64,000 bases of DNA from Glaciecola sp. (GTDB lineage Bacteria > Pseudomonadota > Gammaproteobacteria > Enterobacterales > Alteromonadaceae). The notes beneath the pieces were generated by a model that was given only the letters and a program-made list of their open reading frames with translations, was not told the DNA's origin and made no database searches. Shown here one piece after another: positions 1 through 64,000 of this stretch; within the stretch, counting starts at the first letter, position 1, and the number at the start of each line of letters is the position of its first letter. The stretch lies in the NCBI GenBank assembly GCA_023268935.1, contig JALRKK010000099.1, positions 1 to 64,000 of the forward strand, written 5' to 3'. Made by a program: the position numbers and the translations under genes.

Positions 1-152
1 TTACCCAAAATAGCGCCGCGCAAAACTTCGGTGCGCTTCTCACGTAGAGCGTAAGGGCGCATGAGGTCTGCTACGTGAAAGACGCGTTCAATTGCATCTC
101 TATCAAATTGGGTGACTGATAAAATATGCTGTCCAGTCAGGTCGGTTGCCAT
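1..152 (-). CDS. pyrB: aspartate carbamoyltransferase, N-terminal part (truncated by window start)
   Basis: Minus-strand translation from ATG at 152: MATDLTGQHILSVTQFDRDAIERVFHVADLMRPYALREKRTEVLRGAILGN; resembles the N-terminus of long-form ATCases. Not in the supplied ORF track because it is truncated. Confidence 0.7.
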   Translation of the reverse strand, partial: MATDLTGQHILSVTQFDRDAIERVFHVADLMRPYALREKRTEVLRGAILG

Positions 153-233
153 GGTTGATTCAACTGTTAAAAATAAAGTATGTGGATTATAGCAAAAGGG
201 ATAATTGCGCCAAAGTAGAATATAACAAACGCG

Positions 234-866
234 TTAGTTCGGTGGTAATAAACGCATGAACTTATGGCAGGTTTTGTCTACAAAATGACGTTGTTCCGCT
301 TTGGTCATAGCATATGGCATACTCAGAATACTGCGAAAATGATAAGCACCTTTGAGTAGGTTATAAAAGTCAATGGCCAGTTCGTGCGCCTTGTCTGATG
401 ACAACGTATCATCCGCTTGCATCAAGCATTCTGACACCATTAAGATGGCTGGATCCGGCCCTGCTTTATAAAAAATCTTGGCCACACTCGGATTTTTTCT
501 GGACTCGGCAATCACCACAGCATACATAGCAATCACTCGAGGGTCATGCATTAATGCAACAAATTGCGTAGCAATTGCATGTAATTGTTCGGCAAGTCCT
601 GCAGGCTGAGAGACTGACATGGCATCAATATTATCGAGTTGGTATTCATGACAGGTGCGCGTGATACACGCCTCAAATAATTCGTCTTTGTTGGCAAAGT
701 GCGAATATACCGTTTGCTTGGATACGCCAGCATCACGGGCGACCACATCCATCGAAGTTTGCCCAAAGCCTTGGCGTAAAAAGAGTTCACTGGCGCTACA
801 CAATATTAAATTGCGTTTTTCCATGTCTTTGGGACGGCCAGCGGCATGTTTGTTGCTTTGTTTCAA
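234..866 (-). CDS. TetR/AcrR family transcriptional regulator
   Basis: N-terminal TetR HTH (ILCSASELFLRQGFGQTSMDVVARDAGVSKQTVYSHFANKDELF); divergent from an RND operon. Confidence 0.92.
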   Translation of the reverse strand: MKQSNKHAAGRPKDMEKRNLILCSASELFLRQGFGQTSMDVVARDAGVSKQTVYSHFANKDELFEACITRTCHEYQLDNIDAMSVSQPAGLAEQLHAIATQFVALMHDPRVIAMYAVVIAESRKNPSVAKIFYKAGPDPAILMVSECLMQADDTLSSDKAHELAIDFYNLLKGAYHFRSILSMPYAMTKAEQRHFVDKTCHKFMRLLPPN

Positions 867-926
867 GTGAACTCCAAATACGTGAAAGCGTACAAAAACG
901 AATAATTTTGTGTTTATTTAATAATC

Positions 927-945
927 ATACTAGACAGTCTAGTAT
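927..945. promoter_or_regulatory. probable TetR-family operator (perfect palindrome ATACTAGAC-A-GTCTAGTAT)
   Basis: 9+1+9 perfect palindrome in the divergent tetR/RND intergenic region; a further GTCTAG half-site at 951-956. Confidence 0.7.
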
Positions 946-981
946 TTAAAGTCTAGCATTAGATTAATCTTTTTCACTCAT

Positions 982-2139
982 TTGTTTTGGAATAGTATGC
1001 GTGATTCACAGTCTCTTTCACCTAATCACAAAGCGTTAACAGCCTGCATTGCGGTTGGAGCATTGTTGCTTGTTTTATTAATGATGTTTTCTGGCGATGG
1101 TTTTGCTCGTCAAGAAGGTTCTGGCCTGGTGCGACAGGATGTGGCAGTGATTGAGGTACAATACCAAGAGAGTTACGCCCAAGCCTATCGTGCGATGGGG
1201 CGAATCGAGTCCGCGCAGCAAGCTGGGGTTGGTTTTGAACGCAGTGGTCGTGTGGCAAGCGTGTTAGTGGATGACGGTGATACCTTAGTCCCAGGTCAAA
1301 TGATTGCAACGCTCGACACGGCTCGAGTTGAGGCGCAAATTAAAGAATTAACGGCCGCATTAGAACTGGCACAAGCTCAATTGCGTTTAGCCGAGAATAC
1401 CGAAAAGCGCATTATTGATTTGGTGCAAAAACGCCTTGAATCTCCGCAGCGCCTTGATGAAGTGGCAGAAAACAAAAATATTGCTCAAGCACGCGTTACC
1501 CAAACCCAAGCTAGCCTCGATGCTGTGAAACTTGAGTTAGAAAAATCCACCATTACAGCAACGTATGCGGCCAGTGTGGTGAGACGTAATGTCGATCCGG
1601 GAGCGGTGGTTGAGGCCGGGCGGCCTATCTTTGAACTGGCTAACAACGCGTCACTGACCGCACGTATTCCAGTACCACCAAAGATTGCAGCGAATTTAAA
1701 AGTGGGTGAATTTTATCCATTGATTGTCGATGAGCAAACGATATCCGGACAGTTAATTAGCATCGGCACACAGCGTAATGCAAGAACACGGACTCTGGAT
1801 ACATTATTTGCCATCAACCCTGCAAAGCAACCACTGTTGGTTGGCGATTTGATTGCCGCAAAGCTTGAGATTGAACTGCCGCAACGAGGGTTATGGGTAC
1901 CGATTGAGTCGCTTGCTCGAGGAGTAAGAGGCATGTGGACCGTTTTTGTGGTTGGGCAATTGGGGGATACCGAGGTGCAAGCGCGCGCGGTGGAAGTTAT
2001 TTATACCGATGGTAATCATGCCTATATAACGGGCGCTGTCACAAATGGCGATTGGTTGGTATTCAACGGAACACATCGCTTTGTGCCCCAACAACGAGTG
2101 TTCGCAACGCGCAGTAATTTAGTCTCGCAAAGCCAATAA
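982..2139 (+). CDS. RND efflux transporter periplasmic adaptor (membrane fusion) subunit
   Basis: HlyD/AcrA-type architecture: N-terminal TM, lipoyl-like half motif (GFERSGRVASVLVDDGDTLVPGQMIATLD), coiled-coil; followed by an RND permease. Confidence 0.9.
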   Translation: MFWNSMRDSQSLSPNHKALTACIAVGALLLVLLMMFSGDGFARQEGSGLVRQDVAVIEVQYQESYAQAYRAMGRIESAQQAGVGFERSGRVASVLVDDGDTLVPGQMIATLDTARVEAQIKELTAALELAQAQLRLAENTEKRIIDLVQKRLESPQRLDEVAENKNIAQARVTQTQASLDAVKLELEKSTITATYAASVVRRNVDPGAVVEAGRPIFELANNASLTARIPVPPKIAANLKVGEFYPLIVDEQTISGQLISIGTQRNARTRTLDTLFAINPAKQPLLVGDLIAAKLEIELPQRGLWVPIESLARGVRGMWTVFVVGQLGDTEVQARAVEVIYTDGNHAYITGAVTNGDWLVFNGTHRFVPQQRVFATRSNLVSQSQ

Positions 2140-2145
2140 GGAGCA

Positions 2146-5100
2146 TTGGGCATGCAGCCAACACATTCTTATCCTTGGTACACCATGTTTTTGCGCAGTG
2201 GTCATTTATTGGCGCTGACGATCATTATTGTTTTAGTGGCTGGTCTATCTGCGATAAATACTCTACCGCGCTTAGAAGATCCCCGTATCGATACTCGTAA
2301 TGGCCAGATTTTGACATTTTTCCCTGGCGCAAGCGCTGAACGAGTCGAAGCATTGGTCACAGATGTCATCGAAGATGAGCTACGAGAGCTATACGAAATA
2401 AAAGATATCGACTCAACCTCCCGGGCGGGTTTATCAATCATTGCCTTTGAATTACAAGACTGGGTCGATAACACAAATAACCAGCAAATTTTTTCCAAAA
2501 TGCGCGATCGATTAGCAGACGCTGCAACACGCTTTCCAGCTACTGCAGGGACGCCAATCTTAGATGAAAAGCGCAACGAGACGTCCTATACCATAAAATA
2601 TGCAGTATCCGCTAAGTATCCAGATACTATGTCTTTGGGGATGACAGGGCGATTTGCTGCAGAATTAGCCGATGAGATCCGCAATATTGCGGGGACTGAA
2701 TTGGTCGATATTTACGGGGCTCCACAAGAGCAAATTACAGTCAGTATCGACCCGGATAAATTAGCCTTGGTTGGGTTGACGGGGCAAGCAGTAAGTCAGG
2801 CAATACGCAGTGCTGATCCTAAATTGCCAGCAGGAGTGGTTTATACCGACGCTCTACAACTTCGTGTGCAAGTAGCACAAGAGTTAGCGTCTTTGGACGT
2901 GATCCGCAATATTCCTCTGGTCACTGGCAATGGGGAATATTTACGCGTAGCGGATGTGGCGGAAGTTACCCGAGATTGGCAACTGCCAATGTCACAGATG
3001 GCATTGCTAGACAGCGAAGAAGTGATCTTTGTCGCGGCTCGGATGCAAACGAACTTGCGTGTCGACCAGTGGACGGCCAGTGTCAAAGACCAGGTGGACT
3101 ACTTTGTTGAGCGCTACCAAGGTTCTGTCAATGTTGCACTGACATTTGATCAAAACGTCTATACTGACAATCGCTTATCTGAGTTGCAAGGCAATATGAT
3201 TCTGGGTTTTGCAGTGGTGATTGCAGTTATTTTTTTATTCATGGGACTGAAAGCATCCTGGATTGTCGGGCTTTCTTTGCCGTTATGCGCAAGTTTTGCC
3301 ATTTTTAGCTTGAGTTTTTTTGGCGAAGAAATTCACCAAATGTCGATTTTTGGCATTATCATCTCTATTGGTTTGTTGATTGATAACGCCATTGTGATGA
3401 CCGATGAAATTCGCAAAAACTTACTTGACCGTTCATTGTCTCGCCTCGAAGCGTTGGTTAAAAGCACTCGACATTTGTTTGTGCCTCTGTTGTCGTCGAC
3501 CATTACTACCGTATTGGGATTCATGCCCATATTTTTGTTAAACGGCAATGTCGGGGATTTTATCGGCTCGATTGCGATCAGCGTGGTCATGGCGCTCATT
3601 GGTTCTTTTTGGATATCAATGACAGTGATTGGTGCCCTTGCAGCGAGATATTTACCAAGAATCGATGATGGCGAAGCACCTTGGTATAGCCAAGGACTTA
3701 AGCTTCCAACGGTTGCCTTAGCTTTAGAACATTGGCTAAAAGCAATGATTCTTCGGCCAGGTATCGTACTCACAGTAGTCGTTTTACTTAGCTTTATGGG
3801 GTTTGGTTTATCCACGACCTTGCCTAATGTATTTTTTCCATCAGCTGACCGTGATCAGTTTGCCATTGAAGCCATATTACCTGCCGGTACAGCCATCGAA
3901 ACGACCAGAAACTTGGCGCTCTCAATGGATACGGTGATCCAGTCTTACGAAGGAGTAGAACAAGTCACTTGGCTAGTTGGCGCGTCGACCCCTAAAGTCT
4001 ATTACAACTTTGTCATGAATCGAGATAACTCCCCTGAATTTGCCAATGCCATTGTGCAAGTCGATTCAGCGGAACGTGCCCGAGGCATGTTAGACAAATT
4101 ACAACAAGATCTGCAATCGAGCTTTCCTCAAGCCAAAGTTGTGGTGAAGTCCTTTGGTCAAGGACCACCAATTCCTGCGCCAGTTGAAATTGATGTATAT
4201 GGTCAAGATCTCGCAGTTCTCGAAGAAATAGGACGCGATATTCAGCTTATCATGTCGCAAATCCCCGGTATTGTGCAAACATTTGCTACGGTGACCACCA
4301 GCGAATCAGAGTTGGTGATCAACACGACCCGGGATTTGACCAGTCAAGCGGGGATCCAACTCACTGATTTATCAGCTCAATTGCAACTGGCTTTAAACGG
4401 GCAAGCAGGAGGCTCTATCGTGGAGCAAACCGAAGAAATCCCAATTCGTGTGCGCATAAGTGATGAGCAGCGCAGTGATTTGGTTGGTTTGGCTGCATTG
4501 CCTCTAGCGACACAGTTTTACGACCCCAATAATCCTTGGTTTCCAGTTGCGTTATTAGGGGATTTTGAACTGCGGCCAGTGGTATCCTCCATTACCCGCA
4601 AAAATGGCGAGCGAATTAATATCATTTCGGCTTTCCTTGAACAAGGTGTCGCTGCCGTTTCGGTAGCTCAGCAAGTACAAGATGCGCTCGCTGATTATCC
4701 ACTGCCCTCGGGCTATTACATCAAGCTTGGTGGCGATGCCGGTGAGCAGCAAAGGGCGTTAGGGCAATTAGGTACTTACTTACCCGTGTTATTGGTCATG
4801 ATGTTTACCGCGCTGATTCTGACCTTCAAAAGTGTGCGTTTTGCAGGAATAATTGGAGCCGTAGCCATTTTATCTGTGGGATTTGGTTTCCTCTCTTTGT
4901 GGTTGTCGGGTTTGCCAATGGGTTTCAATCCACTACTTGGGTCAGTCGGTTTGATTGGCGTAGCGATTAACGACTCCATCGTTGTGATGGCTGCAATTAA
5001 GGCAAATCCTCGTGCGATGCGTGGCGACATTGATGCAATTGTCAGCGAAACGATGGGATGTACTCGTCACATCTTCTCTACTACGATTACGACCGTAGGT

Positions 5101-5289
5101 GGGTTATTACCCCTATTATTGTTTTCAACTGGCTCGTTTTGGCCCCCGCTAGCAGTGGTTATCGCCGGTGGGGTTGGATTTACCGTGATCTTAGGTTTGG
5201 TCTTCACACCAACGGTCGTGGCATTATTGTGTCGTATTCGTGCGCGTAAACAAATCAAGCAAGCATCTGATGAGGCCGAACTTGCCTAA
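2146..5289 (+). CDS. RND efflux transporter permease subunit (AcrB/AcrD/AcrF family)
   Basis: 1047 aa, typical RND layout with two TM blocks and periplasmic domains (GASAERVEALVTDVIE; NAIVMTDEI; FSTTITTVGGLLPLLLF). Confidence 0.95.
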   Translation: MGMQPTHSYPWYTMFLRSGHLLALTIIIVLVAGLSAINTLPRLEDPRIDTRNGQILTFFPGASAERVEALVTDVIEDELRELYEIKDIDSTSRAGLSIIAFELQDWVDNTNNQQIFSKMRDRLADAATRFPATAGTPILDEKRNETSYTIKYAVSAKYPDTMSLGMTGRFAAELADEIRNIAGTELVDIYGAPQEQITVSIDPDKLALVGLTGQAVSQAIRSADPKLPAGVVYTDALQLRVQVAQELASLDVIRNIPLVTGNGEYLRVADVAEVTRDWQLPMSQMALLDSEEVIFVAARMQTNLRVDQWTASVKDQVDYFVERYQGSVNVALTFDQNVYTDNRLSELQGNMILGFAVVIAVIFLFMGLKASWIVGLSLPLCASFAIFSLSFFGEEIHQMSIFGIIISIGLLIDNAIVMTDEIRKNLLDRSLSRLEALVKSTRHLFVPLLSSTITTVLGFMPIFLLNGNVGDFIGSIAISVVMALIGSFWISMTVIGALAARYLPRIDDGEAPWYSQGLKLPTVALALEHWLKAMILRPGIVLTVVVLLSFMGFGLSTTLPNVFFPSADRDQFAIEAILPAGTAIETTRNLALSMDTVIQSYEGVEQVTWLVGASTPKVYYNFVMNRDNSPEFANAIVQVDSAERARGMLDKLQQDLQSSFPQAKVVVKSFGQGPPIPAPVEIDVYGQDLAVLEEIGRDIQLIMSQIPGIVQTFATVTTSESELVINTTRDLTSQAGIQLTDLSAQLQLALNGQAGGSIVEQTEEIPIRVRISDEQRSDLVGLAALPLATQFYDPNNPWFPVALLGDFELRPVVSSITRKNGERINIISAFLEQGVAAVSVAQQVQDALADYPLPSGYYIKLGGDAGEQQRALGQLGTYLPVLLVMMFTALILTFKSVRFAGIIGAVAILSVGFGFLSLWLSGLPMGFNPLLGSVGLIGVAINDSIVVMAAIKANPRAMRGDIDAIVSETMGCTRHIFSTTITTVGGLLPLLLFSTGSFWPPLAVVIAGGVGFTVILGLVFTPTVVALLCRIRARKQIKQASDEAELA

Positions 5290-5416
5290 AAAAATCTCTA
5301 AACCAATGAACCATTCATTGCTGCATCGCATAAAAACGTTATGGCATACCAATAATCCGCAGGCCGTCGTGCACGAGCTCTCGTGTTGTTTGCCCTAATT
5401 GCGATGGGAGTTTATT

Positions 5417-6121
5417 TTGTCTATTACCAGTGATGTGGCTGCCCCCAAACAGCTATTGATCAAAGCTCAATCCAAGTCTAATGGCTTAACTACCAGTATA
5501 TTTGGAGTTGGGTTGTTATTGACTGGGTTTATTACCTTAAAAATTTTACCCAATGAATTGGCGATCGCTGGCTTCGTTATTGTCTGTTTAGGCATTATTG
5601 CGAGTATTATAGGGTACTACAAGATCAAAGAGCCTGACTATGCAATGACCATTGATGAGAAGGGCATCTTATATCAACATCGTTACGGTCAATGGTTCAT
5701 CGATTGGGAAAATATACAGCGCATAGATGTACCACGTGCAAGCCGTGGACTTGATCTCATTGATTTGCAGTTAGTGGGCATCAAACTCAAGAACTATCCA
5801 GATTTTTTGCACACGGTTTCACAGCGCTTGATGACGAATATGTTAATGGAGCAACGTCCACTTTTAGCCCATAACAATGATGATGGTTGTGCGACGGGGT
5901 TTTGTGCTGGGGAAGACCTTGTGTTAAAAGGCAAAGTCAAACTCGCCGATGGCACAGTGTTAACTGGGGTAAAAGCTATGTTTGTGCAAAGAATGGCATT
6001 GTTGAGGAAGCGTTTGGGGTTTGATATATACATCAATGAAGCGGAACTTGATCGAACGCCCAAAGACTTTGTGGCATTGCTCAGAGCTTGTCAAAGTGAC
6101 GTGTGCAGCAATCGACGTTAA
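5417..6121 (+). CDS. DUF2982-like membrane-anchored protein
   Basis: N-terminal hydrophobic hairpin, YGQWFIDWENIQRIDVPR motif. The ORF track starts at TTG 5399; TTG 5417 has GGGAG 6 nt upstream and is the more likely start. Confidence 0.6.
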   Translation: MSITSDVAAPKQLLIKAQSKSNGLTTSIFGVGLLLTGFITLKILPNELAIAGFVIVCLGIIASIIGYYKIKEPDYAMTIDEKGILYQHRYGQWFIDWENIQRIDVPRASRGLDLIDLQLVGIKLKNYPDFLHTVSQRLMTNMLMEQRPLLAHNNDDGCATGFCAGEDLVLKGKVKLADGTVLTGVKAMFVQRMALLRKRLGFDIYINEAELDRTPKDFVALLRACQSDVCSNRR

Positions 6122-6166
6122 GGGAACGCAAATATTGTTAAAAAATACATTCAAATCATGAGTGTG

Positions 6167-6979
6167 TTAATCGCTATTCAGTTCCGTTAGTTTCTCTCTG
6201 ATCGCAGAATCGACTTTTTGCGATTCTTCGTTAAGTTGACCAAGAAAAGCTCTGACTTTTTCGTTCAGTTTGTTGCGGTAACAGTTTTCGATTGTTGCAC
6301 ACAAAGACTGAAGTTTTGGAACTCCTGTATAACAGCATGCTCCATGAAGTTTGTGGACGGTTGCATGAACCTCCTTACTTCGCGATAGGGTGTAATGTTC
6401 GTTTATTTCTTTGATAATGCCAGGAAGCAGTTTGTTAAATTCAGAAAGCAAATATTGTGCAGATTGGGCATTGTAATTGGCGCGTTTCAACGCAAGGTCC
6501 CAATCGATAGTACTATCATGGTTTACAGAAATTTCTTGTGTTTTATGTGCATCTTCTGCCGCGTCAGCGGGTTTTTGCGTACACCACAAATCGATAATAT
6601 CGAGTAAATGATTTAGATCGATCGGTTTGGCAATAAAGTCGTCAAACCCAGATTGCAAGAACTTATCTCGCTCTTCATTAAAAGCATGTGCCGTGAGTGC
6701 TACAATGGGGGTTCCGATATTGAGTTTGGTTTGACGAATCAGGCGTGTGGCTTCTATTCCATCCATGACTGGCATCTGAATATCCATTAAGATGAGATCA
6801 AAGTCTTGTTTTTGACAAAAATCTATCGCCTCCTGGCCTCTTGAGGCAAGCATCAGTTTTACTGGGGTGTCTTTTAGCCAGGTGCTTAAAAGCTTGAGGT
6901 TGAGAGGCATATCGTCAACTGCCAAGATATTTAATTGCGACATATTTGCCAAACGATGCTGCATAGGGTGTTGTTTCAA
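6167..6979 (-). CDS. response regulator receiver + Hpt domain protein (BarA C-terminal-like, lacking kinase)
   Basis: REC domain (DLILMDIQMPVMDGIEATRLI; KPIDLNHLLDII) followed by Hpt (HKLHGACCYTGVPKLQSLCATIE), closely resembling the BarA C-terminus ([23 protein letters not shown], recalled). Likely start MSQLNILAVDD at 6943. Confidence 0.85.
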   Translation of the reverse strand: MKQHPMQHRLANMSQLNILAVDDMPLNLKLLSTWLKDTPVKLMLASRGQEAIDFCQKQDFDLILMDIQMPVMDGIEATRLIRQTKLNIGTPIVALTAHAFNEERDKFLQSGFDDFIAKPIDLNHLLDIIDLWCTQKPADAAEDAHKTQEISVNHDSTIDWDLALKRANYNAQSAQYLLSEFNKLLPGIIKEINEHYTLSRSKEVHATVHKLHGACCYTGVPKLQSLCATIENCYRNKLNEKVRAFLGQLNEESQKVDSAIREKLTELNSD

Positions 6980-7420
6980 CTTTTGCTCAACTGATAATGT
7001 ACTTTTAATTTACTTAAAGTGATTGGGGCAGATAAAAGATAGTGCTTATTCGCAACCCGATAGCTGCCGATGGTAAGCTGTGTACCTGAGCACATCATAA
7101 GACACTTATCCGCGTCAAACTGCATCAACAACTCTTATACATCACTGCGGTGACTGTAATGGCATAGTAGCATCGATACAATAAGGTAGTCGTAGTGTAG
7201 TCGACTAGGTGAGTAGAAAGCAAGGTTTTCATATGAGTACACCAACATACCCACTGCGTGGCATAGTTTAACGATACCGTGACGAAACTCAGGTATCGGA
7301 TTGATAAGCAAAATAAGTACTTCGGTGGTGATATTGTCGAGAGGCATTCCTTGCGTATGAAGAGGGAAAGCTGACGATACGTCAAACTATCCTAAGGCGT
7401 GTGCTAACCATTTCAAGTAC
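6980..7420 (-). pseudogene. probable degraded central part of a barA-type hybrid histidine kinase
   Basis: Minus-strand pieces FDVSSAFPLHTQGMPLDNITTEVLILLINPIPEFRHGIVKLCHAVGMLVYSYENLAF...YDYLIV and ...SYRVANKHYLLSAPITLSKLK, interrupted by stops, look like the end of an HATPase plus a degenerate receiver domain immediately upstream of the REC-Hpt ORF. Confidence 0.4.
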
Positions 7421-7534
7421 ATACTATTAATATTATGCGAATCAAAATACTGTAACTCTGTGTTTATGTGGTTTATTATGCGTTAATAAGAATAAATACA
7501 ATCAAAATAACCTGCAGTGTGGGTAAAATAATCA

Positions 7535-9853
7535 ATGAGTAACGAAGTCACAATTAGTCAGGACGGTGTCGAGCAACTCCCTATTCGACGTTTTACGGAA
7601 GAAGCCTATTTAAATTATTCGATGTACGTGATCATGGATCGCGCGTTGCCGCATATTGGCGACGGCTTAAAACCTGTTCAGCGCCGGATTATTTATGCGA
7701 TGTCCGATTTGGGTTTGAGTGCCAATGCCAAATATAAAAAATCCGCTCGTACCGTGGGGGATGTGTTAGGTAAGTTCCATCCACATGGTGATTCTGCTTG
7801 CTACGAAGCCATGGTATTGATGGCACAGCCTTTTACTTACCGATATCCATTAGTTGACGGACAAGGTAACTGGGGCGCACCGGATGATCCCAAATCGTTT
7901 GCTGCGATGCGTTATACCGAAGCCCGCTTATCTAAATTCAGTGAAGTGTTACTGACTGAACTTGGTCAAGGCACGGCTGACTGGCAGCCTAATTTTGATG
8001 GTACATTAAAAGAGCCCAAAGTTTTACCGGCTCGCTTACCACACATTTTACTCAATGGCGTCACGGGTATTGCGGTCGGGATGGCGACTGATATTCCACC
8101 TCATAACGTGCGTGAATTAGCCAATGCGTGTGCGTTGTTGTTAGACAATTCGCGCACAGAGTTATCTGAATTACTTACTATTGTGCAAGGACCAGATTAT
8201 CCAACCGATGGCGAAATCATTACGCCCAAAGCGGATATTCAAAAAATTTATGAAACCGGTCGCGGGTCCATTAAAATGCGCGCAACCTATGTACAGGACA
8301 ATGGCGATATCATCATCAATGCCTTACCTCATCAAGCCTCCGGTGCAAAGATCCTGGAACAGATCGCCGCTCAAATGACGGCCAAAAAACTGCCTATGGT
8401 CAGTGATCTACGCGATGAATCGGATCACGAAAACCCCACTCGATTGGTTATCACGCCACGTTCAAATCGAGTCGATATCGAACAGTTAATGCAACACTTA
8501 TTTGCCACCACAGATCTAGAAAAGAACTATCGTGTCAATTTGAACATGATTGGCTTAGACGGGCGTCCTCAAGTCAAAGATTTGAAAGTGATTTTGAGCG
8601 AGTGGTTAACTTATCGCAAGGATACGGTCACGCGGCGCTTGCAGTTCCGTCTCGATAAAGTCTTAGCTCGTTTGCACATCCTCGAAGGTTTATTGATTGC
8701 ATTTCTGAATATTGATGAAGTTATCGCCATCATTCGCAATGAAGATGAACCAAAGAAAGAGTTGATGTCCCGTTTTGGTTTGTCAGATAAACAGGCCGAA
8801 GCAATTCTTGAGCTAAAGCTACGTCATCTAGCGAAGCTTGAAGAAATGAAGATCAAAGGTGAGCAGGATGAGCTCGCCAAAGAGCGAGATGAACTGCAAC
8901 TGATTTTGGGTTCAGATCGTCGTCTTAAAACACTGGTCAAAAAAGAGCTTCTCGCCGATGCTGAAACATATGGTGACGAGCGTCGCTCACCGATTGTTGA
9001 GCGTGGTGAAGCCAAAGCATTAAGTGAAAAGCAACTCGTTCCGTCAGAGCCAGTGACTGTGGTTGTCTCTGAAAAAGGTTGGGCGCGTTGTGCCAAAGGT
9101 CACGATGTGGATGCGCCTAATTTAAGTTATAAAGGCGATGATAAATATCTAGCCAGTGCGAAGGGTCGCTCAAATCAACCGGCGGTCTTCATCGATACCT
9201 CAGGGCGAGCATTTAGTTGTGATGCGCACAGTCTACCTTCTGCACGCTCTCAGGGTGAACCATTGACCGGGCGCTTTAATGTCGTCGCAGGCGAGTCTTT
9301 TTCGCATGTGGTAATGGGAACGGATGAACAGCGCTATCTCATTAGTAGTGATGCGGGTTATGGCTTTGTTGGTAAATTCTCAGATATGCTGAGTAAGAAC
9401 AAAGCAGGTAAAGCGTTCTTATCCTTGCCAACTTCAGCCAAAGTAATGGCGCCTATCCCGGTTAATAATATTGAAACCGATTGGTGCCTATCTGTTTCCA
9501 ATGAAGGCCGTATGCTGTTGTTCCCATTACGTGACTTACCATGTCTAGGCAAAGGCAAGGGGAACAAAATGATCAATATTCCTTCTGCCAAAGCCAAAAC
9601 TCGAGAAGAGTATGTCGTCGCTTCTGCCATTGTGCCAGAGGGGGCTAGTGTTGTGTTATCTGCAGGTAAACGCAACATGACCCTAAAAGCAACAGACTTG
9701 TTACATTATCAAGGGGAAAGAGGCCGTAGAGGGAATAAACTCCCGCGCGGCTTACAACGCGTTGATTATGTTTCAGTGGAGCTTAATTCGGCTCCACCAG
9801 CGGAAATACAGGACGATTCAAGTGAGTCGAATTCAGAAAGTAACGAGAGTTGA
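7535..9853 (+). CDS. parC: DNA topoisomerase IV subunit A
   Basis: [57 protein letters not shown]...; ParC length and motifs. Confidence 0.97.
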
Positions 9854-10603
9854 TGCAATGGTCTCCCACACTTTAGCATTGTGGGTATAGTTGACATGTG
9901 AGCCATTAATTAAATGATGGTTCGCATGTTCGTTTACTTTATCTCTAGTGGCTTCAGGTGTCACAAACTCATCATCAGGCGCATATAGAATCGTGACTGG
10001 TAATGTCAGTTTTGCCTCACATATCGCTTTTGAATTGGTCAAAAGGCTATCTAGGTCGACCCCAATTCGTTGCGCATAACGCTTGGAAAGCGGCGTAAAC
10101 GTATTTTCTGAATTGAGCGGTGTGCCAAGTGTGATGAGCTGTTTAAGCGGGGTTGTTTTACGCTGCGCTATGGCTCGACAGAGCAATCCCCCCAAACCAT
10201 ACCCAACTAGACTAATTTGAGACAAGGCATTGTTTTGCATCAACTGGACAAGATGCCCTTCGAGAAGCGCCACGTCTTTCGACAATTCCTGTGCATTGTG
10301 TTTGACATCCCATTGAAATACACGGTAGTTTAAAAACTTGAGAAACTGCCCCAATACACACAGAGTTTTTTCGTCGGTAAAATACCCTGGCACTAGGACT
10401 ACGGGCTCGCCATGACCTTTGGGTAGAGAAAGTAATTTTGGGAAGCGAAACACCATCGACACCCAATCAATGGGTTTAATGAATTCGCGAAATGCTCCAC
10501 ACGCTGAGTAGCGGACGATATCATTTAGCTGGATATTCTGCAGTTGAGCAGAATTGATAAATCGACGTTTTGCTGAATACCCACTTAGCGCTGCACTAGA
10601 CAT
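9833..10603 (-). CDS. alpha/beta hydrolase (triacylglycerol lipase/acyltransferase-like)
   Basis: [31 protein letters not shown] nucleophile elbow-like motif (GYGLGG, not canonical GxSxG), C-terminal [10 protein letters not shown]. Confidence 0.65.
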
Positions 10604-10693
10604 ATTTAAATCCCTTTACAAAAATAAACACTATTGCTACGCACCAACTTCCATAATGGCGCATTAGACTTTGGTGTTAGTGGTTGAACATAT

Positions 10694-11506
10694 TTAATTT
10701 ACATTGGTACTTTCGAATATTTTATCAGCAGACGCGGCCACAAACCCTTGATATAGTTCACCATTTGGCAATGGGTAGCGCTGTGCAAATTCATAAAAGC
10801 AACTAGGAATATCCACAGTTTGGTCACTGAATACAACGGGCATCTTGTCAGCCATAGTCGAAGATTGAGCAAGACACACGTCTTGGCTGCCTTTGATCTC
10901 CCCACCGGAGGTATTGAGTACGAATCCATGTTGCTTGAGAAGTGAATTCACTTCGACAAGTTCAGTGAGCGTCTCTAAATGGTTTACGCTTACTGTAAAA
11001 TGATTCGCTCGAAAACCCCATGCAGCAAACCACGCCGCGTATTCACTTTCCGCCAATAAATTCTGGTAGTCATTATACGTTAACTGCCAACATTTGCCAG
11101 AGTATAAACAGTTTGACTCAGACATGAATTCCGACGTAACGGATTGACTAATGCGATGCAAAATAGTTTGAACGGCGTCACTCAATTCATCTACTTTAAG
11201 TTCACTGATGAAGACTTTTGGATGATTGCCATCTGGATGCTCAAAATGCATCGCGTTGAGCTTTTTACTGCCAAAATCATAGTCACCACCATGTGTGTAA
11301 CCGAGCGCTTCAAAATGTTGAGATAGCACACTGATCCCCATGTGAGAGAAATTGAGTGTACGCAAAGCAATATGGTCGTTGACGATTTTAGGTGCTGTAT
11401 CCGATGCAGCCAGTAACGCGTGGACTTTCTCTGCACTTGGGGTTATTGACAGGTAATCATTCCAAATTCTGATAAACAATTCATCAATATGGTGTTGTTG
11501 AGACAT
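10694..11506 (-). CDS. DUF1338 domain protein (2-oxoadipate dioxygenase/decarboxylase-like family)
   Basis: NDHIALRTLNF and GGDYDFGSKKLNAMHFEHPDGNHPKVFISEL typical of DUF1338; sits directly downstream of astD. Confidence 0.85.
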   Translation of the reverse strand: MSQQHHIDELFIRIWNDYLSITPSAEKVHALLAASDTAPKIVNDHIALRTLNFSHMGISVLSQHFEALGYTHGGDYDFGSKKLNAMHFEHPDGNHPKVFISELKVDELSDAVQTILHRISQSVTSEFMSESNCLYSGKCWQLTYNDYQNLLAESEYAAWFAAWGFRANHFTVSVNHLETLTELVEVNSLLKQHGFVLNTSGGEIKGSQDVCLAQSSTMADKMPVVFSDQTVDIPSCFYEFAQRYPLPNGELYQGFVAASADKIFESTNVN

Positions 11507-11519
11507 CTTTTTTCCTTAT

Positions 11520-12989
11520 TTATTGGAAGTTAAGACCTGGGCTGAGAGTCTCCGGTAGAAGACCTTCTTCTAACTCAACGGATGCCACAGGATACGCACA
11601 ATAATCGGCTGCATAAAAAGCACTGGCACGATGGTTACCACTATCACCAATACCGCCAAATGGAGCTCCGCCACTTGCGCCAGTAATTGGGCGGTTCCAG
11701 TTCACAATCCCTGCACGGATTAAACGATAAAACGTTTCATACTGCTCTGCATCATCACTTAATAATCCGGCAGAGAGTCCAAAGCGTGTGTTATTAGCTT
11801 CGGCAATGGCAGTTCTAAAATCATCGTAACGGATCACTTTGAGTAATGGGCCAAAATGCTCATCATCCGATAATTTGTTAAGCATTGGCGTCACGTCCAA
11901 AATGCCTGGTGAAATCAAGCCAGAACTCATGTCGAGATGAAGCATTTCGACCAATGGCTTGGCGCCTTGTGAAATAAGTTCAGCTTGAACTGCTATCATT
12001 TGCGTGGCAGCACGCTGCGAGATCATTGATCCCATAAACGGTTGTGGTTGCGCATCGTAATGGCCAACGTGGATATTTTTGGTCACCTCGATTAAACGCT
12101 CAACGATGGCATCGCCGTGTGGGGTGTTGGGCACAAATAAACGTCTGGCACAGGTACAACGCTGTCCTGCTGAGATGAAGGCCGATTGCACAATGTCATG
12201 CACGGTCGCATCAATATCTTTGACATCAGCAACAATCAGAGGGTTATTGCCACCCATTTCAAGCGCGAGGATTTTGCCGGGATGACCCGCAAATTGCTCG
12301 TGTAATCGTTTGCCCGTTGTGGAAGACCCAGTGAAGAACAACCCATCGAGTTGCGGATGACTGGCCAATGCCTTGCCTGTCTCTACCTCACCTTGAACCA
12401 AATTCAAAACGCCTTTAGGTAAGCCAATCGAGGCCCACAGTTCGATCATTTTGGCAGCGACTGCTGGGGTTAATTCACTGGGCTTAAATACGATCGTGTT
12501 ACCTGCTATCAAGGCTGGCACTATGTGTCCATTGGGTAAGTGGCCGGGGAAATTGTAAGGCCCGAATACGGCAACCACACCATGTGGCTTGTGTCGGATA
12601 AAGGCTTTTCCAATTGGCATCGGGTTTTCAGTGATGCCGGTTCTGGTGTGGTAAGACTTTATCGACAGACTGATTTTACCTATCATTGCGCCAGCTTCTG
12701 TCGCGGTTTCCCACAGCGGTTTACCCGTTTCTTGAGCGATGAGCCGAGCAATATCGTCTTTGTGTTCGGTGAGTGCCTCTGCGAAGGCATTGATGTAATC
12801 TAAGCGTTGTTCAACACTTAGCGCTGACCACTCGGCAAACGCTCCTCTGGCTGATGCAACGGCATGATCAACCTGTTCATTCGTTGCACTCACGCCTTCC
12901 CACAAAACTGTGTTCTTGGTTGGATTCAGTGAAGTCATCGGGTGGCCTTCACCGGCCAGCCATTCGCCATTGATAAAATGTGTGTTCAT
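11520..12989 (-). CDS. astD: succinylglutamate-semialdehyde dehydrogenase
   Basis: ALDH family, [15 protein letters not shown] start, [49 protein letters not shown] extends upstream to 13037; ATG at 12989 is the likely start. Confidence 0.93.
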
Positions 12990-13024
12990 AGGGAGCCTTA
13001 TTTTTTCTGTCGTTATAGGTGTTT

Positions 13025-14038
13025 TTACAAGTAACAAAAGCGCACGGGATCCCCGTTCACAAGTTGCAATGCCGTCAGTGTCTCTGAGCTGACAATGATA
13101 TGGTCAGGGGTTTCGCTTACCGGTTGCATTACCGCCCTGAAATTAGAGAGTGAGGTATTGCTGATCATGGCTTTAGGAGCATTTGCATCAAGCTTGCCAG
13201 CAATGACGGGCTTAGAAATTGACTCCCGAACTGTTTTAATCTGTGGTAAATCTGCTTCGACCGTTGGCCCTGCATCAAAAATGTCAACATACCCTCGGCA
13301 TACGAAACCTTCTTTTTGTAATAAATTTAAAGCAGGTTTAGTTTTGTCGTGTACTTTACCAATGACGGCTTGGGCGGCCTCAGAGAGCAAATTGACGTAA
13401 ATTGGGTATTTGGGCATCAACTCAGCAATGAAGACTTTTTTGCCAATCCCGGTAAGATAATCCGCTGTAGGAAAATCGATTGAGAAGAAGTGTTTTTCTA
13501 GCCATTCCCAAAACGGCGAGCGACCATTTTCGTCATTAATACCGCGCATCTCTGCGATAACCGTGGTTGAAAACCGTTCTGGGTGCTCAGCCATAAATAA
13601 AAAACGTGTTTTGGACAAAAACTTGCCCATGTCTTTGATTCGAGCAGTTTCGCGCAAGAACAACGTGCAGATCTCACTGACGCCGGTATAGTCATTACAA
13701 AATGTCAATATATCTACGGTATTGTAGATGTCTAACTCACGTGAGGCGTGCACGACTTTACCCATGTGATAGTGATAAAATGGGTCGGTGACGCCAACTT
13801 TTGCTTCAATACCCGATGTACCCAGAATCTCACCAGTGATAGAGTCTTCTAATACAAATAAGTATCCTTCGTCACCGGCAGTGCTAATCTCTGCTGAAAA
13901 AGACGTTTGTGACTTTTCGATCTTGTTTTGCAACAAGGTATCATCCACCGGTAATGAAGTGAAACCAATACCAGACTCTTCTGCAATCTGAAGCAACGCG
14001 GCAAAGTCCTTTTGCGCAATCGGACGTATGACATTCAT
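13025..14038 (-). CDS. astA: arginine N-succinyltransferase
   Basis: [40 protein letters not shown]..., [34 protein letters not shown]; adjacent to astD/astC. Confidence 0.95.
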
Positions 14039-14043
14039 AAAAA

Positions 14044-15276
<1,233 letters not shown>

Positions 15277-15364
15277 TTATTTCGTTTAACGTGTCTAAAA
15301 TACGCCTTTTTCGGCCTGGTGTAAATGCCTTTATCCCTTGTAAAATAAAGGGTTTTGCGGGTTT

Positions 15365-15394
15365 TGCATAAAGCGTGCATAAACTCTGCATAAG
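15365..15394. promoter_or_regulatory. three TGCATAA direct repeats at exact 11-bp period upstream of astC
   Basis: TGCATAAAGCG TGCATAAACTC TGCATAAG at 15365, 15376, 15387 in the astC 5' region. Confidence 0.4.
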
Positions 15395-15496
15395 TATCCG
15401 AACCCAGTTCCAAAAGTGTGCGTAAATATTTAAAAAATATTTTTTATCTTTTTTAATCGTGGGTCAAAATGACCAAAAAGCGAATGCTAACTTCAA

Positions 15497-16063
15497 TTAA
15501 ATTTGTAATAAGAAGTTGCTTAACACGGCATGACCGTGTTCGGTCAGAAGCGACTCAGGATGAAACTGCACGCCGAATAGACGTTTTGTTGGGGCTTCGA
15601 TTGCCATGATAACATTGTCATCAGTTGTCGCGGTAACGACAAAACCACTGGGTAAGCGGTTTGGCTCGATGACTAAAGAGTGATATCGGGTGACGGTAAA
15701 TTGCTTAGGTAGATTGTGGAATAACACGCCACTGGTTGTGCGGATGGTCGATACTTTACCATGCATTGCTTGTGGTGCTCTTATGATATTAGCTCCAAAG
15801 GCTTGTGCAATCGCTTGATGGCCCAGACACACGCCCAAAATTGGATAGTGAGTATGGCACTGCTTAATGACTTCTAAACTAATGCCAGCCTCATTCGGAG
15901 TGCATGGTCCGGGTGAAATTACAATCGCATCTGGAGCAAGTGCCCTGATTTCATCAAGCGTTATCTCGTTATTTCGTTTGACCACTACTTCGCAACCTAG
16001 CTCAACAATATAGCGAGCTAGGTTGTGGGTAAATGAATCGAAGTTATCAATGACTAAGATCAT
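15497..16063 (-). CDS. pabA: aminodeoxychorismate/anthranilate synthase component II (glutamine amidotransferase)
   Basis: MILVIDNFDSFTHNLARYIVELG, GVCLGHQAIAQAFG, FGVQFHPESLLTEHG. Confidence 0.88.
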   Translation of the reverse strand: MILVIDNFDSFTHNLARYIVELGCEVVVKRNNEITLDEIRALAPDAIVISPGPCTPNEAGISLEVIKQCHTHYPILGVCLGHQAIAQAFGANIIRAPQAMHGKVSTIRTTSGVLFHNLPKQFTVTRYHSLVIEPNRLPSGFVVTATTDDNVIMAIEAPTKRLFGVQFHPESLLTEHGHAVLSNFLLQI

Positions 16064-16078
16064 GTTTGGTGTCGTGTG

Positions 16079-17083
16079 TTATTGGGCAGGAATGAACCCC
16101 AGCGCACGATAAGCTTCAGCGAGCGTTTTTGCTGCTCGAGCAGAGGCTTTTTCGGCACCCTGATGCATGACTTCTTGCAAATAAGCTTGGTCACTGCGAA
16201 TTTCTGCAAAGCGGGCTTGAATGGGCTCAAGCATGTTCACAACAGCATCTGCAACATCGCCTTTGAGGTGACCGTACATTTTATCAGTGTACTCAGGAAC
16301 CAAATCATTAATACTGCGACCTGTAGTGCAAGATAATAAAGACAAAAGGTTCGAGACACCTGCTTTGTTCTCGGGATCGAAAAAGATGTTCGCTTGCTCA
16401 TCAGAATCGGTCACTGCACGCTTGATTTTTTTAGTGATTTTTTTGGGATCTTCTAATAGTCCTATAAAATTATTCGGATTGTCGTCCGACTTTGACATCT
16501 TTTTGGTCGGTTCTTGCAAGCTCATGACTCGAGCACCTGCTTTTGGAATATGAGGCTCAGGTAAGGTAAAGACATCGCCGTATAAATTGTTAAAACGCGT
16601 GGCAATATCTCGGGTTAATTCAAGGTGCTGTTTTTGGTCTTCACCTACAGGTACTTCATTGGCTTGGTATAACAAGATGTCTGCCGCTTGCAATACGGGA
16701 TAACTGTATAAGCCGACATTGATGTTGTTTTCATTCTTAGCAGATTTGTCTTTAAACTGGGTCATGCGATTGAGCTCACCCATTTGCGTGTAGCAGTTCA
16801 GCACCCAGGATAATTGTGCGTGTTCAGGGACGTGCGATTGCATGAAAATTGTGCTTTTTTGTGGGTCAATACCGCAGGCCAAATATAACGCAAGGCCATC
16901 CAAACAAGCGGCTGTCAAATCAGCTGGATTTTGACGTACTGTGATCGCATGCAAATCAACAATCATGTACAAGCAATCATGTGTCTCTTGCATGGCAACC
17001 CATTGTTTGAGCGCTCCCATGTAGTTGCCAATTGTAAGTTGTCCAGATGGCTGACAGCCACTTAATACCACAGGTTTTGTCAT
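16079..17083 (-). CDS. trpS: tryptophanyl-tRNA synthetase
   Basis: [30 protein letters not shown] motif. Confidence 0.97.
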
Positions 17084-17095
17084 GTTCTCTTTCTC

Positions 17096-17770
17096 TTATG
17101 ATGTTACAGTGGCAAGTTGCTCGCGCATTTGCGATATCACTTGCTTATAATCTGGTTGATTAAAAATCGCCGAGCCTGCGACAAACATGTCAGCGCCCGC
17201 TGCAGCCACTTCTGCAATATTGGCAGGGCCAATTCCACCATCGACTTCAATTCGGATGTCCGGATTCACCTGAGCGCACAGTGCTTTAACTTGCGCAATT
17301 TTGGTCAACGTATGTGGGATGAATTTTTGCCCGCCAAAACCTGGGTTAACTGACATTAATAACACGTAATCCAATTTATGTAGGACATGCTCAAGAATCT
17401 GTAATGGCGTAGCTGGGTTTAATACCAGACCGGCTTGGCAACCACCAGCCTTAATCAATTCTATACTGCGGTCAATGTGTTGCGACGCTTCAGGGTGAAA
17501 GCTGATCATGCTTGCACCGGCTGTAATGAACTGTTCAATTAAACTATCGACTGGCGATACCATTAAATGCACGTCAATCGGGGCAGTAATGCCATAATTG
17601 CGCAATGCCTTACAAATCGGTGCGCCAAAAGTAAGGTTGGGGACATAATGGTTGTCCATTACATCGAAGTGCACAACGTCCGCACCTGCATTGATGACAG
17701 AGGCAACCTCTTCACCAAGACGAGCAAAATCTGCAGACAATATGGAAGGGGCGATTAAGTAGGGTTTCAT
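17096..17770 (-). CDS. rpe: ribulose-phosphate 3-epimerase
   Basis: [41 protein letters not shown]. Confidence 0.97.
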
Positions 17771-18106
17771 CTGGCCGGCCTTTTGGATATGGATAAAAAA
17801 TTTTTCAGTATTTTACACGAGAATACCTGTTTATCCCAAATGCAATCTCAGTTTAGATAAATACACGTTATATAACGCTCTTTTGATGATGAGCTAGGAT
17901 GGGGCGCTATGCTCAATATTGGTGCAATTAAGCTAATCGCGGGTTTAAAAAAATGTAAAAATACATTTATTTTATTGTTTTATTTTATATTAAACAATGA
18001 CTTATATAATTGGCTCGTATTTTGAATTACTTTTCGTAAGGCGAACTTTATTTGCTCAATTCCTCCAAAGCACTGTCGATAAGTGCTAAGGATATAACTT
18101 TACTCA

Positions 18107-18739
18107 ATGGAGAAACACATGAAACTAGCAAAATTAACTGTAATCGGTGCAGCTTTACTATCCACTTCGGCTATGGCTGATTGGTCTGCAAATGTTGGCA
18201 TTGTATCTGACTATCATTTCCGCGGGATCCAACAGACGGAATCTGCATCAGCCTCTGCGGGTGTTGATTATGAAAATGGTGGTTTTTATGCTGGCGTTTG
18301 GACTGCTGAAGTTGAAGATGGTCTGGAAGTCGATTTATACGGTGGGTACGGTTTTGACATCACTGATGGGGTAAGCGGTAGCATCGGCTATACCACCTAT
18401 CAATACACAGGTGATTTTGATTCTGCTTATAACGAGTTTAACTTTGGTTTAAGCGCAGGTATGTTCAGTCTTGAGTATTCAGTTGGTACTTGGGATGGCC
18501 CTGTTGGCGCCGAAGTGGACGTAGATTATGATTTTGTTGGCCTAACGGTTGCAGGTGAAAACGGCCTTTATGCGACGGCTGGCTTCTTTGGTAAGGACAC
18601 TGAAGGCGAATACTTTGAATTTGGTTACGGTACATCTGTTGGTGAGTTTGATGTAGGCTTAGGTCTAGTCGTCAGCGGTTCTGACCTAGATGATTCTGAG
18701 TCTTTATACTTGTCTTTGAGTAAATCATTCGACTTATAA
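18107..18739 (+). CDS. TorF family putative porin (beta-barrel outer membrane protein)
   Basis: Signal peptide then WSANVGIVSDYHFRGIQQTESASASAGVDYENGGFYAGVWTAEVE, typical of TorF/TIGR02001 proteins. Confidence 0.88.
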   Translation: MEKHMKLAKLTVIGAALLSTSAMADWSANVGIVSDYHFRGIQQTESASASAGVDYENGGFYAGVWTAEVEDGLEVDLYGGYGFDITDGVSGSIGYTTYQYTGDFDSAYNEFNFGLSAGMFSLEYSVGTWDGPVGAEVDVDYDFVGLTVAGENGLYATAGFFGKDTEGEYFEFGYGTSVGEFDVGLGLVVSGSDLDDSESLYLSLSKSFDL

Positions 18740-18775
18740 TTTTTTGAACTTATTTGTTTAAAAAGTGTACTAAAC

Positions 18776-18813
18776 AATGCTAGGTGTTCACGCATCTAGC
18801 ATTTGTTTTTATT
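18776..18813 (+). terminator. Rho-independent terminator after the torF-like gene
   Basis: AATGCTAG(18776-18783)...CTAGCATT(18796-18803) perfect 8-bp stem followed by TGTTTTTATT. Confidence 0.6.
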
Positions 18814-18858
18814 GGAAAGTGCTTTATACTTAATACACAGACTCAACTAGGATAGGTC

Positions 18859-19254
18859 ATGGTTATTTCAAATAAAGTAGTAGCCCTTGCAGTTTTTGCT
18901 GTTGCAGTAGTAGGCATCGATTCTTACTTGGCACATAGCAAAACCGAGGATTGCTATGCTTTTTTGCAGACCGATTCCATGTTTTCCTTAAGTGATGTCC
19001 ATTCAACATCTTTGGTGTCTAACCCATTAAGTTCAATCACTCGTCCCTCCATACCAGTAGAATTATCTCAAACCGCTCAACAACAACTCAATCAATGTCT
19101 TGCTGCCAAACAAAATGAGGTCAGCTGGTTGGACTGGGTGTTTTCTGATTCCAATTCAGGGACATTTCATTACCTTGATTTGCTCGAATTACTCACACCG
19201 AATAATGACAATGATTATTCGTCAGGTGGGGCAAACCGTCCTAATACGCAATAG
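18859..19254 (+). CDS. hypothetical protein with N-terminal hydrophobic segment
   Basis: 131-aa ORF, N-terminal TM/signal-like segment, S/N-rich tail, no family recognised. Confidence 0.55.
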   Translation: MVISNKVVALAVFAVAVVGIDSYLAHSKTEDCYAFLQTDSMFSLSDVHSTSLVSNPLSSITRPSIPVELSQTAQQQLNQCLAAKQNEVSWLDWVFSDSNSGTFHYLDLLELLTPNNDNDYSSGGANRPNTQ

Positions 19255-19268
19255 TTTTTTGAGGTCGA

Positions 19269-19457
19269 TTGTTGAAACCAAGTCTTTGGCAAGTTATCAA
19301 ATCCGTTGCGGCAAGTGCCATTGGGGTACAATCCCAGGCTAATTACGAACAAGATGGTAAAGCAAATTCTTTTGTGCCTTATCTCATTGTTGGAGTTATT
19401 TTTGTATTGTGTTTCATTGCGACCTTGGTTGTTTGGGTCAAGGCAATGTTAGCTTGA
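19269..19457 (+). CDS. DUF2970 small membrane protein
   Basis: LWQVIKSVAASAIGVQSQANYEQD + single TM; TTG start. Confidence 0.72.
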   Translation: MLKPSLWQVIKSVAASAIGVQSQANYEQDGKANSFVPYLIVGVIFVLCFIATLVVWVKAMLA

Positions 19458-20285
19458 TTAAGCGCTATAGATCGCAAGCAATTCCCTTACTTTTACCCTA
19501 CCTTGAGCAAGACGTGAAATTGAGCGATGAACCTGTAAGCGTTTTATCCGAGTGGCTTCCGCGTAGAGTTGACGCGTTTCTGAAATATCGTGATTTGAAA
19601 TAACGGTTGTAATGCCATTTGTTTGGGCGCGTTTAGCACAATCTACTAGACGCATTTGCTCAGAATGTGAAAAAGAATTCCCTGCATAAGCGGTAAAATG
19701 GGCCGTCACTGTAAGAGGGGTATAAGGCGGATCACAATAAATCACATCACCTTCTTGGGCTTGTGCAAAGACATCAGCAAAATCCCCTTGCATCAACTGA
19801 GCCGATTGCAATTTGGTCGACATCTGGTGTAGTTCAGGTTCAGGATAATACGGTTTTTTATAGCGGCCAAATGGTACGTTGTAACCACCTTTGGAGTTAT
19901 AACGACACAAGCCATTAAAGCCATGACGGTTGAGATACAAAAATAAGCACGCGCGGCGAAATGGTTCACTACAGTCATTAAACTCATCTCTCAAGGCATA
20001 ATAAGACTCTGCAGAATTGTGTTCTGGAGTGAACATATCACTAGTTGCATCGATATAACGAGAAATGTCAGATTTGAGTGCTTGATAAAAACCGACCAAG
20101 TCCGCATTCATGTCATTGAGCAAGTACGATTCATAATTTGTATTTAAACAAACAGAACCGCCACCGACAAAAGGCTCGATTAAGCGATTAATGCCGCGTT
20201 TTGGAAGACAGCGTTGGATCTCTGGAACTAACTTTTTTTTGCCACCGGCCCATTTTAAACATGCGCGGTGTTTAGTTATTCTCAT
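19458..20285 (-). CDS. dam: DNA adenine methylase
   Basis: LKWAGGKKKLVPEIQRCLPKRG...EPFVGGGSV; DPPYTPLT catalytic motif; next to aroB/aroK. Confidence 0.95.
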   Translation of the reverse strand: MRITKHRACLKWAGGKKKLVPEIQRCLPKRGINRLIEPFVGGGSVCLNTNYESYLLNDMNADLVGFYQALKSDISRYIDATSDMFTPEHNSAESYYALRDEFNDCSEPFRRACLFLYLNRHGFNGLCRYNSKGGYNVPFGRYKKPYYPEPELHQMSTKLQSAQLMQGDFADVFAQAQEGDVIYCDPPYTPLTVTAHFTAYAGNSFSHSEQMRLVDCAKRAQTNGITTVISNHDISETRQLYAEATRIKRLQVHRSISRLAQGRVKVRELLAIYSA

Positions 20286-20850
20286 CAGTTACGAGTATTT
20301 CACGTTGTACTGCAAGACTTGATTGAGCAAATGGCCCCGCAGCAATGATTTCTGGTGGCAATGAGTTTACAATGCTGAGCGCCTCTTGCCTAGTTGCAAA
20401 ATCAATATTGAGCAGCAGAACATACCAAGTGCCTCCGAATTTTAGGGTTTGATACAGGCATGCTTGATCCTGTAAGGCATGAGTTTTAACGTATTGCATG
20501 ATTGCACCGTGGTCTTACATACCGACTAATTGCAATAACCAAACGTCATTAAGCAAACTGAGCAACACGTCATTATCGAACATATTTTGTTCTAAGCTTC
20601 ACTCCAGGAACTGGCTAAAGACTTTTTTAGCATCAGTAACGTTCTAAGAAGGTTCTGTTTTGGTCACGTGTACGTCAGCTGATCACCAATACTGCAAAGA
20701 AAGCAATAATAGTTGCTTACTGTTGCGAGCCGCTATGGCTTGTCGTCCCGCCTTCGTCCAATTTTGCTCTGCAAATAATATGACATTGAGATATTGTTTA
20801 TGCTTGGTAAAACGAGACTGCAACACCAAATCCCAGAGACCGTTATGGTT
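20272..20850 (-). pseudogene. damX: damX remnant: ATPase-like fragment, then SPOR domain broken by an in-frame TAA
   Basis: Minus frame from 20850: [55 protein letters not shown] (stop 20685-20683), then MFDNDVLLSLLNDVWLLQLVGM*DHGAIMQYVKTHALQDQACLYQTLKFGGTWYVLLLNIDFATRQEALSIVNSLPPEIIAAGPFAQSSLAVQREI (TAA 20517-20515). Located between aroB and dam, the canonical damX position. Confidence 0.8.
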
Positions 20851-21916
20851 AAGCCCCTAAAATTTGTGTTAAAATTTCAGTATTAACTGCGTCGGTAACA
20901 ATCGCCGAACCAATGCCGGTAGGTAAAATATAGCGTATGTTACCCGCTTGTACCTTTTTGTCGTGTGCCATATGTTTTACATAGGTTTGATAGTTCATAC
21001 CTTCAGGACCGACAATGGGTAAGTCAAACGCCTCAAGTAGGGCCTCAACGCGTCGACAATCTAACGCGGTAACCATGTTGTGCGCCATAGCTACCTTTGT
21101 GGCAATATTAATACCAGCTGCAACGGCTTCACCATGTAACCAGTTGCCGTAGCCCATTTCGGCTTCAATAGCATGACCAAAGGTATGTCCTAAATTAAGC
21201 AAGGCACGCAGTCCACGCTCTTGCTCGTCCTGTGCCACAATCTCGGCTTTAATGGCGCAACAGCGCTCAATAGCATAGCGCAAGGTTGGTAAATCTAAGG
21301 CTTTCAGGGAGGCCGTGTTTTGTTCCAACCAGGCAAAAAATGCTCCATCGTAAATCACACCGTATTTAATAACTTCGGCCATCCCGGCAGCAAATTCTCT
21401 TGCAGGCAAAGTATTCAATGTTTTAGGGTCGATGAACACCGCTTTGGGTTGATAAAAAGCGCCTATCATATTTTTGCCAAGCGGATGATTGACGGCTGTT
21501 TTACCCCCTACCGATGAGTCGACTTGTGATAACAATGTCGTTGGCATCTGGATAAAATCAATTCCGCGCTGAAAGCAAGCCGCGGCAAAACCAGTAAGAT
21601 CGCCAATAACCCCGCCACCTAAAGCGATTAACGTGGTATCTCTCGAGGCATGTTGCTCCAGCAGAAACGTCTGGATTTGCTCAAAGCGCGTCAAGTCTTT
21701 GTATTGCTCGCCGTCTGGTAATACGATATGCGATACAGCAAAACCGTCTAACGCGTTTTCAACTTGCTTTAAGTACAAAGGCGCAATGGTTTCGTTCGTG
21801 ACGATGACGACTTTATTGGTTTTCACTAAAGGTGAAATGGTTGCTTGGTTTAAGCAATCTGGAGAGATGATAATGGGGTAGCTACGCGCCCCAAGTTCAA
21901 CGGTAAGAGTGTGCAT
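20849..21916 (-). CDS. aroB: 3-dehydroquinate synthase
   Basis: [90 protein letters not shown]. Confidence 0.98.
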
Positions 21917-21944
21917 GGGGCGTTTTGCTCATAATTTAACGATA

Positions 21945-22460
21945 TTAGTGACCGATTTTTTGCATGATCTGATTGGCAACCGCACGTGCGCTTTGCTCGT
22001 CAGTATCGACAATATAGTCTGCGACTTCTTCATATAATGGATTGCGCTCTTCGGCAAGTTTAGTTAGTACGATTTCTGGATCGTCTTCTTGTAATAGTGG
22101 ACGACGTTTGTCGCGCTGAGTACGGGCAACTTGCTTATCAATGGTTGTTTTGAGATAGACCACAATACCTCTGGCAGATAGGCGGTTGCGTACTGCTGAA
22201 TTAATAATAGAACCACCACCGGTTGCAAGCACAATACCTTGGCGGTCGGTTAACTCGTTGATCATTTCTGCTTCGCGTTTGCGGAAACCATCTTCCCCTT
22301 CGATGTCAAAGATCCATGAGATATCAGCGCCAGTTTTGCGCTCGATTTCTTGGTCAGAATCGAAGAATTCTAAATGTAACTCGTCAGCTAGATGGCGACC
22401 AATAGTGCTTTTGCCAGCACCCATAGGACCAACTAAAAAGATATTACGTTTTTCAGCCAT
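21945..22460 (-). CDS. aroK: shikimate kinase I
   Basis: [43 protein letters not shown] track extends to 22526, start refined to 22460. Confidence 0.96.
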
Positions 22461-22623
22461 ATCTGGATAATTCGCTTGTGAATGTGAAAGAAATGCTTGG
22501 GGCTCAGTAATGTTTAATCCCAGCACATGTCACGCCGTAGGCATGCTACGAGCCATGACGCCAATTTCCTCGTGAAATTTTCGAGACGCGAGATTATCTC
22601 AGTCTTAGCGCCAATGTTCAAGT

Positions 22624-24285
22624 TTAATCTGTGATAATTTTAGGTGTAACAAAGATCAATAACTCACGTTTTTGTTCAATATTGACTTCGTTTTTAAACA
22701 GCCCACCCACAATCGGCATATCCCCTAAGACTGGGACTTTGGCCACATCATCCGTACTAATTTGCTGAAAAATACCGCCTAACACGACCGTTTCGCCATT
22801 TTGTACCAATACTTGAGTTTTGATCTCTTGAGTATCAATCGCTACAGCAGGGCCTGTAGGAGTGGTAACCGTTTCTCCTCGGGTATCTTGTGTGACCGTC
22901 AGATCCAAAATAATCCGATTGTCCGGTGTGATATGTGGCGTGACTTTTAGGCTAAGTACAGCTTTTTTGAATTCTACCGACGTTGCTCCTGACGAGGTCG
23001 CTTGGACATACGGAATTTCAGTCCCTTGCTCTATGTATGCTTCTTGCTGATTGGCGACGGTAATGCGTGGACTGGCAATGATTTCACCTTTGTTTTCACT
23101 TTCTAATGCAGAAAGTTCAAGGTCTAAAATCGTCCCATCCATGAGTTTAGCTACTTGCAAGCCAATGCGTCCAGCGGGTGAAGTAACAGGAAGACTGACA
23201 TTGAGGCGTTGCGATAAATCCGCCTCACTACCAATGGTTGTGGCATTATTTGCCGCCGCGCTACCCGCAGTACGAAAACTCCCATTTTGGGCAGTTAGAC
23301 CCCACTGTACGCCCAATTGTTTATCTAAGTTGTCTCTGACAGTGACCATGCGAGATTCAATTCTGACCTGTTTTACCGGTACGTCCAGTGTTGCAAGGAG
23401 GGTTTCAATCACAGCAATGGAGTCATTGGTATCTCTGAGCAATAAGGTGTTGGTGCGTTCATCAACTGCCACAGAACCGCGTGATGACAAAAGACCGCCG
23501 TTAGCCGAGCGCAACAGAGTGGCCAAATCCGATGCTTTGGCATAATTGACGGCAATGTTTTTGTTGCTAAGAGGGACTAGCTGCTGGACTTGTTGTTGCG
23601 CTTGCAGTTCAGCGGTTTCTTGCGCATTGAGCTCATCTCGAGGCGCAATGAGTAAGATATTGCCTTGGATACGTTTGTCTAACCCTCGGATTTTTAGGAT
23701 CATATCCAACGCTTGATCCCATGGCACATTATTTAAGTTTAACGTTACGGCACCATTGACTGTATCCGTTGTGACTAAGTTAAAGCCATTGATTTGCGCA
23801 ATGATCTGCAGGACTTGACGAACCGGCACATCCTGAAAATCCAACGAAATTGGCTTACCGCTATAGCCTGCGACAAGTTGTGCAGTCAACGCCTGGTCTG
23901 GTTTGGCAACCACATCTATTAAGAGTTGATTACCGTTTTGATTCTGATTAATTGTTGCGGCTTTTTGATGACTAATGACGAGTTTGGCTGAACCGGATTC
24001 TTGGAAGGTTTCCAAAGCATCAACAAAGGTGGCAAACTGAGACACGTCAATGAGTACCAGTTGTTCTGGTGCCAGTGAGGTGTTGAGAAATGTCAGAGAA
24101 GTCTGTGTAGCTTCGCTCACCTGATTGACTCTTGGAGGCAATTCCGAAAAAGTCAGAGTTATTTGTCCAGCTTGATCATTTAAGCGTTTGTAATCCACTC
24201 CTAATAATGTATTAGCGAAAATCGGTGCCGCGAACAATGCCAGGGCAATAATCAATGAGCCAAAAAAAACGGAAAACCTAAACAT
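22624..24285 (-). CDS. pilQ: type IV pilus secretin
   Basis: AMIN, STN and secretin domains (VPVKQVRIESRMVTV; LLIFVTPKII); downstream of pilMNOP. Confidence 0.95.
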   Translation of the reverse strand: MFRFSVFFGSLIIALALFAAPIFANTLLGVDYKRLNDQAGQITLTFSELPPRVNQVSEATQTSLTFLNTSLAPEQLVLIDVSQFATFVDALETFQESGSAKLVISHQKAATINQNQNGNQLLIDVVAKPDQALTAQLVAGYSGKPISLDFQDVPVRQVLQIIAQINGFNLVTTDTVNGAVTLNLNNVPWDQALDMILKIRGLDKRIQGNILLIAPRDELNAQETAELQAQQQVQQLVPLSNKNIAVNYAKASDLATLLRSANGGLLSSRGSVAVDERTNTLLLRDTNDSIAVIETLLATLDVPVKQVRIESRMVTVRDNLDKQLGVQWGLTAQNGSFRTAGSAAANNATTIGSEADLSQRLNVSLPVTSPAGRIGLQVAKLMDGTILDLELSALESENKGEIIASPRITVANQQEAYIEQGTEIPYVQATSSGATSVEFKKAVLSLKVTPHITPDNRIILDLTVTQDTRGETVTTPTGPAVAIDTQEIKTQVLVQNGETVVLGGIFQQISTDDVAKVPVLGDMPIVGGLFKNEVNIEQKRELLIFVTPKIITD

Positions 24286-24838
24286 TATCTTGTTCCAGCT
24301 GGATGTTATTTAGAGTTATGGTGGTACTTTGTTGGATAAAACAACCTGTTCCATCAGGGATCATTTGTTGGACTGTGATACTGCTTTTATCCACAGCAAT
24401 GATTTTGCCATGATATAGCCCAATGAAATCCCCGTTTTGAACTTTATGCACTTTACCATCGTTGGTCGTGAGTAATGCATAATGTCTTTGCGTGACGCTG
24501 GTATCATCTTGCAACTGAATAGTGCCTTGTAGTTGAATCGTATCAATGCCGTAGACTTCTAGAGGATCTTTGCTGCGAGTAAAATCAGGTGTTAAACAGT
24601 TTTTGAGTCGTTTTGCTGATTCGACTTGGGCAGCTTGCTCTAGTTGCGAAAAAGGACTGCGCAAGTGTTTTACCTCGTATTGCACACTAGGCACTGAAAC
24701 AAATTCGGGTGAAGGAGTAACCGGAGAAGATGGTTGAGTTTTGGCGCTCGCTACAAATACCTCTAGGTCGGTTAGATCGGTACTGCAACCGCTGAGCAAC
24801 CCAATTAATATAAAGCAAGTGAATACCTTTATTTTCAT
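24278..24838 (-). CDS. pilP: type IV pilus assembly lipoprotein
   Basis: Lipobox LLSGCS; GTIQLQ...HYALLTTNDGKVHKVQNGDFIGLYHGKI; position in pil operon. Confidence 0.92.
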   Translation of the reverse strand: MKIKVFTCFILIGLLSGCSTDLTDLEVFVASAKTQPSSPVTPSPEFVSVPSVQYEVKHLRSPFSQLEQAAQVESAKRLKNCLTPDFTRSKDPLEVYGIDTIQLQGTIQLQDDTSVTQRHYALLTTNDGKVHKVQNGDFIGLYHGKIIAVDKSSITVQQMIPDGTGCFIQQSTTITLNNIQLEQDNV

Positions 24839-25458
24839 TGCGATTCTCCTGCGTGAGCGATTTTGGTTGCATCACGATCGTTCGTGCGATAAGTCTGTGC
24901 TTGCATTTGCAGTTTTAAACTATTGTTGGAAAAATTAACCGTAAAATCATGCAAAGTCACGATGCGCGGCAAGTTCGCAATATTGGCAACAAATTGGCCA
25001 AACGCATGATACTGCCCGGTTACCTCAAGCTGAATTGGTAACTCAGTATAAAAGCTCTCGCGTTGTTCTGGTTGCCATTGCAAAAGTTGAAAGCGCAAGC
25101 CAGAAGTTGTCCCCACATAGGTGATGTCATCGAGCAATCCTGGAGTTTCGTTACTCGTTGGTAATGCCTTAAGCATCTGCGAAAAATCTTGTTCCAGTTT
25201 GGCAAATTGTGTTTGATATGCGGGTAAGTTTGATGCAATTCTTTGTTTCGCCAATAATTGCAAACGCAACTCGGTCTCAGTTAATTGACTTTGTTCTAAC
25301 AGTGGCAGCTTAGGCGACACAAGTAAGTAGCTGGCGAGTATCGTTACAAACACAACAACGCTTAAAGCAACCACAATACGCATTTCTTTGGGCCAGCGAT
25401 GTGCTTGATCAAAATCCAATTGGTTGAGTTTTTTGAGTTGCTGAAAGTCAAAGTTCAT
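24835..25458 (-). CDS. pilO: type IV pilus inner membrane component
   Basis: Single TM, coiled coil, FQLLQWQPEQRESFYTELPIQLEVTGQYHAFGQFVANIANLPRIVTLHDF. Confidence 0.93.
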   Translation of the reverse strand: MNFDFQQLKKLNQLDFDQAHRWPKEMRIVVALSVVVFVTILASYLLVSPKLPLLEQSQLTETELRLQLLAKQRIASNLPAYQTQFAKLEQDFSQMLKALPTSNETPGLLDDITYVGTTSGLRFQLLQWQPEQRESFYTELPIQLEVTGQYHAFGQFVANIANLPRIVTLHDFTVNFSNNSLKLQMQAQTYRTNDRDATKIAHAGESQ

Positions 25459-26054
25459 GGGTTTGTCTCTACTGCGGCTAGTGAATCAGCATGAGTGCTG
25501 GAAAGAGGGATTAACTCATGCGATAAGGATATGGTTAAGCGAAATTCACTCATTGCTTGAGAGGATTGCTTTGTTGCGGTCACTGAAGATAATTCGGATG
25601 ATATAAAGTAGATCGAGTCATTGAGATTGCGAATAAAAGTAGATAAGCGGTTGTTGGAATTGGTTTTTCCATCGATCAGAAGCGTATTATCTACTCGGCT
25701 CAAGTAAGTTAAGCGAATCCCTTCAGGAGTAAGCGTAACCAGTTCTGAAAATATCGTCGCCGTTGTATTACGCGAGCGTTGTAGTTGCTCAATTAACTGC
25801 ATCCGCTTGGCTAAGGCATCTCTTTTGATATTGATATATTGAATTTCACCAATATCTTTGTCGAGTTGATTGATGTGCTGAGTCAAAAAAGCATTGCGCG
25901 CCTCTTGCTGGATGATTTGGTAACTCAACCATTGCGAACCGGCCATAACAACAATCAAACAACTTATCGCAACGCCCACTAAGATGATTAAATACCGTTG
26001 CTTTTGCAGTAGGGCTTTCTTTTCACGCCACGGCAGAAGGTTTATCGATGACAT
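25455..26054 (-). CDS. pilN: type IV pilus inner membrane component
   Basis: INLLPWREKKALLQKQRYL start typical of PilN. Confidence 0.94.
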   Translation of the reverse strand: MSSINLLPWREKKALLQKQRYLIILVGVAISCLIVVMAGSQWLSYQIIQQEARNAFLTQHINQLDKDIGEIQYINIKRDALAKRMQLIEQLQRSRNTTATIFSELVTLTPEGIRLTYLSRVDNTLLIDGKTNSNNRLSTFIRNLNDSIYFISSELSSVTATKQSSQAMSEFRLTISLSHELIPLSSTHADSLAAVETNP

Positions 26055-27109
26055 GACAATAAACTCCCTGAAGATAAGCCATACGCCAAAGTAAACTGCG
26101 AACCATGGCGAGCCAACAGCTCAGTGGCTGCTTCATTCTTACATCTCAACTTTGCAACAGGGTTGAAGATATTAGTCTGCTGAGTGAGTTCATTGCCAAG
26201 TAATTTTTGGATATCGGGTAATTGTGATATCCCTCCGCTTAACCAAATGCATTGGCTCTTGCCCGATGAAAACGAATGCTGAAACAGCTGTAAAGCACGT
26301 TGACATTGCTGGGCACAGTGTGCAACAAAAATTGGATAGATTGAATCTTGCCAAGTCGGCTCAAGACTTCCCTCTAACAATGAATTGACTGTCGAATCAC
26401 GATCTAGTTGGTACGAAGCCATAATATCACTGACTAAACCGCTCAAACCAAATTGGTGTTCTTTGTGATATACAAGTTTATTATTGTAAAGTGCGCAGAT
26501 ATGCATCATTTCGTGACCGATATGAAACACAATGTCGACGGTATCAGCACATCCTGTGAGTTCGCTTTGCATGACATTGACCAGTGCATTGTATTCAACA
26601 TCTATCACAGTGGGTTCGAGTTTCTCTTCACGCAATAACGTGCATCGGGCATCGACTAACTCACGGTGCGCAGCAGTTAACAGAACATCGTCTTTACCCT
26701 GATGCGTTTTGCTGATACCCAAATGTTCAAAATCCAAATAAATCTCTTCAAGAGGAAATGGTAAAAAACTATCGACCTCGAGAAGGATTAGTTCTTCAAG
26801 TTCATATTCACTAAGCTGGGCTTCGATTTGCACTTTTTTAGAAATGACATGTGAGCCAGCGATAGCTAGTGCAACGTCACAATGGTGGGTTTTGATTTGA
26901 CGTTTGATTTTTTTTAATGCAAATGCAAGGGCGTCAAAGTTTTTGACTTTTCTATTGTGTAAGGCTTGGTCTGGTAACGCTTCAATGGCTGCGCTCAATA
27001 CACACAAACCGTCATTACTCGGTTGCAACAGTAATGCTTTTACAGAACTGGAGCCGATATCAATGCCTAGTAATGGTCTTTTTTTCTGGCTAAACCAAGA
27101 ACGCTGCAC
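26042..27109 (-). CDS. pilM: type IV pilus assembly ATPase-fold protein
   Basis: LLGIDIGSSSVKALLL...; divergent from mrcA as in many gammaproteobacteria. Confidence 0.93.
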   Translation of the reverse strand: MQRSWFSQKKRPLLGIDIGSSSVKALLLQPSNDGLCVLSAAIEALPDQALHNRKVKNFDALAFALKKIKRQIKTHHCDVALAIAGSHVISKKVQIEAQLSEYELEELILLEVDSFLPFPLEEIYLDFEHLGISKTHQGKDDVLLTAAHRELVDARCTLLREEKLEPTVIDVEYNALVNVMQSELTGCADTVDIVFHIGHEMMHICALYNNKLVYHKEHQFGLSGLVSDIMASYQLDRDSTVNSLLEGSLEPTWQDSIYPIFVAHCAQQCQRALQLFQHSFSSGKSQCIWLSGGISQLPDIQKLLGNELTQQTNIFNPVAKLRCKNEAATELLARHGSQFTLAYGLSSGSLLSCHR

Positions 27110-27374
27110 GTGTTAAACCTCCTGTAAAATACTAGGTAAAGAATATCCCCAGATAATTCACTAGGGATCCGCAAAATCACACTTAGGTAAACAAATATAT
27201 CCTTAAATGAGCGCGAGTTTGGCCAGTTTTGTGGCCAGTTTGCTAAGTTTGAGAACAAGAGACTGTTGCTTAACCTGAATCAAGGGTAAATCAAAGGCGA
27301 TAGAAGATGCAGTATGCAGAGCAAATGTGTAGAATAGCCCTGCAAATTCGGATGCGCTTAAGAGTAGTATTACC

Positions 27375-29993
27375 ATGCAAAGGCTAAAACAAGCTTTTAA
27401 ATTTATTGCCGTCATCTTCATTGCTGGGACAACCCTTGGCATGCTAGCTGTGGCGACAATTTATTTTATGGTCAAGCCGGATTTACCTTCGGTAGAAGTG
27501 CTCAAAGACATTCGTCTGCAAACGCCTTTGCGTATTTATACTCAGGATGGCCAATTAATTGGTCAATATGGAGTTAAACGTCGCATCCCAATAGCCATTC
27601 AAGATGTGCCGCAGAGTCTGATTAATGCTATCTTAGCGACTGAAGATTCGCGTTTTTACGATCACGATGGGATAGACCCAATCGGCATGACCCGTGCTTT
27701 GGTCAACCTAGTTGTAACCGGCCAAAAAGGGCAAGGTGGTTCGACACTTACCATGCAGTTGGCGCGTGGTTTTTTCTTAACTCGTGAAAAGACCTATATT
27801 CGCAAAGTCAAAGAAATTTTCATCGCTTGGCACATAGAACAAACTCTCAATAAAGATGAAATCTTAGAGCTTTACATTAATAAAGTTGAGTTAGGACATC
27901 GCGCCTTTGGTTTTGGTGCGGCTGCCCAAGTATATTATGGTAAGCCGTTAAATGAGCTAACGTTAGCGCAAATTGCTACTCTTGCTGGACTGCCTCAAGC
28001 CCCTTCAGTTTTAAATCCAATCAGTCGACCGGACCGCTCATTTGAACGACGCAAAATTGTTTTGTATCGGATGTTAGATGAAGGCTACATTACACAGAAT
28101 GAGTATACATTGGCTAAGAATGCTCCTGTCACGGCACAAAAACACGGAGCAGAGCTAGATCTAGCTGCGCCCTACTTGGCGGATTTGGTATATAACGAAA
28201 TGGTTGAGTTATACGGCAAAGAAATTGCCGAGACTGCTGGCTTTAAAGTCTACACAACCGCGCCTGCAGCACTACAAGATGCCGCACAAAAAGCAGTACA
28301 ACAAAATATGCACGATTACGATGAGCGTCACGGTTATCGCGGTCCCCTTACAACTATTCGCGAGTTACGCGAAGCAGAACAAGAATACAATGCGCTAGAA
28401 ACAAGTGTTGAAAAAGAAACGCCATTAGCTAATTCTGAAGAAACTCAAGACGTTGTTATCCAAGAAAGCGATTTTGCATTACTCGACAATGTGGATGCAG
28501 TCGAACCGCTGAAAGTGGCTTTGGTGACTCAAGTCAATGAGCGTGATATTAGCGTGAGGATTGCAGGAACAACCACCGATACTCTAATTAAATGGTCGGG
28601 TCTTGCTTGGGCAAGACCATATATTAATGACCATCGCCAAGGCCCAATTCCTGAAACGGCTAGTGATATTGTTAAAGTTGGGGATGTAGTAAATGTCCGT
28701 GAAATCGCTCCAGAACAATGGTCATTGAGTCAATTGCCTACCGTAGGCGCTGCATTTGTTGCACTGGATCCTAACGATGGTGCAGTGAGAGCAGTGGTAG
28801 GTGGTTATAACTTTTATGCTTCGCAATTTAATCGTGCGACCCAAGCCAAACGCCAAGTCGGTTCTAATATAAAACCCTTTATATATTCGGCGGCATTGGA
28901 ATCCGGCTATACCTTAGCGAGTGTGATTAACGACGCTCCAATTAATCAGTGGGATGCCAGCTCCGGTGTGGCATGGCGCCCACAAAATTCACCTGCCGTA
29001 TACGATGGCCCAATCCGTATGCGTGTTGCGCTAGGCAAATCTAAAAACGTCGTTTCGGTGCGCTTATTGCGAGCCATTGGTATTGAAAATGCGGCACGTT
29101 ATCTGGCTAACTTTGGTTTTCAACTCGATGATATCCCGCGTGATGAAACCTTATCATTAGGATCTGGTTCGCATACCCCGCTTGAAGTGGCAAACGGATT
29201 GGCGGTGTTTGTCAACGGTGGTCATACGGTAAAACCGTATTTTATAGAGCGAATCACCAGCAATGATGACGAGTTAATTTGGGAAGCTAAGCCACTGTTG
29301 GCCTGTCCAGCGTGTGTTACAAACGTAGATCCTAAGGATCCTTTTGCCATATCAGAGGTTGATTATTCGCGCCAGGCGCCTCAGGTGATATCGGCACAAA
29401 ATGCCTTTTTGGTTACTGAAATGATGCGTACCGCAGTTCGAGCCAATGGCTCGTGGAATAACAAAACGTATTGGTTGGGCACAGGCTGGCGCGCTCGTAA
29501 CATTCTACAACGAACCGATATTGGCGGTAAAACTGGCACGACCAATGATGCCCGTGACACTTGGTTCAGTGGTTTTGCGCCTGGCTTAGTCGCTACAAGT
29601 TGGCTGGGATTTGATGATAGTAGTCGCCAGCTAGGACGTACCACACGTAATCAGCATTTAGTCAATATGAATCCGGACCGATTTAACTGGATTGGTAATG
29701 GTATGTTTGGCGCTGAAGATGGTGCTAAGGGTGCGCAGCCCGCTTGGATTTATTTTATGCAATCTGCATTGGAGGATGTTGCCTTTCAACCTGTGACGAT
29801 TCCAGCGGGAATCACCCAGGTCAGAGTAGACCGAGCAACTGGTAAGTTGACTTCACGCAATGATCATACAGCCTTATTCGAATATTTTGCATTGGGCACA
29901 GAACCGACGTTATCGGTGCGTTCAGATCAAGTGATTGATCCCTTAAAGCAAGAAAAATCAACAGAGTCTGCTGAGGGAGATGACATTTTTTAA
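27375..29993 (+). CDS. mrcA: penicillin-binding protein 1A
   Basis: Transglycosylase motif ATEDSRFYDHDGID, GGSTLTMQLARGFFLTREKTYIRKVKEI; transpeptidase KTGTTNDARDTWFSGFAP. Confidence 0.96.
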   Translation: MQRLKQAFKFIAVIFIAGTTLGMLAVATIYFMVKPDLPSVEVLKDIRLQTPLRIYTQDGQLIGQYGVKRRIPIAIQDVPQSLINAILATEDSRFYDHDGIDPIGMTRALVNLVVTGQKGQGGSTLTMQLARGFFLTREKTYIRKVKEIFIAWHIEQTLNKDEILELYINKVELGHRAFGFGAAAQVYYGKPLNELTLAQIATLAGLPQAPSVLNPISRPDRSFERRKIVLYRMLDEGYITQNEYTLAKNAPVTAQKHGAELDLAAPYLADLVYNEMVELYGKEIAETAGFKVYTTAPAALQDAAQKAVQQNMHDYDERHGYRGPLTTIRELREAEQEYNALETSVEKETPLANSEETQDVVIQESDFALLDNVDAVEPLKVALVTQVNERDISVRIAGTTTDTLIKWSGLAWARPYINDHRQGPIPETASDIVKVGDVVNVREIAPEQWSLSQLPTVGAAFVALDPNDGAVRAVVGGYNFYASQFNRATQAKRQVGSNIKPFIYSAALESGYTLASVINDAPINQWDASSGVAWRPQNSPAVYDGPIRMRVALGKSKNVVSVRLLRAIGIENAARYLANFGFQLDDIPRDETLSLGSGSHTPLEVANGLAVFVNGGHTVKPYFIERITSNDDELIWEAKPLLACPACVTNVDPKDPFAISEVDYSRQAPQVISAQNAFLVTEMMRTAVRANGSWNNKTYWLGTGWRARNILQRTDIGGKTGTTNDARDTWFSGFAPGLVATSWLGFDDSSRQLGRTTRNQHLVNMNPDRFNWIGNGMFGAEDGAKGAQPAWIYFMQSALEDVAFQPVTIPAGITQVRVDRATGKLTSRNDHTALFEYFALGTEPTLSVRSDQVIDPLKQEKSTESAEGDDIF

Positions 29994-30001
29994 CGTCTAT
30001 C

Positions 30002-30028
30002 TTGTATTATAACAATCAAGTAATACAA
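30002..30028. repeat. inverted repeat TTGTATTA-11nt-TAATACAA between mrcA and maeA
   Basis: Perfect 8-bp arms (30002-30009 and 30021-30028); no strong U-tract. Confidence 0.5.
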
Positions 30029-30081
30029 CCATAAAAATAACACAACAATAAGAATAACATCATCACACGACAGGATTTACG

Positions 30082-31767
30082 ATGACAGATAAAGGGTATT
30101 TATACATTCCACATGCTGGCCCTGCACTTTTAGAAACTCCACTGTTAAATAAGGGCAGTGCATTTTCTGAGCGTGAGCGCAAATCGTTTAACTTAATGGG
30201 TCTTTTACCTCCGAGATACGAAACCATTGAGGAACAAGTGGAACGCGCTTATCAACAGTATAAGAGCTTTGATGATCCGCTCAACAAACACATTTATCTT
30301 CGAGCGATTCAAGACACTAATGAGACCCTGTACTTCAAATTAGTACAAGAGCACATCGTTGAAATGATGCCCATCATTTACACGCCTACCGTTGGGGAAG
30401 CATGTGAACGCTTTTCGGATATTTATCGCTCTTCTAGAGGTTTATTTATTTCCTATAAAGAGCGCCATCATCTTGATGATGTTCTGCGTAATGCGACAAA
30501 GCGCAAAGTAAAAGTCATCGTTGTGACAGACGGTGAACGCATTTTGGGCTTAGGTGACCAAGGCATTGGGGGGATGGGGATCCCAATTGGTAAACTTTCC
30601 CTATATACCGCATGTGGTGGGATTAGTCCTGCCTATACCTTGCCAATTACCCTAGATGTCGGCACGAACAATCAGGCACTGCTGGACGATCCTATGTATA
30701 TGGGAGAGCGTCATACGCGTATTGACCAAGAGACTTATGACGAATTTATCGCTTTATTCATGCAGGCGGTAAAACGACGTTGGCCAGAAGCCATGGTACA
30801 GTTTGAAGATTTTGCACAGCCTAATGCCATGCCGATTTTGCAAAAGTACCGCGAAGACTATTGCTGTTTTAATGATGATATTCAAGGCACAGCGGCCGTG
30901 GCTTTGGGTACACTACTATCTGCGTGTCGTTTAGCAGGTAAGACGCTTTCGAGTATGCGCATTGTATTTGTTGGTGGCGGTTCAGCTGGTTGCGGGATTG
31001 CCGAGATGCTCATTCAACAAATGAAGCATGAAGGATTATCAGATGGAGATGCGCGCGAGAGGATCTACATGGTCGATAGATTAGGTTTAATCACTAATGA
31101 CACACCTGAACTTCGCGATTTTCAAGCCGCTCTAGCCCAAACTAGAACCGCTATTACGGATTGGCAAATTAGTGGTGAGTATCCTTCGTTGTTAGAAGTT
31201 GTCTCTCATGCCAAACCTGATGTTTTGATAGGTGTCTCAGGCGTTCCGGGATTATTCACTAAAGAAATCGTGAAAACCATGGCGGAACAACATAAATTAC
31301 CGATTATATTTCCACTCTCCAATCCGTCAAAACGAGTTGAGGCAACCCCTGAAGAAGTGATCCACTGGTGTGATGGTGAGGTCATTGTTGCTACAGGTAG
31401 CCCGTTTGATCCGGTGCTTCACAATGGCAAATCGTTTCCGATTGCGCAGTGTAATAACAGTTATATATTCCCAGGTATTGGACTGGGTGCCTTGGTGGCC
31501 AAATCACGAGTTATCAGTGATGAGATGTTAATGGTAGCCGCGAGCACTCTAGCGGAGCTCTCTCCGGTGGCCAACACGGGAAAAGGCGCGTTGTTGCCGC
31601 CCATCACGGCTATTCACTCTATCAGTAAAGCGATTGGTTTTGCTGTGGCCAAGATGGCGATGCAACAGGGCCATGCTTTGAGTGTGTCTGATGAAGAGTT
31701 ACTCTCGCGTATTGACGCTCAGTTTTGGCAACCGGAGTATCGGGAGTATAAACGAGTGAGTGTGTAA
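30082..31767 (+). CDS. maeA: NAD-dependent malic enzyme
   Basis: [52 protein letters not shown]. Confidence 0.95.
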
Positions 31768-31768
31768 A

Positions 31769-33085
31769 TTAATTTGCAACTTGTAATGTAAAGACTTTGC
31801 TGTTGCGAGTAAAGTTATACAACTCTTTTTTGGCAGTTGGTAAGTCTGCTACATCGCCAGGTTGAAAACCTTGCTCCATAAACCAATGTGCGGTGAGTGT
31901 AGTGAGCACAAATAAGGTGGTGAGGCCGCTCTGCTGGGCTTCATTGATGAGTGCTTCAAGCAAGCGCTCGCCTCTGTTTTTTCCTCGGTAATCACTGTGG
32001 GTAGCCACACAAGCAACTTCGCCACAAGACTCGTCTGGATAGGGATACAACGCTGCGCACGCAATGATCATACCGTCACGCTCAATGACCGTAAAATGGT
32101 CTATTTCATTTTCGAGGCGTTCACGGGAGCGCTTGACTAAAGCACCGCTTTCTTCAAGCGGTTTAATGAGTTGTAATATTCCGACTACATCTTCAATTGT
32201 CGCTGGCCGCAACTGTTCATAGTGGTTTTCGGTTACTAACGAACCGGTGCCATCTCGGGTAAATAATTCTTTGAGTAATGAGCCATCAATATTGTAGCTA
32301 ACACAATGAGAGCGTTCAGTACCATTTGCTACACTGTGATATAGGGCGTTGAGCACATTGGGTTCGTTGATTAGGGCATCTTGTTCGAGTAAGGTTTCTA
32401 ACTGTAATAACGAAACGTTGCGCAGCAATCGGTCTTGATTATCAATTAAGCCTTTGTGCTCCGAAAACGCAATCAATTTATCTGCCTCCAATATACGAGC
32501 AGCTTCAACGGCAACGTCTTCATGAGAAAGATTAAACACTTCACCTGTTGGAGAATAACCAATTGGTGAAAGCAAAACGATGAAACCATCGTTTAAGTGA
32601 TTGGTGATACCGCTTTTATCGATACGGCGTACTTGACCTGAATTTTCAAAATCGACACCATCGCGCACCCCGATAGGTTTTGCTACAACCAAATTACCAG
32701 AAGCAACTCGCACATCGGAACCGTGCATGGGGGAGTTGGCTAGACCCATAGTCAACAATGCTTCAATCTGAGCCCTAACCGAACCCGCGGCATCTTGCAC
32801 GCACGCAAGAGTGGGTTTGTCAGTGATACGAATGTCATCACGGTAATGTGAATCAAATCCGCGCATCGCAACACGTTCCTCAATTTGAGGGCGAGCACCG
32901 TGCACAATGACTAAACGGACACCCAACGAATTCAACAACGCAATATCATTAATAATGGTCGGTAAGTTAGGGCTTGCAACTGCTTCGCCGCTTAACATAA
33001 TGACAAACGTTTTACCTCGATGCGCATTAATGTACGGAGCGGAGTTGCGGAACAATGAAATCATGTCAAGGTGAGTCAGTACCAT
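31769..33085 (-). CDS. argA: amino-acid N-acetyltransferase (N-acetylglutamate synthase, classical AAK+GNAT form)
   Basis: AAK domain (FVIMLSGEAVAS; LVIVHGARPQIEERVA) and C-terminal GNAT (ACVATHSDYRGKNRGERLLEALI). Confidence 0.95.
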   Translation of the reverse strand: MVLTHLDMISLFRNSAPYINAHRGKTFVIMLSGEAVASPNLPTIINDIALLNSLGVRLVIVHGARPQIEERVAMRGFDSHYRDDIRITDKPTLACVQDAAGSVRAQIEALLTMGLANSPMHGSDVRVASGNLVVAKPIGVRDGVDFENSGQVRRIDKSGITNHLNDGFIVLLSPIGYSPTGEVFNLSHEDVAVEAARILEADKLIAFSEHKGLIDNQDRLLRNVSLLQLETLLEQDALINEPNVLNALYHSVANGTERSHCVSYNIDGSLLKELFTRDGTGSLVTENHYEQLRPATIEDVVGILQLIKPLEESGALVKRSRERLENEIDHFTVIERDGMIIACAALYPYPDESCGEVACVATHSDYRGKNRGERLLEALINEAQQSGLTTLFVLTTLTAHWFMEQGFQPGDVADLPTAKKELYNFTRNSKVFTLQVAN

Positions 33086-33101
33086 TGTTTATATCTCTAT
33101 A

Positions 33102-34490
33102 CTAACGAGTTTGCTGAGCCGCTAAAAAGGCAAGCGCGTGTTCGATGGCTTTGGTAACAGGCTCTTTACCTGTACCACCTAGGATATTGCGTTTATCAAC
33201 CAAATACTCTAATTGCAATATAGAGTATACATCGTCTTGAATAATAGAGGAAAACTGTTGTAACTCTGTGACAGACAGTTCCTCTAAAGCCTTACCTTGT
33301 TCGATGGCGTACACTACCGCTTGGCCAGAGATATCGTGTGCCGTTCTAAAAGGAATGCCGCGCTCGACCAAATAGTCTGCGAGTTCTGTAGCATTGGCAT
33401 AGCCTTGCTTAGCGGCCTGTTCACAACGAGCTTTATCCACTTGCATGCTTTCCAGTACTTCCACCGAAATCGCTAGACAAATGTGCCATTGCGTGACGGC
33501 ATCCATTGCACCTTCTTTATCTTCTTGCATGTCTTTATTGTATGCAAGAGGCAATCCTTTCATCGTGACAAGTAGTCCTTGCAGTGCACCAAATACGCGA
33601 CCACATTTGCCGCGCATTAACTCACACGCATCGGGATTTTTCTTTTGTGGCATCAAAGAAGAACCTGAGGTCACAGTATCGCCAAGCGTAATAAAGCCAG
33701 ATTCACCAGAATTGTAAAAAATTAAATCTTCCGCCATACGCGAAATATGCATCATCGAGGTGGAAGCACAAAACAACAACTCCAGAACAAAATCTCGGTC
33801 TGATACGGCATCCAATGAATTGGTACAAGGTCCAGAGAAGCCAAGTTGAGAGGCAATCTCATGACGATCCACTGGGAAGGTGGTTCCAGCAAGTGCGCCA
33901 CAGCCAAGTGGCGCATAATTCATGCGCGCAAGGGCATCATCAAGGCGTGATACATCGCGTTTGAACATCTCGACATACGCGAGCGCCCAATGGGCAAAAC
34001 GCACCGGTTGAGCACGTTGTAAGTGTGTATAGCCAGGGAAAATGACATCTTGCGTGCGTTGCGCAACATTGGCTAATGCCGTAATCACAGCAATCAGATC
34101 ACGGCGTAACATACTGACATGGTCTTTGACCCACAAGCGAAAATCTGTGGCTACCTGATCGTTACGCGAACGGCCAGTATGAAGTTTGCGGCCAATATCA
34201 CCGAGTTGTTTGGTCAACTCAGCCTCAACAAAAGCATGAATGTCTTCTTCATCGGTCTGCGAAAAATCCAATTCGCCCGCTTTTGCTTTGCCTAATAATG
34301 CGTCCAAGGCGGTTTCAATTTGGTCTTGTTCATCCGCCGTCAATACGCCGGCTTTAGCTATCGCACGAGACCAGATAATGGATCCCCAGATGTCTTGCGC
34401 AGCCATGACTTGGTCAAAGCCAATGGAATCGTTGACCTGACGAAACATGTTCGAACTACCTTGGGCAAAACGCCCACCCCATAATGCCAT
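33102..34490 (-). CDS. argH: argininosuccinate lyase
   Basis: [36 protein letters not shown] signature. Confidence 0.97.
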
Positions 34491-34510
34491 CTTGTACTCC
34501 TAACCTTTAC

Positions 34511-35728
34511 TTACTTGGCTTTATCCAGATCGTGCATCGCTTTGATGCGGCTTGATAAACTGAATAAACGAATGAAGCCTTCAGCATGTGATTGGTCATA
34601 GACATCATCCGCACCAAAAGTCGCAAAATCTTCAGAGTACAAGCTGTTCGGTGAACGGCGCTGAGTCACTGTTGCAGTGCCCTTGTACAGTTTTACCACA
34701 ATGTCACCGGTAACGAGTTGCGCAAATGAGTTAGCGCCTGCAAGTAAGGCATCATTAAGCGCCGTAAACCAGCGTCCGTCATACATCACATGAGAGAACT
34801 CAAGGCCTAGTTGTTCACGGTGTTTCAGAGCGGCTTTGTCTAGTACTAAACACTCAAGTGCTTTGTAAGCTTTAACCAAAATCGTGCCCCCAGGCGTTTC
34901 ATAACAGCCACGAGATTTCATGCCGACTAGGCGGTTTTCAACGATATCGATTCGTCCAACACCGTGCGCTGCGCCAATGCGATTTAACTCCATTAAAGCA
35001 GGATATGGTGCAAGTGCTTGGTCATTGACTGCCACTAATTCACCTTTAGCGAAAGATAATGTGACAGTTTCTGGTGTATCAGGTGCATCCATTGGATCGA
35101 CAGTGAGCGTCCAAATGCCTTTAGTTGGCTCACACCAAGGGTCTTCTAATTCACCACCTTCATGTGAAATGTGCCATGCGTTCGCATCGCGGCTATAAAT
35201 CTTAGTCGCAGAAGCCGTTGTCTGAATGTTGCGCTCAGCCAGATAATCAAGCAAATCTTCACGCGAAACCATATCCCATTCGCGCCACGGCGCAATAACC
35301 GTCAAATCAGGTGCGAGAGCGGCAAAAGTTGACTCGAAACGAACCTGGTCATTGCCTTTACCTGTACAACCGTGACACAATGCATCTGCACCCACTTTGC
35401 GTGCAACTTCTACTTGTGCTTTGGCAATTACCGGACGCGCCATTGAGGTGCCAAGTAAGTATTCACCTTCATATACGGCGCCAGTTTTGACCGTAGGGAA
35501 AATGTAATCTGCTACGAACTCATCTTTCAAATCGATGATGTAGCACTCGCTGGCGCCGCTGGCGATGGCTTTGTCATGCAAACCTTCTAATTCTTCATCA
35601 CCTTGACCAACATCGGCCGCAAAAGCAACGACCTCACAGTCGTAGTTTTCTTTTAACCAAGGAATAATAGCTGAAGTATCTAAACCGCCAGAATAAGCTA
35701 AAACGACTTTTTTGATATCTTTTTTCAT
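34511..35728 (-). CDS. argG: argininosuccinate synthase
   Basis: [22 protein letters not shown]. Confidence 0.98.
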
Positions 35729-35740
35729 GAATGATAACTC

Positions 35741-36658
35741 TTACACATTTGCACCAAGCAAGGTCACCATAATCGCGTTCTGAGCATGCATACGGTTCTC
35801 TGCTTGTAACATTAATAATGAGGCGTCCGAATCCATTAGTTCGCCAGTAATTTCTAAATCGCGATGCGCCGGTTGGCAATGCATCACATATTGTGCGCCG
35901 CACTGTTCCATGAGTGCGTGATTGACCTGATAAGGCATGAATTTATCTTTTATTTCAGCCAACGGCGTATTATCCCCCATGGATAGCCAAGTGTCAGTAT
36001 AAATCACATCGGCTACGCCTAATTGACTAACATCATTGATTTCAGTGATCGTTGCGCCGGTGGTCTCGCCCATTTGCTTTGCCCACGCCACGATATCGGC
36101 GTCTGCTTCATGGCCTTCTGGCGTTACCACCACTTGATTGACACCAAGGAGACTACCCACGATAAGCAATGAGTGAGTAACATTGTTGCCATCACCGATG
36201 TAGGCCATAGTGCGACCTTGAACATTGTGGAATACTTCCGCCATCGCGAGATAATCAGCCAAGCCTTGACATGGGTGGTAGCGGTCACACAGTGCATTAA
36301 TTACGGGAACACTGGCAAACTCTTGAAGCTCTTGAAGCGTTTCATGAGCAAAGACTCGGGCAATGATGCCATCCGCCCAACACGATAAATTTTGCGCCAT
36401 ATCTTTGGTGTCTTCGCGCCCAGCCAGGTTATTGGCTTGCGCATCCAAATACACTAAATGCCCACCTAGTTTGTTGATGCCGATGTCAAAGCTCACTCGT
36501 GTGCGCAAAGAGGGTTTCTCAAACAACGCAACCAAAGATTTGCCTTGCAAGGCGTTGCGATAATCAGATGGTGCGCGTTTGACGGCTAAAGCCAAATTTA
36601 GCAATTCCTGCATCTGCTCTGGAGTAGAATGTTTAAAGGTCAATAAATCCTGTTGCAT
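35741..36658 (-). CDS. argF: ornithine carbamoyltransferase
   Basis: FEKPSLRTRVSFDIGINKLGG; MHCQPAHRDLEITGE. ORF extends to 36721; MQQDLLTFKH start at 36658 more likely. Confidence 0.95.
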   Translation of the reverse strand: MQQDLLTFKHSTPEQMQELLNLALAVKRAPSDYRNALQGKSLVALFEKPSLRTRVSFDIGINKLGGHLVYLDAQANNLAGREDTKDMAQNLSCWADGIIARVFAHETLQELQEFASVPVINALCDRYHPCQGLADYLAMAEVFHNVQGRTMAYIGDGNNVTHSLLIVGSLLGVNQVVVTPEGHEADADIVAWAKQMGETTGATITEINDVSQLGVADVIYTDTWLSMGDNTPLAEIKDKFMPYQVNHALMEQCGAQYVMHCQPAHRDLEITGELMDSDASLLMLQAENRMHAQNAIMVTLLGANV

Positions 36659-36677
36659 TATGTTTCCTTTTGCTTTT

Positions 36678-37463
36678 TTAAGCAGTTTCTGTCTGTTGTT
36701 GTGGATAAATAGTCGTGCCAAATCCGGTTAAGTCACCGCTCATGAGCGCCTGGGTATTTTGCCACGCCCCTATAATAACCGGTGCGGATAATTGACTGGC
36801 GGTGTCCAAAGCCGCTTGGACTTTGACAATCATGCCATCGGTAATAACACCATTTTCCACATACTGAGTGAATTCTTCAATGTTGAGTGTAGGTAACAAT
36901 TGTTTGTCAGCATTTAACACTCCAGGCACATCGGATAATAGTAATAAATCTGCTCCAATCAGCTGAGCAATAATAGTTGCAGCGTGGTCGGCGTTGACAT
37001 TTGCTAGGTCGCCAGTTTGCGTAGCTCCCACTGAATTAATAATGGGTAAGACGTTTAGATCCAGTAAAGCATTGAGAAAATCTGGTGTGCCTTGATGTGG
37101 GGTACCAACTTGACCTAACTCAGCATTATCTAAGGTACAATAAGTAATATTCCCATCGGCTAATGTTATTGCCGTTGCGGTGATTTGGTTTTGTAATGCA
37201 GCCGATAACAGTGCTGTACTGCATTGTCCAGCCAATGCAGCAGCAATATATGGCATGTCGTCTTTGGGGGTTACTCTAAGGCCATCCTGTTTTTGCGTGG
37301 TCTTGCCTAGTTTATCAAACAGTGCTTGGACTAATGAACCACCCCCATGTACTAGGACGACGGGTCTGTTTTTTTGTAACGCCTTTACATGTGCAAAAAA
37401 GTCAGTGTGATAATTGGGGTGTTCCAAAAAGGTACCGCCAACTTTGATGACTAAAGGTTTCAT
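36678..37463 (-). CDS. argB: acetylglutamate kinase
   Basis: MKPLVIKVGGTFLE...VLVHGGGSLVQALFDKLG; start refined to 37463, overlapping the argC stop. Confidence 0.95.
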   Translation of the reverse strand: MKPLVIKVGGTFLEHPNYHTDFFAHVKALQKNRPVVLVHGGGSLVQALFDKLGKTTQKQDGLRVTPKDDMPYIAAALAGQCSTALLSAALQNQITATAITLADGNITYCTLDNAELGQVGTPHQGTPDFLNALLDLNVLPIINSVGATQTGDLANVNADHAATIIAQLIGADLLLLSDVPGVLNADKQLLPTLNIEEFTQYVENGVITDGMIVKVQAALDTASQLSAPVIIGAWQNTQALMSGDLTGFGTTIYPQQQTETA

Positions 37464-38485
37464 TCTGCCTCCGCGATCAAACCTGAGTTCACAGCAAGGC
37501 CTTGAGTCAAATTTGCACATTGCAAAGCTTGTGCTGCCGCACCTTTAAGGACATTATCAATTGCGACGGTAATAACCGCATATTGTGAGGTTGCGTCATA
37601 AGCATAAAAAATATCGCAGTAGGGCGTATGCACAACATCGTCTAATTTTGGTGCGGAACGTCTCAAGCGAACCAAGCCACCCTTTGGATAGGCTTGTTCG
37701 AATGCACTATTTATGTGTTCAATCGTGGTATTGTCACTGCATTTGACCGTAATGGTGGCCAAGATACCGCGTTTAAATGTTCCTAAATGGGGAGTGAAGA
37801 TGACTTCGGTACCGAGATGCGCAGTGATCTCGGGCATATGGCGATGCGCCAAAATTCCATAGGCTTGCAAGCCGACCTCGCAGAAACTATTGCTCAGTGC
37901 AGCTTTGCGACCGGCCCCTGATACCCCTGATATTGCATTAATCACAGGTCTCACACTGGTATCAAGCAAGTTTGCATTAAACAGAGGTTTTAAGCCTGAT
38001 AAGCTTGCAGTTGGATAACAGCCAGGAACAGCAACCACTGAGGCACCACTGATCTGTTGTGGATACCACTCAGCGAGGCCATATACAGCCTGCTCCAACC
38101 AGATTTGGTCGGTATGGGCAAAACCATAATATTGCTCAAAGACACCTCTATCTTGTAGTCGATAGGCGCCCGATAAATCCAAAATCACTGCGCGTTTACC
38201 GGCAAGTGTTGGGATCCATTCATGTGAGGCTTCATGCGGCGTTGCCAAAAAAATCACATCGTAATCCCACGCTAGCTGTTCTAGTGCATCATCTTGCAGT
38301 GGGCATAGGGTAAGATCGGTCACGCCAATCAAGGCAGCGTGCAAATCACTTATGGATTTATGTGCATCTTGAGAGTTGGATGACACAAATATCGCATCCA
38401 ATACATAATTCGGGTGTTGGCTAATGAGTCTTACAAGTTCTGCGCCGGTGTATCCACTTGCGCCTATAATGCAGGTTTTGATCAT
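37460..38485 (-). CDS. argC: N-acetyl-gamma-glutamyl-phosphate reductase
   Basis: CIIGASGYTGAELVRLI; VPGCYPTASLSGLKPL. Confidence 0.97.
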   Translation of the reverse strand: MIKTCIIGASGYTGAELVRLISQHPNYVLDAIFVSSNSQDAHKSISDLHAALIGVTDLTLCPLQDDALEQLAWDYDVIFLATPHEASHEWIPTLAGKRAVILDLSGAYRLQDRGVFEQYYGFAHTDQIWLEQAVYGLAEWYPQQISGASVVAVPGCYPTASLSGLKPLFNANLLDTSVRPVINAISGVSGAGRKAALSNSFCEVGLQAYGILAHRHMPEITAHLGTEVIFTPHLGTFKRGILATITVKCSDNTTIEHINSAFEQAYPKGGLVRLRRSAPKLDDVVHTPYCDIFYAYDATSQYAVITVAIDNVLKGAAAQALQCANLTQGLAVNSGLIAEAE

Positions 38486-38500
38486 CTCTCGGTTCCTAAA

Positions 38501-38554
38501 AAAGAAAAATCACTTTTATCCTTACCGTCAAATTATCAGGTAAAGATAAAAGTG
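38501..38554 (-). terminator. terminator-like hairpin in the argC 5' leader (possible attenuator)
   Basis: Minus strand CACTTTTATCTTTACC-TGATAATTTGAC-GGTAAGGATAAAAGTG (16-bp stem with one U-G wobble), then ATTTTTCTTTTTT, ending about 15 nt before the argC ATG. Confidence 0.6.
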
Positions 38555-38687
38555 TTGCTTTACAGAGTATTATCTAGCTTTCGTCAAATAACCTCATCCA
38601 GCAAGGCAGGGAGAGTGTTAAATCGGTACTGTGTCGTTAAAAAATCGAACATGTCTTAAGCTGTCAATTTATATATATATTTAACTA

Positions 38688-38715
38688 ATTATAGTAAAAT
38701 TGATTTTTTATGCAA
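38688..38715 (-). promoter_or_regulatory. sigma70-type promoter for argCBFGH-A: TTGCAT-16 bp-TATAAT
   Basis: Minus strand -35 TTGCAT (38715-38710), -10 TATAAT (38693-38688). Confidence 0.65.
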
Positions 38716-38735
38716 TAAAAATGTATTTATATTCA
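38701..38735. promoter_or_regulatory. tandem ArgR ARG boxes
   Basis: Minus strand TGAATATAAATACA (38735-38722) and TGCATAAAAAATCA (38714-38701), 12/14 each to TGAATWWWWATTCA, start-to-start 21 bp; second box overlaps the -35. Confidence 0.7.
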
Positions 38736-38869
38736 GAAATATTTATTATTAGTGCACTGTGTTTACCACATAACAACAGTCTGCAAGAAGCAGCAAAAAA
38801 AGGCTATAATGCATCAGTCGCATATTATAGACATGCATCAATGCTCTGGGCCCAATCGATAAAATTAGT

Positions 38870-39832
38870 GTGAATGAATCAATGAACTGGCTATCTGAAC
38901 AAGAACTGCTCTCAAAACAACCCATTATCTCAAGCTGGTTTTTAGAACATGTACAGCAGGATGTATTGCATAGTAAGGAAGGGATTAAATTAGCGTATGC
39001 GTTCTATATTCCGGACAATGCCAAACAAGCGATTGTAATAAGCGCTGGAAGGGTAGAAAGTTATCTCAAATACGATGCACTGTTTTATGAACTGGCACAA
39101 CGAGGAATCGCGGTATTTTCATGTGACCATCGTGGGCAAGGCTTATCACAGCGAATAAGTCCTAACCGAATGCATGGGCATATTCTTGACTTTGCTACGT
39201 ATCGAGATGATTTGGCTGAGTTTATACAAGAAATTGTTCAGCCTCGGTTTGCGCAGCCGTGGTTATTGTGTCATTCGATGGGCAGTGCGATTGGTTTAAT
39301 GCTCGTACAACAACAGCCAAGCTGGTTTGCCAAAGTAGCCTTAACGGCACCTATGCTGGGCTTAAAAGCCCCGCTTCCAGAATGGTTAACTAAGCTTGTC
39401 TTAGCATTGGGCTTGATGGGCAGTAATTTATTGCAAAAACCTTTATATTTTCTAGGTCAAAAGGCCTACCTACCCGAACCATTTGCTGATAATAAGCTCA
39501 CCCATAGTCAAACTCGTTATGATATATTCCGTCAGCAACAACAGGCTTTCCCCGAGACTCAGTTAGGCGGAGTCACATATGCTTGGGTAGCTGCGGCAAT
39601 ACAAGCCTTATATACTCTCGAAAAACAAGCACCTCACACCGATATTCCGTTATTGTGCATCAGTGCTGGAGCAGATAAAATTGTAGACAATAAAGCTCAA
39701 CAACGCATCGTTAACCTCATGCCAAATGCGAGTTGGCATAGTATTGATGGAGCATATCACGAGCTATTATTTGAAACGGATGTGTACAGAAATGCGACAC
39801 TGGATGCAGTTATGACTTTTTTTGAGGAATAA
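38870..39832 (+). CDS. pldB: lysophospholipase / monoacylglycerol lipase-like alpha/beta hydrolase
   Basis: VISAGRVESYLKYDALFYELAQRGIAVFSCDHRGQGLSQR; CHSMGSAIG; GTG start or ATG at 38882. Confidence 0.82.
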   Translation: MNESMNWLSEQELLSKQPIISSWFLEHVQQDVLHSKEGIKLAYAFYIPDNAKQAIVISAGRVESYLKYDALFYELAQRGIAVFSCDHRGQGLSQRISPNRMHGHILDFATYRDDLAEFIQEIVQPRFAQPWLLCHSMGSAIGLMLVQQQPSWFAKVALTAPMLGLKAPLPEWLTKLVLALGLMGSNLLQKPLYFLGQKAYLPEPFADNKLTHSQTRYDIFRQQQQAFPETQLGGVTYAWVAAAIQALYTLEKQAPHTDIPLLCISAGADKIVDNKAQQRIVNLMPNASWHSIDGAYHELLFETDVYRNATLDAVMTFFEE

Positions 39833-39835
39833 ACC

Positions 39836-40300
39836 TTGCTAGATATTGTGTTATACCAACCAGAAATTCCGCCCAACACCGGCAATATTATTCGCTTATG
39901 TGGTAACACTGGCTTTCGTTTGCATTTGATTGAGCCACTGAGCTTTTCATTAGATGAAAAATCAGTGCGTCGGGCAGGTATGGATTATTCGGAGTTAGCG
40001 CCAGTACAAATTCATAAGACCTTAGATGAGTATTTACAAGCAGCCCAACCCAAGCGCATTTTGGCTTGTACTACAAAAGGTTCACAACATCATCATAAAG
40101 CAAAATACGAAGCAGGGGATGCATTAATTTTTGGCCCGGAAACTCGAGGATTGCCAGAAGATTTTATTTTTAGTTTACCTTCCGAGCAGAGAGTCAGGAT
40201 CCCAATGTTGCCTCACTCTAGAAGTATGAATTTGTCAAATTCCGTTGCGGTTTTTGTCTATGAGGCATGGCGTCAGTTGGGATTTGATGGGGCGGTATAG
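39836..40300 (+). CDS. trmL: tRNA (cytidine(34)-2'-O)-methyltransferase
   Basis: SPOUT family: [61 protein letters not shown] start. Confidence 0.93.
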
Positions 40301-40325
40301 CGTCATCCTCGATGGCTAGAAAGCA

Positions 40326-41324
40326 TCATTCATTTGTCAAATCACGACCTAATAATGCCATTGCTGCATCCTTAGCGTCTTTACCACCGAATAGAACCGC
40401 GAAAAGTTGTTCTGTGATTGGCATTTCAACACCTTGTCTTTGTGCCAAGATGTGCACCTCTTCCGTGTTGCGATAACCCTCAACGACTTGCCCGATACTC
40501 TGAATTGCCGAATTTACATCCATTCCCTCACCCAAAGCAAGGCCAAAGCGACGGTTACGCGATTGGTTATCGGTACAGGTAAGCACCAAATCGCCAAGCC
40601 CAGCCATGCCCATAAAGCTTTCAGGATGAGCGCCTAAGGTAGCGCCTAGTCTGGCCATTTCAGCCAAGCCACGAGTAATGAGGGCAGTTCGAGCATTCGC
40701 GCCAAACCCCAAACCATCTGCCAACCCAGCTGCAATGGCAATGACATTTTTAACGGCTCCACCTAATTGAACGCCGATCATGTCATGATTCAAATACACA
40801 CGAAAACTTTTGGGATTGTGCAAATAATCAGCTATGATTTGGCCAAATTCTTCACAAGTCGTCGCTAAACTTATTGCTGTGGGTAGATTGGCAGCCATTT
40901 CTTTGGCGAAAGTCGGACCGGATAAGACCCCCATTGGTCGATCAGGACCAAGATAATCCATTGCAACTTCAGATAACAAGCGACCTGTTTTGGGCTCGAG
41001 CCCCTTCGTTGCCCAGACTATACGATGCTGAGCTCGCAGGTGAGGAGCGATGTTAATAATGCACTCATTAAAGGCAGCAGAAGGCACTACTACTAAGATC
41101 TCTCGGCTAAATTCAATTGCAGATTGCATATGAGATGTCACCGAGAGATTGTCCGGAAAAGATGCATCCAAAAAGCGCACGTTGGCGCGCTCTTGTTGCA
41201 TTTGCTGAACATGCTCTGGATTGCGAGCCCATAACAAGGTCTCTACACCGTTGCGTGAGAGTTGTAGAGCTAGAGCAGTGCCGTAAGAGCCTGCACCAAA
41301 CACCGCAATCCTGCGTTCAGTCAT
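40326..41324 (-). CDS. gpsA: glycerol-3-phosphate dehydrogenase [NAD(P)+]
   Basis: [31 protein letters not shown]. Confidence 0.97.
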
Positions 41325-41327
41325 AAC

Positions 41328-41825
41328 TTAAGCGTCAAGCTGGTCTTTTTTCTGAGCTTCTTCTTGCGCTTGTTGTTGCATATACGCTTGGAAGATAGCA
41401 TCAAAGTTTACTGGAGCTAGGTTAAACGCTGGGAAGGTGCCACGATTTACCAAACTTGAAATAGTTTCGCGTGCGTATGGGAACAATGTATTTGGACAAA
41501 ATGTACCAATGACTGCCTTAACGTTTGGCTCAGGCATATCGGCAATATAGAAAATACCAGCTTGCTGAACTTCACATAAAAATGCGACTTTTTCGCCTAC
41601 TTTTACCGTAACAGTGACGGACAATACTACTTCATGTAAGTTGTTACCTAATGTGTTGTTCTTGGTGTCCAAATCTAACTTAACTTCTGGTTCCCATTTT
41701 TCGTTAAAGATGACAGGAGAATTAGGCGTCTCAAAAGAAATATCTTTCGCATAAATGCGCTGAATGCTAATAGGTGCTTGTTGTGGTTGCTGCTCGGCAG
41801 CGGCTTGGTTTTGTTCGTCAGCCAT
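41328..41825 (-). CDS. secB: protein-export chaperone SecB
   Basis: [36 protein letters not shown]. Confidence 0.97.
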
Positions 41826-41854
41826 GAAAATTCCTAAATGTTTAAAATATTAAA

Positions 41855-42109
41855 TTACGCTAAGAGCGGGTCTAATTTACCCTGAGCATCAAGCGCGAAA
41901 AGGTCGTCACATCCGCCAATGTATTGATCATTAATAAAAATTTGCGGCACAGTAGTGCGTCCGCCAGCACGTTCAATCATCACATCTCGTTGATCTGGTT
42001 CTGCTTGAATTTCAATGTTGCTCACCTCAACCCCTTTACTAGCAAATAAAGCCAAAGCGTGCTTGCAGTAAGGACAGTAATCTTTGGTGTAGAGTTCGAT
42101 TTTAGCCAT
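41855..42109 (-). CDS. grxC: glutaredoxin 3
   Basis: ELYTKDYCPYCKHALALF; TVPQIFINDQYIGGCDDL. Confidence 0.95.
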   Translation of the reverse strand: MAKIELYTKDYCPYCKHALALFASKGVEVSNIEIQAEPDQRDVMIERAGGRTTVPQIFINDQYIGGCDDLFALDAQGKLDPLLA

Positions 42110-42136
42110 GTTGTTCTCTAGTCGTTGTCTGCTAGG

Positions 42137-42562
42137 TTATTTGGTTACCGGTAAGTTGGCGCTCGACCAAGCTTCCATGCCGCCTTTTAAGGTGAAGGCT
42201 TGTGTAAAACCGGCTTTAGCTAATTTGTTAGCTGTTTTGCCAGCATTCATACCATATGGGCATACAACAATGATGGGGGTGTTTTTGTACTTTTCAAGCT
42301 TGGTAAAATTGGCTTGGTTTATTTCATCTGCCTTGAGTTGACGCGCTCCAGTAATGTGGCCTTTTTTGAACTCTTCTGGTTTGCGTATATCAAGAATAAC
42401 GGCGTCCTCTTTGTTGATTTTCTGAGTCACTTCGTGAGTGGTCAGATTTTTCACTGGAGAAAGTAACGGCGCAATAAACGTGTATAAAAGAAGTGCGACT
42501 AGTGCTAGCCAGATCCCAGATAATAATGCGTTAGCGGTAGCAAACTCGATAAGTTGGTCCAT
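42137..42562 (-). CDS. membrane-anchored rhodanese-like domain protein
   Basis: N-terminal TM and rhodanese domain (VILDIRKPEEFKKGHITGARQL; VVCPYGMNAGKTA); secB-grxC-rhodanese-gpmI context. Start refined to 42562. Confidence 0.88.
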   Translation of the reverse strand: MDQLIEFATANALLSGIWLALVALLLYTFIAPLLSPVKNLTTHEVTQKINKEDAVILDIRKPEEFKKGHITGARQLKADEINQANFTKLEKYKNTPIIVVCPYGMNAGKTANKLAKAGFTQAFTLKGGMEAWSSANLPVTK

Positions 42563-42721
42563 GAATAACCCTATTTCATGTATTAAAATAAAAACGATGC
42601 ACAGTATAACGCATCTCATTGATTTGACTAGTGCCGATAATGTGTCTTTTCCCAATCTGGAAAAAATGGTATTTTATGTACACTTAAGTTTTGACGTTTT
42701 TTTAAATTTTTTGAGGCGAGT

Positions 42722-44257
42722 ATGAGTCAACTAAAGGCACCCCTAGCACTGTTAATTTTGGATGGCTGGGGATATCGAGAAGATCCTGAGAACAATGCAA
42801 TTTTGGCAGCAAACACTCCAGTCTTAGATGAGTTGACTCAGAGCTATCCAAATACGCTTATATCAGGTTCTGGACTCGATGTTGGTTTACCTGATGGCCA
42901 AATGGGTAACTCAGAAGTTGGCCATGTCAATCTAGGTGCTGGGCGGGTTGTATATCAGGACTTTACTAAGATCACCAAAAGCATTGCAGATGGGGATTTT
43001 GCTCAAAATCCAGTATTAACAGGGGCAATTGATAAAGCGGTTGCCCAAAACAAAGCCGTGCACATCATGGGTTTATTATCACCAGGTGGCGTGCATTCTC
43101 ATGAAGACCACATTTTTGCAGCGATTCGCTTAGCCGCTCAACGTGGCGCACAGCACATCTTTTTGCACGGATTCTTAGATGGACGTGATACGCCACCTCG
43201 TTCAGCTAAAGCCAGTCTGGAAAAAGCTGACGAGGTGTTTGCGGAAGTAGGTGTCGGTCGAACCGCTACAATTGTCGGAAGATACTTTGCGATGGATCGT
43301 GACAATCGCTGGGATCGAGTTGAAGCAGCTTATCAGCTTTTAACCAAAGGGGAAGGTGCTTATCAAGCCGGTAATGCTGTGGCTGGTTTGGTGTCTGCAT
43401 ATGAACGCGATGAAAATGACGAGTTTGTCAAAGCCACTGTAATTGGGGAAGCCGTCACAATGAATGCTGGAGATGCGGTCATCTTCATGAACTTCCGTGC
43501 GGACCGAGCAAGGCAACTCGCACATACCTTTGTGGATGACGAATTTACAGGCTTTGCACGTGGTGACAAAATAGCGCTGTGCGACTTTGTTATGTTAACC
43601 GAATACGAAAGTAACCTTACGAACCCATGTGCCTTTCCTCCTGAAAAACTCACGAATGTACTTGGCGAATGGTTAGCTAAGCATGACAAGACTCAATTAC
43701 GTATCTCTGAAACAGAGAAATTTGCCCATGTGACCTTCTTTTTCTCTGGAGGTAAAGAAGATGAATTTAATGGGGAGCAGCGCGTGTTAATTCCTTCACC
43801 AGATGTGGCTACGTATGATTTGCAACCAGAGATGAACTCAGTCAAGTTAACTGACGAATTGGTCGATGCGATCAAAAACAAGCGTCACGATGTGATTATA
43901 TGTAACTTCCCGAATGGCGATATGGTTGGGCATACTGGTAATTTTGATGCGGCTGTAAAAGCTTGCGAAGCTGTTGATACAGCTATTGGTCGTGTGCTTG
44001 CCGCGTTAGCTGAAGTGGGTGGTGAGTGTCTGATTACGGCTGATCATGGTAATGCTGAACAGATGCAGGATCCAAACACCGGACAAGCGCATACTGCACA
44101 TACCAGTGAGCCAGTTCCTTTTATTTATTACGGTCGAAAAGCTAAGGTTAGAACCGGTGGCACGCTCAGTGATGTAGCGCCTACTATGTTACATCTTTTA
44201 GGTATGGAACAGCCCACCGAAATGACCGGTACCCCTATCGTCACCCTAGCGGAGTAG
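42722..44257 (+). CDS. gpmI: 2,3-bisphosphoglycerate-independent phosphoglycerate mutase
   Basis: [51 protein letters not shown]. Confidence 0.97.
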
Positions 44258-44259
44258 CG

Positions 44260-45393
44260 ATGAGGATAGTTGCGACAGGCATCATCAAGGCAAGTGTCAT
44301 TGCGCTTGCCTGCCTGTATGCTGTTACTCCTCAGGTAGTTGCTCAACAAGCTGATTTAGAAAATATCCAACAACAAATTGCGGCAGCGCAAAAACAGAAA
44401 GCGGCCCGCGAAGCCAAACGCGATGAAATCTTAGACACCTTGCAACGCCAAGAAAAAAAAATCAGTAATATTGCCAAAGAACTCAATCAAATTAATCTTG
44501 CAATCATACAAAATAACGCTCAGATAAAGACGTTTGAGGAAGAGATAGATGCACTAAAAAATGCACTGGTAATTCAACGAAACCATCTAGGCCAACAAAT
44601 TCGTTCAGCGTTTGTCGCAGGTGATTACGATCTGGCAAAGATGATTTTTAATCAAGAAGACATTGCAGAACTTGAACGAATGTTGACTTATTACCAGTAC
44701 ATTTATAAAGATCGAAAAACCGCGATAGATGAGTTTCGCCAAGGGATTGCCCGGATCCAAAAAGTAGAGCAAGCACTTGAGGTTGAGCAAGAACGCACTA
44801 TGCGCTTATTAGCAAGGTTAGAAGGCCAGTCTATTGAGCTAGCCAGTGAGCAGTTTGCCAGACAAAAATCACTAGATGCTCTGCAAACACAAATAGATTC
44901 TGATATCGCTCGGATTGAGCGATTGCAAATCGACGAACAACGGCTAACTCAAGCCATAGCCGAAGCAACTAGAAAACAAACATTGACCAAGTCTCTTGTG
45001 GGGTTAGCCAATTTTAAAGGTGGTTTGACGATCCCAGCGGATGGAGTTGTTCAGTACCATTTTGGTAAACGTCGAGAAGGGCAGCTCAAGTGGAAAGGTG
45101 TTGTGATTAACGGCGATTCTGGAACCTCGATTGCGTCGGTTGCGAACGGCAAGGTTCTGTTCGCAGATTGGTTGCGCGGTTTTGGTTTGGTTCTAGTTGT
45201 GGATCACGGGGCTGGGTACATGACGGTTTACGGTCATAATCAAGCGCTATTAAAGTCCGTGGGCGATCTTGTCAATCGCGGTGAGACCATTGCGCTTATG
45301 GGACAAAGTGGTGGCCAGAGCACGCCAAATCTCTACTTTGAACTCAGACACAAAGGCATTCCTCTGAATCCAAAACAGTGGTTTGCTCGTTGA
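44260..45393 (+). CDS. envC: murein hydrolase activator (EnvC-like, coiled coil + LytM/M23)
   Basis: Signal peptide, long coiled coil, C-terminal LytM-like domain (VVDHGAGYMTVYGHNQALLKSVGDLVNRGETIALMG). Confidence 0.9.
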   Translation: MRIVATGIIKASVIALACLYAVTPQVVAQQADLENIQQQIAAAQKQKAAREAKRDEILDTLQRQEKKISNIAKELNQINLAIIQNNAQIKTFEEEIDALKNALVIQRNHLGQQIRSAFVAGDYDLAKMIFNQEDIAELERMLTYYQYIYKDRKTAIDEFRQGIARIQKVEQALEVEQERTMRLLARLEGQSIELASEQFARQKSLDALQTQIDSDIARIERLQIDEQRLTQAIAEATRKQTLTKSLVGLANFKGGLTIPADGVVQYHFGKRREGQLKWKGVVINGDSGTSIASVANGKVLFADWLRGFGLVLVVDHGAGYMTVYGHNQALLKSVGDLVNRGETIALMGQSGGQSTPNLYFELRHKGIPLNPKQWFAR

Positions 45394-45537
45394 ACTTATT
45401 AGTATCTCTGAATATGTTGCATTGCGTGAGTCAATCGAAAATAACAACCTTACAGCAACTAACACACAAGAACGAACCCCTACCGATGTGCAAATGACCC
45501 TATAACCTAAAAATAAGTTAGTGATCACTTTATTATG

Positions 45538-45555
45538 ATGTTACAATATAACAAT
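45538..45555. promoter_or_regulatory. Zur-box-like palindrome (ATGTTACAATATAACAAT)
   Basis: TGTTACA-A-TATAACA, close to the gammaproteobacterial Zur consensus core TGTTATANTATAACA; 23 bp upstream of the MerC-family ATG. Confidence 0.6.
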
Positions 45556-45577
45556 TGTAGGGTAAGTCACTTTAAAA

Positions 45578-45988
45578 ATGCGTCTCATATTTAGCAAAGA
45601 CAATAGGATAGACCAAGTGGGCGTATGGCTCACCAGCTTGTGTGCGCTTCATTGTATTGCAGTGCCCGTTATTCTTCCTCTAGTGCCATTGCTAGCCGGT
45701 TCATTTTTTGCCGAAGAATGGTTTGAGAGGCTGGTTTTGTTACTCTCAATTGTGGTCGGCTTTATTGCCTTGCTCATCGGATTTTACAAGTATCATAGAC
45801 AATTGTATCCACTTTATTCATTAGCCATGGGCGGTTTTATCTATTGGCAAAAAGATATGTTTGGACATCACTTTGAACCATTAGTAGTGACTGTTGGTGC
45901 AGTGTTGATCATCGCTTCTCACATCATTAATATTCGCCTGTGCAAAGCGTGTAAAGGATGTGGCAGTAAGGCTGCTAGCCCCTCTTAG
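45578..45988 (+). CDS. MerC domain-containing membrane protein
   Basis: DQVGVWLTSLCALHCIAVPVILPLVPLLAG (CxxxxC-like LCALHC motif) and several TM helices. Confidence 0.85.
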   Translation: MRLIFSKDNRIDQVGVWLTSLCALHCIAVPVILPLVPLLAGSFFAEEWFERLVLLLSIVVGFIALLIGFYKYHRQLYPLYSLAMGGFIYWQKDMFGHHFEPLVVTVGAVLIIASHIINIRLCKACKGCGSKAASPS

Positions 45989-46659
45989 CGGGAATTAAAC
46001 CAGTGAACGGCTTCGTGCGGGGTGTTGGTAAAGTATCCATCAACGCCAAGTTGAAGCATATCCTCCCATTGAGCAGGTTCATCTAAGGTAAAGACCCATA
46101 CGGATTTACCAGTTTGCTTAATAGTAGTAATGCGTTGTGCCGTGGCTATTTCAGAACTGATCCCGACAATATCATAAATAATGTCTCCACGGATTGATGG
46201 CAGTTCCTGATGCCTATCTTCAGATAACCATCCCCACTTCACAGGTAATTTGATACACTGCAAATGCTCTAAAAGGCGTTTATCAAACGACGATAGGACA
46301 ACATGTTCACTGAATAAACCTAAGTGAGATAACTTTGCCATATATTCTTGCATAAACAGGACATCATCACAGCTTTTGACTTCGATATTAATGATCAAAT
46401 CCGGTGGGAGTAACGCCATAACTTGTGTCAAGGTAGGGATTTGATATTGTTGTCGGAGCGTTTCATTGAGTTCGGTTATATTCACATCCACCTTATGCGT
46501 ACGGTATAAGTTTGTATCGTGGATGATCAACGCTTGCCCATTACAAAAATGCACATCAAATTCTATTCCATCACAACCACTGCTGATGGCAGAGCGAAAC
46601 GCTTCCATAGAATTTTCTAAAACGCGCTTTGAAGCTCCCCTATGTGCGAGTATCTGCAT
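45985..46659 (-). CDS. glycerophosphodiester phosphodiesterase family protein
   Basis: AHRGASKRVLENSMEAFRSAISSGCDGIEFDVHFCNGQALIIHD. Confidence 0.92.
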   Translation of the reverse strand: MQILAHRGASKRVLENSMEAFRSAISSGCDGIEFDVHFCNGQALIIHDTNLYRTHKVDVNITELNETLRQQYQIPTLTQVMALLPPDLIINIEVKSCDDVLFMQEYMAKLSHLGLFSEHVVLSSFDKRLLEHLQCIKLPVKWGWLSEDRHQELPSIRGDIIYDIVGISSEIATAQRITTIKQTGKSVWVFTLDEPAQWEDMLQLGVDGYFTNTPHEAVHWFNSR

Positions 46660-47518
46660 GACGTTTACCCGTTATGATGGTTTCATACACAGCTGCCGCA
46701 ACGATTAAAAGCCCACCAACGTAGGTTTGCCAGTTAGGCTGCTCGCCAAGTAATATAATAGCCAAAATCACCCCATAAAACGGTTGCATACACGCAACGA
46801 GTGAAAATGTCTTGGCGCGTAAGTGTTGTAAACACGCGGCAACCATGGCATGTGGTACGGCAGTAAATAAAGTACCTAATACGAACAGTAATAGCAAAGA
46901 ATGTCCGGACATGTTCAGCATTTCTTCTGATGTGAATCCAATTAAGCATGCTGAGACAATCAAAGTTTGATAACTCATTGCTTTAGCACCACTGTAATGC
47001 GAAAAATACTGTCGGTGTAACAAATTACGCAAAGCGTATAACAAGGCAGAAAAGACTCCAACGGCAACACCCATGGTAATGTCGTTATCGAGGTTGTTTT
47101 CTGGGACAATCAACATGATCCCAATGAAGACGACGATAGCGCTAATAACATCTTGCCAAATCAGTCGAATTTTCTCAAAAAATGGTTCGAGCAACACCGT
47201 GATGACTGGAAACGTAAATAGCGCAATTATGCCAACGGATACCCCCGCATATTGCATCGCAGCAAAGTAAGTGATCCAGTGTACTGCCATGATCACACCC
47301 AATCCGGCACCCACCCAATAATCGCGATGATTGTCCAAACGCCAAGACTCACCCATGAGCTTAATCAGAGTGTACAAAAACAAACAGGCGAAGATCGAGC
47401 GACCGATAGTGATGTCTAAGGCGGTTAACGGAATGATTTGCGAAAATAATGCAGTACCACCCAACAACATCACTGTAAAGTGAAGTGAATAAAGACTGCG
47501 TTTAACGGGATCCATCAA
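46640..47518 (-). CDS. DMT/EamA family transporter
   Basis: About ten hydrophobic segments; VHWITYFAAMQYAGVSVGIIALFTFPVITVLLEP. Confidence 0.9.
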   Translation of the reverse strand: MMDPVKRSLYSLHFTVMLLGGTALFSQIIPLTALDITIGRSIFACLFLYTLIKLMGESWRLDNHRDYWVGAGLGVIMAVHWITYFAAMQYAGVSVGIIALFTFPVITVLLEPFFEKIRLIWQDVISAIVVFIGIMLIVPENNLDNDITMGVAVGVFSALLYALRNLLHRQYFSHYSGAKAMSYQTLIVSACLIGFTSEEMLNMSGHSLLLLFVLGTLFTAVPHAMVAACLQHLRAKTFSLVACMQPFYGVILAIILLGEQPNWQTYVGGLLIVAAAVYETIITGKRHADTRT

Positions 47519-47520
47519 TA

Positions 47521-48408
47521 TTACTTAGTGTCAGTATTTTGGATGGTGGCGAAGGTTTCACCTAAACGAGTCACTTGACCGGCACTTAAATCACTCAAAT
47601 CGACACGGTTTGGCTCAAAACATACGACAATCGTAGAGCCCAATTTGAATAGGCCCATTTCTTCACCTTTTTGAAGTGTGATACTATCTCCGGCACTGTC
47701 TGTGTATTGCCAATGGGTGACGTTTTTGCCAGCAGGTGGTGTCACAGTACCCGCCCAAGATGTTTCGATGCTTGCAACAATGGTCGCACCCACGAGGACG
47801 ATAGCGACTTTACCAATGGCAGTATCAAACATCGCCACCACACGCTCGTTGCGTGCAAACAAACCCGGCACATTCTCAGCAGTCAGAGGGTTCACTGAGA
47901 AAAGCTCGCCAGGCACGTACACCATATCGGTGAGCTTCCCTGTCAGTGGCATGTGAATACGGTGATAGTCTCGAGGTGACAAGTAAATAGTCGCAAAATC
48001 CCCGCCTTTGAATGGTGCGGCCAACTTTGCATCACCGCCGAGTAACGCTGTTAGGCTGTAGTGATGTCCTTTGGCTTGAAAAATCTGTTCGCCCTCGATT
48101 GGACCGCATTGACTGACAGTTCCGTCGACAGCATGACCGAGTTCATTTGTATCTTCAGAGAAGGAGCGTAAACCGTCTTTGAGCTCACGAGTAAAAAAAG
48201 CGTTGAAACTTGAGTAGTGAGAGGGATCTTCGTATTTAGCTTCACTCATATCCACATTAAATTGCTTGATGAATGCCTTGATCACAGCTGTGGTGACCTT
48301 GCCATATTCGCCGGCGGCAAATTTGCCGACTAAGCGCGATAAAGCGTGTTTCGGTAGAATATACTGTAAGCGAACTTTGAACCAATCCAGCACGGTGTTT
48401 TTCTCCAT
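47521..48408 (-). CDS. psd: phosphatidylserine decarboxylase
   Basis: FNAFFTRELKDGLR; YLSPRDYHRIHMPLTG; C-terminal processing motif GSTIV. Confidence 0.96.
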   Translation of the reverse strand: MEKNTVLDWFKVRLQYILPKHALSRLVGKFAAGEYGKVTTAVIKAFIKQFNVDMSEAKYEDPSHYSSFNAFFTRELKDGLRSFSEDTNELGHAVDGTVSQCGPIEGEQIFQAKGHHYSLTALLGGDAKLAAPFKGGDFATIYLSPRDYHRIHMPLTGKLTDMVYVPGELFSVNPLTAENVPGLFARNERVVAMFDTAIGKVAIVLVGATIVASIETSWAGTVTPPAGKNVTHWQYTDSAGDSITLQKGEEMGLFKLGSTIVVCFEPNRVDLSDLSAGQVTRLGETFATIQNTDTK

Positions 48409-48450
48409 AAATAAGAATACATATTGTACATGGATTTGACGCAGAAAGAA

Positions 48451-49476
48451 TTAAAAATCCTTTGCAAAATTAGGACGTTTGTCTGACATAGAATCAAGGA
48501 TTTTGTGATAGCTGGCAAAGCGCTCAGGATCGATGTCGCCATGTTCAACAGCTTGCCGTAACAAACATCCAGGGTCGTCTCGGTGCTTGCAGTCGCGAAA
48601 TTTACAGCCACCCAAATATTCTCTGAATTCGATAAAACCTTGAGTAATTTGCTTTTCAGGTAGGTGCCACAAGGCAAATTCACGTACTCCAGGGGAATCA
48701 ATCAGCTCTCCACCTTTTGCAAAGGGAATGAGCTTGGCAGCGGTTGTGGTGTGTTGACCTAATCCTGAATTGGCCGAAACATCGCCAACTAACTCTTCAG
48801 ATTCAGGCAATAGAGCATTGACTAATGAGCTTTTGCCCACTCCAGACTGTCCGACAAACACACTGATTTTATCGACTAATAAATCCGCTAACTCGATAAT
48901 GCCTATATTGGCTTTACACGAGGTAAACAAGACTTGGTAGCCGATATCTCGATACACTTGAGTCATTTCTTCCACGATGGCAAAGTCTTCGTCATCGAGT
49001 AATTCCACTTTATTAATGACGATAATGGGTGTGATATGGACGTCTTCACAAGCGACTATGTAGCGGTCAATGATATGGGGCGACAGGGTTGGCACGATGG
49101 AGCTGACAATGATGATTTGGTCGATATTGGCCGCAATGGGTTTGACTCCATCATAAAAATCTGGCCGTGTTAGTACAGATTGTCGCTCCTCAACCAGCTC
49201 AATTACGCCCAAGTCACTACTTTCAGGGCTAGAGGGAGGATAAAATTGCACGTCATCGCCGCATACTACTGAATCAATGGTTCGGCGAATGTGAACTTGT
49301 ACTTGGTTATCTTGTGGATCTCTCACAATGGCTTGCTTGCCAAAGCGACTAACGACTTTACCCGTCGTAAGTTGGCCAAGGTGGGCGACATCGAGCTTTG
49401 GAGCGGCTTGTTTTTTGCGCCGATTATGCGCAATCTGACGGCGTTGACGGTCGCTGAGTTTTGGTTTTTTGGCCAC
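48451..49476 (-). CDS. rsgA: ribosome small subunit biogenesis GTPase RsgA
   Basis: FVGQSGVGKSSLVNALLP circularly permuted GTPase, C-terminal zinc-binding CKFRDCKHRDDPGC. Confidence 0.97.
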   Translation of the reverse strand: MAKKPKLSDRQRRQIAHNRRKKQAAPKLDVAHLGQLTTGKVVSRFGKQAIVRDPQDNQVQVHIRRTIDSVVCGDDVQFYPPSSPESSDLGVIELVEERQSVLTRPDFYDGVKPIAANIDQIIIVSSIVPTLSPHIIDRYIVACEDVHITPIIVINKVELLDDEDFAIVEEMTQVYRDIGYQVLFTSCKANIGIIELADLLVDKISVFVGQSGVGKSSLVNALLPESEELVGDVSANSGLGQHTTTAAKLIPFAKGGELIDSPGVREFALWHLPEKQITQGFIEFREYLGGCKFRDCKHRDDPGCLLRQAVEHGDIDPERFASYHKILDSMSDKRPNFAKDF

Positions 49477-49565
49477 GAAATATTACAAGATAAATTAAAA
49501 ACTGACTATATATTACCGTTAAGCTAGCTATAATGCTAATGCTACTCTGATATAGGAATTTTTGC

Positions 49566-50117
49566 ATGACCCCAGTACTTTCTTCGGATAATTTAATTTG
49601 GATTGATATGGAAATGACCGGACTAGACCCTAAAGAATGTGTCGTATTAGAAATCGCAACCATCATTACAGATAAAGATCTAAATATCCTTGCCGAAGGT
49701 CCAGTCGTAGCGGTTCATCAATCTGACGATATTTTGGACAACATGAACGAATGGTGTATCAAAACTCATGGTGCAACGGGTTTGACTCAACGCTGTCGAG
49801 AGAGTGAATACTCTGTATCCGATGCAGAGAAGATCACCTTGGATTTTGTTAAGCAATGGGTTGGTCCACAACAGTCGCCTTTGTGTGGTAACAGCATTGG
49901 TCAAGATCGTCGTTTCATGGCTGAATATATGCCTAGCCTTGAAGGTTACTGCCATTATCGCAATATCGATGTATCGACCATCAAAGAACTGACTCGTCGA
50001 TGGCAGCCAGAGATTGTGGATCAAGTCGTCAAAAAAGGCGTGCATTTGGCCTTAGATGATATCCGTGAGTCCATTGCCGAGCTGATTCATTATCGCAAAC
50101 ATGTATTTAAAATTTAG
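49566..50117 (+). CDS. orn: oligoribonuclease
   Basis: [27 protein letters not shown]; divergent from rsgA as usual. Confidence 0.97.
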
Positions 50118-50158
50118 TCCGAATTTTAGGTAACTATTGTACATTTTGTATCCCTGAC

Positions 50159-50187
50159 ATATTATCGTGTGATAACACTAATAATAT
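50159..50187. repeat. imperfect palindrome ATATTAT-c-GTGT-gata-ACAC-ta-ATAATAT upstream of the TonB receptor
   Basis: Two pairs of complementary arms (7 bp and 4 bp) around GATA, 40 nt upstream of the receptor ATG. Confidence 0.5.
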
Positions 50188-50227
50188 TCTATCAATTTGA
50201 TATACACTCTTTTTAGGGAAACACATC

Positions 50228-52708
50228 ATGAAAACACTACCGAAGTTTCAAACCTCGATGGTAGCGGCTGCTATTGCTGCAAGTATAGCCCCCACATCAG
50301 TGGCCTTAGCGCAAACGCAAGAAGCTCAAGTTGAACGTATTGAGATCACGGCAACTCGCCGTACGGGTACCGTTCAAGAAGCGCCTTTGAATATTACAGC
50401 GTTAACAGCCGATACGCTCTCAGAGCAAAACATCGGCCAGCTGGAAGACGTTGCGCGCTGGGTACCAGGTTTAACTGTTGTAGATCAAGGCGGACGCAGT
50501 GACTCTCCTATTATTGTACGTGGTCTAAACACCAATACACTAGGTCCAGGTGCCAATGGTGGCACGGTTGCGACTTACTTTGGCGAAATTCCAGTGTTAC
50601 TCAATATGCGTTTGTCAGATATCGAACGAGTAGAAGTATTGATTGGTCCACAAGGAACTTTATACGGAGCGGGCACGTTAGGCGGTGCAATTCGCTACAT
50701 ACCTAAAGGTGTGGATTTGGACTTAACTGAAGGCGAAGTCTATGGAAACATCTCGTCCATGTCTGAATCAGATAGTTTAGGTGGTGAATACGGTTTTGTC
50801 TTTAACACGCCGTTGATCAATGATGAATTAGGTTTCCGTGCATCGGTAAATTTTTATAATGACCCTGGTTTCATTGACTATGATTATGTGGTTCGACAAG
50901 GGGGGGTATCTCTTCCAGACGTAGATTGGAATAACGCTTCTGAAGTCGATGCGAATTTGCGTTCAATTAAAGACGCAAACGGCGAAAAAACACTCACAGG
51001 GCGTGCAGCCTTACGCTGGCAACCTACGGATGATATCGATGCGACATTATCATATTTTTACCAACATCAAGATGTTGAAGGCCGCTCGATTTCTCATTAC
51101 AACGCTCTACCAGAGAGCAATCCATTGTCACAAGCGGATGTGGGTAAATATAGCTCGGCGTATCGTTATCTAGAGCCGCGCGAAAAAACAGACCAACTAT
51201 TGAGTCTTGAAGTGAATGCTGATCTTGGTTTTGCTGACTTAGTGTCCGCAACAGGCTTGTCTTCGTTTGAAGCAGATGGTCAACGTGATCAAACTGACCT
51301 TTTAATTCGCCTTGATTATAGTTATGAAGCATTTCCAGCATTTTCTGCGTTTACCCGCGAGTTAGATAACACTGATATCTTTACTCAAGAAGTTCGCTTA
51401 GTATCTAAAGACACGGACAAATTGAGCTGGATTGTCGGCGCATTTTACAACAAAGTTGAATCGGATGGTTCTTCTTCAGAATTCACTCCAGGCTTTTCGC
51501 AATACGCAGTTGACGTTTGGGGAGCTGAGCAAAATCGCCCTGACGATTTGGAATACTTATCTGTGAGTGAGTCAACCGTAACGGAATCAGCCATTTTTGG
51601 TGAAGCGACGTATGAGATTAACGATAAGTGGGATGTGACGCTTGGCTTCCGTGCTTATGAGTACGAGGTCGAAACACGTTCAGCGATTGATTTACCGCTT
51701 TATTACACAGTATTCACTGGCCGAGCGCAGGACTCAATCGTTCTTGATTACGGTTCAGAAAGTGCCGATGACAGTGGCACGTTGTTAAAATTCAATACCT
51801 CTTATCAAGTAAACCGTGATGTGATGATGTATTTTACCCTATCTGAAGGTTTCCGTATCGGTGGTGCGAATGGTGTGGCGGCATGTCCTTCTAACATCAA
51901 TGAAATTGAAAACCAAATCGTTTGTGCCTTGCCAAATGAGCAGGTGTACGTAGCCGATACCACCACGAACTATGAAGTGGGTGTTAAGTCAGCGTTATTA
52001 GGTAATAAATTACAAATCAATGCAGCGACATTCTTAGTGGAATGGGATGATGCCCAAGTTGCGGGTGCAACAGTAAATGGTGCTCAACCAATCACGGCTA
52101 ATGCAAAAGGTGCTGAAAGTAAAGGTATCGAATTGTCTGCTCGCGCTATCGTGACTGATGAGTTAACTGCTTATGCAACATACTCATCTGTAGACGCGAA
52201 ATTGACTGAAGATGCTCCGTATTTGTTTGGGGTTAAATTCGACCGTTCTGGCGATATCCTCGCCGAAGAAGGTTTGATCCAAGATTACTATGACGGTAAA
52301 GCAGGCGACCGCTTATCTGGCTCACCAGAAACACAAGTGTCATTTGGCCTTAAATATTCTACTGAAGTATGGGATGGTAAAGGACTTGACCTTGTTTACG
52401 GTCTCACTTACCAAGACGAAGTCGCATCGAAAGTAGGTAATCGTGCCGACGGCGAACTCATCCCTGGTTTTGCCCTTAGCAACATCAGTGCTACGCTTAC
52501 CGAGGATAACTGGGCAGTGTCTTTGTATGTGAACAACTTATTTGACAAGTACGCTTACAGCTCAATCCGCCGAGATCGTGGCGATTTAGGCTTGAATAAC
52601 TATGCAGTGGGTGATTTGAACGGGGTTGACCAGCTACGTAATTATGGTCGCTTCTTAATTCCACCGCGTAAGATTGGTGTGAAGTTCACTTATAAGTTTG
52701 AACTTTAA
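50228..52708 (+). CDS. TonB-dependent receptor
   Basis: Signal peptide, plug domain (VERIEITATRRTGTVQEAPLNITALTADTL; VRGLNTNTLGPG), C-terminal beta-barrel ending in ...RKIGVKFTYKFEL. Confidence 0.94.
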   Translation: MKTLPKFQTSMVAAAIAASIAPTSVALAQTQEAQVERIEITATRRTGTVQEAPLNITALTADTLSEQNIGQLEDVARWVPGLTVVDQGGRSDSPIIVRGLNTNTLGPGANGGTVATYFGEIPVLLNMRLSDIERVEVLIGPQGTLYGAGTLGGAIRYIPKGVDLDLTEGEVYGNISSMSESDSLGGEYGFVFNTPLINDELGFRASVNFYNDPGFIDYDYVVRQGGVSLPDVDWNNASEVDANLRSIKDANGEKTLTGRAALRWQPTDDIDATLSYFYQHQDVEGRSISHYNALPESNPLSQADVGKYSSAYRYLEPREKTDQLLSLEVNADLGFADLVSATGLSSFEADGQRDQTDLLIRLDYSYEAFPAFSAFTRELDNTDIFTQEVRLVSKDTDKLSWIVGAFYNKVESDGSSSEFTPGFSQYAVDVWGAEQNRPDDLEYLSVSESTVTESAIFGEATYEINDKWDVTLGFRAYEYEVETRSAIDLPLYYTVFTGRAQDSIVLDYGSESADDSGTLLKFNTSYQVNRDVMMYFTLSEGFRIGGANGVAACPSNINEIENQIVCALPNEQVYVADTTTNYEVGVKSALLGNKLQINAATFLVEWDDAQVAGATVNGAQPITANAKGAESKGIELSARAIVTDELTAYATYSSVDAKLTEDAPYLFGVKFDRSGDILAEEGLIQDYYDGKAGDRLSGSPETQVSFGLKYSTEVWDGKGLDLVYGLTYQDEVASKVGNRADGELIPGFALSNISATLTEDNWAVSLYVNNLFDKYAYSSIRRDRGDLGLNNYAVGDLNGVDQLRNYGRFLIPPRKIGVKFTYKFEL

Positions 52709-52726
52709 ACCATTTAAGTACGTGTT

Positions 52727-52760
52727 AAACCGGTTCAAATGAGCCGGTTTTTTTGTTTTA
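52727..52760 (+). terminator. Rho-independent terminator after the TonB receptor
   Basis: AAACCGGTTC-AAAT-GAGCCGGTTT 10-bp stem (one wobble) followed by a T-rich tract TTTTGTTTT. Confidence 0.85.
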
Positions 52761-52786
52761 ATACCTTAAAAAAATGCTTATCACTT

Positions 52787-54352
52787 ATGAATCCTGTTCC
52801 AGCACTGTCTCAGATCAATCAACTCCTCAACCAAGGTCAGTTTATCCAAGCACACCCTTTAGTTGTGGCTTTTTTGCAACAGCAAGCAGATGTTTCTTTA
52901 CAAGCCGAAGGCTATTTTTTACTGGGTATTATTAATTCGGAATTAGGTCAGTTTAACAAAGCCAGTAAGTGCTTTGAGAAGGCATTGAGTTTGGCAGTTA
53001 AGTCAGAATATCTTGCTTACTATTGCAAATGCCAGGCACTTTTAGGTAATAGTAATAAAGCTCTTGAAGCGGCAGATCAAATTGATGTCAAGGCATTAAA
53101 ACAGCCCAACGCTTTAGATACAGTAGGCGTTTCACTCTCTAGACTCGGATTTCATGAGCGCGCTAGAGTGTTTTTTGAAGCGGCTATTGCGTTGGATAAT
53201 ACTAAAGCGATGTATTTTTATAATTACGGTATGTCGTTAAAGTTTGCTGGGGAGTTCAAATCTGCTCTAGTTCAATTTACCAGAGTCTTACAAATCGATC
53301 CCTCTCATCCGCCTACGCAATTTGCCATATCGGATATGCCCAAACACGATCAGCACGAGCGAAGAATAAAAGAGCTTGAGTCACTTTTGGCTTCACCACC
53401 ACAAGATCCAGATGCTCAATTACACCTGGCTCATGCCTTGGCAATTGAGTATCAGAACACAGCACAGCACCCTAGAGCTTTGGAAGTGTTACATCAAGCC
53501 AAACTATTCAAACAGGCCCAAACGCGATATGATTTTGCACGCGATAGAGCCATTTTTGCAGCATGTCAACAGTGGTCCATGCCATCAGATCAAGTTGGTC
53601 ATGATTCTGTTCGTCCGATTTTTATCGTCGGTATGCCTCGTTCCGGTACTACCTTGGTTGAGCGCATTTTATCTCATCACTCTCAGGTCGGGTCTGGTGG
53701 TGAACTACAGGATTTTGGGATTGCGGTGAAGCAATTAACCCAAACGCCAGGCCAACTTGTGCTGGATCCATTGACAATTGAGCAATCTGTGAACCTAGAT
53801 GTGGCTGAGTTGGGGCAAGTTTACATTAATAAAACTCAGCGCATTGCTTCAGATAAACAGCACTTTATCGACAAATTACCGTTTAACTTTTTTTATATCG
53901 ACTTGATTCGTGCGGCGTTGCCTCAGGCCAAAATCATCGTCATGTTACGCGATCCGATGGACACCTGTATTGGCAACTACCGCCAAATGTTTTCTCTCAA
54001 CTCTCCGTATTATCAATATGCATTCGATTTACAGAGTATTGGTGAGTTTTATGTGGCGTTTCGCAAGCATATTGAGTTAATGCGTGAGCGCTATGGCTCC
54101 GCCATTCGGGTGCAAAACTACGAATTACTTGCTACCAACCCTGAAGCGCAGGTAAAAGAATTGCTCGAGTTTTGTGATTTGCCCTTTGAGAGTCAATGCC
54201 TTCATGTTGAACAAAATAAAACGCCAGTCTCAACCGCAAGCAAAGTTCAAGTAAGGGAACCGATTAACACTTCGAGTATTGGTCGTTGGAAAAAATTTGG
54301 CCCAGCACTTGAGCCCTTGCGTGACTACTTAAAAGCGCATAAACTGGTCTAA
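52787..54352 (+). CDS. TPR repeat + sulfotransferase family protein
   Basis: N-terminal TPRs and sulfotransferase motifs (FIVGMPRSGTTLVERILSHHSQV; MLRDPMDTCIGNYRQMF). ORF track start 52739 lies inside a terminator; ATG 52787 preferred. Confidence 0.9.
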   Translation: MNPVPALSQINQLLNQGQFIQAHPLVVAFLQQQADVSLQAEGYFLLGIINSELGQFNKASKCFEKALSLAVKSEYLAYYCKCQALLGNSNKALEAADQIDVKALKQPNALDTVGVSLSRLGFHERARVFFEAAIALDNTKAMYFYNYGMSLKFAGEFKSALVQFTRVLQIDPSHPPTQFAISDMPKHDQHERRIKELESLLASPPQDPDAQLHLAHALAIEYQNTAQHPRALEVLHQAKLFKQAQTRYDFARDRAIFAACQQWSMPSDQVGHDSVRPIFIVGMPRSGTTLVERILSHHSQVGSGGELQDFGIAVKQLTQTPGQLVLDPLTIEQSVNLDVAELGQVYINKTQRIASDKQHFIDKLPFNFFYIDLIRAALPQAKIIVMLRDPMDTCIGNYRQMFSLNSPYYQYAFDLQSIGEFYVAFRKHIELMRERYGSAIRVQNYELLATNPEAQVKELLEFCDLPFESQCLHVEQNKTPVSTASKVQVREPINTSSIGRWKKFGPALEPLRDYLKAHKLV

Positions 54353-54376
54353 CCAGAGTTTAATAAGAGCAAATAT

Positions 54377-54874
54377 ATGACCGATCATCGCAACAACCCA
54401 TTGCGCAAAATGGTACTAAAGCTGATAGATAAACCGGTATGGTTACAGCAGTTTCTTTTGACCCGATTATTTCGCCATACCGTGAAATTCAGTGGTACTG
54501 CAAAACAAGATATTGTGCAAACGGATCTCAAAACAGTCACGTTTCGTCAGCGCAATCTTAAACGGGTACAAAACCACATTGGCGGGGTACACGCTGCAGG
54601 AACAGCGTTGTTAGGAGAATCCGCTACAGGTTTTGTGGTCGGTATTAATTTACCGGGAGATAAGTTACCCTTACTTAAGACCATGCATGTCGACTATCTC
54701 AAACGGGCGACGGGTACCCTTGAGGCCAAGGCATCGTTAACGGATGAACAGATCCAGATGATGCTTACCGAAGATAAAGGTGAAGTGGAAGTCACCGTGA
54801 TTATTACGGACGAAGCGGGAATCGAACCTGTTGCGACATCCTATGTGTGGGCATGGATACCTAAGAAGCGTTAA
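54377..54874 (+). CDS. DUF4442-like hotdog-fold putative thioesterase
   Basis: NHIGGVHAAGTALLGESATGFVVG typical of hotdog/PaaI-YiiD-like proteins. Confidence 0.7.
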   Translation: MTDHRNNPLRKMVLKLIDKPVWLQQFLLTRLFRHTVKFSGTAKQDIVQTDLKTVTFRQRNLKRVQNHIGGVHAAGTALLGESATGFVVGINLPGDKLPLLKTMHVDYLKRATGTLEAKASLTDEQIQMMLTEDKGEVEVTVIITDEAGIEPVATSYVWAWIPKKR

Positions 54875-55109
54875 CCAAACGTCTGATTCACTAATACATC
54901 ACATTAGTGTAGTATATTGAAGTAGTGCGATGTAATTATAATGTTAAAAATCCTAATTAACCTACAAAATTCCGCTATTATTAAAATTTTTATCCTAAAA
55001 TTAAGCATATATAGGATATAAATTTCACTTTTTGGTTTATTCGTGTTTATTCTTCCTAATCCCTAACGTAGAATACACATTCATTAAAGATAACAACCTG
55101 GAGAGACTC

Positions 55110-56828
55110 ATGAAGATGATGTCTGGTGCCGCAATGGTGGTGCAAACACTCAATGATTTGGGTGTAAAACATGTGTTCGGATACCCTGGTGGTGCCGTTT
55201 TAGATATTTATGACGCGTTATTTGCCCAAGACGAAGTCAAGCACGTGTTAGTCCGTCACGAGCAAGCTGCTGCACATATGGCAGATGGTTATGCCCGTGC
55301 GACTGGTATTACAGGTACTGTTTTAGTCACTTCAGGTCCTGGTGCAACCAATACCTTAACTGGTATTGCGACCGCTTATATGGATTCTATTCCAATGGTG
55401 GTCTTATCGGGTCAGGTTCCTTCACAGCACATTGGAGAAGATGCTTTCCAAGAAACGGATATGGTTGGCTGTTCACGTCCAATCGTAAAGCATAGTTTTT
55501 TGGTAAAACGCGCAGTTGATATCCCTAAAGCTATTGCTCAAGCTTATTATATTGCAAACTCTGGGCGTCCAGGTCCAGTAGTAGTTGATTTACCTAAAGA
55601 CATTGTTAACGTTGCCGATTCCCATCCGTATGAGTTTCCAACCGATGTCACAATGCGTTCTTACAACCCTGTGACAAAAGGGCATAGCAAACAAATTCGC
55701 AAAGCCATTAACGCCATCATGGAAGCCAAGCGTCCAGTATTATACGTTGGCGGTGGTGCTATAGCTGCTCAAGCAGAAGGTGAGGTAACTGAACTTGCTG
55801 AAAAGCTAGGTTGTCCAGTAACGTGCACGCTCATGGGCTTAGGTGCCTTTTCGGGAGTACATGAGCAATTTGTTGGTATGCTCGGTATGCACGGTACGCT
55901 AGAAGCGAACAAAACCATGCACAACTCAGACTGTATCATTGCACTCGGCGCGCGTTTTGATGATCGGGTAACGAACAACGTCGAAAAATTCTGTCCTAAC
56001 GCAAACATCATACACGTTGACATCGATCCTGCATCAATATCTAAGACCGTGAATGCACATATCCCGGTAGTGGGTTCCGTTGACGTTGTGGTGAAGCAGT
56101 TTTTAGAAGAACTTACCAATGAAGATTTGAGCAAGCAAGTTGAAAAACAAGCCGATTGGTGGGAACAAATTAATTCATGGCGCGCACAGCAGTGCTTGTC
56201 GTTTAATCAAGAAAGCCAAGTCATCAAGCCACAAAAAGTCATTGAGTCATTGTATAAGCACACTAATGGTGATGCTTATGTGAGCTCAGATGTTGGTCAG
56301 CATCAGATGTTTGCAGCACTATATTATCCATTTGCTAAACCGCGTCGCTGGATCAATTCAGGCGGGCTTGGCACGATGGGCTTTGGTTTACCAGCGGCGA
56401 TGGGCGTGCAGTTTGCACATCCGGATGCGACGTCTGTAGTGGTCACAGGTGATGGCTCAATTCAGATGAACATTCAAGAGTTATCAACCTGTTTGCAGTA
56501 TAACTTGCCGATCAAAATCATCTCATTGAACAACCGTGCGTTGGGCATGGTACGTCAATGGCAAGATATGATTTATAAAGGCCGTCATTCACATTCTTAC
56601 ATGGATTCGATGCCGGACTTTGTAAAACTAGCTGAAGCCTATGGTCATGTTGGTATTAAAGTGGATTCATTGGACGAATTAGATGATGCGATGGCGCGTT
56701 GTTTCGCCGAAAAAGACCGTCTGGTATTTATGGACATCGCCGTTGACCAAAACGAGCACGTATATCCTATGCAAATCAAATATGGTGCAATGGATGACAT
56801 GCGCCTAAGTAAAACGGAGCGTACCTAA
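55110..56828 (+). CDS. ilvI: acetolactate synthase large subunit
   Basis: [35 protein letters not shown]...; followed by ilvH. Start refined from 55032 to 55110. Confidence 0.95.
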
Positions 56829-57325
56829 TGAAACGTATTATTTCTGTATTAATGGAAAACGCCCCTGGCGCCTTATCGCGAATTGTAGGTGTATTTTCAC
56901 AACGAGGTTTTAACATTGACTCGCTAAACGTATCCAATACGGATGATCCGAGCTTGTCGCGTTTAACGATCGCTACCATCGCAGACGATAAAGTCAATGA
57001 ACAAATCATCAAGCAAATGAACAAGTTGATTGATGTTTTAAAAGTAACGGATTTGACAGAGTCAGCGCATGTTGAGCGTGAATTAATGTTAGTAAAAGTC
57101 GTTGCAAATAATGAAGCAACTCGCTCTGAAATTATTCGTAATGTAGATATCTTCAGGGCAAAAGTTTTGGATGTGGATGCAACGAACTACACCTTAGAAT
57201 TGACTGGGGCGAAAGAAAAGCTGGACGCGTTTATTGCTACATTGTCTCACAATGCGACAATTATTGAGTCGGCGCGCACGGGTATTTGTGGTTTGGCGCG
57301 TGGGGAAAGAGCTTTAACGCCTTAA
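56828..57325 (+). CDS. ilvH: acetolactate synthase small subunit
   Basis: [35 protein letters not shown]. Confidence 0.97.
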   Translation: MKRIISVLMENAPGALSRIVGVFSQRGFNIDSLNVSNTDDPSLSRLTIATIADDKVNEQIIKQMNKLIDVLKVTDLTESAHVERELMLVKVVANNEATRSEIIRNVDIFRAKVLDVDATNYTLELTGAKEKLDAFIATLSHNATIIESARTGICGLARGERALTP

Positions 57326-57628
57326 CTTTACAGGATTTTGACTTTAAATTTTTGTATATTTATTGCACACTTAACAATATTTCTACATAAATTAACATTT
57401 ATATTGATAAATAATTAACCCAAAGTCTTTTATAATTATAAATGAAATGTTAGAGTTTACATGTAATTCATTGATAGGCCTTTGACGTCTACCATAACTA
57501 AACAGGCAAAAGACTTGTGTTATGTGTAGAACAGGTATCGCCAATTACCTGATATGAATACATGGAACGCAAGTATGCACGCAGTGCATTTTAGCAAGTG
57601 GTTAGTTATTTAGTTACAAGGTGACGTT

Positions 57629-57838
57629 ATGTCAAAGTATACAGGTTCTGTAAAGTGGTTTAATGCCGAAAAAGGTTATGGTTTTATTACTCAAGACAAT
57701 GGTGGCAAGGATGTATTCGTACATTACCGTGCTATTCAAAGCGAAGGTTATAAAACCTTACCAGAAGGTCAAAAGGTAACTTTTGAAATTGAAGAAGGTC
57801 AAAAAGGATTGCAAGCAGCAAACGTTGTTAGCGTCTAA
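57629..57838 (+). CDS. cold-shock domain protein (CspA family)
   Basis: [28 protein letters not shown] with RNP1/RNP2 motifs. Confidence 0.97.
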
Positions 57839-57840
57839 TT

Positions 57841-57916
57841 GATATAATTCAAATCCTCGGTACTTACCTGGTGTAAGCCTGTCAAAGATTCACATGTTTA
57901 AGTACCGAGTTATATC
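57841..57916. repeat. long inverted repeat / stem-loop between csp and fre
   Basis: CTCGGTACTTA (57856-57866) pairs with TAAGTACCGAG (57899-57909), plus outer GATATAA (57841-57847)/TTATATC (57910-57916). Confidence 0.65.
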
Positions 57917-57920
57917 CTTG

Positions 57921-58610
57921 TCAGATAAATGCGTAAGCATCCCCAAATAAACAAGCTTTTTTCAAGCCTACTTTCATAAAATCTTCTCTAGCAACTTTTG
58001 CCATTTGAAAAGGTCCTGCAATATAGACTTGGGCACTATCTAGTGATTGCATTTGTTCAATAACGGTAAGGTGAACCAAACCCGTTTGACCTTCCCAATC
58101 GGCTTCAGCTTGTTCAACAACAGGATGAAAATGAAAATTATCATATTTATCACATAATGCTTGCATGATATCAGCTTCATATAATTGGCTCGCTTGTTTG
58201 GCTCCCCAAAAAATATGAACAGACACATCAAGTTGCTGCTCTGCGATTTCAAAGGCAATGGATTTGAGATAAGAATACCCAGTACCACCTGCTATCAAAA
58301 CAATGTTCTTGTCCTCTTGTGGCTGTAAATAGGCATTACCGTTAGCCAAAGTGACTTGAATATTACCAAGAGTTCGCAAACGTTCAATTACGTCCCATGC
58401 ATAGGGGTTTTCTGGTACTGCGCCAATATGTAATTCAATAAATTTATCTTTGCTTGGGCTGCTTGCAATAGAAAAAGGACGAGCATCATCCTCGCCCATA
58501 TGCACCAGTAGATACTGGCCCGCAAAATAGTGTAATTCGTCATCTGCAGACAAAATGATACGGTAGACGTCATGGCCGACGTTTTCTATGGTTTTTAAGT
58601 TGAGTTGCAT
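57921..58610 (-). CDS. fre: NAD(P)H-flavin reductase
   Basis: ARPFSIASSPS; LIAGGTGYSYLKSIA; ubiD-fre neighbour. Start refined to 58610. Confidence 0.92.
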   Translation of the reverse strand: MQLNLKTIENVGHDVYRIILSADDELHYFAGQYLLVHMGEDDARPFSIASSPSKDKFIELHIGAVPENPYAWDVIERLRTLGNIQVTLANGNAYLQPQEDKNIVLIAGGTGYSYLKSIAFEIAEQQLDVSVHIFWGAKQASQLYEADIMQALCDKYDNFHFHPVVEQAEADWEGQTGLVHLTVIEQMQSLDSAQVYIAGPFQMAKVAREDFMKVGLKKACLFGDAYAFI

Positions 58611-58621
58611 CAAAGTGTTGG

Positions 58622-60115
58622 TTACCTTTTTGAAGGGGTTTGGCAATGGGGTTCGATCCCGAGTTCATCCCACATTGCGTCGATTTTGTTTTTGACCTGT
58701 TCGTCCATTACGATGGGTTCACCCCACTCACGGTCGGTTTCACCAGGCCACTTATTAGTTGCATCCATACCCATTTTGGAGCCTAAGCCTGACACAGGTG
58801 AGGCAAAATCTAAATAGTCTATTGGTGTGTTGTCGATCATTGTCGTATCACGGGAGGGATCCATACGAGTGGTAATCGCCCAAATGACATCTTCCCAGTT
58901 TCGTGCATCGACATCATCGTCACACACGATCACGAACTTGGTGTACATGAACTGACGTAAAAACGACCAAACACCTAACATCACTCGTTTCGCGTGTCCA
59001 GGGTATTGCTTTTTCATTGTGACGATTGCCATACGATATGAACAACCTTCCGGAGGCAGATAAAAGTCAACAATCTCAGGAAATTGTTTTTGTAAAATCG
59101 GCACAAAGACTTCGTTTAATGCCACACCCAATATGGCTGGTTCATCCGGTGGTCGGCCAGTATAGGTCGAGTGATAAATTGGGTTTTGGCGCATTGTTAT
59201 GTGAGTCACAGTGAACACCGGAAATTCATCTACTTCGTTGTAGTAGCCGGTGTGATCACCGTAAGGCCCCTCTGGAGCCGTTTCTCCAGGCATAATATGC
59301 CCTTCCAATACAATTTCAGATTGAGCTGGCACTTGCAAGTCACAACTGATCGCTTTGACTACTTCGGTTTTACTGCCTCTCAATAATCCAGCAAAAGCAT
59401 ATTCAGACAGTGTATCTGGAACTGGAGTGACTGCACCAAGAATAGTGGCTGGATCTGCACCTAACGCAACCACAACTGGGTATGGTTTGTCAGGGTGTTG
59501 TTGGCACCATTCGCGAAAATCCAAAGCCCCACCTCGATGCGATAGCCAACGCATGATGACTTTGTTTTTGGCAATAACTTGCTGACGATAGATGCCTAAG
59601 TTTTGACGTTTTTTGTATGGCCCCTTGGTGACGGTTAAACCCCAAGTAATAAGAGGAGCAGCATCCCCCGGCCAGCAACGTTGCACGGGGATTTTACTCA
59701 AATCAACATCATTGCCGCTCAGGATAACTTCTTGGCAAGGCGCTTTGCGCACTACTTTTGCTGGCATATTCAATACCTGTTTAAAAACGGGTAATTTGCT
59801 CCACAAATCTTTAATGCCTTTCGGCGGATCGGGCTCTTTGAGGTAAGCGAGTAGCTTACCCACTTCGCGCAGCGCTTCAACATTGTTTTGGCCCATACCC
59901 AGTGCGACGCGTTCAGGGGTACCGAACAAGTTTGCTAATACAGGCATATCATGACCTTTGGGGTTTTCGAACAATAGCGCCGGCCCCCCAGCGCGAAGGG
60001 TGCGATCAGCAATTTCGGTCATTTCCAGATCAGTATCGATGGATTGGCTGATACGGAGTAATTTGCCGCGAGCCTCTAATTGCTCAATAAAATCACGTAA
60101 ATCTTTGTATTGCAT
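58622..60115 (-). CDS. ubiD: 3-octaprenyl-4-hydroxybenzoate carboxy-lyase
   Basis: [54 protein letters not shown]; start refined to 60115. Confidence 0.97.
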
Positions 60116-60337
60116 TGCAAAACCTGTGCAAAGTTTTAGGTTAATTATGGTCAATTATACCAGAGCAATACCTTTATTGATCATCCTCACCCGGAATAAT
60201 TTGGAATAAACCGATTGACCGGTTAGGCAAACTCAAATTTAGATCAGCAAGACTATGAAGGGGATCGAATTGAACGGGTGCGTTAAACACCCTCAGCATG
60301 CTATAATTGAACCACTTAAAAAGAACGATGTGATTGA

Positions 60338-62674
60338 ATGTCCAACGATCCCTATTTTGAACGTGAACAAGTCAAATATGAAAACCCTGTAGCTAGTCGT
60401 GAGCACTTACTAACCTTAATACAAGAGGCCAATCAAGCTCTTAGTTTTCTCGATATCTGTCATTTAGCAAATGCCACATCCGATGCTGAGCAAGTTGGTA
60501 TTCAACGCCGACTCCGGGCAATGGAGCGAGAAGGCCAACTGCAATTCAATAGGCAAAAAAAATACGAATTACTTGCAGCGGAAGCCGTTATGGTCGGTCG
60601 TATCATCGGTCATCGCGATGGTTTTGGTTTTGTGTCATTTTCCTCAGAAGAGCCTGATTGGTATTTGTCCCAAGGACAAATGCAGCAGCTGATTCACGGC
60701 GATGAAGTCGAAGTGGTGAGTAAAGGCTCAGGCCGTAAGGGGAAAACGGAGGGGCGTGTTACTCGCGTTATTAAGCCACGCGAAGAATCCATTGTCGGTC
60801 GCTATTTTACTGAGCACGGTGTGGGATTGGTCGTTCCTGATGATCAACGAATTGGTCATGAAATTTATATTGGTGCGAAAGATACCTTAGGCGCAAGACA
60901 GGGTAATGTGGTAGTGGTGCAAGTCATTAAGCGCCCAAGTCGCCAATCTTCTGCGGTCGGCAAAATCACCGAAGTCCTTGGCGAACACATGGCGCCCGGG
61001 ATGGAAATTGAAATGGCCTTGCGTACTTATGATATTCCTCATGTCTGGCCACCAGCTGTTACCAAACAAGCAAAATCGTATGGGGAGTCTGTGCCGGAAG
61101 AAGCAAAAGTTGGCCGAGTAGATCTAAGAGACTTACCATTAGTGACCATTGACGGTGAAGATGCGCGTGATTTTGATGATGCGGTCTTTTGTCAGCCTAT
61201 TTGTAAAGACGGCATAATTACAGGGTATGAATTATATGTCGCCATTGCGGATGTCTCTTATTATGTCAGACCCGGAACGGCTTTGGATCAGGAAGCTATT
61301 AATCGAGGAACATCGGTGTATTTCCCTGAGCAAGTCATTCCCATGTTGCCTGAGGCTTTGTCCAACGGATTATGCTCACTAAACCCTGATGTTGAGCGTT
61401 TATGCATGGTGGCGCAGATGCAGGTAGACCTTACCGGACAAGTCACACAGTTTGAGTTTTATGAGGCGGTCATGCGCTCTCATGCGCGGTTAACCTACAA
61501 TAAAGTTGCTGGTATTTTGTCAGGTGATGAAGTACTTGTTGAGCGCTATTCGGCGTTTGTAGAGCATTTGAAGCACCTAGAAGATATTTATCGCACTTTG
61601 AAAGGCGCAAGAGATGGGCGTGGTGCAATTGAATTTGAAACCCGAGAAACCAAATTTGTTTTTAACGCGGATCGCAAAATAGAACATATTGTTCCGCTAG
61701 TCCGCAATGATGCGCACAAGCTCATTGAAGAATGTATGATCTTGGCCAATGTCTGTGCGGCTCGGCTGTTAACAAAAAACAAAGCCCTTGGTCTATATCG
61801 TGTCCATGACCAGCCAGATAGTGACAGATTGATTGCGTTTACGACCTACCTCAATGAAGTGGGTGTCGCTCATCAACTTGAAGCAGAACCATCTGCCAGA
61901 GCATTTACCCGCATCATGCATAAGATTAAAGCAAGGCCTGATGCCGAGGTCATACAAAGTATGTTATTGCGCAGCATGAAGCAAGCACAATACGCTTGTG
62001 AAAATATCGGGCATTTTGGTTTAGCATTAGAAGAATATGCGCACTTCACATCCCCTATACGACGTTATCCTGACTTGGTTGTTCATCGTGCGATAAAAGC
62101 GGTTCTAAAGGCGCAGAAAAAAGCCACTACGGGTGCCAAAAAATATGTGCTTGAAGAAGTTGAGCAGTTGGGCGAGCAATGCTCGATGGCGGAACGTCGA
62201 GCCGATGAAGCAACTCGAGATGTTGCTGATTGGTTGAAATGTGAGTTTATGCAAGATCACGTGGGCGATGTATTCCCTGCTGTGGTCTCGTCTGTTACGA
62301 ATTTTGGTTTGTTTGTTCGTTTACTCGAGTTTGGTATAGATGGCTTAGTGCATGTGACTGCATTGGGTAACGATTATTATCATTTTGATGATGTGCGCCA
62401 AGCACTTGTAGGAGAGGCTTCTGGTCGAGTCTTTCGTTTAGGTGATAAATTGGAAGTCAAAGTGGCATCGGTTAACTTGGATGAACGCAAAATTGATTTG
62501 ATCTTAGATGAGCCAATTCCGAAAGCGGGTAAAAAACCGCGTAAAGCAAAACGCAGTAAAATTTCTGACACAGAACGAAGCTCACCTTCTAGAACGAGCA
62601 AAGGCCAAAAACGCAAGCAAAGCACCCGCGAAAAGAAAAAACACAAAGCATCTAAACGCAATAAAAAGAGATAA
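60338..62674 (+). CDS. rnr: ribonuclease R
   Basis: RNB domain (DARDFDDAVFC; ADVSYYVRPGTALDQEAINRGTSVYFPEQVIPMLPEALSNGLCSL), S1 domain, lysine-rich C-terminus. Confidence 0.97.
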   Translation: MSNDPYFEREQVKYENPVASREHLLTLIQEANQALSFLDICHLANATSDAEQVGIQRRLRAMEREGQLQFNRQKKYELLAAEAVMVGRIIGHRDGFGFVSFSSEEPDWYLSQGQMQQLIHGDEVEVVSKGSGRKGKTEGRVTRVIKPREESIVGRYFTEHGVGLVVPDDQRIGHEIYIGAKDTLGARQGNVVVVQVIKRPSRQSSAVGKITEVLGEHMAPGMEIEMALRTYDIPHVWPPAVTKQAKSYGESVPEEAKVGRVDLRDLPLVTIDGEDARDFDDAVFCQPICKDGIITGYELYVAIADVSYYVRPGTALDQEAINRGTSVYFPEQVIPMLPEALSNGLCSLNPDVERLCMVAQMQVDLTGQVTQFEFYEAVMRSHARLTYNKVAGILSGDEVLVERYSAFVEHLKHLEDIYRTLKGARDGRGAIEFETRETKFVFNADRKIEHIVPLVRNDAHKLIEECMILANVCAARLLTKNKALGLYRVHDQPDSDRLIAFTTYLNEVGVAHQLEAEPSARAFTRIMHKIKARPDAEVIQSMLLRSMKQAQYACENIGHFGLALEEYAHFTSPIRRYPDLVVHRAIKAVLKAQKKATTGAKKYVLEEVEQLGEQCSMAERRADEATRDVADWLKCEFMQDHVGDVFPAVVSSVTNFGLFVRLLEFGIDGLVHVTALGNDYYHFDDVRQALVGEASGRVFRLGDKLEVKVASVNLDERKIDLILDEPIPKAGKKPRKAKRSKISDTERSSPSRTSKGQKRKQSTREKKKHKASKRNKKR

Positions 62675-62680
62675 TTTAAT

Positions 62681-63427
62681 ATGGCACAGTCACATGAGTG
62701 GTTATATGGTATTCACGCATTAGAATCTGTTTTACAGCGAGAGCCACAGAGGATTCTAGAAATATTCATCGCCAAAGGTCGCGATGACGAGCGTTTACAC
62801 AATATTGTTAATCTTGCTCGCAAACATCGCATCAGTGTGCAGTTTGCGCAGCGCAAGGCGCTAGATGATAAAGCTCAAGGTGAACAGCATCAAGGTGTCC
62901 TGGCAAGAGCTATCGCGGCGAAACCTTTAAACGAAAATGACCTTGATACAATTATTGCACAGGCTGAAAAGCCTTTTTTACTCGTTTTAGATGGAGTGAC
63001 CGATCCGCATAACCTCGGTGCTGTGCTTCGATCAGCTGATGCTGCTGGTGTCGATGCGGTTATTGTACCAAAGGATAAGTCGGCTACGCTCAATGCCACT
63101 GTACGCAAAGTCGCTTGTGGCGCAGCAGATGTGATCCCACTGATCCAAGTCACTAATCTTGCGCGGACACTGGTTGATATACAACAACAGGGAGTATGGG
63201 TTGTTGGTACAGCAGGGGAAGCCAGTCAGCTGGTGTATGATTGTGATTTTAAAGGACCAATAGCTTTGGTGATGGGCGCTGAAGGTAAGGGAATGCGTCG
63301 CTTAACTCGTGAAAAATGCGATGAATTGATCAAACTACCAATGTATGGCTCCGTTTCTAGTTTAAACGTATCCGTTGCCACAGGGGTCTGTTTGTATGAG
63401 GTCGTACGGCAGCGTGGCTTGGATTAA
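62681..63427 (+). CDS. rlmB: 23S rRNA (guanosine(2251)-2'-O)-methyltransferase
   Basis: [64 protein letters not shown]; directly after rnr. Confidence 0.97.
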
Positions 63428-63533
63428 ATAATTCATGTGTCGAATTTGTATTTGCTGATTTGGTTGATATTCTCAGCTTAGACTTTTTTGATTTTGAAGA
63501 AGCTCTACCCCTCCTCCCTTTTCAAGACTGACA

Positions 63534-63566
63534 GGTCATCACAGCATGAGTGGCCTTTTTTATTTT
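63534..63566 (+). terminator. possible Rho-independent terminator after rlmB
   Basis: GGTCAT (63534-63539)/GTGGCC (63550-63555) short stem with two wobbles followed by TTTTTTATTTTT. Confidence 0.4.
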
Positions 63567-63607
63567 TGAAAGCGAAACTAAGACTATCTTCTCATTAATA
63601 TATCTGT

Positions 63608-63726
63608 TATCATTGCGCGCCCTTTTTATGGGGTATGGTCTAAAATTTGCACAAACCTCCGGGTTTTTGTCGGTTTTAGCGGCTTAATAGCCCGTTTTGG
63701 GCGTAATTTATTAGCGGAGCACTAAC
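63608..63726 (+). promoter_or_regulatory. spc-operon-type promoter/leader upstream of rplN
   Basis: TTATCATTGCGCGCCC...TATGGGG and TTAGCGGAGCACTAA resemble, from memory, the E. coli spc promoter/leader. Confidence 0.5.
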
Positions 63727-64000
63727 ATGATCCAAATGCAAACTAACCTGGATGTGGCAGACAATTCTGGCGCTCGCAGGGTTCAGTGTATTAAGGTTCT
63801 AGGTGGCTCGCATCGCCGTTATGCACATATTGGCGACATCATCAAAGTTACTGTGAAAGAAGCAATTCCTCGCGGTAAAGTGAAAAAAGGTGACGTCTTA
63901 AATGCGGTGGTGGTGCGTACTAGACATGGTGTTCGTCGAGCAGATGGTTCAACTATCCGCTTTGATGGCAACGCTGCTGTTTTGCTTAATGCAAACAAGC
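63727..64000 (+). CDS. rplN: 50S ribosomal protein L14, N-terminal part (truncated by window end)
   Basis: Translation [91 protein letters not shown]; not in ORF track because it runs off the window. Confidence 0.97.

Follow-up and report, generated by a model that had tools for sequence, protein, structure and literature searches.

The argC locus

The window, meaning the whole 64,000-nucleotide (nt) stretch of Glaciecola sp. DNA analyzed here, carries on its minus strand the arginine genes argC-argB-argF-argG-argH-argA; the genes downstream of argC were named from their translations. The closest genomes are Glaciecola-type genomes and that of Opacimonas viscosa. The argH gene and a full-length argA are separate neighboring genes here (31769-34490, minus strand); an argH(A) fusion has been reported for marine relatives (PMC1382215). 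Homologues of argC were present in 39 of the 41 genomes searched. The arginine synthesis of gammaproteobacteria is described as ArgR-controlled, and this genome encodes ArgR. The features upstream of argC are as follows.

37460-38485, minus strand: argC, with its ATG at 38485, the first gene of the series
38688-38715, minus strand: predicted promoter, TTGCAT-16-TATAAT, from the sequence, with a presumed start site
38701-38735, minus strand: probable double ARG box, TGAATATAAATACA and then TTATTGCATAAAAAATCA, read by eye and unscored

The arrangement of the double ARG box is identical in all leaders of the genus. Counted from the start site expected for the predicted promoter, the argC leader is about 195 nt long and contains five further features.

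38584-38652, minus strand: relict leader-peptide open reading frame (ORF), MFDFLTTQYRFNTLPALLDEVI followed by a stop, 22 codons with one Arg codon, from the alignment of leaders
38605-38619, minus strand: conserved block AACACTCTCCCTGCC with the core CUCCCUGCCU; its UCCC is invariant in 35 leaders
38555-38604, minus strand: hairpin A (1:2), TTGCT...AGCAA plus an inner stem, from folding; it spans the former arginine codons
38511-38554, minus strand: terminator hairpin (3:4), CACTTTTATCTTTACC/GGTAAGGATAAAAGTG, 16 pairs including one G-U, 12-nt loop
38498-38510, minus strand: U tract ATTTTTCTTTTTT, from the sequence; a U tract is conserved in relatives

The first-pass annotation of this DNA had described the hairpin at 38554-38511 (16 pairs, 12-nt loop, then the U tract) and the 22-codon ORF with its single Arg codon, and we found both exactly as described. 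The conserved element, however, begins about 65 nt upstream of the structure noted there, with the block (38619-38605) and hairpin A (38604-38555). An intrinsic terminator lies between the predicted promoter and the first gene. Alone it folds with about -19 kcal/mol, and the whole leader folds better than its own shuffles (z = -2.9). A scan for terminators skipped this hairpin because loops were limited to 8 nt at most.

The terminator, hairpin A, and the block are conserved

The comparison drew on 140 argC-upstream loci from the family and the order, 135 of them distinct once duplicates were removed, and on 40 further argC-upstream leaders taken from the order. Leaders within one family are related, and the counts given here are not counts of independent events. 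Terminators better than -10 kcal/mol preceded argC in 61% of the 140 leaders versus 14% of shuffled ones. Within the terminator helix, double compensatory changes occurred at all 16 of the 16 pairs, and 91.8% of the cells in the alignment were paired. The hairpin is 25 to 74 nt from the ATG in the aligned relatives, which keep the U tract throughout. By these comparisons the argC-leader hairpin is real, far beyond a chance terminator.

A model (R2) built from 26 leaders, with the window's genus excluded, matched the window's leader at 38618-38503 (minus strand) with 52.2 bits (E = 1.5e-11), and it also matched the nine other loci of the genus and Alteromonas-like leaders that were not in its training set. 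No second convincing R2 site was found in the window's own genome. A weak match (E = 0.016) at 38899-38990 (minus strand), opposite the divergent hydrolase gene and present also in genome G004, is probably due to chance. Another model, R1, found a single strong site per genome, always before argC. No Rfam family (riboswitch, T-box, or other) reached its gathering score in the leader; the sole Rfam-level match was a chance microRNA, at 17.9 versus 70 bits. No plasmid copy of the leader was found.

The order of the element, with the block CUCCCUGCCU followed by hairpin A and a directly abutting terminator, was the same before argC in every member of the genus tested. Aligned leaders read CUCCCUGCCUNGCUAYGC, about ten bases, UCGACGA, UUGCGUAGCACGCUCUUUACCUUUG, and the terminator. 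In a nonredundant set of 29 leaders, nearly all had the block 58 to 62 nt before the terminator. Across relatives, the arms of hairpin A paired better with each other than with foreign arms (-9.7 versus -7.5 kcal/mol, P = 0.0002); its outer pairs are mostly conserved, not covarying. Hairpin A corresponds to the protector hairpin (1:2) of an attenuator, which overlaps the control codons.

The block, CUCCCUGCC at 38619-38605 (minus strand), is the best conserved stretch of the element, and no pairing partner has been assigned to it. Its reading frame shifts between clades, which places its conservation at the RNA or DNA level. In seven members of the genus (L005, L006, L007, L008, L009, L010, and L011), CACUC of the block is complementary to GAGUG in the loop of hairpin A; this candidate pseudoknot, seen in sequence only, is absent from the window's clade. 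A candidate pairing of the block with the 3′ arm of the terminator (0:4) was stronger than in shuffles (mean z of the block about -0.9, n = 29), but own arms did no better than foreign ones (P = 0.64). Two other roles, a boxA-like signal and masking of the ribosome site of argC, gave only clade-specific matches by eye and were dropped.

A tandem CGA leader peptide in relatives

A short upstream ORF (uORF) with an in-frame tandem CGA-CGA was found in 82 of the 135 distinct leaders, where about 1 was expected, and every one of these 135 leaders that contains CGACGA carries the tandem in frame within a uORF. In the full set the tandem occurred in 86 of 140 leaders; dinucleotide shuffling gave 1.0, and the antisense strand had 1. 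Examples of the peptides, each ending at a stop codon, are MNSITLTFDSLPSFASMLYRR (Paraglaciecola), MKMSTTIRR, and MLLFRRR. Of the 216 Arg codons that make up these runs, 201 (93%) are CGA, versus 14.9% of Arg codons in the window's genes. In relatives that can be aligned by sequence, the tandem mostly lies 28 to 33 nt before the terminator.

The tandem was present in 68 of 85 leaders from relatives with an ArgC identity of at least about 50%, in 11 of 33 from more distant members of the family, and in none of the 10 from the window's genus. At the level of the order it occurs in families f2, f6, f10, f12, f16, and f25, and it was absent from the leaders looked at from f3, f8, f9, f11, f18, f20, f21, and f27. 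CGA-CGA leader ORFs encoding unrelated peptides were also seen in other genera and families of the order (L018, L019, L023, L025, L151, L155, L169, and L184).

We infer that in these relatives the leader is a textbook-like leader-peptide attenuator. A ribosome translating the short peptide would run through the 5′ side of hairpin A until it met two slow CGA codons, some 30 nt short of the terminator. When arginine is present it would finish, hairpin A and the terminator would form, and transcription would stop; with arginine scarce it would stall on CGA-CGA, leaving hairpin A open and the terminator disfavored, and the arg genes would be read. In the Salmonella speF leader, a pair of consecutive Arg codons does sense arginine, even after a change to CGACGA (PMC6386406), and CGA pairs placed in the his leader are slow and de-attenuate (PMC4046918).

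The CGA tandem is missing in the window and its genus

When the window's TTTGACGAAAG is aligned with the TCGACGA of relatives, the first control CGA has become a UGA stop (38586-38584), and a CGA (38583-38581) follows. The 22-codon ORF therefore stops exactly where relatives have an arginine control codon, and where successive arginine codons would be expected the window has UGA CGA and one distant CGA. The first-pass annotation judged classical attenuation not obvious at this locus; that holds for the window, which has no tandem Arg codons, but not for its relatives, whose CGA-CGA uORF occupies the homologous position. Because the first CGA became UGA, arginine would no longer be sensed in that way in the window's clade.

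The ribosome site of the uORF is weak in the window, and the sister genome G009 has no ATG, GTG, or TTG start for the full 22 codons. Alternative starts in the window's clade (AUG AGG..., UUG CUG...) have no ribosome site and were set aside. Elsewhere in the genus, G002 keeps an ORF that closes with one CGA and a stop, and G005 has an ORF lacking Arg at that place. In five of the ten members of the genus the predicted promoter lies about 12 to 15 nt before the block; its position just before the block leaves G001, G003, G006, G007, and G008 with no AUG uORF. The same CGA-to-UGA change arose independently in 1 of 11 genomes of g17, a different genus within the order (L022; G025:C1:4927056-4927083, minus strand), where MNRFSSF and a stop stand against MNRFSSFRRDN in a sister.

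The leader is nevertheless tightly conserved. Between the window's genome (G000) and that of the sister species (G009) it is 96% identical, with the first 80 nt unchanged, versus 41% at the fourfold-degenerate sites of argC, and across comparisons in which fourfold sites are 41 to 45% identical the leader is 96 to 98% identical. Identity dips to 60% at -200 to -161, the region of the uORF start, and is 100% at -120 to -81. By this measure the window's leader is under strong constraint despite the lost control codon. Gene conversion as the source of the identity was rejected: identity declines on both sides, with no clear tract.

Search for an antiterminator

A stem between GTAAAG and CTTTAC had been put forward as competing with the terminator. 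The two can pair, at about -4.6 kcal/mol, but no better than shuffled upstream sequence does (z = -0.2 to +0.1), and over 76 leaders there was no excess of 2:3 pairing; this proposal found no support. Nor did the 2:3 arms match each other better than foreign arms (P about 0.3). One Paraglaciecola-like subgroup and the group of G001, G003, and G006 were the only ones with strong 2:3 pairing. A conserved antiterminator (2:3) mutually exclusive with 1:2 and 3:4 was not found.

Interpretation

The comparison shows that the leaders are homologous, that the terminator and hairpin A are conserved, that relatives carry CGA tandems, that the first CGA has become UGA in the window's clade, and that constraint is strong; all switching behavior we infer from these sequences. 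The earlier proposal of premature termination on top of ArgR control is well supported by a covarying terminator, an abutting hairpin A, and their single-copy position before argC. We think it probable that this conserved element attenuates transcription of the arg operon, that it goes back to a leader-peptide attenuator for arginine, and that it is arginine-blind here, being coupled to translation or answering another signal. The RNA body would most likely still terminate part of the transcripts. Termination might be coupled to translation up to the UGA or be set by another signal, and the arginine response would be supplied by ArgR at the promoter. A stop at the control codon of the his leader gives 24- to 27-fold derepression (PMC4046918), so by analogy the UGA in the window may bias the leader toward read-through. 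Counting against this main reading are the lack of a conserved antiterminator, the weak ribosome site of the window's uORF, whose start has no counterpart in G009, and a degree of constraint that is odd in an attenuator deprived of its sensor.

If the element were decaying, its terminator merely cutting read-through by a fixed amount and regulation resting wholly with ArgR, then the loss of the sensor codon, the unconserved AUG in G009, and the lack of an antiterminator would all follow; however, 80 unchanged nt at near-saturated neutral divergence are not decay, and hairpin A is retained besides the terminator. We regard such decay as doubtful. We are similarly hesitant about an attenuator that has lost its peptide sensor and works as a peptide-independent switch or reads translation termination at the UGA. 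The genus may have turned the attenuator into a peptide-independent switch in which the RNA itself detects a ligand, tRNA, or protein. The promoters predicted close to the block, the missing AUG uORFs, the leader identity, and the possible CACUC/GAGUG pseudoknot point that way, but the start sites are predicted, the pseudoknot is missing in the window's clade and shows little covariation, and no Rfam family matches; we consider direct sensing unlikely.

A role of the hairpin in mRNA stability or in argC translation, instead of termination, could be read from the window, where the end of the U tract adjoins the argC ribosome site (AGGA, 38497-38494). Against it, the aligned relatives keep the U tract even though their hairpins stand at various distances from the ATG, and we think such a role very unlikely. 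Finally, the region is A+T rich and the stem pairs are mostly A-U, as a chance inverted repeat might have it, but covariation, the held-out model match, and the shuffles refute that explanation, to which we give practically no weight.

If a switch with a lost sensor does operate here, nature would have provided an example of a single RNA that exchanged one means of sensing for another. A leader peptide with CGA-CGA, if widespread before argC, would add arginine to the amino acids whose operons are attenuated. The window's genus offers a testable puzzle, an RNA conserved more tightly than the gene though its sensor codon is a stop.

Comparison with known systems

The attenuation surveys consulted cover operons for His, branched-chain amino acids, Thr, Trp, and Phe and do not include arg. 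None of the six attenuators described for Shewanella is for arginine (PMC3223726), and PMC7815308 names no arginine peptide in its list for E. coli. The parts consulted of a survey of proteobacterial regulons (PMC5343134) and the main text of a survey of premature terminators (PMC2965389) give no arginine attenuator for this group. We found no argC attenuator in the open literature; an earlier prediction elsewhere is possible.

Like the gammaproteobacterial his, leu, ilv, thr, trp, and phe attenuators, the element in relatives has an ORF with control codons, a hairpin, an intrinsic terminator, and a matching operon; unlike them, it has no conserved 2:3 antiterminator, and the window has no control codons. 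The Salmonella speF leader (orf34/SpeFL) shares two consecutive Arg codons that sense arginine in a leader ORF, but it controls ornithine decarboxylase via Rho, translation, and RNase G, encodes another peptide, and is not an intrinsic-terminator attenuator of an arg operon. Arginine T-boxes also control arginine genes at the RNA level by arginine supply (PMC1262725), but they are tRNA-binding RNAs, and the argC leader has no Rfam match. The CGA tandem was in 0 of 4 leaders looked at from f18, which we take to be the Enterobacteriaceae. With the ArgR control of enterobacterial argC the locus shares an argR gene and, probably, ARG boxes over the promoter, to which the attenuator would be an addition.
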